From the NCBI RefSeq assembly GCF_029210485.1, contig NZ_JARGET010000005.1, positions 124,001-188,000 on the forward strand: 64,000 nucleotides of DNA. The letters run 5' to 3'. This DNA is from Hoeflea sp. YIM 152468. Lineage in GTDB: Bacteria; Pseudomonadota; Alphaproteobacteria; Rhizobiales; Rhizobiaceae. Both the position numbers and the translations under genes were made by a program. The notes under the pieces were generated by a model that was not told the DNA's origin, did not search any database, and was given only the letters and a program-made list of their open reading frames with translations. Every line of letters starts with the position of its first letter. Positions within the stretch are counted from its first letter, which is position 1. This document shows positions 1 to 64,000 of this stretch, in pieces.

Positions 1-437
1 CACCGGTCGAACCGGAGCCTGCGGCGCAGGCTTCAGCGGATGAGGGGCAGCCGTCGGCTGCAACAGACCAGGTTGGAGAAGCGACGGCACCGGCAGAGCA
101 ACCCGCCGCCAAGCCGGCACGGCGCAAGCGCCGCACCAAGGCCGAAATCGCGGCGGACAAAGCTGCGGCAGAAGCTGCAGCAAATGCTGCCGCCGAACCT
201 GATGCCGGTGGCGAAAGCGCTGCCGAAGCGGACCCCGCAAGCGAGGCTGCAGCTCCGATTGCCGAACAAGCTGTGGCTGAAGATGCCGCAAGCAGCGATG
301 AAACCGCGGATGCCGACCAGGTGCGCACTGACATCGCCGCAGTGGCAACTGCACCGGTGGTGACGTCCTCGAGCGCGCCGGACGAGGCCAAGAAGCCCAA
401 GAAGGGTGGCTGGTGGCAAAAGCGCGGGTTCTTTTGA
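1..437 (+). CDS. rne: Ribonuclease E, C-terminal tail (5' truncated by window edge)
   Basis: An open frame enters at the window edge (first complete codon at base 3) and runs to TGA at 435-437, about 144 residues. It is almost entirely Ala/Glu/Pro low complexity, with a basic patch (PARRKRRTKAEIA) and a terminal KKGGWWQKRGFF. The disordered acidic tail and the final WWQ-(R/K)-R/K-GFF motif are typical of rhizobial RNase E, the endonuclease that scaffolds the RNA degradosome; the catalytic S1/RNase domain would lie upstream, outside the window. Identification rests on the tail alone, so a degradosome-like homologue (RNase G family) is not fully excluded. Confidence 0.75.
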   Translation, partial: PVEPEPAAQASADEGQPSAATDQVGEATAPAEQPAAKPARRKRRTKAEIAADKAAAEAAANAAAEPDAGGESAAEADPASEAAAPIAEQAVAEDAASSDETADADQVRTDIAAVATAPVVTSSSAPDEAKKPKKGGWWQKRGFF

Positions 438-458
438 ACCTGAGTGACATGCAAGACG

Positions 459-490
459 AAAAAGCCGGCGGTCACCCCGCCGGCTTTTTT
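459..490. terminator. Rho-independent terminator after rne, probably bidirectional
   Basis: An 11-bp perfect stem (461-471 with 477-487, AAAGCCGGCGG) closes a 5-nt loop and is followed by a T run on plus and on minus. It can end rne transcription from the left and the aminotransferase gene from the right. Confidence 0.85.
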
Positions 491-600
491 ATCCTCTCCC
501 GTCCAGCCCAGTCTGCAACGCCCACGGCATGCCACAGCGACCGCCGCGGCCGCCCCGGTATTGCCAGGCGCTGGCGTGTGCCGCTGGCTGGCTGTGCCAG

Positions 601-1761
601 TCAGCGCTTGCCGAGCCAGTCTTCCATGCGCGCGAGCCCGGTTGTCATCTCTTCGTGGCTGCCGGCATAGGAAAGCCGCAGGTAACGGCCGCCGTCGATC
701 GGATCAAAATCCCTGCCCGGCGTTGTCGCCACATGGATGTCGGCGAGCATTTGCCGGGCAAAGGCCATCGAATCATTGGTGTGCCCGGAGGCATCAACCC
801 AGGCATAGAACGCCCCGTCCATCGGGGCTGCAAACGGCAAGCCGAGCGCCGGTAGCCGGTCTGCAAGCAAAGACCGGTTCTGCCGGTAGCCATCCCGCAC
901 CGCATCCATCTCTTCAGTCCCGTCAAGCGCTGCTTCGGCGGCAATCTGGGACAGCTCCGGCGGGCTGATATAGAGACTTTGGGCGAGACATTCGACCGGC
1001 CGCACCAGATCGGCGGGCAGCACCATCCAGCCGATTCGCCAGCCGGTCATGCAAAAATATTTCGAGAAGGAATTGATGACGACCGCGGTGTCCGAGACGG
1101 CCAGCGCTGTGGTCTCCTCTCCGCTCCAGGTCAGGCCATGGTAGATTTCGTCGGAGATGAAGGCCACGCCGCGGTCGGCACACCAGGCATCGAGAGCAGC
1201 GATCGCATCTCTGGTATGGACTGCGCCGGTGGGGTTTGCCGGACTGGCGATCAGCACACCTGCCACACGCGCGCCCTGCTCGCGTTCAGCCGCCTCGAGG
1301 GCCGCCGGGGTCAAAGCGTGCCCGGTCTCCGGCCCTACCGCGATTTCGACGACCTTGAGACCCAGCGCTGCGAGGATGTTGCGGTATGCCGGATAGCCGG
1401 GCCGGGTGATGACAACCAGATCACCGGGATTGAACAATTGCAGGAAGGCGAGATTGAAGGCCGCAGAAGACCCGGTGGTCACGGCAACACGATTGGGATC
1501 GAGATCGATGCCATGTTCGCGCTTGTAGCGCGCAGCAATTGCCTGCCGCAGGCTTTTCAGTCCCAATGCATCGGTATAGCCCAGACGTCCGGCCTCAAGC
1601 GCGCGCGCAGCGGCCGTCCGCGCCACAGCCGGCGCCGGATGCGCAGGTTGCCCGACGGCCATCGAGATCACCTGATGGCCTTCACCCCTGAGCCGGGTCG
1701 CTTCAGCCAGGATATCCATGGCATGAAACGGCTCGACCGATGGCTTGCGATGAATCGACAA
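601..1761 (-). CDS. Pyridoxal-phosphate-dependent aminotransferase, class I/II
   Basis: A fold-type I aminotransferase of 386 residues that moves an amino group between an amino acid and a 2-oxoacid; the substrate cannot be told from sequence. Visible motifs are SPANPTG (about 173-179), DEIYHGL (204-210, PLP ring contacts) and SFSKYFCMTGWRIGW, with the Schiff-base lysine near residue 234. I chose the TTG at 1761 because AAGGAG (1770-1775) lies 8 nt before it and the protein then begins LSIHRKPSVEPFHAMDIL, the normal family N-terminus. An in-frame ATG at 1812 would add 17 atypical residues. It converges on rne across a shared terminator and appears to be a single-gene unit. Confidence 0.85.
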   Translation of the reverse strand: MSIHRKPSVEPFHAMDILAEATRLRGEGHQVISMAVGQPAHPAPAVARTAAARALEAGRLGYTDALGLKSLRQAIAARYKREHGIDLDPNRVAVTTGSSAAFNLAFLQLFNPGDLVVITRPGYPAYRNILAALGLKVVEIAVGPETGHALTPAALEAAEREQGARVAGVLIASPANPTGAVHTRDAIAALDAWCADRGVAFISDEIYHGLTWSGEETTALAVSDTAVVINSFSKYFCMTGWRIGWMVLPADLVRPVECLAQSLYISPPELSQIAAEAALDGTEEMDAVRDGYRQNRSLLADRLPALGLPFAAPMDGAFYAWVDASGHTNDSMAFARQMLADIHVATTPGRDFDPIDGGRYLRLSYAGSHEEMTTGLARMEDWLGKR

Positions 1762-1946
1762 AACTACAACTCCTTTTCCCGACACCGCCGCAACGGATGG
1801 GATATCAACCACAGAAACCTATCTTGACCGCGCTGAGCGACGGGTGGCCGCACAATTGCCCGATTGTCATGCCCATCACAAGTGCGAGAGCACGGCGCGA
1901 CTGACGGTCAAGACAATTGCTTTTCCGGGCACAGCCGCTAGTTTTC

Positions 1947-3341
1947 ATGGCCATGATCAGGACACGTTTATCGATGACGAGCAAAATTGCGACAGTACGC
2001 CACGCCCTCTCCACCTTCATGGCTGTGGCGGTGTCTCTCTCGCTTGCGCTGCCGGCCCAAGCGCAGGGCAAGGTCGCAGTGGTTCGTGATGCCGAGATCG
2101 AGACCTTGCTCAAGGACTACGCCACGCCGGTGCTCAAGGCTGCCGGGCTGAGCGCGAGCCGTGTCCAGATCGTGCTGGTCAATGATCCCAGCTTCAACGC
2201 GTTTGTCGACGGTCAGCGTATCTTCATCAACACCGGTGCGCTCACCGCAGCGGCGGTTCCCAACGAGATCATCGGCGTGATCGCCCATGAGGCTGGTCAT
2301 CTGGCCGGCGGGCATCAGCAAAGGCTGCGTGAACAGATCGCCGCTGCCCGCACCCTGGCGATCGTCGGCAGCCTGCTCGGCGCCGGGGCGATCGCGGCAG
2401 GCAGCATTGCCGGCAGTTCAGGTGGCGCCCAGGCCGGCGGTGCCTTGATCACCGCCACCCCGAGTCTGGTGCAGCGCAACCTGCTCAGCTATCGCCGGTC
2501 GGAAGAAATGAATGCCGACCAGGCGGCCGCACGCTTCCTCAATGCAACCGGGCAGTCGATGCAGGGCATGCTGACCACATTCGAGCGGTTTTCCAGAAGT
2601 CTTTCGCTTTCCGGGGTTCAGGTCGACCAATACCAGATCAGCCATCCCTTGCCGCGCGAGCGGATCGCACTGCTGGAAGAGCTGGCGCGCAAGAGCAAGT
2701 ATTTCGGCTCGACCGATTCACAGAAGCTGATTGACCGTCATCAACTGATGCGCGCCAAGATCGCCGCCTATACCGGCGGGGCGAGTGCGGTAGCCCGGCT
2801 GTTCTCGAAAGACCGCGGCTCTCTGGCGGCTCGCTATGGCGACGCCATCGCCACCGATCTGGCGGGCAATTCCGCTGCATCTCTGCAAAAACTCGATGCT
2901 CTGGTGCGCGAACAGCCCGGCAATCCCTATTTCCACGAATTCCGTGGCGAGGTGCTGATCAAGCTGCGCAAAACCGATCAGGCGGTCAAGGCCTTTGCCC
3001 AGGCTGTGAAACTCGACCGGACCAAGTCTCCGTTGATACGGTCCCGTCTCGGCTTCGCCCTGGTCGCTTCCGGCAAGCCAGAAAACCGCGCCCGTGCCAT
3101 CAAGGAGTTGCGCGCCTCGCTGCAGAGCGAACCGGACAACTTCTCCGCCTATTGGTCGCTGTCCCAGGCCTATGGACAGGCCGGCGATATCGGCAATGCC
3201 GAACTGGTCATGGCCGAGGGCAATTTCCGCGCGGGCAATGCCAAAGACGCAAAGGTTTTCGCAGCCCGCGCCCTGCAGAAGCTGCCCAAGGGCTCCCCCG
3301 GCGCGATCCGCGCCAATGACATTTTAACCATCGGAAATTAG
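1947..3341 (+). CDS. Secreted M48-family zinc metalloprotease with TPR-like C-terminus
   Basis: About 464 residues. A signal peptide (basic start, hydrophobic stretch, cleavage near ALPAQA/QG) sends it to the periplasm. The zinc motif HEAGH lies around residues 114-118 and the third ligand is expected in the later EEMNADQAA segment, the Peptidase_M48 layout. The last 130 residues are helical repeats (LRKTDQAVKAFAQAV and similar) resembling TPRs. Domain order and length match the BepA/YfgC group, which degrades or assists outer-membrane proteins; that role is inferred. ATGs at 1947, 1953 and 1974 are all possible and none has a strong ribosome site. The dsbA-like gene follows 59 nt downstream. 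Confidence 0.85.
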   Translation: MAMIRTRLSMTSKIATVRHALSTFMAVAVSLSLALPAQAQGKVAVVRDAEIETLLKDYATPVLKAAGLSASRVQIVLVNDPSFNAFVDGQRIFINTGALTAAAVPNEIIGVIAHEAGHLAGGHQQRLREQIAAARTLAIVGSLLGAGAIAAGSIAGSSGGAQAGGALITATPSLVQRNLLSYRRSEEMNADQAAARFLNATGQSMQGMLTTFERFSRSLSLSGVQVDQYQISHPLPRERIALLEELARKSKYFGSTDSQKLIDRHQLMRAKIAAYTGGASAVARLFSKDRGSLAARYGDAIATDLAGNSAASLQKLDALVREQPGNPYFHEFRGEVLIKLRKTDQAVKAFAQAVKLDRTKSPLIRSRLGFALVASGKPENRARAIKELRASLQSEPDNFSAYWSLSQAYGQAGDIGNAELVMAEGNFRAGNAKDAKVFAARALQKLPKGSPGAIRANDILTIGN

Positions 3342-3400
3342 GAAAGCCTTTGCGGCGTGCCTCGCGCGATTCGCATGGACAGGCAAAAGGACAGAGTGAC

Positions 3401-4165
3401 ATGGCATTTCGCACCCCCCGAGGCTTCATGGCCGCCATTTTCATTGGCGTGTCGACAATTTTGCCGCTGCCCGCCTGGGCTCTTGATGATGCCCAAAAGC
3501 AGGAGCTTGGCGCCTTCGTCCGCGAGTACCTCTTGGCCAATCCCGAGATTGTCGAGGAAATGCAGCAGGCACTCGAGATCAAGAAAGAAGCCGCAAGCCG
3601 GATGATGGCTCAAACAGCGATCATCGACAATCACGATGCCATTTTCCGCGCGCCCGAGGATATCGTTCTGGGCAATCCGGTCGGGGATATCACGGTTGTC
3701 GAGTTCTACGACTACAATTGCGGTTTCTGCAAACGCGCGATGAAGGACATGATTTCCCTGCTTGAGAAGGATCCGGATGTGCGTTTCGTGCTCAAGGAAT
3801 TTCCGATCCTTGGCCCCGATTCCATGGCCGCACACCGGGTGGCGATGTCGTTCCGCAAAATTGCACCTGAGCAGTATCGCGATTACCACATTGCGCTGCT
3901 AAGCGGGGACGTCCGGGCCACCGAAGCCCATGCCATTGAGGTGGCAAAGGGTTTCGGCGTTGACGAATCGGCTTTGAGAGCCGGAATGGACGATCCGGCG
4001 ATCGACCAATCGATCCGCCAGACCTATGAGCTTGCCAATGCCCTCGGCATCTCCGGTACACCGTCATTTGTGATCGGCAATGAGGCTGTGTTCGGCGCGG
4101 TTGGCGAAGAAGTTCTGCTTGAGAAAATCAACAATATGCGCCAATGCGAAAGCACAATTTGCTGA
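3401..4165 (+). CDS. DsbA-family periplasmic thiol oxidoreductase (Com1/ScsC-like)
   Basis: A 254-residue protein with an N-terminal signal sequence ending near LPAWA, a helical N-terminal segment (QKQELGAFVREYLLANPEIVEEM) typical of the DsbA_N/ScsC group, then a thioredoxin fold with the redox motif CGFC (about 107-110) after VVEFYDYN and the cis-proline loop GTPSF. It should catalyse disulfide formation or isomerisation in the periplasm. The ATG at 3401 follows AAAGGA with about 9 nt spacing; an upstream in-frame start at 3350 would spoil the signal peptide. The position right after an envelope protease suggests a shared role in envelope protein quality control (inference). Confidence 0.9.
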   Translation: MAFRTPRGFMAAIFIGVSTILPLPAWALDDAQKQELGAFVREYLLANPEIVEEMQQALEIKKEAASRMMAQTAIIDNHDAIFRAPEDIVLGNPVGDITVVEFYDYNCGFCKRAMKDMISLLEKDPDVRFVLKEFPILGPDSMAAHRVAMSFRKIAPEQYRDYHIALLSGDVRATEAHAIEVAKGFGVDESALRAGMDDPAIDQSIRQTYELANALGISGTPSFVIGNEAVFGAVGEEVLLEKINNMRQCESTIC

Positions 4166-4473
4166 GCGAAAGAAAACCAGACAGTTCGACAAGGTTGCCG
4201 GATCGGTTGACACATCTCACATGGCGCAACGGCCCGCACGCGCTTCAATCGCTTGTGGACAATCGGGCTAGCTGGCGAAAGCCTTTCCCCGCGGTAAGCA
4301 TAAAGTGTATGACTAGACGCCAAAGGCCTGCGATGCAGCAGGGATTACCCCCTATTCGCAGCTCTGCGATACTGACGGGCTTGTCACCGGCAGGCACAGG
4401 GCTGTAAAGGGACAGGCAATCAGCGGGATGGCTTGACCCCGTCCGTAACAACAAGAACAAAGGCAGCAGCCCG
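4166..4473. other. Gene-free interval between the dsbA-like gene and accB
   Basis: 308 bases with no credible reading frame. In many rhizobia the type II dehydroquinase gene aroQ precedes accB; I looked for its NGPNLN start motif in all frames and found neither gene nor remnant. The right end should hold the accBC promoter, but I could not fix its boxes. Confidence 0.5.
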
Positions 4474-4935
4474 ATGGCACCACGAAAACCGTCGATTGAC
4501 CAGGAACTGATCCGGGATCTGGCCAATATTCTCAACGAGACCGATCTCACCGAGATTGAAGTCGAACAGGATGATTTGCGCGTCCGGGTGAGCCGGGCCG
4601 GAACGTCCCAGATGGTCCATGCGCCTGTCGCACAGCCGCAGGCGCCGGCCGTCCAGCCGGTTGCAGCCGCGCCGGCGGAAGCGACCGTTGCAGCGCCATC
4701 GGCCAATGCCGTCACTGCGCCCATGGTCGGCACGGTCTATATGTCGCCAGCACCTGGTGCAAAGCAGTTCGTGGAAGTTGGCCAGATGGTCAAGGAAGGC
4801 CAGACCATCCTGATCATCGAAGCCATGAAGACCATGAACCAGATTCCTTCACCCCGGTCCGGCAAAGTTGTCGATATCCTGGTCAGCGATGGCCATCCGG
4901 TGGAATTTGGCGAACCAATGATTGTGGTCGAGTAA
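4474..4935 (+). CDS. accB: Biotin carboxyl carrier protein of acetyl-CoA carboxylase
   Basis: A 153-residue subunit that carries biotin between the carboxylase and carboxyltransferase sites of acetyl-CoA carboxylase, the first step of fatty-acid synthesis in the cytoplasm. The N-terminal helical part (about 1-45) is followed by an Ala/Pro linker (50-80) and a biotinyl domain with EAMKTMN, where Lys119 is the biotinylated residue. Start ATG has AAAGG about 10 nt upstream. The stop codon directly abuts the accC start, so the two are translated as a unit, as is usual for this complex. Confidence 0.97.
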   Translation: MAPRKPSIDQELIRDLANILNETDLTEIEVEQDDLRVRVSRAGTSQMVHAPVAQPQAPAVQPVAAAPAEATVAAPSANAVTAPMVGTVYMSPAPGAKQFVEVGQMVKEGQTILIIEAMKTMNQIPSPRSGKVVDILVSDGHPVEFGEPMIVVE

Positions 4936-6297
4936 GTGAGCACGGCCATGTTTTCCAAGGTCCTTATTGCAAATCGTGGTGAGATCGCGCTCAGAGTGCT
5001 GCGGGCTTGCAAGGAACTTGGCATCAAGACCGTTGCTGTGCACTCGACAGCCGATCAGGACGCCATGCATGTGCGGCTGGCTGACGAGAGTGTCTGCATA
5101 GGCCCGCCGCCGTCGCGTGACAGCTATCTCAACATCCACCAGATTGTCGCGGCTTGCGAAATCACCGGGGCGGACGCTGTGCATCCGGGCTATGGGTTCT
5201 TGTCCGAGAATGCCAAGTTTGCCGATATTCTGGACGCGCACGGGATCACCTTCATCGGCCCGACCGCCGATCATATCCGCCTGATGGGCGACAAGATCAC
5301 GGCCAAGAAAACGGCTGTCTCACTTGGCATTCCCTGTGTACCCGGCTCCGATGGCGAGGTGTTTGACGTCGAACAGGCGGTCAAGGTCGCCGAAGAAACC
5401 GGCTATCCGGTGCTGATCAAGGCGACATCAGGCGGCGGCGGCAAGGGGATGAAGGTCGCCTACAATGCCGAAGAATTGCCGCAAGCCTTGTCGACCGCCC
5501 GCTCGGAAGCCTTGGCCAACTTCGGCAATGACGCAGTCTACATGGAAAAATACCTCGGTCGGCCGCGTCATATCGAAATCCAGATCATGGGCGACGGTGA
5601 AGGCAATGCGGTTCACCTGGGCGAGCGCGATTGTTCGCTGCAGCGCCGTCACCAGAAAGTCTGGGAAGAAGCCAACTCACCGTCGTTGAATGAAAATCAG
5701 CGGATGGAAATCGGGGAGATCTGCGCCGCAGCCATGCGCAAGCTGAAATATCGCGGTGCCGGCACAGTCGAGTTTCTCTACGAAAACGGTGAATTCTTCT
5801 TCATCGAGATGAACACCCGTCTGCAGGTTGAACATACCATCACCGAAGCGATCACCGGCATTGATCTGGTCAATGAGCAGATTCGCATCGCCTCGGGCGG
5901 AGGTCTGTCGATGACCCAGGAAGATATCCGCTTCCATGGTCACGCCATCGAGTGCCGCATCAATGCAGAAGATCCCGTGAGCTTCATTCCCTCCCCCGGA
6001 ACGATTACCCATTATCACCCACCCGGCGGACTGGGCGTGCGCGTCGATTCAGGCGTCTATCAGGGCTACAAGATCCCGCCCTTTTACGATAGCCTGATCG
6101 GAAAGCTGATCGTTCATGGACGGACCAGGGTAGAATGCATGATGCGGCTGCGGCGGGCGCTTGACGAGTTCGTGGTGGATGGAATCAACACCACGATACC
6201 GCTTTTCAGGGACCTGCTGGCCAATCCGGATATCGCAAATGGCGATTACGACATTCATTGGCTGGAAAAATTCCTTGCTGCCAAAGCAAAGAAATAG
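4936..6297 (+). CDS. accC: Biotin carboxylase subunit of acetyl-CoA carboxylase
   Basis: The ATP-grasp enzyme that carboxylates biotin on AccB. It has the expected N-terminal fold (KVLIANRGEIALRVLRA), the glycine-rich ATP loop SGGGGKGMKVA and the catalytic segment FFIEMNTRLQVEH. Length (453, or 449 from the inner start) is normal. A GTG at 4936 touches the accB stop; an ATG at 4948 gives the commoner start MFSKVLIANRGE and may be the true one. AccB, AccC and the following aat gene form one plus-strand cluster. Confidence 0.97.
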   Translation: MSTAMFSKVLIANRGEIALRVLRACKELGIKTVAVHSTADQDAMHVRLADESVCIGPPPSRDSYLNIHQIVAACEITGADAVHPGYGFLSENAKFADILDAHGITFIGPTADHIRLMGDKITAKKTAVSLGIPCVPGSDGEVFDVEQAVKVAEETGYPVLIKATSGGGGKGMKVAYNAEELPQALSTARSEALANFGNDAVYMEKYLGRPRHIEIQIMGDGEGNAVHLGERDCSLQRRHQKVWEEANSPSLNENQRMEIGEICAAAMRKLKYRGAGTVEFLYENGEFFFIEMNTRLQVEHTITEAITGIDLVNEQIRIASGGGLSMTQEDIRFHGHAIECRINAEDPVSFIPSPGTITHYHPPGGLGVRVDSGVYQGYKIPPFYDSLIGKLIVHGRTRVECMMRLRRALDEFVVDGINTTIPLFRDLLANPDIANGDYDIHWLEKFLAAKAKK

Positions 6298-6334
6298 AGC
6301 CCTGATCAGCACCGCAACACCAGGCGGTTAGGCC

Positions 6335-6982
6335 GTGGCGCGCGGTTCGCACTTCCAGATCACGCCTGAGCTGTTGCTGCGCGCCTATGCTTCGGGTCTG
6401 TTCCCGATGGCAGATTCGGCCGACGATCCGGATCTGTTCTGGGTCGAGCCGGAACTGCGTGGCGTGCTGCCGCTGGATGATTTTCATGTCCCGCGCCGCC
6501 TTGCCCGGACCATACGGCAGGCGCCCTATGAAATTCGCGTCAACTCCGCATTTGACAAGGTGATGGCCGCCTGCGCCGAAAGCGCGGAAAACCGGCCTTC
6601 GACCTGGATCAACGCGACGATCACGCAATTGTATGGAAGCCTGCACCGGCTGGGCCACGCCCATTCCGTCGAGGCTTGGCGTGACGGGGAACTTGTGGGT
6701 GGTCTTTATGGCGTGTCCTTGAGGATGGCATTTTTCGGCGAAAGCATGTTCAGCCGGGCGACCGACGCGTCCAAGATTTGCCTTGTGCACCTAGTTGAAC
6801 TGCTGCGGGCACGCGGTTATGTGCTGCTTGATACCCAGTTTACCACCGAGCACCTCAAACGGTTCGGGGCCATCGATGTGCCACGTGCCGAGTATGCCGC
6901 CATGCTCTCGGCGGCCCTTGACGGACCGGATCTGCCATTTTCCGTTCCGCAGGATAACGACCCGGTCAGCGTCCTCAAATAA
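6335..6982 (+). CDS. aat: Leucyl/phenylalanyl-tRNA--protein transferase
   Basis: A 215-residue cytoplasmic enzyme that adds Leu or Phe from charged tRNA to proteins with N-terminal Lys or Arg, marking them for degradation by ClpAP in the N-end rule. The family signature is clear: [15 protein letters not shown], the [13 protein letters not shown] segment, [27 protein letters not shown] and [19 protein letters not shown] at 6335 is the only start giving the normal N-terminus. It lies 37 nt after accC in an arrangement common in rhizobia. Confidence 0.95.
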
Positions 6983-7162
6983 CCATCGTGCCCGCCGCGG
7001 ACGAAGAGCTGCGCAGCCGGTGTCAGGTCAGCGCCTGATGCGGTCTAGCGGTCCGGCAGGTGCGGGCACCCGCGGCGGGTGTGAGCATAACAGACGGGAA
7101 CCACAGCAGGGGCTTTCGCGTTGAGGACGTGAAGGACCACCACCCCTACAGGAGTTACTCCC

Positions 7163-9250
7163 GTGACATTGACACGTTTATTGCTTGCATCGACCGCCAT
7201 CAGTCTGAGCGGTTTCGGCTTTTCTCACGCAGCGCCATTCCCGCAGGCGCCGCTGTTGAACGCACCCACACCAGCGGCGATGGAACATCTCATCCGTGTT
7301 CAAATGAGCGCGGCCGACGCCGAAGCGGCCCTTGCTGCGGCCCGTGAACGCCTGGCGGCAGCTGAAGCTTCAGGGGGCGACGTTGCTACGGCCCAGGCCG
7401 AAGTCGCGGCGGCGCAAGCGCGACTTGAGGCGGCCCGGACGGCCCCTGCACCGGAACCGGCTCCGGCTCCGGCTGAAGCGCCTGCTGCAGCCGAGCCGGC
7501 AGCAGAGCCACAGGCGGCGGAAGAGGCGCCCGCCGAACCGGCTCCGGAGGTTGTGCCCGAACCTGTACCAGAGCCCGAACCTGCGCCCGAGCCAGAACCC
7601 GAGCCCGCGCCCGCGCCGGAGCCCGCGCCAAATCCAGAGCCAGAGCCAGAGCCAGAGCCGGAAACTCCCGAGGCGCCAGACACCCCGGCAGCAACCGAAG
7701 CGCCCGCGCCTGCGGAAGCACCGGCCGCAGACGCTGACGTGACATCCGAACCAGCCCCGACACCAGAACCAAAACCGGCTGTAGAGCCCGAGACACCCGC
7801 AGCTCCGGCAACCGAGGCTCCGGCTGAACCTGCACCAGATGCAGCCGAACCCGCTCCCGCTGCGCCCGCCGAGCCTGACGCCACCGAGGCGCAAGCCCCG
7901 ACGCCGGAACCAAAGCCCGCATCAGAGCCCGAGACACCCGCTGCCCCGGCGACCGAGACACCGGCTGAAGCCGCACCAGATGCAGCCGAACCCGCTCCGG
8001 CTGCGCCCGCCGAGCCTGACGCCACCGAGGCGCAAGCCCCGACGCCGGAACCAAAGCCCGCATCAGAGCCCGAGACACCCGCTGCCCCGGCGACCGAGAC
8101 ACCGGCTGAAGCCGCGCCCGCTGCAGCACCCGAGGCAAGCGCTCCTGTCGAGCAAGACGTCCAGACCCTGCCGGTGCCGGACGGCGCGCCTGTGCTTGAC
8201 AGCGCCAAGGAACAGCCCGTTGAAGGCGATCCGAATTCACCAGCGCCGGCACCGGCACCGAGCGAACCCGCCGCGCCGGCGCCGACTTCAGATGCGGAAG
8301 CCCAGGCTCCGGCGTCGCGAAGTGAACCCGCACCGCAGGCATTGTCTGAACGCGGCGAGCGGATGCGCGAACAGCCCGCCCCGGAGATCCAGACGGATGT
8401 CACCATCGTCAACCAGATCGACAATCGCACCATCATCGAAGTCGACAACCGCACCATCATCGAACATGACGAACGCGACCGGCTTCGGGCTGGAAGTGAA
8501 GAGGTCTATTATGAAAGCCTGCGTGGCGGTCGTACCCGCGAGGTCATTGTCCGGCCCAACGGTGTCCAGCTTGTCACCATCACCAACCGTTGGGGCGATG
8601 TGATCCAGCGCAGCCGGATCATGCCCGATGGGCAGGAATACGTGCTGTTCTACGCCAATGCCAACAGCGACGGCTCCCGCAACGCCTTTGTTGATCCGGG
8701 CCGCGAACTGCCGCCGTTAAGACTGTCGATCCCGATCTCTGACTATATTCTCGATGCCACCGGCGCCGAGCCGTCGGCGTTTCTCGACTTTCTGATGGAG
8801 CCGCCGGTTGAACAGGTGGAGCGCCTTTACTCGGTGGAAGAGGTGAGACGCTCTGCCCGGGTCCGCGACAAGGTCCGCCGCATCGATCTCGATTCGCTGA
8901 CTTTCGAGTTCGGCAAGGCAACGATTGCCGAGGACCAGATCCAGCGGCTCTCGGACGTGGCTGACGCCATCACCGAAATCCTTGCGCGCAATCCGGCGGA
9001 AACCTTCCTGATCGAAGGTCACACCGACGCCGTGGGCCGTGACGCGGCAAACTTGCTGCTCTCGGACAAACGCGCGGAAACCATCGCTGTGGCCTTGAGC
9101 GACGTGTTTGGCATCCCGCCGGAGAACCTGGTCACCCAGGGCTATGGCGAACGCTACCTCAAGGTCCGCACCGAAGCGCCGGAACGGCTCAACCGCCGGG
9201 TCACGATCCGCCGCATCACCCCACTGGTGACACCCGTCGCCTCACGCTGA
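7163..9250 (+). CDS. OmpA-family envelope protein with long Pro/Ala/Glu-rich region
   Basis: A 695-residue exported protein. Order: signal peptide (1-24, ending FSHA), a short coiled coil (about 35-85, AEAALAAARERLAAAEA), a very long Pro/Ala/Glu/Thr low-complexity region (about 90-400), a small repeat IDNRTIIEVDNRTIIEHD near 415-432, a middle domain of unknown fold, and an OmpA C-terminal peptidoglycan-binding domain (about 570-690, with FEFGKATI, EGHTDAVG and LNRRVTIRR). It probably anchors to peptidoglycan while the Pro-rich stretch spans periplasm. GTG at 7163 follows GGAG with good spacing; that ribosome site is part of a short inverted repeat (7151-7161). The low-complexity part contains a nearly exact 141-bp duplication. 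Confidence 0.85.
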   Translation: MTLTRLLLASTAISLSGFGFSHAAPFPQAPLLNAPTPAAMEHLIRVQMSAADAEAALAAARERLAAAEASGGDVATAQAEVAAAQARLEAARTAPAPEPAPAPAEAPAAAEPAAEPQAAEEAPAEPAPEVVPEPVPEPEPAPEPEPEPAPAPEPAPNPEPEPEPEPETPEAPDTPAATEAPAPAEAPAADADVTSEPAPTPEPKPAVEPETPAAPATEAPAEPAPDAAEPAPAAPAEPDATEAQAPTPEPKPASEPETPAAPATETPAEAAPDAAEPAPAAPAEPDATEAQAPTPEPKPASEPETPAAPATETPAEAAPAAAPEASAPVEQDVQTLPVPDGAPVLDSAKEQPVEGDPNSPAPAPAPSEPAAPAPTSDAEAQAPASRSEPAPQALSERGERMREQPAPEIQTDVTIVNQIDNRTIIEVDNRTIIEHDERDRLRAGSEEVYYESLRGGRTREVIVRPNGVQLVTITNRWGDVIQRSRIMPDGQEYVLFYANANSDGSRNAFVDPGRELPPLRLSIPISDYILDATGAEPSAFLDFLMEPPVEQVERLYSVEEVRRSARVRDKVRRIDLDSLTFEFGKATIAEDQIQRLSDVADAITEILARNPAETFLIEGHTDAVGRDAANLLLSDKRAETIAVALSDVFGIPPENLVTQGYGERYLKVRTEAPERLNRRVTIRRITPLVTPVASR
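7832..8113 (+). repeat. Two tandem 141-bp copies inside the OmpA-family gene
   Basis: Copy 1 is 7832-7972 and copy 2 is 7973-8113. I count one mismatch (C at 7859 against G at 8000). 141 bp is 47 codons, so the frame is kept. A more diverged partial copy lies just upstream (about 7750-7831). The near identity suggests a recent in-frame duplication. Confidence 0.9.
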
Positions 9251-9265
9251 GTGACGGCATCAAGG

Positions 9266-9296
9266 CGCCGCGCGTTGAGCCCAGCGCGCGGCGTTT
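9266..9296 (+). terminator. Stem-loop terminator after the OmpA-family gene
   Basis: A 9-bp perfect GC stem (9266-9274 with 9285-9293) with a 10-nt loop, 15 nt after the stop, followed by TTTG. The U tract is short, so termination may be partial. Confidence 0.6.
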
Positions 9297-9323
9297 GCGT
9301 GTCTGCAATAGAAGGAATTGTGG

Positions 9324-9755
9324 TCAGTTGCCGGCGGACGGAGCCGGAATATCCGAGTCCAGTTTGCATTCCTTGAGCCAGACATCATAGACCGCGTGAT
9401 CGACCGCGTTGAGGCCGGGAGAATCAGCAAACATCCAGCCTGTAAACAAGCGCCGGATCTTGCGATCAAGCGTGATTTCGTCGACCTCGACAAATGTCGT
9501 GGTCTTCGGCGGCTCGGTTTCATCGCGGCTGTAGCAGACGCGCGGCGTGACCTGCAAAGCGCCGAACTGGACGGTTTCGCCGACATAAACATCGAAAGTC
9601 GTGATTCGGCCGGTGATCTTGTCGATGCCGGAAAACACCGCGACCGGATTTTCAATCCGGGCGGCTGACGCCGGCATCCCGGCGACAGTCAGGATCACAA
9701 CGGAAGCGATCAGCGCTGTTGCGCCCCTGGCAAATTTGCTCGCGTTCATCTTCAT
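9324..9755 (-). CDS. DUF2155-family periplasmic protein
   Basis: A 143-residue exported protein of the DUF2155 family, common in alphaproteobacteria and without known function. The signal peptide ends near AGMPASA; the mature part has the family core (VAVFSGIDKITGRITTFDV, RVCYSRDE..PKTTTFVEVDEI, FTGWMFADSPGLNAVDHAVYDVWLKEC). ATG at 9755 is preferred over an in-frame GTG at 9764. It converges on the OmpA-family gene and lies downstream of the NDUFA12 gene on the same strand. Confidence 0.85.
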   Translation of the reverse strand: MKMNASKFARGATALIASVVILTVAGMPASAARIENPVAVFSGIDKITGRITTFDVYVGETVQFGALQVTPRVCYSRDETEPPKTTTFVEVDEITLDRKIRRLFTGWMFADSPGLNAVDHAVYDVWLKECKLDSDIPAPSAGN

Positions 9756-9825
9756 CGAATTCACTCGTCACCATGCCCGGACAGGGCCGCTTCGGCATCT
9801 CTATCCCAGCGCCGTCAAGGAAGCG

Positions 9826-9833
9826 TTAACCAT
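9826..9833 (+). promoter_or_regulatory. CtrA half-site-like octamer upstream of the DUF2155 gene
   Basis: TTAACCAT, a favoured alphaproteobacterial CtrA half-site, about 70 bp upstream of the DUF2155 start. The second half (TTGT at 9837-9840) does not match TTAA, so binding is uncertain. Confidence 0.3.
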
Positions 9834-9869
9834 GAATTGTGGCATGGCTGCGCCACAGAGGCCGGCAGG

Positions 9870-10268
9870 TCAGGATTTTGGCGTCCAGGCGTCATAATCG
9901 CCGGTGACATGCGGGCGGGCCCCCTGGTTGAGGATCGAGCCCTTGGGCCGGTAGGCACGGCCGGTCCCGGTCAGGTTGGGGATATGCGCCAGTTCCCAGT
10001 CTCTCGCGACATAGGTCTCCGATGCCGGCGAGACATCGGTGCGGTGATGCATCCAGCCATGCCAGCCGGGAGGAATCGCGGAGGCTTCGGAGGGACCATT
10101 GTAGATCACCCAACGCCGCGTGCGGCCTTCCGAGTCGGTCCCACCCTCAAAGTAGCGGTTGCCGGCCGCATCTTCGCCAACGCTCTTGCCATGGCGCCAG
10201 GTATGAAACCGGGTCCCCAGGGTTTGTCCGTTCCACCAGGTGAATATCTGAAGAAGTAGCGCCTTCAT
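9870..10268 (-). CDS. NDUFA12-type accessory subunit of respiratory complex I
   Basis: A 132-residue homologue of mitochondrial NDUFA12 (B17.2), an accessory subunit on the matrix-side arm of NADH:ubiquinone oxidoreductase that is also kept in alphaproteobacteria. Features are the start LLQIFTWWNGQTLGTRFHTWRHGKSVGEDAAGN split by the GNRYFE segment, RRWVIYNGPSEASAIPPGWHGWMHHRTD, and the C-terminal HIPNLTGTGRAYRP. ATG at 10268 follows GAGAGG and gives the standard N-terminus. Its place outside the nuo operon, close to DUF2155 and accBC-aat, is usual for this group. Confidence 0.9.
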   Translation of the reverse strand: MKALLLQIFTWWNGQTLGTRFHTWRHGKSVGEDAAGNRYFEGGTDSEGRTRRWVIYNGPSEASAIPPGWHGWMHHRTDVSPASETYVARDWELAHIPNLTGTGRAYRPKGSILNQGARPHVTGDYDAWTPKS

Positions 10269-10369
10269 GAAAGCCTCTCGTCCGTGGACATGGCGACCAA
10301 ATTGCGGCCGCAAGATATCCCGCCTTATGGCGCGCCCGGGCCGTATTGTCCAGTGTCAGGCACCCGGGC

Positions 10370-10828
10370 TCAGCGCAATTTCAGCTTGAAGCCGAGATGG
10401 CTCGGACTGAATCCCAGCCTTTCATAAAACCGGTGCGCCTCCTGACGGGTGGCGTTCGACATCAGTTGCACCAGCCGCGCGCCGTGGCCCCTGCCCTGCG
10501 CAATCGCATGGCTGATCATTTTGCGGCCAACGCCCTGACCGCGCCGGTCGCTGCGGGTATGAACCGCCCCGATGGTGAGGCTGGACGAACCCTTGCCGGT
10601 GAGCGATGTGATCAGCGTGGTCTGGAACGTGCCAACGACCTCACCGCTGCAGACCGCCACGAACAGCCAGCTGTTCGGGCTATCGGTTATGCGATCGAAG
10701 GCAGCGAGATAGTCTGCAAGATCGGCCGGGTCGGCACTGTCGCCATGCCCACTGAGCGCATCCTGTGCAAACATGGCGGCGATGGCTGCTACATCACCGC
10801 GCTCGGCGGGGCGGACCTCAACAGCCAT
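10370..10828 (-). CDS. GNAT-family N-acetyltransferase
   Basis: A 152-residue acetyl-CoA-dependent transferase. The acetyl-CoA loop appears as HTRSDRRGQGVGRKMISHAI near residue 95-115, followed by the typical RLVQLMSNATRQEAHRFYERLGF strand-helix end. Substrate unknown. ATG at 10828 lies 10 nt after the stop of the DM13 gene, so the two are probably one transcript; a longer in-frame start would overlap that gene. Confidence 0.85.
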   Translation of the reverse strand: MAVEVRPAERGDVAAIAAMFAQDALSGHGDSADPADLADYLAAFDRITDSPNSWLFVAVCSGEVVGTFQTTLITSLTGKGSSSLTIGAVHTRSDRRGQGVGRKMISHAIAQGRGHGARLVQLMSNATRQEAHRFYERLGFSPSHLGFKLKLR

Positions 10829-10838
10829 GGGCACCGCT

Positions 10839-11327
10839 TCAGCCCTCCGGTTGCGACAGCGTGGCGACCGAGAACAGGACACCAAACTGCTCGCACCAGA
10901 TGACCGTTGATCCCCATTCGGAAATATCGGTGCCCGCCGGGATCACGTAAGTCTGATCACCCTTGTTGCCCCTAAGCGGTCCGAGGGACAGCCATTGACT
11001 GGCACTGACATCGGCGGATTTGCGGGGATCGGGCTCCTTGACCAGCCAGACTTCAAGATCTGGTCCATTGGTGACTTCGAAATCAGTGAACCGCAACAGC
11101 GCATCACCGGCATCAGAAACCAGTATTTTTACGCTACCCGACCCGCGGTGGGCCCCGTCGACGTCGCGGAATTCACCGCTCCGGCTTTCCCGAAGCGCGA
11201 AACCGGCGGGCAATTCTTCGTTGACGATCCTGTCGATGAAGGCAGGTGAAAATGCATACCAACAGGCTGCTCCGGCCACAAAACCCAAAATGAAGACGGG
11301 AATTGCGATTTTCATGAATGGGTTCAT
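10839..11327 (-). CDS. Membrane-anchored DM13-domain protein
   Basis: A 162-residue protein with one N-terminal membrane helix (IAIPVFILGFVAGAACWYAF) that probably serves as anchor, then a DM13 domain outside the membrane: ADVSASQWLSLGPLRGNKGDQTYVIP and the end WCEQFGVLFSVATL with the conserved cysteine. DM13 domains have been proposed to take part in redox or electron-transfer events; the function here is unknown. Start is ATG 11327 or ATG 11315. It heads a two-gene unit with the downstream acetyltransferase. Confidence 0.8.
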   Translation of the reverse strand: MNPFMKIAIPVFILGFVAGAACWYAFSPAFIDRIVNEELPAGFALRESRSGEFRDVDGAHRGSGSVKILVSDAGDALLRFTDFEVTNGPDLEVWLVKEPDPRKSADVSASQWLSLGPLRGNKGDQTYVIPAGTDISEWGSTVIWCEQFGVLFSVATLSQPEG

Positions 11328-11588
11328 GCACCAGGCCTCTATACTGCGATCAATCGGAAAGGTTCGTAGCATAGCTTACCTTTGGTGTCGTCAGGTAAGA
11401 ATAGGATTGGCAGGGCAAAGGAGAGTTTTTCTTGCCCTGTTGGCACAGCTGTCTTGGCAGCATGAGAACGGACGCGCGCGCCTGAAGATGGCTACGCAAT
11501 CCTGATGCGCAGCCGCGTGCGACTGTGATAGGCGCGGTGGCGCCTGCAGGCAAACAGGTTGGGGGGGCTCTTTGTAGGCTTTGCCAGG

Positions 11589-12086
11589 CTACCGCAGCAG
11601 TGGCTTTGTCAGAATCAAGGCGGGCAGGCCGGATTCGTCCTTGCCGCAATTGTCGGTGCGGCCGGTCTCGGCCATGCCGTGCGCCCTGTAGAAGGCGATT
11701 GCCGGTTCGTTGCCGGGATCGACCTCGACCTGCAGGCTTTGCGCACCGGGAAAGCAGGTCTCGATTTCGGCAAACAGATCTCGACCAATGCCCAACCCCT
11801 GGCATTCGGGGCGGACGTAAAGCTGATGCAAGGACACCGCCCTGGTGTCCGGTGCATAGCTGGCAAAGGCCATCCCGCCAATCTGCTTGCCATCATCGGC
11901 CACCAGATATTCGCCGCCTGGCTTATCCAGATTGACCTGAATTGCCGCTTCGGAATGCCACGCGGCAATGATCTCCTCGACCTTGGCAGCCCCATAAAAC
12001 GGCGCATAGGTGGCGCGCCAGGTTTGCGCCAGCACGTCGCGGATGGCGTCAATATCCCTGACAGAGGCAGAACGGACAAAAAACAT
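11589..12086 (-). CDS. GNAT-family N-acetyltransferase
   Basis: A 165-residue GNAT enzyme. The CoA-binding segment is QLYVRPECQGLGIGRDLFAEIE (about 91-112 when read in two parts), and the end FYRAHGMAETGRTD is typical of RimI/amino-acid N-acetyltransferase-like members. The acceptor is not predictable. It lies alone between a gene-poor 216-bp stretch and gatB, and is on the same strand as gatB. Confidence 0.85.
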   Translation of the reverse strand: MFFVRSASVRDIDAIRDVLAQTWRATYAPFYGAAKVEEIIAAWHSEAAIQVNLDKPGGEYLVADDGKQIGGMAFASYAPDTRAVSLHQLYVRPECQGLGIGRDLFAEIETCFPGAQSLQVEVDPGNEPAIAFYRAHGMAETGRTDNCGKDESGLPALILTKPLLR

Positions 12087-12168
12087 CAGCTTCCCTCAAT
12101 TTGTCACGCTGGCGCGCCGTTCAGCCCTTCCCTGGCGGCTGACGGAGAGCGGTTGCGGGCAGAGGTGG

Positions 12169-13671
12169 TCAGTCTTCAATGCCGAGCTTGGCCTTGACCA
12201 GATTCTGCACCGCCTTCGGATTGGCCTTGCCGCCGGTGGCCTTCATTACCTGCCCGACGAACCAGCCCGCCAGCGCCGGCTTGGCCTGCACCTTTGCCAC
12301 CTGATCGGGATTGGCGCCGATCACGTCGTCCACGGCCTTTTCAATGGCGCCGGTGTCGGTGACCTGCTTCATGCCGCGGCTTTCAACGACTTCGGCCGGA
12401 TCACCCCCCTCTTCCCAGATGATCTCGAACAGATCCTTGGCGATCTTGCCGGAAATGGTGCCGTCCTTGATCAGGTCGATGACGCCACCAAGCTGGGCGG
12501 GCGAAACCGGAGTCTCTTCAATACCTTTGCCGGATTTGTTCAAGGCGCCCAGGAGGTCGTTGATAATCCAGTTGGCGGCCATTTTGCCGTCGCGTCCCGC
12601 CGCCACTTCCTCGAAATAATCGGCAATCGCCTTTTCCGACACCAGAATCGAGGCGTCGTAGACGCTCAGCCCCATCTCGGCGACGAAACGGGCTTTCTTG
12701 TCGTCGGGCAGTTCCGGCAGATTTGCCTTCAGCGCGTCGACAAAGGCCTGATCGAATTCGAGCGGCAACAGATCCGGATCGGGGAAATAGCGGTAATCAT
12801 GCGCGTCTTCCTTGGAGCGCATCGAGCGGGTCTCGCCCTTGCCTGGATCAAACAGCCTGGTTTCCTGTTCGATGGTGCCGCCATCCTCGATGATGGCGAT
12901 CTGGCGTCGGGCTTCGTAATCAACCGCCTGACCGATGAAGCGGATCGAATTGACGTTCTTGATCTCGCAGCGGGTGCCGAATTCGCCACCGGGCTTCCTG
13001 ACCGAAACGTTGACGTCGGCGCGCAAGGAGCCTTCGTCCATATTGCCGTCGCAGGTGCCGAGATAGCGCAGGATGGAGCGCAGCTTGGTGACATAGGCCT
13101 TGGCCTCGTCAGCCGACCGCATGTCCGGCTTGGAAACGATTTCCATCAACGCCACGCCCGAGCGGTTGAGGTCGACATAGGACATCGACGGATGCTGGTC
13201 ATGCATCGACTTGCCGGCATCCTGTTCCAGATGCAGACGCTCGATGCCGATCTCGATGTCCTCGAAATTTCCCTGGCGGTCGGGGCCGACCGAGATGATG
13301 ATCTCGCCCTCGCCGACGATCGGATCCTTGAACTGGGAGATCTGGTAGCCCTGCGGCAGATCCGGATAGAAATAGTTCTTGCGGTCAAACACCGAGCGGT
13401 TGTTGATCTGTGCCTTGAGACCAAGACCGGTGCGCACGGCCTGGGCCACGCATTCCTCATTGATCACCGGCAACATGCCGGGCATTGCCGCATCGACCAG
13501 GCTGACATTGGAGTTGGCCTGGTTGCCGAAGGTGGTCGACGCGCCAGAAAACAGCTTCGAATTGCTCGTGACCTGCGCATGGACCTCAAGGCCGATAATG
13601 ATCTCCCAATCGCCGGTGGCGCCGGGGACCAGTCGTTTCGGATCAGGAGTGCGGGTGTCGACAAGTGTCAT
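12169..13671 (-). CDS. gatB: Aspartyl/glutamyl-tRNA amidotransferase subunit B
   Basis: A 500-residue subunit of GatCAB, which amidates misacylated Glu-tRNA(Gln) or Asp-tRNA(Asn) in the cytoplasm. The N-terminal kinase-like domain is clear ([47 protein letters not shown], read in parts), and the C-terminal YqeY-like helical domain ends [14 protein letters not shown]. Length is standard. In this genome gatB is not adjacent to gatA: a DUF6455 gene on the other strand and an acetyltransferase gene separate them. Confidence 0.97.
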
Positions 13672-13858
13672 GGCAGGCTCATTATCTGTGATGGATCAGC
13701 TCCCAGTCGGGTAGAACAAAGACGGCGGGACTGCAAGGCTTTCCGGGAATTGAGACGCGGCGGACGCCCGAAAACCACTTGCGATTTGTTTGACCGAGAT
13801 CAAAGCGGCCGGCCCTCGCCCATGCGACATTCCCATTCGCAGCACCGGGGAGAAGATC

Positions 13859-14143
13859 ATGAGCGTACTTGATATTTTCAATCGACTGACCAGGCGGGCA
13901 GATCTGATGAATGCCATGATGAGCAAGATCGGCGTGGCTGACGAGATCTGGAAGCTGCCCGACCATGCCGGAGTTCTGCGCCGCGCCGCCAACCGTTGCC
14001 TGACATGCGACAAGCCCGATGCGTGCGCCCATTGGCTGGCGCATGAACCTCACCCTGCAGAGGCGCCGGAATTCTGCCACAATCGGGATCTTTTCGCCCG
14101 GGCGCGAAAAAAGGCCGATCACAAATCCCAACCCGTCGCCTGA
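13859..14143 (+). CDS. Small Cys-containing protein, DUF6455-like
   Basis: A 94-residue cytoplasmic protein with paired cysteines (CLTCDKPDACAHWL and a later FCHN) that suggests a metal or redox site. I recognise the pattern as the DUF6455 family of alphaproteobacteria, without known function; the number is from memory. ATG at 13859 follows GGGGAGA and gives the start MSVLDIFNRLTRRADLM. It is divergent from gatB and ends at a strong terminator. Confidence 0.7.
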   Translation: MSVLDIFNRLTRRADLMNAMMSKIGVADEIWKLPDHAGVLRRAANRCLTCDKPDACAHWLAHEPHPAEAPEFCHNRDLFARARKKADHKSQPVA

Positions 14144-14186
14144 TTCTCAAATCCCTCTAAGGCAGAGCAAACCTTGCCCAACTGCC

Positions 14187-14223
14187 GACCCCGGAGCGGA
14201 CAGCCCGCCTCCGGGTCTTTTTT
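14187..14223 (+). terminator. Rho-independent terminator after the DUF6455-like gene
   Basis: GACCC-GGAG (one bulged C) at 14187-14196 pairs with CTCCGGGTC at 14209-14217 and is followed by six T. Confidence 0.8.
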
Positions 14224-14252
14224 GCCATTGGCGATGCCCTGCCGGGCAGCGG

Positions 14253-14795
14253 TCAGATGCCGTAGAGGCCATCTTCGTCAACACCGCTATCCATTGGTTC
14301 AATCTCTGGTTCCTCCTGATCAAACTCCTTGATCATCTCGACCTTGTCGATGTCCTGGTCGAGAGATTCGGAATAAGTGACGAAATAGGTTTTCACGTGA
14401 TAGCCCAGACGCTTGCAAAGCCGGATGGCGCCGGCATTGCGCGCATGGGTATCGAGCCGTGCCGATGGATAGCCACGCTGCCGGATGCCGGTTTCGATGT
14501 GCCCAAGCAGCGCGGTGCCGATGCCCCTGCCCTGAAATTCCGGCAGCACCCAGAGATCGGTGATGAAGTCATCGGCCCTTTCGCAGGAGCCCCAACCGGC
14601 CAGATCGCCGTCCCACTCGGCCACAACAATGTCGGTCCAGCAGCGGGTGCAGAAATCGTAATAGGCTTCTCTGGCATTTTCGCGCAGCCGGTCGGCGTCC
14701 TCGCCCCAGACACGAATTGCCTTCTCCCACGCAGCCAGACCGATCCGGGCCAAATCCTGGGCTTCGGCGGAACTGGCGGGCCTGATGGTCAGCAT
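14253..14795 (-). CDS. GNAT-family N-acetyltransferase
   Basis: A 180-residue GNAT enzyme with the acetyl-CoA loop LWVLPEFQGRGIGTALL and an end segment (IRLCKRLGYHVKTYFVTYSESLD) of the usual fold. The acidic C-terminal tail (DKVEMIKEFDQEEPEIEP) is unusual for the family. Target unknown. It lies between gatB and gatA on their strand, 164 bp after gatA, and may be cotranscribed with gatA. Confidence 0.85.
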   Translation of the reverse strand: MLTIRPASSAEAQDLARIGLAAWEKAIRVWGEDADRLRENAREAYYDFCTRCWTDIVVAEWDGDLAGWGSCERADDFITDLWVLPEFQGRGIGTALLGHIETGIRQRGYPSARLDTHARNAGAIRLCKRLGYHVKTYFVTYSESLDQDIDKVEMIKEFDQEEPEIEPMDSGVDEDGLYGI

Positions 14796-14959
14796 TGAGA
14801 CGGCTCCACGTCAGCGGCCGTTACGGTCGCACCGGCCTGGACCCATCATCTTCGTCTGTTACGCGAGGTTCATCAAGCCCTGAGGGTTTTTGCGGCGGTA
14901 ACCGCACGGTACACCGGCCCGACAGGCCCCCCACGTGATCGCAATTCGGGACACTGTGC

Positions 14960-16441
14960 CTACCACCACTTCTTCGGCTCGAACCGGCCTGCCGCCTGTT
15001 CGATCACATGGGCGGTCTTGAACAGGGTTTCTTCCTCGAACGGGCGGCCGATCAGTTGCAGACCGAGCGGCAGACCCTGGGGATCAAGCCCGGCGGGCAC
15101 GGCGATGCCGGGAAGGCCTGCCATGTTGACCGTGACGGTGAAGATGTCGTTGAGGTACATCTTGACCGGATCGCTGGCCAGGTTCACGTCACCAATGGCA
15201 AAGGCCGACGACGGCGTCGCCGGCGTCAGGATGGCGTCGACACCGGCGTCAAACGCCAGTTCGAAATCCCGCTTGATCAGGGTGCGGACCTTCTGGGCGC
15301 GCAGATAATAGGCGTCGTAATAGCCGGCCGAGAGCACATAGGTGCCGATCATGATGCGGCGCTTGACCTCTTCGCCAAAGCCCTCGGCGCGGGTTTTTTC
15401 GTACATCTCGGCAATGTCCTTCCCGGGCACGCGCAGGCCGTAGCGGACACCGTCATAGCGGGCCAGATTGGACGAGGCTTCAGCGGGCGCAACGATGTAA
15501 TAGGCGGGCAGCGCATATTTGGTGTGCGGCAGTTCGATGTCGACGATCTCGGCGCCGGCATCCTTGAGCCAGGCTATGCCCTGCTGCCACAGCGCATCGA
15601 TCTCGGCGGGCATGCCCTCGATACGGTATTCGCGCGGGATGCCGATCTTCAGCCCCTTGACCGAACCACCCAGCGCCGCTTCGTAATCCGGCACCGGCAG
15701 ATCCACCGAGGTGGTGTCCTTGTCGTCGACGGAGGCCATGGATTTGAGCAGGATCGCCGCATCGCGCACGTCGCGGGCAATCGGGCCGGCCTGATCGAGC
15801 GAGGAGGCGAAGGCGGCAATGCCCCAGCGCGAACAGCGGCCATAGGTCGGCTTGATGCCGACCGTGCCGGTGAATGCCGCAGGCTGGCGGATCGAGCCGC
15901 CGGTGTCGGTCGCGGTGGCGCCGGCACACAGAAGCGCCGCCACTGCCGCTGCCGAGCCGCCGGAAGACCCGCCGGGAACCAGATTGGCGTTCGAGCCTTC
16001 AGCCCGCCACGGGTTGATCACCGGGCCGTAATAGGAGGTTTCATTGGAGGAGCCCATGGCGAACTCGTCCATGTTGAGCTTGCCCAGCATGACCGCCCCG
16101 TCGGCCCAGAGATTGGCCGTGACGGTGGACTCATAGCGCGGCTCGAAGCCGTCGAGCACATGGCTGCAGGCCTGGGTGTGGACGCCCTGGGTGGCGTAGA
16201 GGTCCTTGATGCCGAGCGGAATGCCTTCCAGCGCCCCGGCGGTGCCGCCAGCACGGCGGGTGTCGGAGGCTTTGGCCATCTCGCGGGCCTTGTCTGGCGT
16301 GATCTTCACATAGGCGTTGATCGCCGGGTTGGCGGCGTCAATGGCCGCCAGATAGGCGTCGGTCAGATCAAGACTGGAGAAGGTGCCCTTGTTCATTTCG
16401 TCACGAGCTTGGGCGATGGTCAGACGGGTCAGGTCGGTCAT
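14960..16441 (-). CDS. gatA: Aspartyl/glutamyl-tRNA amidotransferase subunit A
   Basis: A 493-residue amidase that releases ammonia from glutamine for the GatCAB complex. The catalytic triad of the amidase-signature family is visible: Lys79 in GIPLGIKDL, the cis-Ser Ser159 in [10 protein letters not shown] and the nucleophile Ser183 in [11 protein letters not shown]. Length and ends are normal. It follows gatC with a 153-bp spacer, the usual rhizobial gatC-gatA order. Confidence 0.97.
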
Positions 16442-16594
16442 GCGGACAACTTCTTTTCAAAGAACCGGAAACAGCCGGGATCAGGATAATTAGGCGCGGC
16501 GCCACATTCGGTGAAGCCATGGTTTTGACAAGGCCGGACGGCGGCGCGGCAGATCGCGTTGAAGATACCCGTCGCCACCGACACCGGCATCGGC

Positions 16595-16882
16595 TTACTC
16601 GACCACCTTGGGCACGAGGAAGAAATTGTCGGTGGTTTCGGGCGCGTTGGCAACGATGTCCTCGGCCTTGGAGCCGTCCGTGACGGCATCGGTGCGCTTT
16701 CGCATCGCCATCGGCGTGACCGAGGTCATCGGCTCAATGCCCTCGACATCCACTTCGGACAGCTGTTCGACGAAGCCCAGGATAACATTGAGTTCGCCTT
16801 CCATGCGGGCTGCATCTTCATCTGTAACAGCGATGCGGGCGAGGTGCGCAACACGTTTGACGGTGGCAAGATCTACGGACAT
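16595..16882 (-). CDS. gatC: Aspartyl/glutamyl-tRNA amidotransferase subunit C
   Basis: The small 95-residue subunit that wraps around GatA and helps it bind GatB. It shows the family pattern [25 protein letters not shown] split by the helix, then [19 protein letters not shown] and the C-terminal FFLVPKVVE. It lies first in the gatC-gatA pair. Confidence 0.95.
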
Positions 16883-16992
16883 CAGGTCCTCATCAGATGG
16901 TGTGAACAGGTTGCCCCGCTATAGCGGCGCGCGGCGGAGCGCGCAACCGCGGGCCATCGTTTTGTCTTTCTCAGGTCTGCCGCACCGGCGCT

Positions 16993-17700
16993 TCAGACCT
17001 CGATGCTTTCACCGGACCTGGGCACGGCAACGTTTTTGGCGTCGTCTTCCATCGCATCAACAAACGCATCGGCGGTCTGGTCAAGGATCGGGAAGGTTCC
17101 GTAGTGGCAAGGCAACACCTTGGCAAAGGAGAAGAACCTGCGGCACGCAAGTGCTGCCACGGCTCCGCCCATGGTGAAGCGGTCACCGATGGGCACAAGG
17201 CCGATTTCCGGGCGGTGCAATTCGTTGATCAGCGCCATGTCAGAGAAAATATCCGTATCGCCCATGTGCAGCACACCGGGCTCGTCCTCGAAATGCAGCA
17301 TCAGCCCGTTGGCTGAGCCAAGCGAATGCGACACGCCATCCGAGGTGATCGAGGCCGAGGAATGCAGCGCATTGACAAATGTGGCGGAAAAATTGCCCAG
17401 CGAAACGGTTCCGCCGGTGTTTCCCTGCTCTATCTTGTCGAGCCCATGATGATGACCGAGCCAGGCCGCCAAATCGGCATTTGCCAACACCACCGCGCCG
17501 GTTTCCCTGGCGATGGCCACCGTGTCGCCGACATGGTCGCCGTGACCATGGGTGAGCAGGATGTGGGTGACGCCCTTGACGGCATCCTTGCGGTCGTTGC
17601 CTTCAAAGCCTGGGTTGCCGCTGAAGAACGGATCAATGAGAATGGTCGAGCCGGCGGTCTGCAACCGGAATGCCGAATGGCCTAGCCAGGTGATTTTCAT
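16993..17700 (-). CDS. UPF0173-type metal-dependent hydrolase (beta-lactamase fold)
   Basis: A 235-residue metallo-beta-lactamase-fold protein. It starts [13 protein letters not shown], carries the metal motif [10 protein letters not shown] (about residues 50-59), [12 protein letters not shown] and the C-terminal CHYGTFP. This matches the UPF0173 family, cytoplasmic hydrolases of unknown substrate found next to gatC in many alphaproteobacteria. The start ATG is at 17700; it diverges from ruvX across 90 bp. Confidence 0.9.
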
Positions 17701-17790
17701 GGATTACCCTCTCTCGCATTTGAGGTACTTGTTCGCTAAACCCACCATCTAGCGCGGCTGGCGCTGTGGTGCAAAGGCGGAGAGACAGAT

Positions 17791-18264
17791 ATGGCGGCGA
17801 TTGCGATCGAGGACCTGGGCGAGCGGCTTCTGCCGGGCCAAACCATTGCCGGCATAGATCTGGGCACCAAGACCATAGGGATTGCCGTGTCGGACCTGTC
17901 GCTCCGGCTGGCCTCCCCCCGCCCGATGATCAAGCGTCAGAAGTTCACACTTGACGCAATTGCCCTGATGGCGGCGCTGCAGCGCGACAGGGTCGGCGCC
18001 GCGGTGATCGGGCTGCCGGTCAATATGGATGGGAGCGAAGGGCCGCGGGCACAGTCGACGCGCGCCTTCGTGCGCAGTATGGCGGAGAAATCCGACCTGC
18101 CGTTTGTATTCTGGGATGAGCGGCTGTCGACCGTGGCGGCGGAGCGGGCGCTGATCGAGATGGATGTGTCGCGCAAGAAGCGCAAGGAGCGGATTGATTC
18201 CGCTGCCGCCAGCTTCATTTTGCAGGGCGCGCTGGATCGTCTTGCCGGGCTGCGGCGCTCGTGA
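17791..18264 (+). CDS. ruvX: RuvX/YqgF-type RNase H-fold nuclease
   Basis: A 157-residue YqgF-family protein, implicated in pre-16S rRNA processing and earlier called a putative Holliday-junction resolvase. The fold motifs are present: [16 protein letters not shown] (catalytic Asp), [29 protein letters not shown] and [12 protein letters not shown]. Length is typical. It reads away from the gatC/UPF0173 genes; a GGAG-containing stretch precedes the ATG. Confidence 0.93.
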
Positions 18265-18341
18265 GGCTGACCCCGTTCAAACGGATGCATCTGGACGATA
18301 TCGGACCCGCGCCGCTGGTCAACAAATCCGCTGCGCTGCGA

Positions 18342-18695
18342 TCAGTGCGGTCTTGAGTAATCAGCCTGATGGTGTGCGGACACCGTTTCGGTGTGGCCGT
18401 CCTCTTTGACCGAGCTGGTGAAGTATCCGCGCAGAGCGGCCCAGATCTGCTTGCGGCGACGCTTGATCACGATAAAGCCGACGACCAGAAACGTGTCGAA
18501 GATCACCGCCTTGAGCACCAGCGGCGGGATCGTTTCAGCCGGAATGCCAAGCAGATTTCCATAGATGGTGAACACCAGATCATGCAGGTCGCGGGTCAGG
18601 ATCCGGTAGCCGAAATTGATATCGTAGTAGGAGAGGCCATACCAGCTGCCCAAAAGCACGATCGGCATGATCCAGAGGACGAGAAAGAGTTTCAT
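18342..18695 (-). CDS. Small membrane protein, DUF6105-like
   Basis: A 117-residue protein with an N-terminal membrane helix (FLVLWIMPIVLLGSWYGL) and a second one near residues 62-78 (LVLKAVIFDTFLVVGFIV), followed by a basic cytoplasmic tail (IKRRRKQIWAALRGYF). I recall this as the rhizobial DUF6105 family of unknown function. The ATG overlaps the stop of the upstream gene (ATGA at 18692-18697 region), so translation is coupled. Confidence 0.7.
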   Translation of the reverse strand: MKLFLVLWIMPIVLLGSWYGLSYYDINFGYRILTRDLHDLVFTIYGNLLGIPAETIPPLVLKAVIFDTFLVVGFIVIKRRRKQIWAALRGYFTSSVKEDGHTETVSAHHQADYSRPH

Positions 18696-19303
18696 CAGCG
18701 TCCGCCCCCCTTGGCAAAAGAGGCAAGTTGCGCGCTGAAAGCGGCATGATTGGCGGCGTGGTCGGAAATGACCTGATCAAGGTCCGACACCGCATCGTCG
18801 CCGGAGTTGTCAGGCACAATGGGGGATTGGGACAGCGACATCAGCGTCAGCACCAGCCCGCCCAGCGCGCTGAATTGCAGCACCAGCAGTGCGCCGGCCT
18901 GCCCGCCGGCAAAGGAGATCGCGCTGATCAGAACGGACGCCGCTGCGGTGCAGACAACGGCGCCTTCCGCCAAAGAGCGGGCCTCGCGCTGTTCGCGCTC
19001 CCGGCCAAAGACGCAAAACAGCACCGCAAACAGGATCAGTCCTGCCGAGGCGAGGCTGAACCCGCCAAGAAGTCCCAGGACGACGCTTTGCGCAAGCTGG
19101 GACAGCCCGATGTTGGTCATCGCGGCCAGGGCCGTCTCGACCAGCCCCGAATCAGCAAACAGAGCCAATCCCGCCAGTTCGAGACCACCTTGCGGCGCAT
19201 AGGTCACAACCAGCGCCAGCAGCGACAGGTAGCAAACCCAAAACAGCATCATCGCGGTGTAGTACAGGCGGCTTGATATCATCACGGGTTGATTAGAGCT
19301 CAT
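18695..19303 (-). CDS. Membrane protein of unknown function
   Basis: About 202 residues with at least four hydrophobic segments (starting MMLFWVCYLSLLALVVTY, then ALAAMTNIGLSQLAQSVVLGLL region, GLILFAVLFCVFG, and ALLVLQFSALGGLVLTLMS) and a soluble C-terminus rich in Asp and Ala. I do not recognise the family. ATG 19303 is chosen; a later ATG also gives a plausible start. Its stop overlaps the start of the DUF6105-like gene, so the two membrane proteins probably act together. A near-consensus CtrA site lies 56-70 bp upstream. Confidence 0.7.
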   Translation of the reverse strand: MSSNQPVMISSRLYYTAMMLFWVCYLSLLALVVTYAPQGGLELAGLALFADSGLVETALAAMTNIGLSQLAQSVVLGLLGGFSLASAGLILFAVLFCVFGREREQREARSLAEGAVVCTAAASVLISAISFAGGQAGALLVLQFSALGGLVLTLMSLSQSPIVPDNSGDDAVSDLDQVISDHAANHAAFSAQLASFAKGGGR

Positions 19304-19358
19304 GGGACTGAATTGACGTCTCCCCATAGCATGAACGCCGCACCCATCGCACGCAATG

Positions 19359-19373
19359 TAAACCATTTGTTAA
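19359..19373. promoter_or_regulatory. CtrA-like box between divergent membrane-protein genes
   Basis: TAAA-N7-TTAA with the inner bases CCATTTG, one mismatch from the CtrA consensus TTAA-N7-TTAA, and a further TTAAC at 19376-19380. It lies between the genes starting at 19303 (minus) and 19444 (plus), so it could control either. Confidence 0.4.
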
Positions 19374-19443
19374 GGTTAACGGCCGCCATTGCCCCTTGCG
19401 ACAGAGGCGCTTATGAGAAGGCTCCTTCCATACGGCGTGTCCC

Positions 19444-20394
19444 ATGATCCCCATTTTCGAAAGCATTCTGCCGATTTTCCTGATCGTGCTTCTCGGCGCG
19501 GCCTTGAGACGCCTGCCGTTCATCGACCAGAGCGTGTGGCCGGGTCTGGAGACGCTCGGCTACTACCTGCTGTTCCCCGCTCTCTTGTTTCTTACCCTTG
19601 CCACAGCGGATTTCAGCGGCATCGAACTCGGCACCGTCGCGCTCGTGGCGCTGATCGCGGTCGCGGTGATGACGCTGCTGCTCATCGCCCTGCACCCGCT
19701 GGCCCGGGGCTGGGGCATGTCGGATTCGCGCTACACCTCGCTGTTCCAGACATCATCGCGGTGGAACGCGTTCATTGCGCTGGCAATCGCGGAGAAACTG
19801 TCGGGCGCCAGCGGACTGGCGCTGGTGGCGCTGGTCATTGCGGTCATCGTCATCCCGCTCAACCTGATCAACGTGATCATGCTGATCTGGTACGGGACCG
19901 GTGCGCGCAACATGACCACGCTGGCACGGCGGATCGCCGGAAACCCCCTGATTCTCGGCTGTGCCGCAGGCATCATCATCAACGCCCTGCCCTTCGGTCT
20001 CTACCCGCCGGTGGCCCAGTCGGTCGATCTGATCGCCCGGACGTCACTCGGGCTCGGATTGCTGATGGTCGGCGCCGGCCTCAAGCTCAATGACGTGCTC
20101 AGGCCGGGACCCGCGGTGCTGTCGCCTGTCATGCTCAAACTGATCGTGTTTCCGATCATCATGGTGGGCCTGGCGTGGACCTTCGGCCTGACCGGAGAGC
20201 CGCTGATGATCCTGGCACTCTGCGCTTCGGTGCCAACCGCAATGAACGGCTATCTGCTGGCGCGCCAGATGGGCGGCGACGCGCCGCTTTATGCAGCGGT
20301 GACGACGATGCAGACAGTGGTCTCTTTCGTTACCATTCCGGCGGTGATGTGGGCCGTCGGCTTGATCTCCGCCGGTCAGGTGGCAGGCGGATAA
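19444..20394 (+). CDS. AEC-family (auxin efflux carrier-like) transporter
   Basis: A 316-residue inner-membrane protein with about ten hydrophobic segments in the 5+5 arrangement of the AEC/BASS fold. It starts IFESILPIFLIVLLGAALRRL and has the family patterns in the middle (TSLFQTSSRWNAFIALAIAE) and near the end (ASVPTAMNGYLLARQMGGD). It probably exports an organic acid or amino-acid-like anion; the substrate is unknown. The 3' end overlaps the convergent acyl-CoA dehydrogenase gene by 19 bp. Confidence 0.88.
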   Translation: MIPIFESILPIFLIVLLGAALRRLPFIDQSVWPGLETLGYYLLFPALLFLTLATADFSGIELGTVALVALIAVAVMTLLLIALHPLARGWGMSDSRYTSLFQTSSRWNAFIALAIAEKLSGASGLALVALVIAVIVIPLNLINVIMLIWYGTGARNMTTLARRIAGNPLILGCAAGIIINALPFGLYPPVAQSVDLIARTSLGLGLLMVGAGLKLNDVLRPGPAVLSPVMLKLIVFPIIMVGLAWTFGLTGEPLMILALCASVPTAMNGYLLARQMGGDAPLYAAVTTMQTVVSFVTIPAVMWAVGLISAGQVAGG

Positions 20395-22034
20395 AGCATC
20401 TCGACGATCTGGCGGGCATCAAAGCGGGCATCGAGCATGCCGTAGGTCGACCGCCAGGCGCCGCCAAGCCGGGTTTCAACGAAGGCTTCAGCAACATGAC
20501 CGGCTCCCAGGCGGGTCAGTTCGGCCGCCGCTGCGGCGAGCGCAAACTGTTCGGTCAACAGGCGCGCCGCACCTTCGTCGCGTTCGCTGACCGCCATGCA
20601 GGCGCGCAGCACGTCGACCGTGCGCGGACCCGCCGCACCCAGATCCTTTTGGATGCTGTCCAGCGCCACATCAAACAGATCGCGGCCACGCGTGAGCACC
20701 CGCAGAACATCGAGCGCCATGACGTTGCCCGACCCTTCCCAGATGGCGTTGACCGGGGCTTCACGGTAATGCCGCGCAACCGCCCGTTCCTCGACATAGC
20801 CATTGCCGCCCATGCACTCCATCACCTCATAGATGACCGACGGCGCAATCTTGCAGACCCAATATTTGACCACCGGGGTCAACAGCCGGGCTATCGCAGC
20901 CTCGGTTGGGTTGTCACGGGCCTGGTCGAAAGCCCGGGCGAGCCGCATCGACAGGGCGGTCGCCGCAGCCGTATCAAGCGCCAGATCGGCCAGAACCCGG
21001 GCCATCAGTGGCTGGTCGATCAGCAATTGACCAAACACCCGCCGGTGACGGCAATGGTGCACCGCCTCGGCCAGGCTGGCGCGCATCATGCCGGCGGAAG
21101 CCAGGGCGCAATCGAGACGGGTCAGCGTCACCATGTCGAGAATGGTGCGGACGCCCTCGCCTTCGCCGCCGAGCAGAAAACCGAAGGTGTTGGTGAACTC
21201 GACTTCGGACGACGCGTTCGACCGGTTGCCGAGCTTGTCTTTCAACCGCTGCAGCCGCAGGCCGTTGAGATGGCCATCCTCGAGAATGCGCGGCACCAGA
21301 AAGCAGCTCAGATCGCCATCGCCGTCGGAGCCGGTCTGGGCCAGCATGACGAACGCATCCGACATTGGCGCCGACAGGAACCATTTGTGCCCTGAAAGCC
21401 GGTAAACCCCTTCCCCGGCGCGAGTGGCGACGCTCTGATTGGCGCGCACATCGGTGCCGCCCTGCTTCTCGGTCATGCCCATGCCGATGGTCACACCGGC
21501 TTTCTGCATTGCCGGGCGATTGCTCGAATCATAGCGGCGCGACACCACCTGCGGCGCCCACGCCTTCTCGATGCGCGGTGAGGCCATGATTGCGGCGATC
21601 GAGGCATTGGTCATCGTCAACGGGCACAGGTGTCCGCATTCCAGTCCGGCGGTGAGAAAAAACCGGATGGCGCGGGCCTGGTGGGCAAACCCGGCTTCCT
21701 CGCGCCGGCCTTCCCAGACCGAGCCCTGCAGCCCGCCGGCTATTCCACGGCGCATCAGGGCATGCCAGCTGGGATGGAAATCGATCTGGTCGATACGGTT
21801 GCCGAAACCGTCATGGGTCTTGAGTTCGGGAACCGCGCGATTGGCGATGCGGGCAAGATCCTGGGCTTCCGCCGAAGCCACAAATTTGCCGACAGTTTCA
21901 AAATCGGTGCGTAGACCGCGCGGCAAATCGGCCGCAATATCCTTCAGCAGCGGATCAGCGCGATAGGCGTTGTGGCCGGAAAAGGGCGGACTTTGATTGT
22001 CGGCCTGCGGGCCAAAGGCATGGGTAGGGCTCAT
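20376..22034 (-). CDS. aidB: AidB-like acyl-CoA dehydrogenase family protein
   Basis: About 552 residues, a flavoprotein of the long AidB branch of acyl-CoA dehydrogenases, linked in E. coli to protection from alkylating agents; its physiological substrate is uncertain. Visible are the N-terminal AidB segment (FHPSWHALMRRGIAGGLQ), GMGMTEKQGGTDVRAN (FAD/substrate loop), GHKWFLSAPMSDAF, and YRHARVFGQ-like HRRVFGQLL and ECMGGNGYVEE of the C-terminal helical domain. ATG 22034 gives the normal N-terminus. It stands alone and converges on the AEC transporter gene. I saw no LexA-type box upstream. Confidence 0.88.
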   Translation of the reverse strand: MSPTHAFGPQADNQSPPFSGHNAYRADPLLKDIAADLPRGLRTDFETVGKFVASAEAQDLARIANRAVPELKTHDGFGNRIDQIDFHPSWHALMRRGIAGGLQGSVWEGRREEAGFAHQARAIRFFLTAGLECGHLCPLTMTNASIAAIMASPRIEKAWAPQVVSRRYDSSNRPAMQKAGVTIGMGMTEKQGGTDVRANQSVATRAGEGVYRLSGHKWFLSAPMSDAFVMLAQTGSDGDGDLSCFLVPRILEDGHLNGLRLQRLKDKLGNRSNASSEVEFTNTFGFLLGGEGEGVRTILDMVTLTRLDCALASAGMMRASLAEAVHHCRHRRVFGQLLIDQPLMARVLADLALDTAAATALSMRLARAFDQARDNPTEAAIARLLTPVVKYWVCKIAPSVIYEVMECMGGNGYVEERAVARHYREAPVNAIWEGSGNVMALDVLRVLTRGRDLFDVALDSIQKDLGAAGPRTVDVLRACMAVSERDEGAARLLTEQFALAAAAAELTRLGAGHVAEAFVETRLGGAWRSTYGMLDARFDARQIVEMLYPPAT

Positions 22035-22161
22035 GACACCTCGCATACAGGGATTCGCGCCGCATTGCATGGGGACATTGCGCATTTCCGGCACAGGCGC
22101 GCTTGCCCCTGCCCCAGAACCTTTCTATGAACGCGTTAGTTTCTAGATCATAGGTCCTTCG

Positions 22162-23094
22162 ATGTCATTTCCGCACCGCCACCTGCTCGGAATCAAGGGG
22201 CTTTCGGAGCAAGATATCCACTATTTGCTCGATCAGTCCGACGCGGCGGTGAAAATTTCTCGCCAGCGCGAGAAAAAAACCTCGACTCTGCGCGGACTGA
22301 CCCAAATCAACCTGTTTTTTGAATCCTCGACCCGGACGCAAGCCTCGTTCGAACTGGCCGGCAAACGGCTGGGCGCGGATGTGATGAACATGTCGGTGGC
22401 CAATTCGAGCGTCAAGAAAGGCGAAACCCTGGTCGATACCGCAATGACGCTCAATGCCATGCGGCCGGACGTGCTGGTGGTGCGGCACTCGTCGGCGGGC
22501 GCCGTGGCGCTGTTGTCGCAAAAAGTAGCCTGCCCGGTGATCAATGCCGGCGATGGCGCGCATGAACATCCGACCCAGGCGCTGCTTGATGCGCTGACCA
22601 TCCGCCGCGCCAAGGGCAAGGTCGGGCGGCTGATCGTCACCATTTGCGGCGATGTGCTGCACTCCCGTGTCGCACGGTCGAACATCCTGCTGCTCAATGC
22701 GCTGGGCGCCCGGGTGCGGGTCGTTGCGCCCTCGACGCTTCTTCCCTCCGGAATCCGCCATATGGGGGTGGAAGTGTTCCAGCGCATGGAGGACGGGCTC
22801 AAGGATGCGGATGTCGTGATGATGCTCAGGCTTCAACGCGAACGCATGGCGGGGGCGTTCGTCCCGTCGGTGCGCGAATATTTCCACTATTACGGCCTCG
22901 ACGCTGTCAAACTCGCGTTGGCAAAGGACGATGCCCTGGTGATGCATCCGGGACCGATGAACCGCGGCGTCGAGATATCCTCCGACGTCGCCGACGGGCC
23001 GCAAAGCGTGATCGAGCAACAGGTCGAGATGGGCGTTGCGGTACGGATGGCGGTGATGGAAACGCTGATGCTGCACGGGGAGCTGGCCCGATGA
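22162..23094 (+). CDS. pyrB: Aspartate carbamoyltransferase catalytic subunit
   Basis: A 310-residue enzyme that condenses carbamoyl phosphate with aspartate in the second step of pyrimidine synthesis. The carbamoyl-phosphate loop is [17 protein letters not shown] and the second site is [20 protein letters not shown](MAG) and [12 protein letters not shown] are also as expected. No pyrI regulatory subunit gene is nearby. Its last four bases overlap the start of pyrC, so the two are translationally coupled, in line with a PyrB-PyrC complex. Confidence 0.96.
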
Positions 23095-24377
23095 CGCCGC
23101 GGATCCTGAAAAATGTGAGGATTGTCGATCCTTCGACGCTGATGGATGAAACCGGAGACATCCTGATTGACGGCGGCAGAATCATCGCCTGCGGAGCCCA
23201 GCTTTCCGGGGCGGAGATCCCGGCCGATTGCGAGATCGAGGACTGCACCGGCCTGATCGCGGTCCCGGGGCTGGTCGATGCCTGCGTGCATATTGGCGAG
23301 CCCGGCGCCGAACACCGCGAAACCATTGCCTCGGCAAGCCGCGCGGCGGCCAAGGGCGGCGTGACCTCGATGATCATGATGCCGGACACCGATCCGGTGA
23401 TCGACGATGTGGCGCTGGTCGATTTTGTCCAGCGGCTGGCGCGCGATGAAGCCATTGTCCGCGTTCATCCGGCAGCGGCCCTGACCAAAGGGTTGAACGG
23501 CGAGGACATGACCGAATTCGGCCTGCTTCTGGATGCGGGTGCGGTGATGCTGAGCAACGGCCGCCACACGGTCGACAATCCGGCGGTGATGCGGCGGGTG
23601 ATGACCTATGCCCGCGATTTCGGCGCCGTGGTCGCGGTGGCGACGCAAGACCGCAGGCTTGGCGGCTCCGGCGTGATGAATGAGGGCCTGTTTGCCAGCT
23701 GGCTCGGCCTGCCCGGCATTCCGCGCGAAGCCGAGATCATCCCGCTTGAGCGCGATCTGCGGCTCGCTGCCCTGACCGGTGCGCGCTATCACGCCATGAG
23801 CATTTCGGTGCCAGAATCGTCGGACGTCATCCGCGCCGCCAAGGCCCGCGGAGTGGACGTGACCGCGGGCATCTCGATCAACCATCTGACGCTCAATGAA
23901 ACCGACATTGGCGAATACCGCACCTTCTTCCGGCTGTCGCCGCCGCTGCGGACCGAGGATGACCGCCGCGCCATGGTTTCGGCGCTGACGGACGGAACCA
24001 TCGATATCATCGTCTCGGCGCATGATCCGCAGGATGTCGATACCAAGCGCTTGCCGTTCGCGGATGCGGAAAACGGCGCCATCGGGCTCGAAACCCTGCT
24101 GGCCGCAGCACTGCGGCTCTATCATTCCGGCGATGTGCCGCTGATGCGTCTGATCGATGCGCTGTCGACCCGTCCGGCCAGGATTCTGGGACTTGATGCC
24201 GGAACGCTCGCGATTGGCGCGCGAGCCGATATTGCGCTCATCGATCCCGAACACCCTTGGGTGCTGTCCAAGGAAGACATCGTCTCGCGGTCCAAGAACA
24301 GCGCCTTCGAGGATGCCCGGTTTACCGGCAAAGTCTTGCAAACACTGGTTGCCGGTGTCACAGTCTATCGCAGCTGA
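23091..24377 (+). CDS. pyrC: Dihydroorotase homologue that appears catalytically inactive (PyrC')
   Basis: A 428-residue amidohydrolase-fold protein beside pyrB. The metal ligands of active dihydroorotases are missing: the HxH/Arg motif reads [10 protein letters not shown] (Cys65 for His, Gly69 for the substrate Arg), the Asp of SDDG is replaced (SNGR, 155-158), the SHCED histidine is absent (VAVATQD, 181-187), the second His of HIAHVS is Ser237, and TDHAPH reads SAHDPQ (Ala310). The rest of the fold, for example [13 protein letters not shown] and [13 protein letters not shown], is kept. This fits the non-catalytic PyrC' partners that hold ATCase together in Pseudomonas; rhizobia usually have a separate active dihydroorotase elsewhere. 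Most databases will label it dihydroorotase. Confidence 0.9.
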
Positions 24378-24428
24378 TTGTTGCGATAGAAACTGTGTGT
24401 ACCGTGTCAGCAGCGAGGATTTCGCGTC

Positions 24429-25046
24429 GTGCCTGATCTGATCAGTTGGTCCCTTTCCCCTTCCGCGATGCTTGGCGTGCTGCTGTTCGGCTATCTCTGC
24501 GGCTCGATTCCGTTTGGCTTGATCCTGACCCGAATGGCCGGACTCGGTGATGTCCGGAGCATCGGCTCGGGCAATACCGGCGCCACCAATGTGCTGCGCA
24601 CCGGCAACAAGAAGCTGGCTGTGGCGACGTTGCTGGCGGATGCGCTCAAGGGGACGCTGGCGGTCATCGCCGCGCGTCAGTTTCTCGGCATGGAAGCGGC
24701 GCTGATTGCCGGACTGGGCGCTTTCCTCGGGCACCTCTACCCGGTCTGGCTGAAATTCAAGGGCGGCAAGGGGGTGGCGACCTATCTCGGTGTCCTGCTC
24801 GGCCTGGCTCCGCTGATCGTGTTGGTCTTCGCTGTCGTCTGGCTGGGCATGGCCAGGCTGTTTCGCTATTCCTCGCTTGCCGGACTCACCACCGCGATCG
24901 TGGTGCCGATCGCCTTGCACCTGTATGGGCGGCCGGAAGTGGCGTCGCTGTTTGTGGTGATGTCGGCAATCACCATCCTCAAGCACCATCAGAACATCCG
25001 TCGTCTTCTCGCCGGCACCGAAAGTCGAATCGGGGACAAAGGCTGA
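24429..25046 (+). CDS. plsY: Acyl-phosphate glycerol-3-phosphate acyltransferase
   Basis: A 205-residue integral membrane enzyme that transfers an acyl group from acyl-phosphate to glycerol-3-phosphate, the first step of phospholipid synthesis in most bacteria. All conserved motifs are present: [38 protein letters not shown] and the C-terminal [15 protein letters not shown], among five hydrophobic segments. GTG at 24429 is the start. Its stop codon shares one base with the dprA start. Confidence 0.95.
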
Positions 25047-26197
25047 TGCCTGCCGGCGATGAAGGGCGACGCGGTGTCGTCCTTTCCGATCGCCAACGGA
25101 TCTCCTGGCTGCGCCTGATCCGCTCCGACAATGTCGGGCCCGCCACATTTCGCGACCTGATCAATCATTTCGGATCAGCACAGACCGCCATCGAACAGCT
25201 GCCGGAGCTGTCGCGCCGCGGCGGCGCGGCGCGCACGATCCGTGTCGCAAGCATCGAGGAGGCCGAGCGCGAACTCGAAGCTGCCCGCCGGTTCGGCGCG
25301 GTGTTTGTCGGCATCGGCGAGCCGGACTATCCGCCCGCGCTCAGACGCATCGACGGAGCCCCGCCCCTGATTTCGGCACTGGGCGATCTGTCGCTGGCCA
25401 CCCAGGTCTCGGTGGGCATTGTCGGGGCCCGCAATGCGTCGGTGTCCGGCGCCAAGATGGCCGCGCGCATGGCACGGGAGCTCGGCGCTGCCGGTTACGC
25501 CATCGTATCCGGCCTTGCCCGCGGCATCGACGCGGCAGCGCATCAGGCCAGCCTGGAGACCGGAACCATCGCCGCCATGGCAGGCGGGCTGGACCAGCCC
25601 TATCCGCCGGAAAATCTGGCGCTGTACCGCGAGATCTGCGCCGGCAAAGGTTTGGCGATCAGCGAAATGCCGATGCGGTGGGAGCCGCGGGCGCGGGATT
25701 TTCCGCGTCGAAACAGGCTGATTGCCGGCATCGGACTTGGGCTGGTGGTGATTGAAGCCGCCCAGCGTTCAGGGTCGCTGATCACGGCGCGGCGTGCGGC
25801 CGATTTCGGACGGCTGGTCTTCGCCGTCCCCGGCTCCCCGCTCGACCCGCGGGCCATGGGCACCAATGGGCTGCTCAAGGATGGCGCAATCGTCACGACG
25901 GGAAGCCGTGACGTGATCGAGGCGCTGGCGCCGTCAAGCCGGCTGTTTGCGGACGAGGCGCCGGTGATGGAAGAACCGGAACGCGAAGATGGCGGGGCTT
26001 ATCCGGAACCGCAGGCGGATGACCGGTCGCGGGTGGTCGAGGCGCTGGGCCCCTCGCCCGCTGAAATCGATGACATCGTCAGACACACCGGCGTGCCGGC
26101 TCAAACGGTGTATCTGGTGCTCCTCGAACTCGATCTTGCCGGACGCTTGCACCGTCATCCCGGCGGCATGGTGTCATTGGCGTTTGACGAGGAGTAG
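25046..26197 (+). CDS. dprA: DNA-processing protein DprA
   Basis: A 383-residue protein that loads RecA on incoming single-stranded DNA during transformation. It has an N-terminal helical domain, the central Rossmann-like domain (SVGIVGARNAS, VSGLARGIDAAAH, FPRRNRLIAGI, EAAQRSGSLITARRA, PGSPLDPRAMGTN) and a C-terminal winged helix (DDIVRHTGVPAQTVYLVLLELDL in parts). ATG overlaps the plsY stop by one base. The presence of dprA alone does not show natural competence. It converges with a small gene 18 bp away. Confidence 0.95.
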   Translation: MPAGDEGRRGVVLSDRQRISWLRLIRSDNVGPATFRDLINHFGSAQTAIEQLPELSRRGGAARTIRVASIEEAERELEAARRFGAVFVGIGEPDYPPALRRIDGAPPLISALGDLSLATQVSVGIVGARNASVSGAKMAARMARELGAAGYAIVSGLARGIDAAAHQASLETGTIAAMAGGLDQPYPPENLALYREICAGKGLAISEMPMRWEPRARDFPRRNRLIAGIGLGLVVIEAAQRSGSLITARRAADFGRLVFAVPGSPLDPRAMGTNGLLKDGAIVTTGSRDVIEALAPSSRLFADEAPVMEEPEREDGGAYPEPQADDRSRVVEALGPSPAEIDDIVRHTGVPAQTVYLVLLELDLAGRLHRHPGGMVSLAFDEE

Positions 26198-26215
26198 GAC
26201 GCCGGGCCGCGCGCG

Positions 26216-26425
26216 TCAAAGGCTGCTGTCCATGACAGCAGCAGACCGGTGACCGGCCAGCACATCGCCCGCCTCAAGGTAGGCCATTTCGATCAGGTAA
26301 CACAACATGTCTGCATTTTCGCTATGGGCGACCCCGCGCAATTCACCCAACATCTGCCGAATATAGGCTATGTTCTGCTCACTTCGAGCTCGTTCCAGCT
26401 TGCTTTGCGCAGGTCGGGTGGGCAT
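26216..26425 (-). CDS. Small conserved rhizobial protein of unknown function
   Basis: A 69-residue soluble protein, too short for easy annotation. ATG at 26425 follows GGGAG with 5-6 nt spacing. The core is an amphipathic helix pair (KLERARSEQNIAYIRQM, LCYLIEMAYLEAGDVLAG) with a charged N-terminus. I recall a similar small gene between dprA and topA in other rhizobia, which supports a real gene; function unknown. The helix pair and size would fit a small regulator or adaptor (speculation). It diverges from topA across a 250-bp AT-rich region. Confidence 0.75.
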   Translation of the reverse strand: MPTRPAQSKLERARSEQNIAYIRQMLGELRGVAHSENADMLCYLIEMAYLEAGDVLAGHRSAAVMDSSL

Positions 26426-26488
26426 CGTTGCTCCCTTGTCTGTGTCTGCGCTTCCACACTTTGCACCTGTGCGCAGATCCGAATTCAC

Positions 26489-26503
26489 GATAATCCAATT
26501 ATC
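26489..26503. promoter_or_regulatory. Inverted repeat between the small dprA-side gene and topA
   Basis: GATAAT-N3-ATTATC, two perfect 6-bp arms in a locally AT-rich region 64 bp before the small gene and about 175 bp before topA. The form is that of an operator or of a DNA-topology-sensitive promoter element; no regulator can be named. Confidence 0.35.
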
Positions 26504-26676
26504 ATAAATTGCAATACAGTACATATCGCGCAAAGGTTGTATTCGAGTTGCGAAATGGCTGTAAATCGGTCGATGGGCTTGACCGAACGCGTTTGACTGT
26601 ACATCTCGTGGACCAAATCGGTACGACGCGATATGGCGCGACATCCCGGAAATCCGAGCCGAGTGCGAGCATCCTT

Positions 26677-29304
26677 ATGATTGTAGTGGTAGTAGAATCG
26701 CCTGCGAAGGCAAAAACGATCAACAAATACCTCGGAAGCGGTTACAAGGTCCTGGCCTCGTTCGGTCACGTCCGTGACCTGCCGGCCAAGGACGGCTCTG
26801 TGCTTCCGGATGAGGATTTCGAAATGAAATGGGAGGTGGACACCACTTCCAACAAACGACTCAAGGATATCTCGGAAGCGTTGAAGGGGGCCGACTCGCT
26901 TATCCTGGCGACGGACCCGGATCGCGAGGGTGAAGCTATTTCCTGGCATGTGCTGGAAGTGCTGACCAAGAAGAAGGCGCTCAAGGACAAGACCGTCTCC
27001 CGCGTCGTCTTCAACGCCATCACCAAAAAATCCGTTCTCGAGGCGATGGCAAACCCGCGCGAGATCGACACGCCGCTGGTCGATGCCTATCTGGCGCGCC
27101 GGGCCCTGGACTATCTGGTCGGCTTCAACCTGTCGCCAGTGCTGTGGCGCAAGCTGCCAGGCGCCCGCTCCGCCGGCCGCGTCCAGTCGGTGGCACTCCG
27201 ACTGGTGTGCGACCGTGAAGGCGAGATCGAACGCTTCAAATCCGAGGAATACTGGCAGATATCGGCAGAGCTGAAAACGCCACGCGGCGAAGGCTTCACG
27301 GCGCGCTTGACCACGCATGACGGCGAGAAAATGTCGAAAATGTCGGTCACAGGGAGCGAACGTGCCGGACAGATCAAGGAGATGCTCGAAAGCGCATCCT
27401 TTGTCGCCGACAGTGTTGAAGCCAAGCCGACCCGGCGCAATCCATCGCCGCCGTTTACCACATCGACATTGCAGCAGGCCGCATCCTCAAAGCTTGGGTT
27501 CAACGCCTCGCGCACGATGCAGGTGGCGCAGAAGCTTTACGAGGGAATCGATATCGGCGGCGAAACCGTCGGTCTGATCACCTATATGCGTACCGATGGT
27601 GTGCAGATGGCGCCGGAGGCCATCGACGAAGCCAGGGCGGCCATCTCGGTGCGCTTCGGCGAGCGTTACGTGCCCGACAAGGCCAGAATCTACTCGACCA
27701 AGGCCAAGAATGCGCAGGAAGCGCATGAGGCCGTCCGCCCGACCGGATTCGAGCGCGCACCCGACGATATCAAGAAATACCTCGATGCCGACCAGTTCCG
27801 GCTGTATGACCTGATCTGGAAGCGGGCCACCGCCAGCCAGATGGCGTCCGCGGAAATTGAACGGACCACCGTGGAGATCACCGCCTCCAGCGCGGGCAAG
27901 TCCGCCGGCTTGCGGGCCACCGGTTCGGTGATCCGGTTTGACGGCTTCATTGCTGCCTATACCGATGTCAAGGAAGACGGCGAACAGTCCGACGGCGATG
28001 GGGACGACGATGCACGTTTGCCCGAAATCAATGCGCAGGAAGCGCTCGCCAAGGACAAGATCAACGCCACCCAGCATTTCACCGAGCCGCCGCCGCGGTA
28101 TTCGGAAGCCTCGCTGATCAGGAAGATGGAAGAGCTCGGCATCGGCCGTCCTTCCACCTATGCCTCGACACTGGCGACATTGCGCGACCGCGAATATGTG
28201 ACAATCGACAAGCGCCGGCTGACCCCCGAGCCCAAGGGCCGGCTGGTCATCGCGTTTCTGGAAAACTTCTTCGAACGCTATGTCGAATTCGGCTTCACCG
28301 CCGAGCTGGAAGAAAAGCTCGACCGGATCTCCGCAGGGGAACTGGCCTGGAAGGACGTGCTGCGCGAATTCTGGACGCAGTTCCACGCGCATATCGATGA
28401 CACCAAGGAGCTGCGTGTCACCCAGGTGCTCGATGCCCTGAACGAGGCCTTGGCCCCGCTGGTGTTTCCGGAGCGTGAAGACGGCGCGAATCCAAGGATC
28501 TGCCCGACCTGCGGCACCGGAAACCTGTCGCTCAAACTCGGCAAGTACGGCGCCTTCGTCGGATGCTCGAACTATCCCGACTGCAGCTTCACCCGCCAGC
28601 TTTCCGCCGATCAGGATGCGCAGGGGGATGCAGCCCTTTCAAACGAGCCCAGGGATCTGGGCAAGGACCCGCAGACCGACGAACCGATCACGCTTCGGAC
28701 CGGGCGGTTTGGTCCCTATGTGCAGCGCGGCGATGGCAAGGAAGCCAAGCGCGCCAGCCTGCCCAAGGGATGGGAGGTGGCCAGCATCGATTATGAAAAG
28801 GCGCTTTCGCTGCTGGCGCTACCGCGCGATGTCGGCGCACACCCCGAAACCGGCAAGATGATCACCGCAGGCATTGGCCGCTACGGACCATTCGTGCTGC
28901 ATGACGGCACTTATGCCAATCTGGAATCGGTAGAGGACGTCTTCACCATCGGTCTCAACCATGCGGTCACGGTCATTGCCGAGAAACAGGCCAAGGGGCC
29001 CGGCCGCGGCCGCGGCACACCGGCAGCCTTGAAGGCGCTGGGCGATCACCCCGATGGCGGCCCGATCACGGTTCGCGACGGAAAATACGGACCCTACGTC
29101 AATTGGGGCAAGATCAACGCCACGCTGCCCAAGGACAAGGTTCCGGCTGAGGTCACAGTCGAGGAAGCACTGGAAATGATCGCCGCCAAGGCCGCGACCT
29201 CCGGCAAGAAGACCAAGGCACCGGCCAAAAAGGCCAGCAAGGCAAAGGCGAAACCCAAGGCGGCGGCAAAGAAACCTGCGGCTGCCAAGGCAAAGAAGGA
29301 CTGA
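26677..29304 (+). CDS. topA: DNA topoisomerase I
   Basis: An 875-residue type IA enzyme that relaxes negative supercoils. It begins MIVVVVESPAKAKTINKYLG (TOPRIM domain, with ATDPDREGEAISWH metal residues near 82-95), continues with the catalytic tyrosine in GLITYMRTDG, one C4 zinc motif (CPTCGTGNLSL...CSNYPDC, about 608-635), several C-terminal TopoI repeats (GRFGPYVQRGDG, GRYGPFVLHDG, GKYGPYVNWG), and a Lys/Ala-rich tail. The start ATG at 26677 is chosen because the family begins there; the frame is open 168 bp further upstream. rnr follows after two bases. Confidence 0.97.
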   Translation: MIVVVVESPAKAKTINKYLGSGYKVLASFGHVRDLPAKDGSVLPDEDFEMKWEVDTTSNKRLKDISEALKGADSLILATDPDREGEAISWHVLEVLTKKKALKDKTVSRVVFNAITKKSVLEAMANPREIDTPLVDAYLARRALDYLVGFNLSPVLWRKLPGARSAGRVQSVALRLVCDREGEIERFKSEEYWQISAELKTPRGEGFTARLTTHDGEKMSKMSVTGSERAGQIKEMLESASFVADSVEAKPTRRNPSPPFTTSTLQQAASSKLGFNASRTMQVAQKLYEGIDIGGETVGLITYMRTDGVQMAPEAIDEARAAISVRFGERYVPDKARIYSTKAKNAQEAHEAVRPTGFERAPDDIKKYLDADQFRLYDLIWKRATASQMASAEIERTTVEITASSAGKSAGLRATGSVIRFDGFIAAYTDVKEDGEQSDGDGDDDARLPEINAQEALAKDKINATQHFTEPPPRYSEASLIRKMEELGIGRPSTYASTLATLRDREYVTIDKRRLTPEPKGRLVIAFLENFFERYVEFGFTAELEEKLDRISAGELAWKDVLREFWTQFHAHIDDTKELRVTQVLDALNEALAPLVFPEREDGANPRICPTCGTGNLSLKLGKYGAFVGCSNYPDCSFTRQLSADQDAQGDAALSNEPRDLGKDPQTDEPITLRTGRFGPYVQRGDGKEAKRASLPKGWEVASIDYEKALSLLALPRDVGAHPETGKMITAGIGRYGPFVLHDGTYANLESVEDVFTIGLNHAVTVIAEKQAKGPGRGRGTPAALKALGDHPDGGPITVRDGKYGPYVNWGKINATLPKDKVPAEVTVEEALEMIAAKAATSGKKTKAPAKKASKAKAKPKAAAKKPAAAKAKKD

Positions 29305-29306
29305 TC

Positions 29307-31664
29307 TTGGGACATCCCCCCCGCAAACCAGGAACCGGCAAATCCAGGCCCGGCAAGGCGGTCGAAAAGGCAGCCGAAGCCCGTCCGTTTCGCCGCGGCG
29401 ACATGCCGGACAAGGACATGATCCTGCGTTTCCTCAGCGAGAATCCCGACCGCGCGACAAAACGCGATGTCGCCAAAGCCTTCGGGCTCAAGAGCGACAC
29501 ACGGGCGGAACTGAAGGATGTCCTGCGCCAGCTTGAAGACGAGGGCCTGATCGAGCGGGACAGGAAGACGCTGCGGCGGCCCGGCACGCTGCCCGCAGTC
29601 GCCGTGCTCGAAATCACCCTGCGCAACGCCGAAGGCGACCTGATCGCCCGGCCGGCCGAATGGCTTGAAGATCATGGCGCCGCGCCGACGGTGACAATCA
29701 GGCAGTCCAATTCCGGTCGCGGCCGGGGCAAATCCCGAACACCATCAACCGCGGCCAGCGTAGGCGACCGTGTGCTGGCGCGGATTTTCGCCAGTCCGCA
29801 CGGCACGACCAACACCTATACGGCGCGGATCATGAAAATCCTCGACCGCCGCGGCGGCCTGATCCTCGGCGTCTTCCGGTCGGAACCGGGGGGCGGCGGA
29901 CGGCTGATGCCGATTGAACGGCGCGGCGAAGAGTTTGCCATCGACGCTGATTCGACCGGTGACGCCAAGGACGGCGATCTGGTCGAAGTGGAAACCACAA
30001 AGCCGGCCCGCATGGGCCTGCCGCGCGCCAAGGTGCATACGGTTCTCGGTTCTGTCGACGGGGAGAAGGCGATTTCAATGATCGCCATTCACGACCACGG
30101 CATTCCACACGTCTTTCCCGCCGAGGTGATCGAAGCTGCGGAAAACGCAAAGCCGGCGCCGCTGGCCGGCCGTGAAGACTGGCGCCACGTCCCGCTGATC
30201 ACCATCGATCCGAGCGACGCGAAAGATCACGATGATGCCGTCCATGCCGAAGCGGACCCGTCAACAGATAACCCCGGCGGCGTCATCGTCACCGTGGCGA
30301 TTGCCGATGTGTCCTGGTATGTCCGATCCGGCGCGGGACTGGACCGCGAGGCCCTCAAACGCGGCAACTCGGCTTATTTTCCCGACCGCGTGGTGCCGAT
30401 GCTTCCCGAGCGGATTTCCAATGATCTGTGTTCGCTGCGCGAAGGTGAGGACCGGCCGGCGCTGGCGCTGCGGATGGTGTTTTCCTCCGAAGGCCGCAAG
30501 GTTGGTCACCGCTTTCACCGCGTGATGATGAAAAGCGCGGCGAAACTCTCCTACCAGCAGGCGCAGGCCGCTATCGACGGACATCCGGATGACACCTCCG
30601 GTCCCCTGCTCGATCCCGTGCTGAAGCCTCTGTGGGCGGCCTATGGTGTGCTCAAGCGCGAACGGGCCCGCCGCCAGCCGCTCGATCTCGATATGCCGGA
30701 ACGCAAGATCCTGCTGACCTCTGAGGGCAAGGTCGACAAGGTGGTGGTGCCCGAACGGCTCGATGCGCACAAGCTGATCGAAGAGTTCATGATCCAGGCC
30801 AACGTTGCGGCGGCGGAGACCTTGGAAAAGCGCCGGCAACCGCTTATCTATCGGGTTCACGACCAGCCGTCGCTGGCCAAGCAGGAAGTGTTGCGCGAGT
30901 TTCTCGGAACTCTGGGCCTGTCGCTGGCACGCGGCGCGGCAATGCGGGCCAATGCCTTCAACGGAATTCTGTCCAAGGCGGCCGGCGAGCCTTACCAGGA
31001 CATGGTCAACGAGATGGTCCTGCGCAGCCAGAGCCAGGCGATCTATTCGCCCGAGAATCTGGGGCACTTCGGCCTCAACCTGATGAAGTATGCGCATTTC
31101 ACCTCGCCGATCCGAAGATATGCGGATTTGATCGTGCATCGTGCCCTTGTCGGCACGCTGGGGCTTGGCGAAGGCGGTATCACGCCGGCAGAAGAGGCGG
31201 CGCTCGAAACCATTGCCGCGGAAATCTCCACCACCGAGCGCCGCGCCATGGCGGCCGAACGCGATACGGTGGACCGGCTGGTGGCGCATCATCTGGCCGG
31301 TCGGCTGGGAGAAGCCTTTGACGGCCGGATCTCCGGGGTGACAAAATCCGGACTGTTCATCAGCCTGCCTCAATTTGGCGCAGATGGGTTTATTCCGGTT
31401 TCAACATTGGGATTAGACTACTATCACTACGACGAGGCGCATCAGGCGCTGACTGGAGAGAAGACCGGACTGGGGTATCGCCTGGGCGACAGCGTCGAAA
31501 TCAAAATCGTCGAGGTCATTCCGCTCGCCGGGTCGATGCGGTTCGAGATGCTCAGCGAAGGGCAGAAGATGCCGACCGGCACCCGGTCCTTTCACAAATC
31601 CGGCCGCGCCCGCAAGGGCGGACCGAAAAAGCCCGGCACACGGCCTTCGCGCGGACGGCGGTGA
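29307..31664 (+). CDS. rnr: Ribonuclease R
   Basis: A 785-residue 3'-to-5' exoribonuclease that degrades structured RNA. Order: basic N-terminal tail, winged helix (ATKRDVAKAFGLKSDTRAELKD in parts, about 50-75), cold-shock OB folds, the RNB catalytic domain with DPSDAKDHDDAVHAE (metal Asp residues near 302-312), and a C-terminal S1 domain (FDGRISGVTKSGLFISLPQFG) with a basic tail. The TTG at 29307 sits 2 nt after the topA stop with AAGGA 6 nt before it, so it is coupled to topA; a later ATG would remove the usual basic tail. Confidence 0.93.
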   Translation: MGHPPRKPGTGKSRPGKAVEKAAEARPFRRGDMPDKDMILRFLSENPDRATKRDVAKAFGLKSDTRAELKDVLRQLEDEGLIERDRKTLRRPGTLPAVAVLEITLRNAEGDLIARPAEWLEDHGAAPTVTIRQSNSGRGRGKSRTPSTAASVGDRVLARIFASPHGTTNTYTARIMKILDRRGGLILGVFRSEPGGGGRLMPIERRGEEFAIDADSTGDAKDGDLVEVETTKPARMGLPRAKVHTVLGSVDGEKAISMIAIHDHGIPHVFPAEVIEAAENAKPAPLAGREDWRHVPLITIDPSDAKDHDDAVHAEADPSTDNPGGVIVTVAIADVSWYVRSGAGLDREALKRGNSAYFPDRVVPMLPERISNDLCSLREGEDRPALALRMVFSSEGRKVGHRFHRVMMKSAAKLSYQQAQAAIDGHPDDTSGPLLDPVLKPLWAAYGVLKRERARRQPLDLDMPERKILLTSEGKVDKVVVPERLDAHKLIEEFMIQANVAAAETLEKRRQPLIYRVHDQPSLAKQEVLREFLGTLGLSLARGAAMRANAFNGILSKAAGEPYQDMVNEMVLRSQSQAIYSPENLGHFGLNLMKYAHFTSPIRRYADLIVHRALVGTLGLGEGGITPAEEAALETIAAEISTTERRAMAAERDTVDRLVAHHLAGRLGEAFDGRISGVTKSGLFISLPQFGADGFIPVSTLGLDYYHYDEAHQALTGEKTGLGYRLGDSVEIKIVEVIPLAGSMRFEMLSEGQKMPTGTRSFHKSGRARKGGPKKPGTRPSRGRR

Positions 31665-31727
31665 GACCGCAAAGGGCCCAACAATTGCAGGCGCCAGTCG
31701 CGTCTGATTGAGATCAGGAGAAGAGCG

Positions 31728-32180
31728 ATGCTCGAATATGGCGGCACCACGGCCCACAGCGCACACCAGGACGCTCCCAGGGAAACTTCACGCGCAGTCA
31801 AGCGCGGCCTGCTTGGCCGCTGTCCGCAATGCGGAGACGGCAAGCTGTTCAAATCCTATCTGAAGCCGGCGGATGAATGCGCGGTGTGTGGCGAGGAATT
31901 GTATCATCAGCGTGCCGATGATTTTCCACCCTATCTGGCAATCTTCATTGTCGGCCACATTGTTGTCGCCGGTTTCATGATGGCCGACAGCTGGCTCATC
32001 CTTGAAAGCTGGCAGCATCTGATGATCTGGATCCCGATCAGCATCGTGCTGTGCTTATCCATTCTTCCACCGCTCAAGGGGGCGGTCATCGGATTGCAAT
32101 GGGCCTTGCGGATGCACGGATTTGGCGGTGAGCCGGATGAGTTGGCGTTCGCACCTGTCAGTCACGAGGACCCGCAGTGA
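31728..32180 (+). CDS. DUF983-family zinc-ribbon membrane protein
   Basis: A 150-residue protein with a zinc ribbon (CPQCGDGKLF near residue 32 and CAVCGEEL near 54) followed by two membrane helices (LAIFIVGHIVVAGFMMADSW and LMIWIPISIVLCLSIL). DUF983 members are frequent in alphaproteobacteria, with no settled function. A good ribosome site (AGGAGAAG) precedes the ATG. It overlaps the Nudix gene by four bases. Confidence 0.9.
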   Translation: MLEYGGTTAHSAHQDAPRETSRAVKRGLLGRCPQCGDGKLFKSYLKPADECAVCGEELYHQRADDFPPYLAIFIVGHIVVAGFMMADSWLILESWQHLMIWIPISIVLCLSILPPLKGAVIGLQWALRMHGFGGEPDELAFAPVSHEDPQ

Positions 32181-32893
32181 GCGACACAGGTGCGCAAAAG
32201 GCCGACCTGCTGACGGAAGACCTTAAACACCGGAATGAAGCCCACCACGGGCCGCGCAAGCCCCACGATGCAGCATCGCTGTTGCTGATCGATCGGAGCC
32301 ATCCGACGCCGCGCGTGCTGGTGGGAAAACGCGGCAAGAAACATGCCTTCATGCCCGACCTTTACGTGTTTCCCGGCGGACGCCGGGACGCGGCCGACAA
32401 CAGGATTCCCTTTGCCTGGCCGCTGCACGACGAGGTGAAGGGCAAGTTGCTGGAACGGACCGGTGCCCGTTTCAAACCAAGCGCGGCGCGCGGTCTGGCC
32501 GCGGCCGCTGCCCGGGAAATGCTCGAGGAAGCGCACCTGTCGCTCACGCCCGCCGAATATGCCGGATCGCTGCGCCCCGACGTCTCAAGCTTCCGCTTTC
32601 TGGCACGGGCCATTACGCCGCCGGGCATGCCACGTCGATACGATACCCGGTTCTTTGCCTGTTTTACCGACGAGACGAGTGCCGATCTGTCGGCGTTGAG
32701 GGACAGCGACGAACTGCATGACCTGAGCTGGCTACCGGTCGATGCACATGAAAGCCACCCTTTGCCAAGGATCACCAAGGTGATTCTCGCTGACCTGGTG
32801 CAGAGGCTTGCGGAAGATCCGTCTTTACCTTTTGGCAAAACGGTTCCGTTCTACTATTTCCGCAACGGACGCTTCGTTCGCGAGCTGATTTAA
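32177..32893 (+). CDS. Nudix hydrolase with insertion in the Nudix box
   Basis: A 238-residue Nudix-fold pyrophosphatase. The Nudix box is split: VFPGGRRDAADNR is followed by about 40 residues before the catalytic helix AAAAREMLEEAHLSL. Such an insertion is known in the NUDT7/NUDT19-type coenzyme A diphosphatases, so a CoA or acyl-CoA substrate is possible, but this is inference. The GTG start at 32177 overlaps the DUF983 stop, giving coupled translation, and the pair follows rnr. Confidence 0.85.
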   Translation: MSDTGAQKADLLTEDLKHRNEAHHGPRKPHDAASLLLIDRSHPTPRVLVGKRGKKHAFMPDLYVFPGGRRDAADNRIPFAWPLHDEVKGKLLERTGARFKPSAARGLAAAAAREMLEEAHLSLTPAEYAGSLRPDVSSFRFLARAITPPGMPRRYDTRFFACFTDETSADLSALRDSDELHDLSWLPVDAHESHPLPRITKVILADLVQRLAEDPSLPFGKTVPFYYFRNGRFVRELI

Positions 32894-33173
32894 GGCGAGA
32901 ACTCCTTATGGCTGGATTGAAACCTGCTTGCCGTTCGCCTCACAAGCAAACCCGCGCCAATGCTGGCAAGAACGGTGTTGTGCAGCGCCTGAAGGCGGCT
33001 GAGAATGCGGGCGTTCGCCAGACGGAGATCGGATGGATCGAGCCGGTGTGGCCCGATCGCTTCGGGCTTCCTCGCGGCCTTTTCTTCACACGGCCTTCGC
33101 CGGTTCCCTTGATCTTGGGCCGTTCGTGCTTCGGCAGCGCGGTTCAATCCAACCATGAAGCGCTCTAATCCAG

Positions 33174-34358
33174 ATGGATCACTCCTCCTCACGCTCCCCC
33201 GCGATCCGCGAGGACATCCACTGGCCGGCATTGTTCGCTGCTATTGCGGCCATTACCGCAGTCGGCATCGCCATCGGCCTTGGACTTCCGCTTCTGTCGA
33301 TCATTCTGGAAAAGCGCGGCGTTTCATCGTCGATGATTGGCCTGAACTCGGCAATGGCCGGGGTCGCCGCCATGGTCGCCGCCCCGATCACCACCGTGAT
33401 CGCCCGGCGGCTCACCGTGGTCACCACCATGGTGCTGGCGATTGTGGCGGCATCGGCGAGTGCGCTGGGGTTCTATTACGCCGAAGCGCTGTGGATGTGG
33501 TTTCCGCTGCGCATCGTGTTTCACGGCGCGATCACCGTGCTGTTCGTCTTGTCGGAATTCTGGATCAACACCGCCGCCCCGCCATCGCGGCGCGGGCTGG
33601 TTCTGGGTATTTATGCCACCGTGCTCTCACTCGGCTTTGCCGCCGGCCCACTGATCTTTTCGGTTATCGGGTCTGAAGGAATCCTGCCGTTCGCCATCGG
33701 CGCCGGGGTGATCCTGCTGGCGGCCGTGCCGATCCTGATGGCGCGCAGGGAAGATCCTGTCATCGGCGTCTCCTCCGACCTTCCCTTCATGCGCTACATC
33801 TTTCTGGTGCCAACCGCGACGGCGGCGGTGTTCGTTTTCGGTGCGGTGGAATCGGGCGGGCTGGCGCTGTTTCCAGTCTATGCCAGCCGCACCGGATTTA
33901 CCGAATCACAAGGTGCGCTGCTTCTGGTGATGATGGGCCTGGGCAACGTCCTGTTCCAAATTCCAGTCGGAATGATCGCCGACAAGATGAAAGACAGGCG
34001 ACCGCTGCTGTCGCTGTTTGCCATCATCGGGCTGATCGGCTCGATCGCCCTGCCCTTCCTGATCCACAACTGGCTGCTGACCGCTGTCATCCTGTTGTTC
34101 TGGGGTGGCAGCGTCGCCGGCCTGTACACCGTCGGCCTGGCCCATCTGGGCGACAAGCTGCATGGCGCCGACCTCGCCTCGGCCAATGCAGCCTTTGTGT
34201 TTTGCTATGCGCTGGGCATGCTGGTGGGTCCGCAGACCATCGGCGTATCGATGGATATCGCCGGCAACCATGGTTTCGCGTGGGCGTTGGCGTTCTTTTT
34301 TGCACTTTATGTGGCTCTAACTGTGTTTCGTATCGTGCTGCGCCCAAAACGGACTTGA
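33174..34358 (+). CDS. MFS transporter
   Basis: A 394-residue inner-membrane transporter of the major facilitator superfamily with twelve hydrophobic segments. Between helices 2 and 3 it has ITTVIARRLTVVT in place of the usual GxxxDRxGR, and between 8 and 9 GMIADKMKDRRPLL. The pattern resembles the YcaD-like or sugar-phosphate-free drug/solute groups, but the substrate is not predictable. The 280 bp before it hold no gene I can support. The rpmG promoter overlaps its stop codon. Confidence 0.85.
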   Translation: MDHSSSRSPAIREDIHWPALFAAIAAITAVGIAIGLGLPLLSIILEKRGVSSSMIGLNSAMAGVAAMVAAPITTVIARRLTVVTTMVLAIVAASASALGFYYAEALWMWFPLRIVFHGAITVLFVLSEFWINTAAPPSRRGLVLGIYATVLSLGFAAGPLIFSVIGSEGILPFAIGAGVILLAAVPILMARREDPVIGVSSDLPFMRYIFLVPTATAAVFVFGAVESGGLALFPVYASRTGFTESQGALLLVMMGLGNVLFQIPVGMIADKMKDRRPLLSLFAIIGLIGSIALPFLIHNWLLTAVILLFWGGSVAGLYTVGLAHLGDKLHGADLASANAAFVFCYALGMLVGPQTIGVSMDIAGNHGFAWALAFFFALYVALTVFRIVLRPKRT

Positions 34359-34382
34359 CTTTCAGCCGGGCTTTTGTAGGTT
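34355..34382 (+). promoter_or_regulatory. Probable housekeeping promoter of rpmG
   Basis: TTGACT (34355-34360), 16-bp spacer, TAGGTT (34377-34382), about 70 bp before the rpmG start. The -35 is strong and the -10 is weak. Confidence 0.45.
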
Positions 34383-34450
34383 CCGCGCAAGTTTCGCCGT
34401 GGAGCCACCAGTGCTGCCCGCGGCTTCATTTTTGAAGAAGGCAAGACACC

Positions 34451-34618
34451 ATGGCCAAGGCGACCACAATCAAGATCAAGCTTCTGTCGACCGCCGACAC
34501 CGGCTTTTTCTATGTAACCAAGAAAAACAGCCGCACATTCACCGACAAGATGGTGAAGACGAAATACGACCCCATCGCCAAGAAGCACGTTGAGTTCAAG
34601 GAAGCCAAGATCAAGTAA
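34451..34618 (+). CDS. rpmG: 50S ribosomal protein L33
   Basis: A 55-residue ribosomal protein of the large subunit: [20 protein letters not shown]... with [14 protein letters not shown] and a C-terminal [11 protein letters not shown]. It is the cysteine-free form usual in alphaproteobacteria, so it does not bind zinc. Its own promoter and a strong terminator make it a single-gene unit between an MFS transporter gene and pleD. Confidence 0.97.
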
Positions 34619-34664
34619 TCTGGCTTGTCCCTGCCTTTTGGCAGCTTACTGATTGCGCAATTTG

Positions 34665-34699
34665 AAAAAACCCGCCTCCGTCCGGAAGCGGGTTTTTTT
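34665..34699 (+). terminator. Rho-independent terminator of rpmG
   Basis: AAAAAACCCGC (34665-34675) pairs with GCGGGTTTTTT (from 34688) and ends in seven T. The symmetric A/T runs could also stop transcripts from the right. Confidence 0.85.
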
Positions 34700-34705
34700 G
34701 TTGAA

Positions 34706-34766
34706 GGCCGATCAAGACAAATGCGTGGAACGAGGATGCCACTTGTGCACTTGGTCTTGATCGGCC
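34706..34766. repeat. Long unexplained hairpin downstream of the rpmG terminator
   Basis: Perfect 13-bp arms (34706-34718 with 34754-34766, GGCCGATCAAGAC and its complement) enclose 35 nt. An inner GTGG/CCAC stem (34724-34727 with 34739-34742) and partial pairing between the stems are also present. There is no T tract on either side. Confidence 0.7.
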
Positions 34767-35162
34767 ACCCCACGACCCAGGAGATGCGGCGGACCTGAAC
34801 ATCATGGGGTATTCCGTGTTTTCTTCGCAACGAGGACTTGCCGACATGACCGTCTCAGAACGTTGCATACGAGTTGAATACTTGTACCGTTTTGGTAAAA
34901 AATCAACGATTTATTAACGCTCTATCAGCCTCTTACGCAATCTTGGTTAACATTACAGACAATTTTAGACACTCTATAGTGAATTCTACACCTGCATTGC
35001 GCGCATACGTTCGTAACAATACTAAGACAGGTCGGGTTCAATCGGCTTTGCTTGAACCGGCGCACGAGCCCGGGGCCAGCGTTCGACAGCGCCCTTGGTG
35101 CATCCGGTTGGGCGCGCCGTGCTGTACCGTAAATTTCAAGCTTCAAGACAGGCTGACCAACG
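34767..35162. other. Gene-free, AT-rich interval before pleD
   Basis: About 400 bases with no credible protein gene. From 34880 to 35030 the DNA is clearly more AT-rich than its surroundings, with several TTAAC and GTTAAC words but no full CtrA box. A 7-bp stem (GGTTCAA at 35035-35041 with TTGAACC at 35052-35058) lies in the 3' region of pleD. A small RNA here is possible but not shown. Confidence 0.4.
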
Positions 35163-36536
35163 TCAGGCGGCTTGTCCGACAACCTGGTTGCGGCCGTTGT
35201 TCTTGGCCTCGTAGAGCGCCCCGTCGGCTCGGCGCATCAGCGAATCGGCCCCCTCGTCACCGGACTTGAGCGTGGCTATGCCGACCGAGGTTGTGACCGA
35301 TGCCGCAAATCCGGTTGCCGATATGTTGAATGGCGTGCCGGCAACGGCATCGCGCAACCGTTCCGCCACTTGAGCTGCGATGTCGGCTGTGGTGTCGGGC
35401 ATGACCACGACAAATTCCTCGCCGCCATAACGGCAGGCCAGATCCGCGCCGCGCACGGCACCGCGTATGCGGCGGGCGAACTCACGCAGAACATCGTCGC
35501 CGCCTTCATGCCCGTGAGAATCATTGATGGCCTTGAAAAAATCGATGTCGGTGATGAGAACCGACAGGGGCCGATCGCGGCGCTTGGAGCGGTCGACAAG
35601 CGTCGCCAGATGGGTGTCGAGAAAGCGGCGGTTGTTCAGTCCTGTCAGGGCATCGGTGACAGCAAATTCGACCGATTGCGACAGGCTTGCCCGCAGCCGG
35701 TCGGCGTAACGCTTGCGCCGGATCTGGGTGACGCTGCGGGCGACCAGCTCGTTGGGGTCGAGCGGCCGCACCAGGTAGTCGTTGACGCCCAGCTCAAGCG
35801 CGCGGTTGACCACACTCTCCTCACCCGGCTCCGCCACAACCAGCATCGGAATAAAGCGGGTGCGCTCAAGCGAGCGCAATTGCGAACAAAGCCGCAATGG
35901 ATCGTAATCCTTTAGCGAGGACGACACGATGACCAGTTCATAGGGCTTGTCCGCCGCTTCAAACAGCGCTGCCTGCGGATCGCCGATGGCGGTGACCTCT
36001 GCAATCCCGTTGAGCGCCCGTGTCAAGCGGTCCTGCGTGTTGGCGCGGCTTTCCACCAGCAGCACAAGGCCAGGCTCCTCCAGCTGCCCCTGATGCGGCG
36101 CAAGCAGGGTTTCCAGGCCACTGCTGTGGGATGTTTCCGCCCGCAGCCGGAGTTCGTCGCTCAGCGCCTTGAAGCGGACCAGGCTCTTGACCCTCGCCAT
36201 CAATTGGAGGTCGTTGACCGGTTTGGTCAGAAAATCATCGGCACCCGCCTTGAGCCCGCGCACGCGATCGGCAGGCTGGTCAAGGGCCGTCACCATGACG
36301 ACTGGGATATGGGCAGTGCGCGGATTGTGCTTGAGCCGCTCGCAGACTTCAAAACCGTCAATGCCGGGCATCATGATATCGAGCAGGATCAGATCGACCG
36401 GCGTCTGGTCACAGATGGCCAGTGCGGTCATGCCGTCGGCGGCGGTCAAGACCTCGAAATATTCCGCCATCAGACGCGCTTCAAGAAGCTTGACGTTGGC
36501 CGGAATGTCCTCAACCACCAGAATGCGCGCGGTCAT
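35163..36536 (-). CDS. pleD: PleD response regulator/diguanylate cyclase
   Basis: A 457-residue protein with the Caulobacter PleD plan: a receiver domain with phospho-acceptor Asp53 (acid pocket at 9-10), a second adaptor receiver domain (about 155-270), and a GGDEF domain with GGEEF at 371-375. The inhibitory I-site RxxD is present five residues before (Arg362, Asp365), so product inhibition by c-di-GMP is expected. PleD makes c-di-GMP during the swarmer-to-stalked-type cell transition. It lies 15 nt after divK and is cotranscribed with it. Confidence 0.96.
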   Translation of the reverse strand: MTARILVVEDIPANVKLLEARLMAEYFEVLTAADGMTALAICDQTPVDLILLDIMMPGIDGFEVCERLKHNPRTAHIPVVMVTALDQPADRVRGLKAGADDFLTKPVNDLQLMARVKSLVRFKALSDELRLRAETSHSSGLETLLAPHQGQLEEPGLVLLVESRANTQDRLTRALNGIAEVTAIGDPQAALFEAADKPYELVIVSSSLKDYDPLRLCSQLRSLERTRFIPMLVVAEPGEESVVNRALELGVNDYLVRPLDPNELVARSVTQIRRKRYADRLRASLSQSVEFAVTDALTGLNNRRFLDTHLATLVDRSKRRDRPLSVLITDIDFFKAINDSHGHEGGDDVLREFARRIRGAVRGADLACRYGGEEFVVVMPDTTADIAAQVAERLRDAVAGTPFNISATGFAASVTTSVGIATLKSGDEGADSLMRRADGALYEAKNNGRNQVVGQAA

Positions 36537-36551
36537 GTTCGTTCTCCGCCC

Positions 36552-36923
36552 TCACCCATCGCCAAGATAGGTCTTGATGGTTTCGATGAATTTGGGCACC
36601 GAAATCGGCTTGGAAATATAGGCCTCGCACCCACCTTGGCGAATACGCTCCTCATCGCCCTTCATCGCAAATGCGGTTACGGCGATGATCGGAATGACGT
36701 GAAGATCATCATCCTGCTTGAGCCATTTGGTGACCTCCAGACCAGAGACTTCCGGCAACTGGATATCCATCAGGATGAGGTCCGGACGGTGCAGCCGGGC
36801 CAGATCCATCGCTTCCAGACCGCTGCGGGTCTGAATGGTCTTGTAGCCTGACGCCTCGATCAGGTCCCGGAAGAGTTTCATGTTGAGTTCATTGTCCTCA
36901 ACAATCATAACCTGCTTTGTCAT
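36552..36923 (-). CDS. divK: Single-domain response regulator DivK
   Basis: A 123-residue receiver domain with the acid pocket (EDNE, 9-12), phospho-acceptor Asp53 in [14 protein letters not shown], the Thr/Ala switch in [12 protein letters not shown] and the Lys of YISKPIS. DivK relays the PleC/DivJ signal to DivL-CckA and so lowers CtrA activity. ATG at 36923 gives the conserved start [18 protein letters not shown]. It leads the divK-pleD operon, which is typical for the clade. Confidence 0.96.
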
Positions 36924-37142
36924 GCCCGATCCCATTCCCGATCCAGCCAGGCGCTGCGCCCGTCAGATCCCTTTGCTGCCCGCAGCCGATGGTTTCTATC
37001 ACCGGATTTCGACTCGACTGGATTGCGATAAATTCCCTCCGCAACGCCCGTCAACGACATCACCTTAGTTCCATTAGGTTGAAAAAGTGGTAATTGGTCA
37101 TATCGGGTAGTTTGCATGGCGTTCGGGAAGCAGGAGAGAGCA

Positions 37143-37409
37143 ATGGCGGATGCGGAAGACACGGCAATTGCCGTGCTGGTCTGGCTTGCCGAAGAGCCGG
37201 AACTGATGGGCCGGTTTCTGGCCCTGACCGGGCTGGAAGCCTCGAACCTGCGCCAGGCCGCCAGGGAGCCGGGCTTTCTCGCCGGGGTTCTGGGCTTCCT
37301 GATGAACCACGAACCCACCCTGATGGATTTCTGCGCGGCCACCGGCACCCGGCCCGAATCAATCTCCCGCGCCTTCCAGGCGCTGGGCGGCACCGGCGAG
37401 AGCGGATGA
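37143..37409 (+). CDS. DUF3572-family protein
   Basis: An 88-residue all-helical soluble protein of the DUF3572 family, restricted mainly to alphaproteobacteria and without known function. The core runs VLVWLAEEPELMGRFLALTG...GFLAGVLGFLMNHEPTLMDFCAATG read in parts. ATG at 37143 follows AGGAGAG. Its stop overlaps the start of the HAD-like gene (ATGATG), so the two are coupled. It is divergent from divK. Confidence 0.85.
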   Translation: MADAEDTAIAVLVWLAEEPELMGRFLALTGLEASNLRQAAREPGFLAGVLGFLMNHEPTLMDFCAATGTRPESISRAFQALGGTGESG

Positions 37410-38062
37410 TGCTGATCCCAGACGCCGAGCATGATGACCTGCATTTGGGTGAACGGCCGCTGATCGTGTGCGATATCGACGAGGTGGTGCTGGAATTCGT
37501 GACCCCGTTCGCGGCGTTTCTGAGCCACAACGGCCACGAGTTGCGGGCCAACTCGTTTCGGCTGCACGGCAATATCTTTGAGCTCGAAGCCGGCGCCGAA
37601 ACCCCGGCCGACGAGGTGTCGCGGTTGCTGGAACTGTTCTTCGAGAGCCAGGACGAGTGGCAGACACCGGTCGTCTCCGCTGCCGACAGCCTGGCACGGT
37701 TGTCCGGCCAGGCTGATATCGTGTTTCTGACGGCCATGCCGCCGCACCACCGCAAGGTGCGCCGCAAACTGCTCTCCAGCCACGGGTTTGATTATCCGAT
37801 GATTGCGACCGAAGCACCCAAGGGACCGGCTGTCCTGGCGCTGCACGGCGCGCGCCCCCATCCGGTCGTGTTTGTCGATGATATCTTCGTCAATCTGCAA
37901 TCGGTTCGCACGCATGTGCCTCAAACCCTGCTGCTCAATCTGATGGCCAATGAAAAGTTTCGGGCGCTGGCGCCGCATCCCGGCGAGGGTGTCGACATTG
38001 TGACCGACTGGACCCACGCCGAGACGTTGATTGCGGCCCATTTCGACGCCAGCGCCCGATGA
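37406..38062 (+). CDS. HAD-superfamily-like hydrolase
   Basis: A 218-residue protein with HAD motifs: motif I DIDEVV with two Asp (near residue 26-28), motif II Thr in FLTAMPPHHRK, motif III basic residues, and the acidic motif FVDDIFVN. It is probably a phosphatase or related hydrolase; the substrate is not known. Start ATG 37406 (or the next codon, 37409) overlaps the stop of the DUF3572 gene, the usual pairing in rhizobia. Confidence 0.75.
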   Translation: MMLIPDAEHDDLHLGERPLIVCDIDEVVLEFVTPFAAFLSHNGHELRANSFRLHGNIFELEAGAETPADEVSRLLELFFESQDEWQTPVVSAADSLARLSGQADIVFLTAMPPHHRKVRRKLLSSHGFDYPMIATEAPKGPAVLALHGARPHPVVFVDDIFVNLQSVRTHVPQTLLLNLMANEKFRALAPHPGEGVDIVTDWTHAETLIAAHFDASAR

Positions 38063-38395
38063 GGCTGCTGCAGCCCTGACCGTCTGCCCCGGCGCGCGGC
38101 CGCAGGCTCCCTGTCCATCATGGCCAGATTTGCTTCGGGCTTTGCTGCGAGAGCCGAGGGTTTCGGCGACAGGTAATCTTGCGATGGAATCGGCTTTCGT
38201 CGTTGTGGCGGGGTTTCCGACTCGCAAGATTAAAGTCATGCGCGCTGATGTTCAACGTTTGTTCCCGGCTTCACCTTGCCCGATTGATCTGCCGGCACGA
38301 TCGCACACCCGGCAAGAGCAGCGGCGACCCTGCCCCAAGCCGGACCGCTCTCGACCTCTCTTGCGCAAATCGGCGATGCTCAATATTTGTTCCTG
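38063..38395 (+). other. Long 5' region of dinB
   Basis: 333 bases without a supportable gene. The only signal I can name is the LexA box at 38250-38264. The leader between it and the dinB start would be about 130 nt. Confidence 0.5.
38250..38264. promoter_or_regulatory. LexA (SOS) box upstream of dinB
   Basis: GTTC (38250-38253), seven bases, GTTC (38261-38264): an exact match to the alphaproteobacterial LexA site GTTC-N7-GTTC. It lies 132 bp before the dinB ATG. No clear -35/-10 pair could be fixed around it. Confidence 0.75.
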
Positions 38396-39700
38396 ATGAG
38401 CACAGCCTCGTCCGCACCCGGTTTTTGCCGCGACTGCCTGGCGCCTGCCCGCGCGGAGGTCAGGCGCTGCCACGCCTGTGGCAGCCCGCGCCTGATCCGT
38501 CACGTGGAGATCGACGCGCTGACCCTGGCGCATGTCGATTGCGATGCCTTTTACGCGACGGTGGAAAAACGCGACAATCCGGATCTGGCCGACAGGCCGG
38601 TGATCATCGGCGGGGGCAAGCGCGGTGTGGTGTCCACCTGTTGCTATATCGCGCGGATCAATGGTGTGCGCTCGGCGATGCCGATGTTCAAGGCGCTGGA
38701 GGCCTGCCCTGAAGCGGTGGTGATCAAGCCGGACATGGAAAAATATGCCCGCGTCGGGCGCGAGGTGCGGGTGCTGATGGAAGAGCTTACACCGCTGGTG
38801 CAGCCGATATCGATCGACGAGGCGTTCATGGACCTTGCCGGCACCGAAAAGCTGCACAAGGACACACCTGCCCGTACCCTCGCCCGTTTCGCCAGACGGG
38901 TGGAAGACGAAATCGGCATCAGCCTTTCGGTCGGCCTGTCCTACTGCAAGTTTCTGGCCAAGGTCGCGTCCGATCTTGACAAGCCGCGCGGCTTTTCGGT
39001 CATCGGCAAGGCCGAAGCGCTGGAGTTTCTCAAGCCGCGCCCGGTCTCACTGATCTGGGGGGTCGGCAAAGCCTTCACGGAGACGCTGGCGCGCGATGGC
39101 ATCCGCAGCATCGGCCAGTTGCAAGTCATGGAGGAGACCGCGCTGATGCGCAGCTATGGCGCCATGGGCAAGCGGCTCTACCACCTGGCCCGGGGCGAGG
39201 ATGATCGCACGGTCCATCTCAATGACGGGGCAAAAAGCGTTTCCGCCGAAACCACCTTCAACAGCGATCTGTCCGACGCCAGCGACCTGGTGCCGGTGCT
39301 CAGACGACTGTCGGAAAAGGTCTCGACACGGCTCAAGGCCTCGGGCATTGCCGGCCATACCGTCGTGCTCAAGCTCAAGACAGCCGATTTCAAAAGCCGG
39401 ACACGCAACTTCAGGCTCGAGGACCCGACCATGCTGGCGGACCGGATTTTCCGCACCGGCCTGCATCTGATCAACCGCGAGCTTGGCCAGGACCGGTTCC
39501 GGCTGCTCGGCATCGGCGTCACCGACCTGACCGATGGCGCGCGCGCCGATCCGCCGGATCTGGTCGATCCCGCCGCCGCGCGCCGGGCCGTGGCGGAGAG
39601 CGCAATCGACAAGGTGCGACAGAAATTCGGCCGCGACATTTTAGAGACCGGCTACACCTTCGGCAGCTCGCGCAAGACGCGGCAGGCGGAAGAGGATTAA
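38396..39700 (+). CDS. dinB: DNA polymerase IV with N-terminal Cys4 motif
   Basis: A 434-residue Y-family translesion polymerase. Catalytic carboxylates are visible in [19 protein letters not shown] (about 45-63) and [11 protein letters not shown]; the little-finger domain follows ([11 protein letters not shown]). Before the polymerase core is an extra segment with Cys11, Cys14, Cys25 and Cys28 (CRDC...CHAC), a likely zinc site found in rhizobial DinB. ATG at 38396 precedes this motif directly. A LexA box upstream supports SOS induction. The last four bases overlap the end of the convergent dnaE gene. Confidence 0.95.
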
Positions 39701-42700
39701 ACCAGTTCGACATCCAGAACGCCGGGGGCCGCCTTGAGCGCCGAGGCCAGTTGTGGCGTCAGCCGGTAGCGATCGGGCAACGTCACCTCGATTTCACGGC
39801 GGCCATCATCCTTGATCATGACGAACGAGACCTGACCCTCGCCGCGCGCCTTCAACTGCGTCGAAACCGAATTGAGCGGCTTTGCGTCGCGCATGTAGAC
39901 CCTGAGCGCCGACTGGCCGCGCGCGGCCCGGTCCTCGAGCGAATCGGCGGTCTGGATGCGCAGGCCGATGCCCTCGGGCCGTTCCTCGGCGTTGACCGTG
40001 ATGACGATCGATTTTCCCGGCTCGAGCAGTTCGCGATAGAGCGCCAGACCTTCGGAAAACAGCACCGCCTCGTACTGGCCGGAGCTGTCGGAGAACGCGA
40101 CGATGCCCATCTTGTTTCCGGTGCGGGTCTTGCGCTCCTGCTTGCTGGTGACAGTGCCGGCGAGCCGTCCGGCGGTGGCGCCGGCCTTGACCGAGACGGA
40201 GAAATCGGCCCAGGTCTGAACCCGCATCTTGGCCAGCAGATCATTATAGGAATCAAGCGGGTGCGCGGAAAGATAGAACCCCAGAGCCTGGTATTCACGA
40301 TGCAGCTTCTCCGCCGGCAACCATGGCACGGTCGGCGGCAAATGGATGGTTTCGGCCTCCATTGCGCCGCCGCCACCTGCACCAAACATGTCGCTCTGGC
40401 CACTGATGCGGTTTTCCTGCGCCCGCTGGGCAAAGCCGATGATGCGGTCAAGGCCGGCACTCAACATCGCCCGATCGGGACCGAAACAATCAAGCGCACC
40501 GGCCGCGATCAGGCTTTCAAGCACCCGGCGGTTGACCTGACGCGGATCGATCCTGGTGCAGAAATCCTCAAGCGAGGCAAAGGGCGCGTCACCGCGCACC
40601 TCGACGATGTGGTCAACGGCAGCCTCGCCGACGCCCTTGATGGCGGCCAGCGCGTAATAGATCTTGTTGTCGCCGGTCTCGAAGTGGCGGAAACTGGTCT
40701 GCACCGAAGGGGCTGCCACCTCGATGCCGAGACGTTTGGCATCCTGACGGAAATCATTGAGCTTGTCGGTGTTGGACATGTCGAGCGTCATCGACGCCGC
40801 CAGAAACTCGACCGGATAATGCGCCTTGAGATAGGCGGTCTGGTAGGAGACGATGCCATAGGCTGCGGCGTGCGACTTGTTGAAGCCGTAATTGGCGAAC
40901 TTGGCCAAGAGATCGAAGATCATGTCAGCCTGCGGCTTGGAGACATCGCGCTCCACCGCGCCCTCGACAAAGCGGGCGCGCTGCTTGTCCATTTCCTCCT
41001 TAATCTTCTTGCCCATGGCGCGCCGCAGAAGATCGGCTTCACCGAGCGAATAGCCGGCCAGCACCTGGGCGATCTGCATCACCTGTTCCTGATAAACGAT
41101 GACGCCTTGTGTCTCGGCCAGCAGATTGTCGATCTTGGGATGGATGGAGGCCAGTTCCTCCTCGCCATGCTTGCGCGCATTGTAGACCGGAATGTTCTCC
41201 ATCGGACCGGGGCGGTAGAGCGCAACAAGCGCGATGATGTCCTCGATCCGGTCCGGGCGCATGCCGATCAGCGCCTTGCGCATGCCGGCCGATTCCACCT
41301 GAAACACGCCGACGGTCTCGCCCCGCGACAGCATTTCGTAGGTCGGCCTGTCATCAAGCGGCAGCGCTTCGAGGTCAATCGTGATGTTGCGTTTGGCGAT
41401 GAAACCGACTGCGGTCTTGAGCACGGTCAGAGTCTTGAGGCCGAGGAAGTCGAATTTGACCAGCCCGGCCTGCTCCACCCATTTCATGTTGAACTGGGTG
41501 ACCGGCATGTCCGAACGCGGATCGCGGTACATCGGCACCAGTTGCGACAGCGGACGGTCGCCGATGACGATGCCCGCGGCATGGGTCGAGGCATGGCGGT
41601 ACAGCCCCTCAAGCTTTTGCGCGATGTCGAGCAACTGCCCGACCGCCGGCTCCTTTTCCACTTCCTCATTGAAGCGCGGCTCTTCCTCGATCGCCTGTTT
41701 CAGCGGCGTCGGGTTGGCCGGATTGTTGGGCACCAGCTTGCAGATCCGGTCCACCAGGCCGTAAGGCATTTCCAGCACACGGCCGACGTCGCGCAGGGCT
41801 GCACGCGCCTGCAGGCTTCCGAAGGTTATGATTTGGCCGACCTGCTCGCGGCCATATTTGCCCACCACGTAACGGATCACCTCTTCCCGGCGATCCTGGC
41901 AAAAGTCGATATCGAAATCCGGCATCGAGACGCGGGCGGGGTTGAGAAAGCGCTCGAACAGCAAGGAGAAGCGCAAGGGATCAACATCGGTAATGGTCAG
42001 CGCATAGGCCACCAGCGAGCCTGCCCCGGACCCACGTCCGGGTCCCACCGGAATGCCCTGATCCTTGGCCCATTTGATAAAGTCGGCGACGATCAGGAAG
42101 TAACCGGGAAACTTCATGTTCTCGATGATGTCGAGTTCAACCTGCAGGCGGTCGCGGTAGTCGGTTTCCGAATATCCCTCGGCCAGGCCGATTCGCGCCA
42201 GCCGGCGCTCCAGCCCTTCGATCGACTGTCGCCGCAGTTCTGCAGCTTCGGCGGCGAGAGCGGAATCGGGATCCTCCTCGCCACCGCCGGTGAAGCGCGG
42301 AAGAATCGGCGCTCTGAGCTCGACAATCGCACTGCAGCGGCGGGCAATCTCGACGGTGTTGGCCAAAGCTTCGGGAATATCGGCAAACAATTGCGTCATT
42401 TCCGAGCGGGATTTGAGGCAATGGTCCACACTCAGCCGCGGCCGCCGGTCATCCGACATGACCGCGTTGCAGGCCACAGCCATCAGTGCGTCATGGGCCT
42501 CAAAGTCATCGGGGGTGGGAAAGAAGGCCTCATTGGTGGCCACAAGCGGAACTTCGCTGTCGTAGGCCAGCGCAATCATCTTGGACTCATGGGCCCGGTC
42601 ATATCCACGCTGACGCTGCAATTCAATGTAAAGCCGGTCGCCGAACACCGCCTTGAGGCTTTCCAGCCGTGTCCGGGCCTGCTCCGCGTGCCCTTCGCGG

Positions 42701-43266
42701 ACCGCCTGATCCACCGGGCCGCCCAATCCCCCTGACAGGGCGATCAGGCCGGCAGCGTCCTGTTGCAGCCATGACAAGCCAATATGGGGCCGGTCGCCGC
42801 CACTGTCGTCGCCGAGATAGGCCTGGCTGACAAGGGCCACCAGCCGTTCATAACCGGCCGGAGTGGCAGCATAGAGAACAATCGACGGCGCCTTTTGCAA
42901 ATGATCCCGGTGCGAGGACCGGCGCTCGGATGCCTGAGCGTCCTCCATATCTATCTCGAGCTGACACCCGATGAGCGGCTGAATACCCGCCTCCATCGCC
43001 TTGACCGAAAACTCAAGTGCGCCAAACAGATTGTTGGTGTCGGTAATGGCGAGTGCCGGCTGGTTATCGTCAACGGCGCGCTTGATCAGCGTCTTGATCG
43101 GCAACGCGCCTTCAAGCAGGGAATAGGCCGAGTGTACACGCAAATGCACAAAGCCCGGCCAGGTCTCGGAGACCCGATCATCGGCCTGACCGTCACGCAG
43201 ACGCGCCTCGCCCGCACCCGCGGCCAGATTTGCCAGCAACTTCGCCGATTTACTTTCCCGTGCCAT
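39697..43266 (-). CDS. dnaE: DNA polymerase III alpha subunit (replicative, DnaE1)
   Basis: A 1189-residue C-family polymerase. The N-terminal PHP domain starts [16 protein letters not shown]; the catalytic carboxylates lie in [16 protein letters not shown] and [15 protein letters not shown]; the helix-hairpin-helix and OB-fold ([20 protein letters not shown]) follow. Length, the full PHP start and lack of imuA/imuB neighbours mark it as replicative DnaE1 and not the mutagenic DnaE2. ATG at 43266 follows AGAGGG; an in-frame ATG at 43365 would add an atypical basic stretch. It is convergent with dinB, the stops overlapping. Confidence 0.95.
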
Positions 43267-43489
43267 GGGTGCCCTCTGCCGCCTGTTCCGCAACCAGGCA
43301 CCAATTCGGCGCCGCGCAGACTCAAACGCCAATTGTGAGGACCCGGACCGCAAAGTCCAGAGCACAAACAGCTAAAACACCAAGCACACACGGCTTGATC
43401 GCCAACCCTCGCGGCCACCGCCCAGCGCATCAGCGCCTGGCACCTCAGCCGAGACCAGGCAGGCTTGCAAATCCAGGCCAACTCCACAC

Positions 43490-43513
43490 CACGCCGCCCA
43501 ATCCGGCGGCGTG
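43490..43513 (-). terminator. GC-rich stem-loop 3' of the SOS microprotein ORF
   Basis: A 9-bp perfect stem (43490-43498 with 43505-43513) and a 6-nt loop, 23 nt after the small ORF stop. The T run lies before it on the minus strand and not after, so it is not a canonical terminator; it may protect the 3' end or limit readthrough toward dnaE. Confidence 0.4.
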
Positions 43514-43536
43514 AAAAATTCAGCAAAAGTCGCCTG

Positions 43537-43623
43537 TCAGAACGCCATCGCAAGCACGGCGAAGCTCGCCACAAACAGCGACATGGAAACGAAAGCGGCA
43601 ATGTCACGGGCAAATGCAGTCAT
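43537..43623 (-). CDS. Candidate SOS-induced membrane microprotein (28 residues)
   Basis: A 28-residue ORF. It begins MTAFARD, then has a continuous hydrophobic stretch from about residue 8 to 28 (IAAFVSMSLFVASF and on to a final MAF), so one membrane helix with a short charged N-terminus. Support for translation: AGGAG at 43630-43634, 6 nt before the ATG. Support for regulated transcription: a TTGACG/CATAAA promoter with 17-bp spacing whose spacer holds a LexA box. The size, single helix and SOS control resemble Caulobacter SidA, a 29-residue SOS-induced inner-membrane inhibitor of division; sequence homology to SidA is not claimed. It lies between hupB and dnaE on their strand. Confidence 0.65.
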   Translation of the reverse strand: MTAFARDIAAFVSMSLFVASFAVLAMAF

Positions 43624-43656
43624 GATCAGCTCCTATCTAAATCCGTTTGTGTTGCC

Positions 43657-43685
43657 TTTATGTTCTCTTTTTGTTCACGCGTCAA
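43657..43685 (-). promoter_or_regulatory. LexA-controlled promoter of the microprotein ORF
   Basis: On the minus strand: -35 TTGACG (43680-43685), 17-bp spacer, -10 CATAAA (43657-43662). The LexA box GAAC-N7-GAAC (43662-43676) fills most of the spacer and touches the -10, so bound repressor would block RNA polymerase. Expected start of transcription is about 27 nt before the ATG. Confidence 0.75.
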
Positions 43686-43823
43686 GCGCATTTAAACCGA
43701 ATTGTCTGGAAATGCGTCCTTTGCGCCGCCGGCTGGATGCGCGGCGCTGTAGATGAGCGACATCTTCAAGCCTCATGGAACCTGGCCGGGACCGCCTGCC
43801 CGCGGTCGCGGCACGCAGGCAAC

Positions 43824-43856
43824 GCAAAAAGCCCGGACGCGGGCGCCCGGGCTTTC
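43824..43856 (-). terminator. Rho-independent terminator of hupB
   Basis: On minus, AAAGCCCGG and CCGGGCTTT arms enclose a 10-nt GC-rich loop and end in TTTTTG, 25 nt after the hupB stop. It separates hupB from the downstream SOS promoter. Confidence 0.8.
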
Positions 43857-43881
43857 GTGTCTGCATAATGGAAATTGCAGC

Positions 43882-44154
43882 TTAGTTGCAGGCGTCCTTG
43901 AGACCCTTGCCGGCCGAGAACTTCGGCACGTTGCGCGCCGGGATATCGACTTCCTTGCCAGTTTGCGGGTTGCGGCCCTTAGAGGCTTCACGACGCGACA
44001 CTGTAAAGTTGCCAAAGCCGATCAACCGCACTTCGCCGCCATTCTTGAGTTCACCGGTGATGGTTTCAAAAACCGCTTCAACAGCCGATGTTGCATCTCC
44101 CTTGCTGAGGCCCGATTTCTCGGCCACAGAAGCTACCAGTTCATTCTTGTTCAT
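43882..44154 (-). CDS. hupB: HU-family DNA-binding protein
   Basis: A 90-residue histone-like protein that bends and compacts DNA. It has the standard plan MNKNELVASVAEKSGLSKGDA, helix 2, the GFGNFTVSRREASKGRNPQTG arm (read in parts) and the end IPARNVPKFSAGKGLKDA. AAAGGGA precedes the ATG at 44154. It lies downstream of lon on the same strand in the usual clpP-clpX-lon-hupB order. Confidence 0.96.
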   Translation of the reverse strand: MNKNELVASVAEKSGLSKGDATSAVEAVFETITGELKNGGEVRLIGFGNFTVSRREASKGRNPQTGKEVDIPARNVPKFSAGKGLKDACN

Positions 44155-44382
44155 CGTTCGTCCCTTTCTGGCGTTATCTCGACTCATTTCGTTCGATGCG
44201 GTGATCCTACGCATCTATCGGTCCGGCGCAACCAAACTCCCCGTAAAGCCTCGCTTTATAGGGGCTTTTTACAGGCTTTTCGGCATCAGCGAACCTCATC
44301 TGAGGTCATGGAAAACGAAATGCGACGAAAATATTCAGATTGCGTCCACATTCGACACATCATGTGACGTGTCCGGCTGAAC

Positions 44383-44415
44383 GAAAACCAAACCGGGCGG
44401 CGATTTCTCCGCCCG
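44383..44415 (-). terminator. Possible terminator downstream of lon
   Basis: On minus a 7-bp stem (CGGGCGG/CCGCCCG, 44394-44400 with 44409-44415) with an 8-nt loop is followed by GTTTGGTTTTCG. The U tract is interrupted. Confidence 0.45.
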
Positions 44416-44449
44416 TCATGCTTACCACTGCCCGGAAGGGCCAGATGCG

Positions 44450-44485
44450 ACAGCGCCGCCCATCCAACAGGATCGGCGGCGCTGT
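44450..44485. repeat. Perfect inverted repeat 3' of lon
   Basis: Eleven-bp perfect arms (ACAGCGCCGCC at 44450-44460 with its complement at 44475-44485) and a 14-nt loop, 65 nt after the lon stop. No T tract follows on minus; the plus side is T-rich but no plus-strand gene reaches it. It may stabilise the lon mRNA 3' end. Confidence 0.6.
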
Positions 44486-44549
44486 GTCTCTCTTTGTATC
44501 AATGCATGTACGCTACCGCGCAAATGAACCGATTTGAACGTGACAGGCT

Positions 44550-46982
44550 TTAGTGAGCGATCGTGGCTTCGCCCTCTTTGCCCACCTCGGCGGCAATCGC
44601 AGTTTCCGCTTTTGCGTCCGGATCCCAGGTAATGGCCTCAGGCATCCGCACCAGTGCGTGACGCAGAACATCACCCATCTTGGCGACCGGAATGATCTCG
44701 AGACCATTCTTGACGTTGTCCGGGATCTCGGGGAGATCCTTGGCATTGTCTTCCGGGATCATCACCGTCTTGATACCACCGCGCAGGGCGGCCAGCAGCT
44801 TTTCCTTGAGTCCGCCGATCGGCAGGACCCGGCCACGCAGGGTGATCTCGCCGGTCATGGCAACATCGCGGCGCACCGGAATGCCGGTCATGATCGAGAC
44901 GATGGCGGTTGCCATTCCAACGCCGGCCGAAGGGCCGTCCTTGGGGGTGGCGCCTTCGGGCACGTGAACGTGAATGTCACGCTTGTCGAAGAGCGGCGGC
45001 TCGATGCCGAAATCAACCGCGCGCGACCGGACATAGGACGCCGCCGCCGAAATCGATTCCTTCATCACTTCACGCAGGTTGCCGGTCACCGTCATCTTGC
45101 CCTTGCCAGGCATCATGACACCTTCGATGGTCAGCAGTTCGCCACCAACTTCAGTCCAGGCCAATCCCGTCACGACACCGACCTGATCGTCAAACTCGGC
45201 TTCACCATAGCGGAAGCGTGGCACGCCCAGATAGTCGGCGAGCGTGTCAGCATCAACGCGGACTTCCTTGGCTCCGGTCTTGAGGATCTCGGTCACGGCC
45301 TTGCGCGAGAGTTTCATCAGTTCGCGTTCGAAGTTACGCACACCGGCTTCGCGGGTGTAGGTGCGAACGACCTGCAACAGCGCTTCGTCGGTGATCTCGA
45401 ACTCGTTGGGCCGCAAGGCGTGGTCGCGAATGGCCTTGGGCAGCAGGTGCCTGCGGGCGATTTCGAGCTTTTCATCCTCTGTGTAGCCGGCGATACGGAT
45501 GACTTCCATCCGGTCCATCAGCGGCGCAGGAATGTTAAGCGTGTTGGCCGTGGTGATGAACATCACGTTGGACAGATCGTACTCGACCTCGAGATAGTGA
45601 TCCATGAAGGTGGAGTTCTGTTCCGGATCAAGCACCTCAAGAAGCGCTGACGACGGATCGCCGCGGAAATCCTGGCCCATCTTGTCGATCTCGTCGAGCA
45701 GGAACAGCGGATTGACCTTCTTGGCCTTCTTCATCGACTGGATGACCTTGCCGGGCATCGAGCCGATATAGGTGCGGCGGTGACCGCGGATTTCCGCCTC
45801 GTCACGAACGCCACCCAGCGCCATGCGCACATATTCGCGGCCGGTCGCCTTGGCGATCGACTTGGCCAGCGAGGTCTTGCCGACGCCCGGAGGTCCGACG
45901 AGGCACAGGATCGGGCCCTTGATCTTGGACGAACGGGCCTGAACCGCGAGATACTCGATGATCCGCTCCTTGACCTTTTCAAGGCCGAAGTGATCCGTCT
46001 CAAGCACCTGTTCGGCCGCATTGAGGTCGTTCTTGACCCGGGATTTCTTGCCCCAGGGCAAGCCCAGCAGCCAGTCGAGATAATTGCGCACGACGGTGGC
46101 TTCGGCCGACATCGGGCTCATCTGCTTGAGCTTCTTGAACTCGGCATCCGCCTTTTCGCGGGCTTCCTTGGAGAGCTTGGTCTTGGCGATGCGGGTTTCC
46201 AATTCGGCCATCTCGTCGCGGCCGTCCTCGCCGTCGCCGAGCTCCTTCTGGATCGCCTTCATCTGCTCGTTGAGATAATACTCGCGCTGGGTCTTCTCCA
46301 TCTGCCGCTTGACGCGGGAGCGGATGCGTTTTTCGACCTGCAGCACCGAAATCTCGCCTTCCATGAAGCCGAGCGACTTCTCCAGACGGCCCTTGATCGA
46401 CACGGTCGACAGCATGTCCTGCTTTTCAGGAATCTTGATCGAAAGATGCGAAGCCACGGTGTCGGCGAGCTTGGAATAGTCGTCGATCTGGCTGGCAGCG
46501 CCGACAACTTCGGGTGAAATCTTCTTGTTGAGCTTGACGTAGTTCTCGAACTCGGAGACCACCGAGCGCGACAGCGCTTCGATCTCGACCGGGTCCTCCT
46601 CGGGCTCGGCAAGCTGAACCGCCCGGGCTTCGTAATACTCGTCGTGATCCGTATACTCGACGATCTCGGCGCGAGCGCGGCCTTCGACCAGCACCTTGAC
46701 CGTACCGTCGGGCAATTTCAGAAGCTGCAGCACATTGGCGATGGTGCCGATCTGATAAATGCCTGCTGGCTCCGGATCGTCATCACTGGCGTTGATTTGA
46801 GTGGCAAGCATGATCTGCTTGTCCGATCCCATGACTTCCTCGAGCGCGCGGATGGATTTCTCGCGGCCGACAAAAAGCGGCACGATCATGTGCGGAAACA
46901 CTACGATATCGCGCAACGGAAGAACGGGATAGATACCTGCCTCTTCGGGGGCCTGTGATGAACTCACTTTTTTATCCGGCAT
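44550..46982 (-). CDS. lon: ATP-dependent protease Lon
   Basis: An 810-residue AAA+ protease of the cytoplasm that degrades misfolded proteins and regulators such as DnaA and CcrM in alphaproteobacteria. Order: N-terminal substrate domain (YPVLPLRDIVVFPHM), coiled coil, AAA+ module (GPPGVGKTSLAKSIA, Walker B FLLDEIDKMG) and the Ser-Lys protease domain (catalytic Ser in DGPSAGVGMATA). AAAGGA precedes the ATG at 46982. A heat-shock type promoter lies upstream. Confidence 0.97.
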   Translation of the reverse strand: MPDKKVSSSQAPEEAGIYPVLPLRDIVVFPHMIVPLFVGREKSIRALEEVMGSDKQIMLATQINASDDDPEPAGIYQIGTIANVLQLLKLPDGTVKVLVEGRARAEIVEYTDHDEYYEARAVQLAEPEEDPVEIEALSRSVVSEFENYVKLNKKISPEVVGAASQIDDYSKLADTVASHLSIKIPEKQDMLSTVSIKGRLEKSLGFMEGEISVLQVEKRIRSRVKRQMEKTQREYYLNEQMKAIQKELGDGEDGRDEMAELETRIAKTKLSKEAREKADAEFKKLKQMSPMSAEATVVRNYLDWLLGLPWGKKSRVKNDLNAAEQVLETDHFGLEKVKERIIEYLAVQARSSKIKGPILCLVGPPGVGKTSLAKSIAKATGREYVRMALGGVRDEAEIRGHRRTYIGSMPGKVIQSMKKAKKVNPLFLLDEIDKMGQDFRGDPSSALLEVLDPEQNSTFMDHYLEVEYDLSNVMFITTANTLNIPAPLMDRMEVIRIAGYTEDEKLEIARRHLLPKAIRDHALRPNEFEITDEALLQVVRTYTREAGVRNFERELMKLSRKAVTEILKTGAKEVRVDADTLADYLGVPRFRYGEAEFDDQVGVVTGLAWTEVGGELLTIEGVMMPGKGKMTVTGNLREVMKESISAAASYVRSRAVDFGIEPPLFDKRDIHVHVPEGATPKDGPSAGVGMATAIVSIMTGIPVRRDVAMTGEITLRGRVLPIGGLKEKLLAALRGGIKTVMIPEDNAKDLPEIPDNVKNGLEIIPVAKMGDVLRHALVRMPEAITWDPDAKAETAIAAEVGKEGEATIAH

Positions 46983-47094
46983 GTTTTTTCCTTTCAGGGT
47001 CTGTTCAGACCGATTGGCAACGCGGGATGCGGTCCCGGTTCATCCAGCAACCGCCTTTGGCGTCCTTGATAGCGGGCATCGCCCTCTACAGTCT

Positions 47095-47123
47095 AATTGG
47101 AGAACCGGAGCCCGGGTTTCAAG
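47095..47123 (-). promoter_or_regulatory. RpoH (sigma-32) type promoter of lon
   Basis: On minus: CTTGAAA (47117-47123), 14-bp spacer, CTCCAATT (47095-47102), six of eight bases like the sigma-32 -10 (CCCCATTT). It is about 113 bp before the lon start. The rest of the 395-bp interval between lon and clpX holds no gene. Confidence 0.55.
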
Positions 47124-47324
47124 TCAGATCTGCCCCGGCTGTCAATCCTTTATCGATTCCCGACCTTATTAGACAACGAAAGTGGCGGGAAGCTGGAGCG
47201 GGACGAAAAACCGGCCGAATTCCCGCCTGGTGCGCGGTTCTCCCCAACCGCCGGTGCGCGCTCCGTCAGCCCCGCCTCTCGCATGAGGCAAGCAGAGCGT
47301 GAATCCGCAGGAGATGTTTGCTGA

Positions 47325-47353
47325 CACACAAACGGGTCCCGAAGGACCCGTTT
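47325..47353 (-). terminator. Stem-loop terminator of clpX
   Basis: A perfect 10-bp stem (AAACGGGTCC at 47330-47339 with 47344-47353) with a CGAA tetraloop, 24 nt after the clpX stop; on minus it is followed by a U-rich GTGTGTC. Confidence 0.65.
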
Positions 47354-47377
47354 GAAATTTGCACATCTATCGGAACA

Positions 47378-48658
47378 TCATGCCGAAGCTGAATCCTTGG
47401 CTTCGCCATCCCGCTCCGCATAGATGTAAAGCGGGCGCGCATTACCGGTGACCACATCGTCGGAGATGACAACTTCACGCACGCCTTCCAGTGTCGGCAG
47501 CTCGAACATGGTATCGAGCAGGATTTTCTCCATGATCGAGCGCAGTCCGCGTGCACCGGTGGCGCGGATAATGCCGCGCTTGGCAATTTCGCTCAGCGCG
47601 CTCTCGTGGAAGGTGAGTTCCACATCTTCCATCTCGAACAGGCGCTGGTATTGCTTGACCAGCGCATTCTTCGGCTGGGTCAGGATCTGGATCAGCGCAT
47701 CCTCGTCAAGATCTTCAAGCGTTGCGAGCACCGGCAGACGGCCGATGAATTCCGGGATCAGTCCGAATTTCACCAGATCTTCCGGCTCGAGTTCACGCAG
47801 CACTTCGCCGACACGGCGTTCATCCTGGGCGCGAACATTGGCGCCAAACCCGATCGAGGTCTTTTCGCCCCGGGCCGAGATGATCTTGTCAAGACCGGCA
47901 AAGGCGCCACCGCAGACAAACAGGATGTTGGTGGTGTCGACCTGCAGGAACTCCTGCTGCGGATGCTTGCGGCCGCCCTGCGGCGGAACCGAAGCAACGG
48001 TGCCTTCCATGATCTTCAACAGCGCCTGCTGCACGCCTTCGCCCGAGACGTCCCGGGTGATCGATGGATTGTCCGATTTGCGCGAGATCTTGTCGACCTC
48101 GTCGATGTAGACAATGCCGCGCTGCGCGCGCTCGACATTGTAGTCGGCCGACTGCAGCAGCTTGAGGATGATGTTCTCGACATCCTCGCCCACGTAACCG
48201 GCTTCGGTCAGCGTTGTGGCGTCAGCCATGGTGAACGGCACGTCGATGATGCGGGCCAGGGTCTGGGCAAGATAGGTCTTGCCGCAACCGGTGGGGCCGA
48301 CCAGCAGAATATTGGACTTGGCCAGTTCCACATCGCCCGATTTGGACGAATGGTTGAGCCGCTTGTAGTGGTTGTGGACCGCCACCGAGAGGATCTTCTT
48401 GGCCTGATGCTGGCCAATCACATACTCGTCGAGTGTTGCGATGATTTCCTGCGGGCTTGGCACACCGTCACTCGACTTCACCATCGAGGATTTGTTTTCC
48501 TCACGGATGATGTCCATGCACAATTCCACGCATTCATCGCAGATGAACACGGTGGGACCGGCAATGAGTTTGCGCACTTCATGCTGGCTCTTGCCGCAGA
48601 AGGAGCAATAAAGGGTGTTTTTGGAATCGCCGCCGTTGCTGCCGCTGACCTTGCTCAT
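47378..48658 (-). CDS. clpX: ATP-dependent Clp protease ATPase subunit ClpX
   Basis: A 426-residue unfoldase that feeds substrates to ClpP, including CtrA in this bacterial class. It has the N-terminal zinc-binding domain (CSFCGKSQ and CDECVELC), Walker [13 protein letters not shown], the pore loop GYVGEDVEN, Walker [11 protein letters not shown] and the IGF-type loop near FIGRLP. Length is typical. It is 311 bp downstream of clpP, so it may have its own promoter. Confidence 0.97.
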
Positions 48659-48969
48659 TTCACTTTCCTTCCCGCAATCCCGGCATTAAAAGCCTGGATG
48701 TATGGCGCCTTGCCGCTCCGTGGCTTCGGAGCATTAAGGCAATCTCGGGGTACAAACCCGGCCTCTGGTTAATCAAACCCGAAGCCGGTGGCAACGAATC
48801 CCCGCCAATCTGGCGATGCTATGCCAGAGAATTTGAATATAGACTTAACGTCCATTCTAGCGCGCTCACGCGCTTGCGCCACCCCACGCACACGGAAACG
48901 TGTTGCAGGAGTAGCGCAATGATTGTCAAAACAGCGCATAAAACTAACCAAACAGCCTGGTTCCTGTGG
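48659..48969 (-). other. Interval between clpP and clpX
   Basis: 311 bases without a supportable gene. It contains a -35-like TTGACA on minus (48926-48931) with no good -10, and a stem-loop (48710-48742: GCTCCG/CGGAGC at the tip, TTGCC/GGCAA at the base), possibly in the clpX leader. Confidence 0.4.
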
Positions 48970-49596
48970 CTATGTCGCGGTTTCGATATACTCGCGCTTG
49001 TCGATGACGCGGTCGATGATACCAAAATCCAGCGCTTCCTCTGATGTCATGAAGTGGTCACGGTCCAGGGTTTTTTCAACCGTCTCGTAATCCTTGCCGG
49101 TGTGGGTGACATAGATCTCGTTGAGGCGGCGCTTCATCTTGATGATGTCCTGCGCATGCCGCTCGATGTCTGAGGCCTGCCCCTGAAACCCGCCCGAGGG
49201 CTGATGCACCATGATGCGGGCATTTGGTGTGGCAAAGCGCATGCCTTTTTCCCCAGCCGCCAGCAACAGCGACCCCATCGACGCAGCCTGGCCGACGCAG
49301 AGCGTCGAGACCGCCGGACGAATGAACTGCATGGTATCGTAGATCGCCATGCCAGCCGTGACCACGCCACCGGGAGAGTTGATGTAGATGGCGATTTCCT
49401 TCTTCGGGTTCTCGGCCTCGAGAAACAGAAGCTGGGCGCAGACGAGCGTCGCCATGTGATCCTCGACCGGACCGGTTATGAAGATAATCCGCTCCTTGAG
49501 CAGCCGCGAATAAATATCATAGGACCGTTCGCCGCGGTTTGTCTGTTCAACGACCATGGGCACCAGGGCCATGGCGGTCTCAACTGTATTTTTCAT
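48970..49596 (-). CDS. clpP: ATP-dependent Clp protease proteolytic subunit
   Basis: A 208-residue serine protease that forms the ClpP tetradecamer. The catalytic Ser106 ([11 protein letters not shown]) and His131 (IMVHQPSGG) are in place and the Asp lies near residue 180 (TLDRDHFM). It starts [22 protein letters not shown] split before [19 protein letters not shown] at 49596 follows GGGAAG; the frame stays open further upstream but without homology. An RpoH-like promoter precedes it. Confidence 0.96.
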
Positions 49597-49665
49597 TGCG
49601 CTTCCCTTGTCATACGGCCCGACAGACGGCAAGGCCTGCTCAGAATCAGTCTCATTGAACCCACT

Positions 49666-49695
49666 ACATAGAGTGTGCCCCCCCGCCGCTTCAAG
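49666..49695 (-). promoter_or_regulatory. RpoH (sigma-32) type promoter of clpP
   Basis: On minus: CTTGAAG (49689-49695), 15-bp spacer, CTCTATGT (49666-49673), about 70 bp before the clpP start. It resembles rhizobial RpoH promoters (CTTGAA and a C-rich TAT -10). Confidence 0.5.
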
Positions 49696-49701
49696 ACGCA
49701 A

Positions 49702-50096
49702 GGCTGCGAAACGGCGGGGGGAGGTTGATCACGACCGACGTTAAAGCGAAGTTACGGTTTTCGGATTTTCCAGCTTTCAAGCGATAAATTGCCGCGAGAT
49801 CCGCTCCTGGTTGCAGCGTCCGGACGATGCGCAAACCACGAGAGCTGCGAAACAGCGGGCACGAACCCGGATGCACATGCATTCCCGCTGGTGGTGACAT
49901 GGGCCGGCTTGCCGTCGCGGGGCATGCAGTCTCGGGCAGTGGCCCTCCCAGCAGCGCTGTTCTCCCTGCAGACAAGACCCGCCTGACCGATCGGTCCGGG
50001 TCGACGTCAAGCAGCAAGATCTGATCAATGCAGTCTGGTACAGTTTGCCTAAAGAACATCGAAGGCAAAGCACAGATGTGCAAAACAGCCAGTGCA
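49702..50096. other. Gene-free interval between clpP promoter and CtrA box
   Basis: About 400 bases with no credible gene on either strand; short frames have no ribosome site and no recognisable protein content. It is part of the 613-bp divergent region between clpP and the repeat-protein gene. Confidence 0.4.
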
Positions 50097-50111
50097 TTAA
50101 CGATTATTTAA
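50097..50111 (+). promoter_or_regulatory. Full CtrA box upstream of the repeat-protein gene
   Basis: TTAA (50097-50100), seven bases, TTAA (50108-50111): an exact match to the CtrA consensus TTAA-N7-TTAA, 99 bp before the ATG at 50210. Confidence 0.6.
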
Positions 50112-50209
50112 GGTTTTACTTCCCTCCCCACAAAGACTGCGGCACACTGAACCTGACAGACGCGGCAGACGGCAGATCAAACGCCGCACGCGTGATCAGG
50201 GAGTGTACC

Positions 50210-50803
50210 ATGTTTGAGTTTTCGTCCATTCGCCGCGGAATTGTCGCCGCAACCCTGGCAACGTCCATTGCCTCACCTGCCTTGGCCGGTGGCAAATCCT
50301 TGTCGTGCTATCAGCAGGTGCATCAGCCGGCGGTATACAAAACCGTTCATCAGCAGGTCGTCGTCCGGCCTGGCGGCGTGGTTCATGAAACCATTCCCGC
50401 GCGCTACGGACAGATTACCGAAAAAGTGCTGATCGAGCCGGAACGGGTGATCGCCCGGAAAATCCCGGCGGTGGTCAAGACCGTGCACCAGACGGTGATG
50501 GTGCGGGCCAAATCCGTGGGCTGGGAATGGCGTCGCGTTCACGGCGTCAAGACCCTGTGCAAGGTGGCCTACCCCGCACAGTACGAGACGAGAGCCCGGA
50601 CGGTTGTCGTGCATCCCGCCCGGACTGTGCATGAACGGATTCCAGCCCGGTATGCCCACCGCAGCCGCACGGTTGTGGTGGAGGCTGCCCGCACCATTGC
50701 GCGCCAGGTGCCGCCGGTGATTAAAACGGTGGCGCGAAACGTGGAAGTCCGCCCTGCGTCGTCCGGCTGGGTTCAGGTCTCGGGCAGAAGCCGCTGCCAT
50801 TGA
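50210..50803 (+). CDS. Secreted two-repeat protein of unknown function
   Basis: A 197-residue exported protein; the signal peptide ends near ASPALA/GG. The mature part is two tandem units of about 75 residues that share the pattern VxVRP/HPxxxVHE-(T/R)-IPARYxxxxxxVxVExxRxIARxxPxVxKTV followed by a GW segment and a Cys (compare VHETIPARYGQITEKVLIEP with VHERIPARYAHRSRTVVVEA). Each unit ends with a Cys (LCKV and SRCH). I do not know the family. ATG at 50210 follows GGGAG; a much earlier in-frame ATG lacks a signal peptide. A CtrA box upstream suggests cell-cycle control, so an envelope or surface role is likely (inference). Confidence 0.8.
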   Translation: MFEFSSIRRGIVAATLATSIASPALAGGKSLSCYQQVHQPAVYKTVHQQVVVRPGGVVHETIPARYGQITEKVLIEPERVIARKIPAVVKTVHQTVMVRAKSVGWEWRRVHGVKTLCKVAYPAQYETRARTVVVHPARTVHERIPARYAHRSRTVVVEAARTIARQVPPVIKTVARNVEVRPASSGWVQVSGRSRCH

Positions 50804-50963
50804 GGGCGGCAATCGAGCCTGGTTGGATTGCACCATGCCGTCTGGAGCCTGCCAGGCGGCATCGGTACGGATTGTCCGATCTTTGCTGCTTATCCCCGAA
50901 GATATGACGCCGGAGGCCAGTCTTCGCATTTGCATCCGGCACGATCCGGGCTAAGCCACGCCC

Positions 50964-52172
50964 ATGATCAGGCACTCTCTCTCCGTTTCACAGGATCCCC
51001 GCGATCCCGAATTCGTCCAGGACCCCTATGGGTTTTACGCCGAGAGGCACCGCGCCTCCCCGGTCTTTTACTGGGAGGAGTACGGCATGTGGTGCGTGGC
51101 GGGCTACGATCAGGTCAATTCGCTGTTGCGCGACCGGCGGTTTGGTCGCGAAAACCGCTGGGGCGCACCGCTGAACCCTGCCGAGGGGCGTGAGCATCTT
51201 GCCGATTTCGATCGGATCGAAAGCGGTTCACTGCTCGAGCGCGAACCCCCGGCCCACACGCGGCTGAGGACCTTGGTCAACCGCGCTTTCGTCTCCCGCT
51301 CGGTGGAGCGGCTCAGACCGCGCATCCATGCGCTCGCCCATCAGTTGGTCGATGCCCTGCCGGGTGATAAGGCTTTTGATCTCCTGCCCTCCTTCGCAAC
51401 GCCGATCCCTCTGACGGTGATTTGCGAATTGCTCGGCGTGCCGGTCGACCGCGCCGATGATCTGCTTGGCTGGTCGCACGCCATGTGCGAAATGTATGTA
51501 CCGCAGCGGTCACGCGAGACCGAAGTGCGGGCCAACCGCGCTGCCGCCAATTTCGGCGCATTTTTGACCGCGCACATTGAAGAGCACAGACACACCCATG
51601 CCGACGATTTGCTGTCGGCGCTTATCGCGGTGCGCGACACCGGCGAAAAACTGACCGATGACGAGCTCATCTCCACCTGCGTGCTATTGCTCAATGCCGG
51701 GCATGAAGCCACCGTGCACCAGTCCGGCAATGCCGTGAAAACCATTCTCGATCAGGGCGGCGATCCGTGCCGGTTCTTTGCAACGCCCGAGGCTACGACC
51801 GCGACAGTCGAAGAAGCGCTCAGATTTGACGCGCCTTTGCACATGTTCAACCGTTACGCCTATGAGGACATCGACCTCGGGCCGGTAATCTTGAAGCCGG
51901 GTCAACAGGTCGCGCTGCTGCTGGGGGCGGCCAACCGCGATCCGTCGGCTTTCGAGGCGCCGGACAAGTTCCGCCCCGGACGGGCTGACCAGAAGAATGT
52001 CAGCTTTGGCGCAGGCCTGCATTTCTGCATCGGTGCGCCCTTGGCGCGGCTTGAACTGCAGGAATCGCTTGCCGTGCTGTTTTCGCGGCGGCCCGATCTC
52101 AAGCTCAGTCAGCCCGCGCGCTATCGCGACAGCTACCACTTCCATGGACTCGAGCGCCTGATGGTCTGCTGA
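50964..52172 (+). CDS. Cytochrome P450
   Basis: A 402-residue soluble class I P450 monooxygenase. The heme ligand is Cys355 in FGAGLHFCIGAPLAR, the oxygen-activating I-helix motif is AGHEAT (245-250), and the K-helix ExxR is EEALR (283-287). No ferredoxin or reductase gene is within the window, so it must use partners encoded elsewhere. The substrate cannot be predicted; the closest style is the CYP107-like bacterial group. It stands alone, convergent with a cupin gene. Confidence 0.95.
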   Translation: MIRHSLSVSQDPRDPEFVQDPYGFYAERHRASPVFYWEEYGMWCVAGYDQVNSLLRDRRFGRENRWGAPLNPAEGREHLADFDRIESGSLLEREPPAHTRLRTLVNRAFVSRSVERLRPRIHALAHQLVDALPGDKAFDLLPSFATPIPLTVICELLGVPVDRADDLLGWSHAMCEMYVPQRSRETEVRANRAAANFGAFLTAHIEEHRHTHADDLLSALIAVRDTGEKLTDDELISTCVLLLNAGHEATVHQSGNAVKTILDQGGDPCRFFATPEATTATVEEALRFDAPLHMFNRYAYEDIDLGPVILKPGQQVALLLGAANRDPSAFEAPDKFRPGRADQKNVSFGAGLHFCIGAPLARLELQESLAVLFSRRPDLKLSQPARYRDSYHFHGLERLMVC

Positions 52173-52357
52173 TATCGTCGACCATGTTGGCCGTCCCCGC
52201 CCGGAAAAAGCCAAACAGCACCATTGCGAACCGCCGCCGCTGGCGTCACCGGATGATGCTCGGCATCTGAGCGGATGCACAAAAATGGCTGGCGCATTTC
52301 ATTTGGGCAATGCATGTCCGGCATCGCCCCAATGAAGCCGTTTGAACGCGCCGTAAA

Positions 52358-52702
52358 TTAGAGTTTTATAACGTACTCTTTGCGAGTCGTTTCAACAACT
52401 TCCCAGCTTCCCTTGAACCCCGGTCGCAGAATGAAGCTGTCCCCGGCCTTGACTGTGACACTCTCGCCGCCGTCTTCGGTCACAACCGACACCCCTTCGA
52501 GAATATGGCAATATTCCCACTCGTCGTAGCAGATCCGCCATTTGCCCGGCGTCGACTGCCAGATGCCGCAATAGAGTCCGTCGCGCTCTTCGAGGTTCCA
52601 GGCGGTGTGCACCGGATCTCCTGCCAGAACCTTCTCTGCGTCCGGCCTCGAGACCTCCCGGTCAGCTGAGGGACGGAGCGGAATGAAGTATGCCTTGGTC
52701 AT
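52358..52702 (-). CDS. Cupin-domain protein (Cupin_3/DUF861 type)
   Basis: A 114-residue single-domain cupin. It has the Cupin_3 signature GIWQSTPGKWRICYDEWEYCHILEG (two parts) and the barrel end TVKAGDSFILRPGFKGSWEV. The usual metal histidines are mostly replaced, leaving one His in the core, as in ethanolamine-utilisation-like cupins. Role unknown. ATG at 52702 follows AGGTG. It shares a divergent region with the DUF6653-like gene. Confidence 0.85.
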   Translation of the reverse strand: MTKAYFIPLRPSADREVSRPDAEKVLAGDPVHTAWNLEERDGLYCGIWQSTPGKWRICYDEWEYCHILEGVSVVTEDGGESVTVKAGDSFILRPGFKGSWEVVETTRKEYVIKL

Positions 52703-52830
52703 GCTTCGCACCTGAAAAGACTTGATCCGGGAGCACCCCTGTCTGAACCTGGGACAGGATAGCGCCACCGCTGTTGACTGCGCGGCACGCGATGTGAAGA
52801 CAATATGCGAGCCACACACAGGATGCACCC

Positions 52831-53343
52831 ATGCGGATCGACAAAGCAATTGAAAGCGTGATGATGATGGATGACCCGACCTGGGCGCGTCATGCCAGCC
52901 CGTGGAGTTTCTGGACGCGGGTGCCGCTGCTGGCGCTGTTCGCGCTCGCCGTCTGGTCGCGGGTCTGGATCGGCTGGTGGAGCCTTGTCCCCATCGGCCT
53001 GGTTCTGGTGTGGACGCTTGTCAATCCGCGTGCCTTTTCACCACCGGCGACGCTGGACAACTGGGCCTCGCAGGTGGTGCTGGGCGAGCGCTGCTGGCTG
53101 GCGCGCAAGACCAAACCGATTCCTGCACACCATGCGAAAGCGGCCATGATCCTGAGCCTGCTGTCGGGCCTTTCGATCATCCCCCTCGCCTACGGCCTCT
53201 GGGTGCTTGATGCCTGGGCCGTTTTCGCCGGCGCGATGCTGGCATCGGTCTTCAAGCTGTGGTTCGGCGACCGCATGGCCTGGCTCTGGGCAGACATGGC
53301 AGACCGGCCCGAAACCGAACGATCCGGGGCTCAGCAGACCTGA
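52831..53343 (+). CDS. Membrane protein, DUF6653-like
   Basis: A 170-residue inner-membrane protein with two pairs of hydrophobic segments (LLALFALAVWSRVWIGWW / SLVPIGLVLVWTLV and AMILSLLSGLSIIPLAYGLW / AVFAGAMLASVFKLWF) around a soluble loop. The beginning, DDPTWARHASPWSFWTR, and the WSRVWIGW pattern match what I recall as DUF6653; function unknown. Its 3' end overlaps the convergent small secreted-protein gene by 13 bp. Confidence 0.7.
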   Translation: MRIDKAIESVMMMDDPTWARHASPWSFWTRVPLLALFALAVWSRVWIGWWSLVPIGLVLVWTLVNPRAFSPPATLDNWASQVVLGERCWLARKTKPIPAHHAKAAMILSLLSGLSIIPLAYGLWVLDAWAVFAGAMLASVFKLWFGDRMAWLWADMADRPETERSGAQQT

Positions 53344-53627
53344 ACGCCGCACGCGGTGATGGTGAACTCGTTCGCAGGCTCGGTCAGCGCGCCATCGAAC
53401 TGACGACCGTCGGCGCACTGGGCCCGCGCCGCGAAGGTAAGCCGTCCCGCCAGCTCGCCTTCCTTCAGATTGAGAAAATACTCAACCGCACAGTCCTTTT
53501 CGATGGCCAGTTGCTCGGAGAGCTGGTCGAGCCATGCCGGATTGGCAGATTGCGCCTGGGCAAGCGACGTCACGGTCAACATCAGCGCGGCTGTGATCGT
53601 CAAGGTTCGGACATCTGTTTGCGACAT
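53331..53627 (-). CDS. Small secreted protein of unknown function
   Basis: A 98-residue protein with a signal peptide (ending SLAQA/QSANP) and four cysteines in the mature part (KDCAVEYF, ARAQCADGR and a final ACGVQVC), so it is likely disulfide-linked in the periplasm. No family recognised. ATG at 53627 is chosen over 53639 because the signal peptide then has a normal length. Confidence 0.6.
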   Translation of the reverse strand: MSQTDVRTLTITAALMLTVTSLAQAQSANPAWLDQLSEQLAIEKDCAVEYFLNLKEGELAGRLTFAARAQCADGRQFDGALTEPANEFTITACGVQVC

Positions 53628-53707
53628 GGGCTCCACCATTTGAGTTTAGCGGCAGTCTAGCTGTTGGCGCCCTCGCCTGCCTTGCTGCAGATCAAATGCA
53701 AGAACGC

Positions 53708-54508
53708 TTATTTTCCCAGTGCGGCATCGAGGCAGTCCGGGGCGACATATTTCAATTCGTCCTGAGCAAACGGAACCCTGACCATGGCCGGGGCATCGGC
53801 GTTGGTGCTTTCGACCTTGCGGGCCAGGAGGTCGCCAAATGCTGCAGTCGTCTTGTCCGGGTCCGTGAGGATTTCATAGGTGTGGACGTAGCACGGGCCG
53901 ATTCCGTCGCCGCAGGTGCCACCATTGTCGGAATGGGTCGGGATGAAGCCGAGATCAACGATCTTGTCACCGATGGCAGCGAATACGGTTACTCCGCCTT
54001 CGGTGTAGCCTTGACCGGTGTAGCCGGACTCCATCAGCCAGCCGTGATTGCCCTGCCCCAGACGGACGACCCGAAAGGCCTCTTCCGAGGGGGTGGCGCC
54101 CCAGGAGCCGGCATCCTCGGCCAGGCTGTTGCGCGCCACCAGGGTCAGGTGCGTGCTTTCGCCACGCAACATCACCAGCCCCAGCTTTCCGCTGCAGGCA
54201 TGGCAATCGGCGCGACCGCCATCAGAAGTTGGTGCGTATCCGGACATCGCGACATAATGCGTCAGCCCGGCGGCACCGGGGACGGAAGCCAGAAGATGCG
54301 GACGCATGCATATTTTGCCGCTACCGCCACTGCCGACCCAGCATTTCAACCGTTTGTCGTACCGGCCGTAAAACTCCTCCATCACCGCAGCCCAAAACGC
54401 TTTCGGATTTTCAACCGCGGACGACGGGATGGACGTCAGCGTCCCGGCCTGGACCGAACCGATTTGCAGCAGCGCCGACATCAGGAAAAACAGGCAGATC
54501 TTGTACAT
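53708..54508 (-). CDS. Secreted cysteine-rich protein of unknown function
   Basis: A 266-residue exported protein: signal peptide YKICLFFLMSALLQIGSVQA, then a mature domain with about eight cysteines, among them a CHAC motif (RADCHACSGKLGLVML) and GGTCGDGIGPCYVH. The middle has a beta-rich look (GYTEGGVTVFAAIGDKIVDLGF). I do not recognise the family; a lipoprotein box is absent. GGGAGG precedes the ATG at 54508. It is followed by another small secreted protein on the same strand and may be cotranscribed with it. Confidence 0.7.
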   Translation of the reverse strand: MYKICLFFLMSALLQIGSVQAGTLTSIPSSAVENPKAFWAAVMEEFYGRYDKRLKCWVGSGGSGKICMRPHLLASVPGAAGLTHYVAMSGYAPTSDGGRADCHACSGKLGLVMLRGESTHLTLVARNSLAEDAGSWGATPSEEAFRVVRLGQGNHGWLMESGYTGQGYTEGGVTVFAAIGDKIVDLGFIPTHSDNGGTCGDGIGPCYVHTYEILTDPDKTTAAFGDLLARKVESTNADAPAMVRVPFAQDELKYVAPDCLDAALGK

Positions 54509-54644
54509 GGTTCGCGCCTCCCAAGATTCCATCAAAGCAGCAGCCGGGCCTTCGGGCAACCCTGCATCCAGGATGCATCGGATGCAAAGCATACGGCCCG
54601 GCAGTGAATGCCGGGCCGCTGAAACTCATCCAACAAGCGCTGGT

Positions 54645-55928
54645 TCAAGCCTTGGCGAGTGCCTGCTCCAGATCGGCGATGATGTCCTTGACGTCTTCGA
54701 TGCCGATCGACAGCCGCACCACATCCGGGCCGGCGCCAGCAGCGGCCTGCTGCTCCGGCGTCAATTGGGCGTGGGTGGTCGAGGCCGGATGGATGACCAG
54801 CGAGCGGGTGTCGCCGATATTGGCCAGGTGCGAGAACATCTCGAGGCCATCAACAAACTTGACGCCGGAGTCATAACCGCCCTTGAGGCCGAAGGTGAAA
54901 ACCGAGCCCGCGCCCTTGGGAGAATACCGCTGCTGCAAGGCATGGTTTTCATGATCAGGCAGGCCGGCATAATGCACCCAGGCAACCTTGTCGTGCTTGG
55001 TCAGCCATTCGGCGACGGCCAGCGCGTTGTCGCAATGGCGCTGCATGCGCAGCGGCAGGGTTTCGGCGCCCGTCACCAGCATGAAGGCGTTGAACGGCGA
55101 AATCGCCGGACCGAGGTCGCGCAGGCCGATCACACGGCAGGCAATGGCGAAAGCAAAATTGCCGAAGGTCTCGTGCAACACCATGCCGCCATATTCCGCG
55201 CGCGGCTCCGACAAGGTCGGGTATTTGCCGGATTTCGACCAGTCAAACGATCCACCGTCAACGATCACGCCGCCCATGGAGTTGCCATGGCCGCCGATGA
55301 ATTTGGTCAGCGAATGCAGCACCACGTCGGCGCCATGCTGGATCGGCTGGATCAGATAGGGCGACGCCATGGTGTTGTCGACGATCAGCGGCAATCCATG
55401 CTTGTGCGCCACTTCGGCGATGGCGCTGATGTCGACAAATGTGCCGCCCGGGTTGGCCAGGCTTTCGACAAAGATCGCCTTGGTCCTCTCATCAATCTGG
55501 CTTTCAATGCTGGTCATATCGGCCGGATCAGCCCAGCGCACATGCCAGTCAAACGACTTGAAGGATTTGCCGAACTGGTTGATCGAGCCACCATAGAGCT
55601 GGTTGGCGGCAATGAAGTTGTCGCCCGGGCGCATGATGGTGTGAAAAACGATCAATTGTGCCGCGTGGCCTGAGGCAACCGCGAGCGCGGCTGTGCCGCC
55701 TTCCAGCGCCGCAACCCGCTCTTCAAGCACGGCCTGAGTCGGATTCATGATGCGGGTGTAGATGTTGCCGAAGGCCTTCAAGCCGAACAGCGACGCGGCA
55801 TGATCGGCATCATCAAAGACGAAGGCGGTGGTCTGGTAGATCGGTGTGGCGCGTGCGCCCGTGGCGGGATCCGGCTGGGCCCCCGCATGTACAGCTAATG
55901 TATTGAAACCCGGCTGATTGTTCGACAT
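54645..55928 (-). CDS. metY: O-acetylhomoserine aminocarboxypropyltransferase (sulfhydrylase)
   Basis: A 427-residue PLP enzyme that makes homocysteine from O-acetylhomoserine and sulfide, the direct route to methionine. It belongs to the Cys/Met metabolism family: RIMNPTQAVLEERVAALEGG, the PLP-contact VDNTMASPYL, and the Schiff-base Lys209 in HSLTKFIGGHGNSMGG. Length and the long-form insertions fit the O-acetylhomoserine branch. I looked for a SAM-II type riboswitch in the leader and found none. A CoA-binding protein gene lies upstream, a pairing common in rhizobia. Confidence 0.92.
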   Translation of the reverse strand: MSNNQPGFNTLAVHAGAQPDPATGARATPIYQTTAFVFDDADHAASLFGLKAFGNIYTRIMNPTQAVLEERVAALEGGTAALAVASGHAAQLIVFHTIMRPGDNFIAANQLYGGSINQFGKSFKSFDWHVRWADPADMTSIESQIDERTKAIFVESLANPGGTFVDISAIAEVAHKHGLPLIVDNTMASPYLIQPIQHGADVVLHSLTKFIGGHGNSMGGVIVDGGSFDWSKSGKYPTLSEPRAEYGGMVLHETFGNFAFAIACRVIGLRDLGPAISPFNAFMLVTGAETLPLRMQRHCDNALAVAEWLTKHDKVAWVHYAGLPDHENHALQQRYSPKGAGSVFTFGLKGGYDSGVKFVDGLEMFSHLANIGDTRSLVIHPASTTHAQLTPEQQAAAGAGPDVVRLSIGIEDVKDIIADLEQALAKA

Positions 55929-56137
55929 GGATCACTCCTGTTGTGCCCGAAAACAGTATGCAGGGGTTATCCCGCATGTGCGCGTCGCGGTCAAAGAAGA
56001 AATTTGCGCGGAGCAGCTCAAAACCGCGCATCCACATTCACCTGGGGCCTTCAAACCGGAATATAATTCCTTTGAGCCTCGCTGTCGTGAAAGAAAGTGC
56101 AGAGATTCGTCACAGCGCGCGCGCAAGGCGCAGAAGC

Positions 56138-56610
56138 TCACTCGGTTAAAGTTTCGACGCTCTCGTCGGCAGGTTCACATCCGGGCAATCGCGCCAGCAG
56201 CCAGTCCCGGGATGGACGAACAGTCTCGGGCAGGTCCTGCAAGACATCATCGATCACCTCTGCGGATGCGGTGCTGACTTCGCAGCCATAATCCTCAAGG
56301 TCTCGATCCGGGTTGAGCTCTTTCCATCCAGATAATCCTGCCGCTCAAAGGCAACCGCCGCAGCCATGCCCGCGACCGGCAAGACCACCATTGCGCGACG
56401 CAACCTTGCCTTGGCCTTGGCGCGAACAACTGCGGCGGCAATGGCTTTGCGATGGGCAATGGCCGTTGCCGCCGCGCTGGCAGTCATGGTGGTCACCTGC
56501 GCGGTCAGCGAAACCGCCCACACGCCCATGCTGATGGCCGTGGTGGCCAAAGACACGCAGAGCACAGCCAGAAACCCCGCCGTCCGCACCAGTGCGAATA
56601 TCCGCCTCAT
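56138..56610 (-). pseudogene. Frameshifted membrane-protein gene
   Basis: From ATG 56610 the frame codes a membrane helix (FALVRTAGFLAVLCVSLAT...), an Ala-rich basic helix (AIAHRKAIAAAVVRAKAKA) and a second hydrophobic part ending FERQDYLDG near 56330, then runs out of sense and stops at 56254. The -1 frame takes over at the same place with WKELNPDRDLEDYGCEVSTA, then SAEVIDDVLQDLPETVRPSR, and stays open to TGA at 56138-56140. The two halves read as one protein if one base is missing around 56325-56335. I recall similar unsplit proteins in rhizobia, from memory only. It could be a recent mutation or a sequence error; no -1 slippery heptamer is evident. Confidence 0.65.
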
Positions 56611-56812
56611 GAGACCCAACCCAGCCACTGCATTGTCGTCATCTATCTGATCCTGCGCCGCGACGCCGGCGGGCCATCATTCTGCAAAGCATTGAATCAG
56701 AACTGTGGCGCATGGCGTCGACGCCAGGTGTTGTGCCCCTTGCAAGGCTGATCCTCACCGGCTGCGAACGGCGCGCGGCAATCGCTGCCCACCAGGACAA
56801 GCCGGACCGGCC

Positions 56813-57349
56813 CTACTCCTTGCCGGTTTGCGGCACTCGCAACCCGTAACTCTGGAAGCCGGTGCGCATGACCGGTTTGCGCGCGGACACAACGCCCGAG
56901 TTGACACCGTTCCAGCCGATTTCGCCGGACAGGCGGGCATATTCGATCTTCGGGCAGCGATTCATCACCACCTTGATGCCGGCGGCTTCGGCGCGGGCAG
57001 CGGCTTCATCATCGCGCACGGTGAGCTGCATCCAGATCACTTTCGGCAGCGGATCAAGCGCCAGCACCTCATCGACAATGCCCGGAACCGCATTGGAAGC
57101 CCGGAATATGTCGACCATGTCGATGGCCACAGGCACATCGCTGAGCCGTGCATAGGTCATCTGCCCGAGGATGGACTTGCCCGCCTGCCCCGGATTGACC
57201 GGGATGACATGATAGCCCTTGGCGAGCATGTATTTCATGACGAAGAAGCTCGGACGCACCTCGTTGGCGGACGCGCCGACCACGGCAACGGTCTTTACCG
57301 ATTGCAGGATGCCGGAAATGTAGGAATTGGCGTAGCTGTCGTGGTTCAT
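56813..57349 (-). CDS. CoA-binding (YccU-like) protein
   Basis: A 178-residue single-domain Rossmann-fold protein of the CoA_binding family. It has VKTVAVVGASANEVRPSF, a Gly-rich nucleotide loop region (GYHVIPVNPGQAGKSILGQ), VDIFRASNAVPGIVDE and VIWMQLTVRDDEAAARAEAAG, and the Asn-Arg-Cys-Pro (MNRCPKIEY) end common to the YccU group. These proteins bind CoA; their job is unknown. It lies upstream of metY with the frameshifted gene between. Confidence 0.9.
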   Translation of the reverse strand: MNHDSYANSYISGILQSVKTVAVVGASANEVRPSFFVMKYMLAKGYHVIPVNPGQAGKSILGQMTYARLSDVPVAIDMVDIFRASNAVPGIVDEVLALDPLPKVIWMQLTVRDDEAAARAEAAGIKVVMNRCPKIEYARLSGEIGWNGVNSGVVSARKPVMRTGFQSYGLRVPQTGKE

Positions 57350-57501
57350 CCGGAGCGCATCCTGCTAGATCTGATCCGGTTGTCGCAACAGCATCCGGGT
57401 GCGTCAAGCACCGCGACAACCGCTTCGCCCTTGTCGGCGATCAAATCTGCGACACATTGCATCTGTAGCCACTCGCGAGACGCCACCAGGAGGAAGTCGC
57501 C

Positions 57502-57867
57502 ATGTCCCCGCGCCTGATCATCAACAGCACCTTGCCTGTGGCTGCGGCCATTGCGGGCTTCATGGCCGTAAGCGGCCCGGCGCAGGCCATCAGCCGCATT
57601 GAGACGACTGAGACCGATTGCAGCGCCATCCGCAGTGCCCTGATAAACGAGGGTGCCGCCATCCTGCGGTACACTTCGAAAAGGGGCCTGCCGATCTATG
57701 ATCGCTATGTCAGCTCATCGCTGATGTGCCAAAGCCCGTCGGTCGGCGTGTGGGCCAGCGTTCCGGCGCGCGACACCAACAGCTGCCGGGTGATCGCCTG
57801 CGACGCCAATGCCAGCGATGATGATGACCTGACCCGGTTCCGGCCACTGCTGCGGCTGACACCCTGA
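57502..57867 (+). CDS. Small secreted protein of unknown function
   Basis: A 121-residue protein with a clear signal peptide (LPVAAAIAGFMAVSGPAQA/ISR) and four cysteines in the mature part (TDCSAI, SLMCQSP, SCRVIAC), probably paired in the periplasm. The segment ILRYTSKRGLPIYDRYVSS is the most family-like, and I cannot name the family. A strong ribosome site (AGGAGGAA) precedes ATG 57502. It stands alone. Confidence 0.75.
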   Translation: MSPRLIINSTLPVAAAIAGFMAVSGPAQAISRIETTETDCSAIRSALINEGAAILRYTSKRGLPIYDRYVSSSLMCQSPSVGVWASVPARDTNSCRVIACDANASDDDDLTRFRPLLRLTP

Positions 57868-57877
57868 GCTTATGCGC

Positions 57878-58312
57878 TTACGCCGGCAAGGTCATATGCC
57901 CGTCTTCACTCAGCGCCATGAAGGGGTTGTGCGCCAGTTCCCACAGATGGCCGTCTGGATCGGCGAAATAACCGGAATAGCCGCCCCAGAACACCTCATG
58001 CGGCTTTTTCACCGGCCTGGCGCCACATGCGACCGCGAAATTCCAGGCGGCGTCGACCTCCTCACGCGAGCCCAGATTGTGCGCCAGTGCCATGCCTTCA
58101 AAAGGCTGGGCTGCGGTCGGCTCCAGGCCTGCATCGGCGGCCAGCGCGTCACGGCCGAACAGGCCCAGCACCGTGCCATTCATGTGAAAGAAGGTGACGC
58201 TGTCATTGGACGCCGAGGACCGTTTGAAGCCGAGCTTTTGATAAAATCCGGTCGAAGCGGCGACATCGGCAACGCCGAGCGTGATCATGGTGATGCGCGG
58301 TGACAGGGTCAT
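57878..58312 (-). CDS. VOC-family (glyoxalase/bleomycin-resistance fold) protein
   Basis: A 144-residue VOC-fold protein. It begins LSPRITMITLGVADVAASTGFY and has the second half GYSGYFADPDGHLWELAHNP, with the end-of-fold Glu and His that bind metal in active members. The substrate is not known; a dioxygenase or glyoxalase-like role is possible. Its stop lies 11 nt from the convergent secreted-protein gene. Confidence 0.88.
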   Translation of the reverse strand: MTLSPRITMITLGVADVAASTGFYQKLGFKRSSASNDSVTFFHMNGTVLGLFGRDALAADAGLEPTAAQPFEGMALAHNLGSREEVDAAWNFAVACGARPVKKPHEVFWGGYSGYFADPDGHLWELAHNPFMALSEDGHMTLPA

Positions 58313-58379
58313 GATTACGTCCTCACGGAGAGTGTGCCGCGGCGCCCGGGATCGGGCCGGTCCGCATGTTCGATGCCGG

Positions 58380-59204
58380 TTACTCCCCGGTCCATTCCGG
58401 CGTTCGCTTGGCGATGAAAGCGTTGATGCCCTCTTCGGCGTCGCGGGCCAGCATGTTCTCCACCATCACCTGCGCCGTGTAGTCATAGGCGTCGCCCAGT
58501 GACATATCCGCCTGCCGGTAAAACGCCTCCTTGCCGATTTTCACCGTCAAAGGTGACTTGGAGGCAATGACTTCGGCGTATTTCATCACAACCTGATTGA
58601 GATACTGGCGCGGCATGATGCGGTTGATCAGGCCGAATTCGCGCGCTGTCGAGGCGTCGATGGTCTCGCCGGTGAGCAGCATTTCCATCGCCTGCTTGCG
58701 GTGCACGTTGCGGCTCAGCGCCACCATCGGGGTGGAGCAGAACAGCCCGATATTCACACCGGGGGTACAGAAGGCGGAGGTGTCGGTGCACATCGCCAGA
58801 TCGCAGGAGGCGACAAGCTGGCAGCCGGCAGCGGTGGCCAGCCCATCGACCTCGGCAATCACCGGCACCGGCAGATGGACAATGGCCTGCATCAGATCGG
58901 CGCAGAGCTTCATGGTGCGGGCAAAGAACGCCCTGCCCTGATCCTCATCGGCGCGGTGCAGGGTCAGCTCCTTGAGGTCGTGACCGGCGGAAAAAAGCCT
59001 GCCCGGTGTCGCCGAGGCGATGATCACCACGCGGATCGATGCGTCCTGGCGGGCGGCGTCAAGCTGGTCCTTCAGCGCCTGCATCAAGCCCAGTGAGAGC
59101 GCATTTGCCGGGGGATTGTTCATCTCCAGCCGCAGCACACCGTTGTGGACTTCGGTGTTGACCAGGCCCGAGGACGCATTCTTGTTCAGCTCGACGACAT
59201 TCAT
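58380..59204 (-). CDS. Enoyl-CoA hydratase/isomerase family protein
   Basis: A 274-residue crotonase-fold protein. It has the oxyanion-hole segments SATPGRLFSAGHDLKEL and VDGLATAAGCQLVASCDLAM, and the ends TSAFCTPGVNIGLFCSTPMV. The first catalytic Glu of classical hydratases is not evident (ATAAGCQL in place of GxAxGGGxE), so the exact reaction is uncertain. AAAGGG lies 7 nt before ATG 59204; the upstream in-frame extension is not protein-like. It is divergent from the thioesterase gene, a pairing found in other rhizobia. Confidence 0.88.
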   Translation of the reverse strand: MNVVELNKNASSGLVNTEVHNGVLRLEMNNPPANALSLGLMQALKDQLDAARQDASIRVVIIASATPGRLFSAGHDLKELTLHRADEDQGRAFFARTMKLCADLMQAIVHLPVPVIAEVDGLATAAGCQLVASCDLAMCTDTSAFCTPGVNIGLFCSTPMVALSRNVHRKQAMEMLLTGETIDASTAREFGLINRIMPRQYLNQVVMKYAEVIASKSPLTVKIGKEAFYRQADMSLGDAYDYTAQVMVENMLARDAEEGINAFIAKRTPEWTGE

Positions 59205-59422
59205 GGAAAAACCCTTTCGCCTTTCGCACCCGAGTTTAGCGCGGAGTGCAAGTTTCGGAAAGCCACGGCGTTGACCAGAGGCTTGCTTTCCGCAACGGTG
59301 CCGGGACACAGAGTCCGGCAAGGAAACAACAGCGATGGCGAATATGCGAGCAGAACAGTGTAGCCGACATGCCCCCACACCCGGTCACTCATAACTTTCT
59401 TCATTCGACAGGAACAGAAACC

Positions 59423-59860
59423 ATGGCTGCACCGGCCTCTCCCGTGATGTCCGCCCCAGAAGTGTCCGCCTATCTCGACGAAGTCTTTCCCCAGATCAAG
59501 ACCAACGGACACAACATATCGGTGCTTGATGTGGCTCCGGGCAGTGCCCGTGTCCGGCTCGATGCGGATGAAAGGCATCTGAGGCCCGGCGGCACGGTCA
59601 GCGGGCCGACCCTGTTCACGCTGGCCGACCTGGCGGCCTATGCCGTGATCCTGGCCCATATCGGTCGCGTCGCACTTGCGGTGACCACCAATCTGAACAT
59701 CAATTTCCTGATGAAGCCCGAATCCGGGCCGCTCGACGCCACGGCGAAAATCCTCAAACTGGGCAAACGTCTGGTGGTCACCGACATTGCCATTTGCGAT
59801 TCCGGCGGCGAATTGGTGGCCCACGCCACGGCCACCTATTCGGTTCCGCCGCAAAAATAG
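59423..59860 (+). CDS. PaaI-family hotdog-fold thioesterase
   Basis: A 145-residue acyl-CoA thioesterase of the hotdog fold. The core DERHLRPGGTVSGPTLFTLAD (the usual HxxxHGG variant), LAVTTNLNINFLMKPESG and VAHATATYSVPP are as in PaaI-like proteins. ATG at 59423 has GGAA nearby; upstream in-frame starts lack homology. It is divergent from the enoyl-CoA hydratase gene, which suggests a shared role in CoA-thioester turnover. Confidence 0.88.
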   Translation: MAAPASPVMSAPEVSAYLDEVFPQIKTNGHNISVLDVAPGSARVRLDADERHLRPGGTVSGPTLFTLADLAAYAVILAHIGRVALAVTTNLNINFLMKPESGPLDATAKILKLGKRLVVTDIAICDSGGELVAHATATYSVPPQK

Positions 59861-59861
59861 A

Positions 59862-59877
59862 CGGTATCATGATACCG
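59862..59877. promoter_or_regulatory. Perfect 16-bp palindrome between thioesterase gene and rplM
   Basis: CGGTATCATGATACCG is its own complement over all 16 bases and starts right after the thioesterase stop. The form fits a dimeric repressor operator. No T tract follows, so it is not a terminator. Confidence 0.5.
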
Positions 59878-59934
59878 CATTCTTAACTATATGTTTTTCC
59901 ACGCCTATTTTAGACTTCGCTCGAATCTGGCCGC

Positions 59935-59963
59935 TTGACGCGACATAGGGCCTCGCCTATAAG
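59935..59963 (+). promoter_or_regulatory. Housekeeping promoter of rplM-rpsI
   Basis: TTGACG (59935-59940), 17-bp spacer, TATAAG (59958-59963), 140 bp before the rplM start; this leaves a leader long enough for autoregulation by L13. Confidence 0.75.
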
Positions 59964-60103
59964 CACCCAGCACCGGGGTTTTGGGATTCCGGCGCCCGTT
60001 GGTTCAGACCTGATGCGCTGCAAACGGCTCGTCCAACACAAGCAACAAGAAACGTCCGGCTTCTGGCCCAGCCACTCCGGATCCTGAATGAAAAGAGAAC
60101 TCC

Positions 60104-60568
60104 ATGAAAACCTTCTCGCAGAAGCCTGCAGAGGTGGACAAGAAGTGGATCATCATCGACGCCGAAGGTCTCGTCGTCGGTCGTCTGGCCACTGTCATTG
60201 CCACCATCCTGCGCGGAAAGCACAAAGCCACCTACACCCCTCACGTTGACGACGGCGACAATGTCATCGTCATCAATGCGGAAAAGGCAGTGCTGACCGG
60301 CAACAAATTTGCCGACAAGAAATATTACTGGCACACCGGCTATCCCGGCGGCATCAAGGAGCGCACCGCGCGCCAGATTTTCGAAGGCCGCTTTCCCGAG
60401 CGGATCGTTGAAAAGGCTGTCGAGCGCATGGTTCCCCGCGGGCCGCTTGGTCGTCGCCAGATGAAGAACCTGCGCGTTTATGCCGGTTCCGATCATCCGC
60501 ACGAAGCGCAGCAGCCGACCGTTCTTGACGTCGCCTCGCTCAACAGCAAGAACAAAAGGAGCGCCTGA
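60104..60568 (+). CDS. rplM: 50S ribosomal protein L13
   Basis: A 154-residue large-subunit protein: [59 protein letters not shown] and [21 protein letters not shown] are all the family's conserved blocks. AAAGAGA precedes the ATG. rpsI follows after two bases and a strong promoter lies upstream, so the two are a simple operon. Confidence 0.98.
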
Positions 60569-60570
60569 TC

Positions 60571-61056
60571 ATGGCTGAACTCAATTCGCTTGAGGAACTC
60601 GGCGCATCGGCCGCCGCGACCGAAACCGCAGAGCCGGCCGCACCGGTTCACGTCCGCAAGGTCGACGACCTTGGCCGGTCCTATGCCACAGGCAAGCGCA
60701 AGAACGCGATTGCCCGCGTCTGGATCAAGCCAGGCACCGGCAAGATCACCGTCAACGGCCGTGATTTCGTCACCTACTTCGCCCGTCCGGTGCTGCAGAT
60801 GGTTGTTCAGCAGCCTGTCGTCGCGGCGGCCCGTGAAGGCCAGTTCGACGTCGTCTGCACCGTCACCGGTGGCGGCCTTTCCGGCCAGGCCGGTGCCGTT
60901 CGTCACGGCATTTCCAAGGCGCTGACCTACTTCGAGCCGGGCCTGCGTCCGGTGCTGAAGAAGGGTGGCTTCCTGACCCGCGACAGCCGCGTGGTCGAAC
61001 GCAAGAAATACGGCAAGGCCAAGGCCCGCCGGTCGTTCCAGTTCTCCAAGCGTTAA
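60571..61056 (+). CDS. rpsI: 30S ribosomal protein S9
   Basis: A 161-residue small-subunit protein with an extra acidic N-terminal extension of about 30 residues ([19 protein letters not shown]), normal in rhizobia. The conserved part is [21 protein letters not shown] (near 36-56), [19 protein letters not shown] and the basic end [17 protein letters not shown], which reaches the ribosomal P site. Confidence 0.98.
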
Positions 61057-61086
61057 TTCGCCTGGACGATATGGTGACTGCAATCT

Positions 61087-61113
61087 GGACGGGGCTTCGG
61101 CTCCGTCCTTTTT
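61087..61113 (+). terminator. Rho-independent terminator of rplM-rpsI
   Basis: A 9-bp stem (61087-61095 with 61100-61108, one G-T pair) on a TTCG tetraloop, followed by five T. Confidence 0.9.
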
Positions 61114-61237
61114 GTATGCCCCCGAGGCTTGGCTGGACCTGCTCTTGCGTCCGCTCCCATCGACACACATGCGCGACCAAACGATGGGGAAGTATCCATC
61201 GACTGAGCAAGCGCTGCAGACTGGCCGTCCGGCGAAA

Positions 61238-62347
61238 TTATTCAGCCGGCTCCGTAGCCCGCCCACCCGGCTCGGCATCAGCCTTCGGCTTCGCAGCCGA
61301 TTGGCGTGTGAATACCCCCAGGGTCCAGCGGGACAGGGGTCGCTCGACAATCGTGTAGAAGGCGGCGGCCACGGCGAAGGCCAGCACCGTCATGATCAGG
61401 TAATGGACCGGCCACGGCACTTCGATTGCGGTGAGCATGGAGATGCCATGCTTGATGTAGAACGTGACCACAAAGACATGGGTCAGGTACAGCGCATAGG
61501 ACCAGTCGCCCAGCCGTGCCAGAAACGCGCTTTTGAAATCGAAAGCCCCGAGCCCGCCATACAGCACTGCGGCGGCCGGCACGCCCCAATAAAACGCCCG
61601 CCATTCCGCCAGCGGTCTTTCCCACTGCCACAGCAGCAGGGCAAGGCCGGTCACCAGCAGGGCCGCAGGCAGGAGGCCCGGGGCATCGGCACGCGTTCTG
61701 GTCCAGGCATGAAATATCAAGACACCAAACACAAATTCGACCAGGATGGGATTGGTGTAAAAAGCCATGCTGAGGTTGGAAGGATCGAAAACAAGGCCGG
61801 CCGCAACCAGGACCATGATCGCAGCGGATGCCCCGATCAACCGGCGATCGGAGAACAACCCCGCAGTCAAAGCCACGATGGCGTAGAAGAAAACTTCATA
61901 ATTCAGCGTCCAGCCGACCACCAGAAGAGGGCCCGTAACTCCTCCGTTCTGCTCCAGGGCGACGAAGGATAGCGACGTGACGAGACTGTAGGGGTCTGCG
62001 ACGGTGGAATGGAACAGGCTCGGCATTTGCCACGCCAGCACAAACACCAGAAACGTGATGACCCAATAGGCCGGAGCCACCCGTGCCAGGCGCCTGATCC
62101 AGAATTCTCGGCCATCGAACACTCCGGGGCGCGCCACAATCATCGCCATGATAAACCCGGAGATGACAAAGAACAGATCGACGCCGGCCGCGCCAACATG
62201 ATCGATCCGCTCCGGATCAAGTCCCCAGGCCTTCTGAGACACGACCGAGACATGATAAAAGACCACGGCCAAAGCCGCGGCTGCGCGCAAATATTGCACC
62301 GAATACAAAGGTTCTGGCGAGGTGACTGAAGAACCGGCTGCGCTCAT
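61238..62347 (-). CDS. Acyltransferase 3 family membrane protein
   Basis: A 369-residue inner-membrane protein with about ten hydrophobic segments. It has the acyltransferase-3 start YSVQYLRAAAALAVVFYHV (catalytic His) and GAAGVDLFFVISGFIMA, then FWIRRLARVAPAYW and the end YLTHVFVVTF. Such enzymes O-acylate surface polysaccharides or lipids; the target here is unknown. ATG at 62347 gives the usual N-terminus. It sits between rpsI and the agmatinase-family gene, an insertion in an otherwise conserved block. Confidence 0.9.
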   Translation of the reverse strand: MSAAGSSVTSPEPLYSVQYLRAAAALAVVFYHVSVVSQKAWGLDPERIDHVGAAGVDLFFVISGFIMAMIVARPGVFDGREFWIRRLARVAPAYWVITFLVFVLAWQMPSLFHSTVADPYSLVTSLSFVALEQNGGVTGPLLVVGWTLNYEVFFYAIVALTAGLFSDRRLIGASAAIMVLVAAGLVFDPSNLSMAFYTNPILVEFVFGVLIFHAWTRTRADAPGLLPAALLVTGLALLLWQWERPLAEWRAFYWGVPAAAVLYGGLGAFDFKSAFLARLGDWSYALYLTHVFVVTFYIKHGISMLTAIEVPWPVHYLIMTVLAFAVAAAFYTIVERPLSRWTLGVFTRQSAAKPKADAEPGGRATEPAE

Positions 62348-62631
62348 GCTCAATTCCGTCTCTTGGCTCTCAAATGATCCTGCAAGGACAAATATAGACC
62401 AGGAACTCTTCTCAAACCCTAAAGCAGCCATTTCCCAAGACAGGGCCTGGTTTTTCCGCATCTCGAATGCCTTCCCACGGGAGGTCCTGATTTTCGACAG
62501 CGCTCGAAATGCCTGGGGCTGTCACGGCTCGCCCGGCGCTGGGACAGCCAAAGCTATTGCCAACGGCTTTATCACGCCGGGTGAATGGGTTAGACAGGAT
62601 TGGCCTTCAACCTCGTCTCCGGAACCAGATC

Positions 62632-63582
62632 ATGGCCAGCAAATCCATCGACCACGCCTTCACCGCCACCTCGCTGAAATCCGCGGCCAGCGATCCGACC
62701 TATGCCGGTGCGTTGTCGTTCATGCGCCGCAAATACACCAAGTCGCTGGAGGGGGCGGATGCGGTGGTCTGGGGCATTCCGTTCGACGCCGCTGTGTCCA
62801 ACCGGCCTGGCGCACGGTTTGGTCCGCAGGCAATCCGGCGCGCCTCGGCGATTTTCGACAATGATCCGCAATATCCGTTTGATCGGGATCTGTTCGACAG
62901 CATGGCGGTGATCGATTATGGCGACTGTCTGCTTGACTATGGCAACCATCAGGAAACGCCGGCAACAATCGAACGTGAAGCTGCCGCGATCATCGCCTCC
63001 GGCGCATTCCTGATGAGCATGGGTGGCGATCATTTCGTCACCTGGCCGCTGCTCAAGGCGCATGCGGCCAAATACGGACCGCTGGCTCTTGTGCAATTCG
63101 ACGCCCATCAGGACACCTGGGATGATGATGGCAAGCGGATCGATCACGGCTCTTTCGTCGGCCGTGCGGTGCGCGACGGGGTGATCGACCCGACCCGCTC
63201 GATCCAGGTCGGAATCCGCACCCATGCACCGGAGGATTGCGGCATCCGCATCGTCTACGGGCACGAGGTCGAGGACATGACCGCCGCGCAGATCGCCAGC
63301 ACCATTCTCGAGCATGTCGGCAACAGCGCCTGTTACCTTACGTTCGACATTGATTGCCTCGACCCGGCTTTCGCGCCGGGAACCGGGACGCCGGTGGCGG
63401 GCGGCCCGTCGAGCGCCAAAATGCTGTCGGTGCTGCAGAAGCTCGGAGGGCTTGATATGAAGGGCGCCGATATAGTAGAAGTTGCCCCAGCCTATGATCA
63501 CGCGGACATCACCGCGATAGCCGGAGCCTCTGTGGCCATGCATTATTTCGGACTTCTTGCGGAACGCCGCTTGCGACGATAA
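62632..63582 (+). CDS. speB: Agmatinase/ureohydrolase-family enzyme
   Basis: A 316-residue arginase-fold Mn2+ hydrolase. The metal motifs are all present: SMGGDHFVTW, VQFDAHQDTWDDD and LTFDIDCLDPAFAPGTGTP. It probably splits agmatine or a related guanidino compound to urea and an amine; the exact substrate is not settled by sequence. ATG at 62632 gives the family start MASKSIDHAFT. It precedes argC after 88 bp, an order known from other rhizobia. Confidence 0.92.
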   Translation: MASKSIDHAFTATSLKSAASDPTYAGALSFMRRKYTKSLEGADAVVWGIPFDAAVSNRPGARFGPQAIRRASAIFDNDPQYPFDRDLFDSMAVIDYGDCLLDYGNHQETPATIEREAAAIIASGAFLMSMGGDHFVTWPLLKAHAAKYGPLALVQFDAHQDTWDDDGKRIDHGSFVGRAVRDGVIDPTRSIQVGIRTHAPEDCGIRIVYGHEVEDMTAAQIASTILEHVGNSACYLTFDIDCLDPAFAPGTGTPVAGGPSSAKMLSVLQKLGGLDMKGADIVEVAPAYDHADITAIAGASVAMHYFGLLAERRLRR

Positions 63583-63670
63583 AAGCTCGCGAGCCGCATG
63601 AGCCGTTTCGGTGATTGAACCCGAAGCGCTGCGCTAGTCCCTGAAATTTTTGCATGAACGGAGAAGCCCA

Positions 63671-64000
63671 ATGGCTCCCAAGATTTTCATTGATGGTGAA
63701 CACGGTACAACAGGCCTGCAGATCGTGACGCGGCTGCAGGACCGGACAGACATCGATCTGATGTCGATGCCGGCCGAGCATCGGCGCGATGCTGACGTGC
63801 GGACCAGGTTTCTGCGCGAAGCCGACATCGCCATTCTATGCCTGCCTGACGACGCCGCGCGCGAAGCGGTGGCGCTGGCGGCAGATGCCGGAACCCGGTT
63901 CATCGACGCCTCCACAGCCCACCGGTCTCACCCGGACTGGGTTTTCGGCTTTGCCGAACTGAACAGAGAGCAGAGCGCCCGAATCGCGGACGCGCAGTTC
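63671..64000 (+). CDS. argC: N-acetyl-gamma-glutamyl-phosphate reductase (3' truncated by window edge)
   Basis: The first 110 codons of an open frame that leaves the window. MAPKIFIDGEHGTTGLQI (nucleotide-binding loop), the segment IDLMSMPAEHRRDADVR, LCLPDDAAREAV and FIDASTAHRSHPDWVFGF match the short (type 2) ArgC of alphaproteobacteria, which reduces N-acetyl-glutamyl-phosphate in arginine synthesis. The catalytic Cys lies beyond the edge. Confidence 0.93.
   Translation, partial: MAPKIFIDGEHGTTGLQIVTRLQDRTDIDLMSMPAEHRRDADVRTRFLREADIAILCLPDDAAREAVALAADAGTRFIDASTAHRSHPDWVFGFAELNREQSARIADAQF

Follow-up and report, generated by a model that had tools for sequence, protein, structure and literature searches.

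A 28-residue predicted membrane microprotein encoded behind a putative LexA box and upstream of dnaE in Hoeflea is probably a rhizobial ortholog of SidA

We analyzed a stretch of 64,000 nucleotides from Hoeflea sp. YIM 152468 (hereafter the window) and found a 28-codon ORF that, by its position and sequence, is very likely orthologous to a gene located upstream of dnaE in Caulobacter. The broader statement that this ORF is the rhizobial SidA ortholog, including a LexA-controlled function in the inhibition of cell division, appears probable from the same sequence comparisons. The gene and its candidate control site were directly observed, as were the purifying selection acting on the ORF, its linkage to dnaE and its homology to a 29-codon ORF of C. 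vibrioides.

The original prediction had described a short ORF with an AGGAG-N6-ATG start and a hydrophobic stretch, preceded by a TTGACG-N17-CATAAA promoter with a GAAC-N7-GAAC box, and all of these elements were recovered at the predicted places (Table 1). The microprotein contains a single hydrophobic stretch starting from about residue 8, and the putative LexA box sits in the spacer of the candidate promoter. HU, lon and clpX are found upstream of the ORF and the replicative dnaE downstream; the homology of the longest dnaE ORF of the window to other DnaE proteins starts at about residue 70. The HU gene is followed by a terminator-like site (43844-43831, minus strand), so that the microgene probably depends on a promoter of its own, and the region between the ORF and dnaE presents one weak terminator-like site only (43399-43379). 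Taken alone, the box is not significant: three GAAC-N7-GAAC matches were found in the window for 1.95 expected. A strict sigma-70 scan of positions 43050-43900 did not score any promoter. Because the box is found at chance frequency and no strict sigma-70 match was detected, the argument must rest on conservation. Neither Pfam nor NCBIfam assigned a family to the 28-aa protein, and a search with this single query did not reveal any phage-borne copy among 50,697 phage records.

Table 1. Positions of the microgene, its candidate control elements and its neighbors in the window.
Feature	Position	Strand	Basis
28-codon ORF, probable SidA-family single-TM microprotein MTAFARDIAAFVSMSLFVASFAVLAMAF	43537..43623 (stop included)	minus	ORF reading; genus conservation; pN/pS
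Putative LexA box GAACAAAAAGAGAAC, GAAC-N7-GAAC	43662..43676	minus	Genus conservation; order-wide association specific to a spacing of 7
-35-like hexamer TTGACG	43680..43685	minus	TTGAC invariant in 16/16 genus loci
Putative -10 CATAAA	43657..43662	minus	Spaced 17 nt from the -35; low conservation across genus loci
Shine-Dalgarno AGGAG	43630..43634	minus	Six bases before ATG; GGAG invariant in 16/16
HU-family gene, upstream neighbor	43882..44214	minus	Domain search
dnaE, replicative DNA polymerase III alpha, conserved downstream neighbor	39697..43365 (longest ORF)	minus	NF004226

Several other features of this region and genome were recorded. A dispersed element of about 39 bp, CTACAGCGCCGCGC...GCAAAGGACGC, is located just upstream of the microgene promoter (43714-43752, minus strand) and is repeated many times in this genome and in other genomes of the genus. 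Another exact GAAC-N7-GAAC sequence, GAACAAACGTTGAAC, is found at 38250-38264 (minus strand), 10 bases upstream of an ORF of 439 aa without Pfam match at E 1e-4 (36920-38239, minus strand); it is possible that this box is a further LexA target or a chance occurrence. The segment 35163-36536 (minus strand) encodes two receiver-domain stretches and a GGDEF domain, which we take to be the architecture of PleD. Finally, the same genome carries a second DnaE-type polymerase (L131, G000:C14:109256-109756), which is probably the DnaE2 of SOS mutagenesis.

We found the block formed by the microgene and its control elements in 16 of the 18 genomes of the genus, including the window's own; the completeness of the two genomes without it is 77% (G007) and 75% (G008). 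The TTGAC hexamer core, the GAACA-N6-GAAC box, GGAG, the ATG and the 28-codon frame were intact in all 16 loci, while conserved alignment columns were almost absent from both flanks. The coding stretch always spans 84 bases before the stop and did not experience any length change. Across the 120 pairs of these 16 coding stretches, we estimated a pS of 0.469 and a pN of 0.044 (pN/pS of 0.093), and variable columns were found at 9, 2 and 24 of the 28 first, second and third codon positions, respectively. The check that the original prediction had put forward, namely conservation of the LexA box, ribosome site and reading frame with a bias toward synonymous changes, therefore held in all 16 loci.

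We then searched 297 genomes of the family with a profile built from the genus sequences, which yielded 197 matches at E <= 1, many of them weak. All 25 well-scoring loci outside the genus were located upstream of dnaE, and 24 of them presented an exact GAAC-N7-GAAC within the 120 bases preceding the match; the remaining locus, L039, carries a variant. HU and lon adjoin the microgene in L036-L039 and at all but one of the 16 genus loci, the exception being L016, where dnaE is the only neighbor visible in 3.1 kb; they are not adjacent in L040-L060. Since these neighbors change while dnaE stays, the microgene follows dnaE and not its other neighbors.

The linkage was also evaluated across the order independently of the peptide, using dnaE as bait. 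We detected dnaE in 160 of 169 genomes and examined the region upstream of it in 130 of these 160, the window's own genome among them, searching for a box, then a ribosome site, then an ORF of 24-60 aa with a hydrophobic stretch. With the spacing of 7 nucleotides, at least 54 of the 130 regions qualified with an exact box and 63 when one mismatch was allowed. Control spacings of 5, 6, 8, 9 and 10 yielded 1, 3, 0, 2 and 1 regions with exact boxes and 7, 13, 6, 10 and 8 regions with up to one mismatch, so that chance may account for a small number of the cases with one mismatch. Exact boxes were present in 62 of the 130 regions, and 54 of these 62 boxes were accompanied by a microprotein. In 67 regions (two of them short, with 388 and 165 bases) no match was found even with one mismatch in the box; seven of these possess an exact box, and one of the seven, L459, presents a microprotein by eye that is outside the count of 54. 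Within the order set, between about 68 and 499 nt separate the stop of the microprotein from the first DnaE-homologous codon.

We extended the search to the class with two profiles, A2 (Rhizobiaceae-type sequences) and A3 (a broader set with no row from a named Caulobacterales and one row from another family of the class). These searches yielded mostly chance matches, without dnaE or box, and the true members among them were L069, L101, L102 and L117; for this reason, the regions upstream of dnaE were read instead. The survey covered 100 such regions, mostly the best-scoring, out of 138 dnaE matches other than the window's own (two regions were short, with 247 and 630 bases). An exact box was found in 19 of them and was followed by a TM microprotein in all cases but one (L168). 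The resulting 18 members comprise 16 cases identified by script and two identified by eye (L215 and L228), and two of the 18 (L134 and L186) belong to the window's own order. These results indicate that the family occurs in a large part of the order and has a scattered distribution in the class. Two boxes sharing one GAAC half-site were observed in L049, L054, L056, L058, L059 and L472 (S. meliloti included), and such overlapping boxes perhaps reflect cooperative LexA binding.

Named genomes were reached using as bait the CcrM of PDB entry 6pbd, which we take to be that of C. crescentus, and retaining the best 80 loci; CcrM worked for reaching Caulobacter, and MipZ was the wrong marker. The segment from 6pbd matches C. 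vibrioides DSM 9893 with 100% identity. We found dnaE in all 26 named genomes that were chosen. Upstream of dnaE, C. vibrioides DSM 9893 presents an exact box (GAACATCTTGTGAAC) and two additional boxes with one mismatch, and these are followed by an ORF that counts exactly 29 codons and terminates 35 bases ahead of the ATG of dnaE. On its other side, an ORF of at most 366 codons runs on the opposite strand (L334, 2427-3527, plus strand; nucleoside-hydrolase-like by eye) and is followed by lolD. Such a microgene was identified in 19 of the 26 genomes, 14 with exact boxes and five with near-matches (some of these assignments were made by eye). The carriers are all seven Caulobacter, all four Phenylobacterium, Brevundimonas, Asticcacaulis, SZAS-4, two Parvibaculum, RI_261, Maricaulis and Marinicaulis, and those with one-mismatch boxes only are four Caulobacter and Asticcacaulis. 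We did not detect the gene in seven of the 26 genomes: the five Rhodobacteraceae that were examined, two of which were scanned for exact boxes only, Thalassospira and Paramagnetospirillum.

From its length, its position and its LexA box, we strongly infer that the 29-codon ORF of C. vibrioides is the published SidA, whose gene is presumably CC_1927. In the available excerpts of the literature, SidA is designated CCNA_02004 (PMC10769358) and dnaE of strain CB15 is CC1926 (PMC1839093). The start codon of sidA is reported in part of PMC4117421 to have been corrected, which fits the longer in-frame starts of the C. vibrioides ORF. SidA is described as an inner-membrane protein of 29 residues that is induced through LexA cleavage, interacts with FtsW and FtsN, is suppressed by mutations in FtsW/FtsI and is lethal when overproduced from plasmids (excerpt of PMC4211646).

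We next compared our profiles to A4, a set of nine Caulobacterales-type sequences. The profile-profile comparison of A2 and A4 yielded probabilities of 49-53 (E-values of 1.4e-4 to 1.8e-4) and that of A3 and A4 a probability of 90.5 (E-value of 1.4e-6); in both cases, none of 200 column shuffles scored as high. A narrow set restricted to the genus (A1) yielded a probability of 27 that was equaled by four of 200 shuffles, and this comparison alone is therefore not convincing. The A2 and A3 comparisons thus indicate a homology that goes beyond hydrophobic composition. In an alignment of 70 sequences, F occupies 94% of the column of F17, D or E 92% of that of D7 and A or S 89% of that of A10. The C-terminal half differs: the column of L24 contains W in 64% of the aligned sequences, and this residue is absent from the protein of the window. 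The helix motif [DE]xx[AST][LF]x[SAT][LIVM]xxF was found in 40 of 57 distinct sequences of the order, relative to a mean of 0.07 and a maximum of one in 1000 shuffles; this motif was written after the alignment was seen, and the 57 sequences had been selected solely on their box, ribosome site and hydrophobicity. Only one of 16 distant class sequences presents the motif (16 of the 18 members, two near-duplicates being left out), and the assignment of the class members therefore relies chiefly on their position, box and TM helix. The original prediction had proposed a functional analogue of SidA. The relation to SidA proved stronger than proposed, and the profile match and the linkage to dnaE point to orthology and not to analogy alone.

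In S. meliloti Ak57 (CP090106.1), the gene order is proS, lolC, lolD, an unannotated gap and dnaE. This gap encodes a 28-aa homolog, MADFVRDLAAFASMSLFIVSISVIALGL, after TTGACTATCGAACGGAAATAGAACAAAAAGGGAAC with two overlapping boxes, and the same 28 residues are encoded by L058, from the window's family, which suggests a place for the window in Rhizobiaceae sensu lato. A Ribo-seq study of S. meliloti 2011 listed sORF25, located in the 5'UTR of dnaE1, as a novel translated ORF and raised a possible uORF role (excerpt of PMC10117765); based on its position relative to dnaE, sORF25 is probably the S. meliloti microprotein gene. The gene had been predicted to be missing from databases. This is the case for the Ak57 record, whose gene table is incomplete by its own description, but sORF25 is probably the same gene and has been published (PMC10117765, in part). 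CP090106.1 (L472) is a 3.7-Mb sequence labeled as S. meliloti plasmid pSymB; it carries proS, lolCD and dnaE and is therefore probably a mislabeled chromosome.

Under the SidA-like function that we favor, LexA would occupy the GAAC-N7-GAAC box in the promoter spacer and keep RNA polymerase out in the absence of damage. Upon DNA damage, RecA-driven self-cleavage of LexA would free the promoter, and the 28-residue peptide would be produced and enter the inner membrane as one helix, with its short R6-D7 N-terminus in the cytoplasm. The peptide may then contact FtsW and FtsN, two proteins of the late divisome, and hold the FtsW/FtsI/FtsN complex inactive, such that septation would be delayed until repair. 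For the source strain, LexA binding, SOS induction, membrane topology, binding to FtsW and FtsN and the division block are what we infer from these comparisons.

Alternatively, the ORF could regulate the downstream dnaE instead of division, acting as a leader peptide or upstream ORF either through its translation or through the transcript driven by SOS. This is the main rival, and its role and that of a division inhibitor are compatible. Every LexA-box locus retrieved by the family and class-wide profile searches lies 5' of dnaE, the gap of only 35 bases in C. vibrioides makes one transcript with dnaE likely, and sORF25 was placed in the annotated dnaE1 5'UTR by authors who raised a uORF role (excerpt of PMC10117765). 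However, selection acts on the amino-acid sequence of the membrane helix (pN/pS of 0.093), the distance to DnaE is variable across the order, and sidA, which very probably is the Caulobacter gene, encodes a product that is lethal upon overproduction (excerpt of PMC4211646). The pattern is thus not that of selection on translation or on a fixed spacing irrespective of the peptide sequence, and we consider regulation of dnaE as the role of this ORF unlikely. Co-transcription with dnaE may occur.

It is similarly improbable that the microprotein is a membrane-active toxin that works by lowering the membrane potential and not through the divisome. TisB is an SOS-induced toxin of this kind, and the size, the single hydrophobic helix and the LexA control of our candidate would fit such a function equally well. 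E. coli DinQ is likewise an SOS-regulated toxic peptide with a single TM (excerpt of PMC3567139). Against this possibility, the Caulobacter ORF has in common with the microprotein the specific helix motif given above, and not just hydrophobicity, as well as the position adjoining dnaE. Finally, the combination of a chance ORF with a chance LexA-like box is barely conceivable: although the box pattern is expected about twice per window and the strict sigma-70 scan was negative, this explanation is refuted by the conservation in 16 of 16 loci, the low pN/pS and the association across the order that is specific to one spacing.

Our results make it fairly likely that SidA is an ancestral SOS checkpoint gene of Alphaproteobacteria that has stayed joined to dnaE across orders. 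It would then be the SOS division inhibitor so far missing from rhizobia and related bacteria, and its sequence would evolve fast while LexA control, linkage to dnaE and a short helix motif running from an acidic residue to Phe hold it together. The breadth of the family and its constant linkage to dnaE seem to be new: in the open-licence literature, we did not recognize any paper on SidA outside Caulobacter or on its link to dnaE. One textual match in PMC10811719 (in part) referred to Sidak's test, and SidA was absent as a whole word from PMC9638019. With this reading, S. meliloti gains a candidate gene, a control site and a likely target, and SidA is widened from Caulobacter to a large part of the class. 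The linkage also raises the question of whether the supply of polymerase is co-induced with a brake on division.

Several known systems resemble the microprotein of the window. YneA of Bacillus and SosA of Staphylococcus are larger proteins. Both are SOS-induced division inhibitors, and YneA interacts with FtsW (excerpts of PMC13396833 for YneA and PMC6851548 for SosA). DidA of Caulobacter is likewise a small, damage-induced division inhibitor with a single TM, but it differs by its 71 aa, its independence from SOS and its binding to FtsN (excerpt of PMC4211646). sORF25 of S. meliloti 2011 occupies the same position relative to dnaE, where the ORF of Ak57 encodes 28 aa homologous to those of the window; its authors proposed a possible uORF, and the available excerpt mentions no link to SOS or SidA (PMC10117765). 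The closest counterpart is SidA of C. crescentus (CCNA_02004), taking the C. vibrioides gene as sidA. The upstream neighbors differ, with HU and lon in the window and the opposite-strand ORF followed by lolD in C. vibrioides, where lolD is near but not adjacent to the 29-codon ORF, unlike in S. meliloti. The FVWM segment, invariant in the nine A4 sequences, is also absent from the protein of the window. Both proteins nevertheless present R-[DE]-x-x-A-[FL]-V-S-[MV]-x-x-F-V and about 42% identity over 19 aligned positions, with 28 residues in the window and 29 in SidA and one TM helix each, and both genes lie directly upstream of dnaE with LexA boxes upstream. The gene of the window thus combines the features by which SidA is recognized: a candidate LexA operator, a product of about 29 residues with one predicted TM helix and a position before dnaE.
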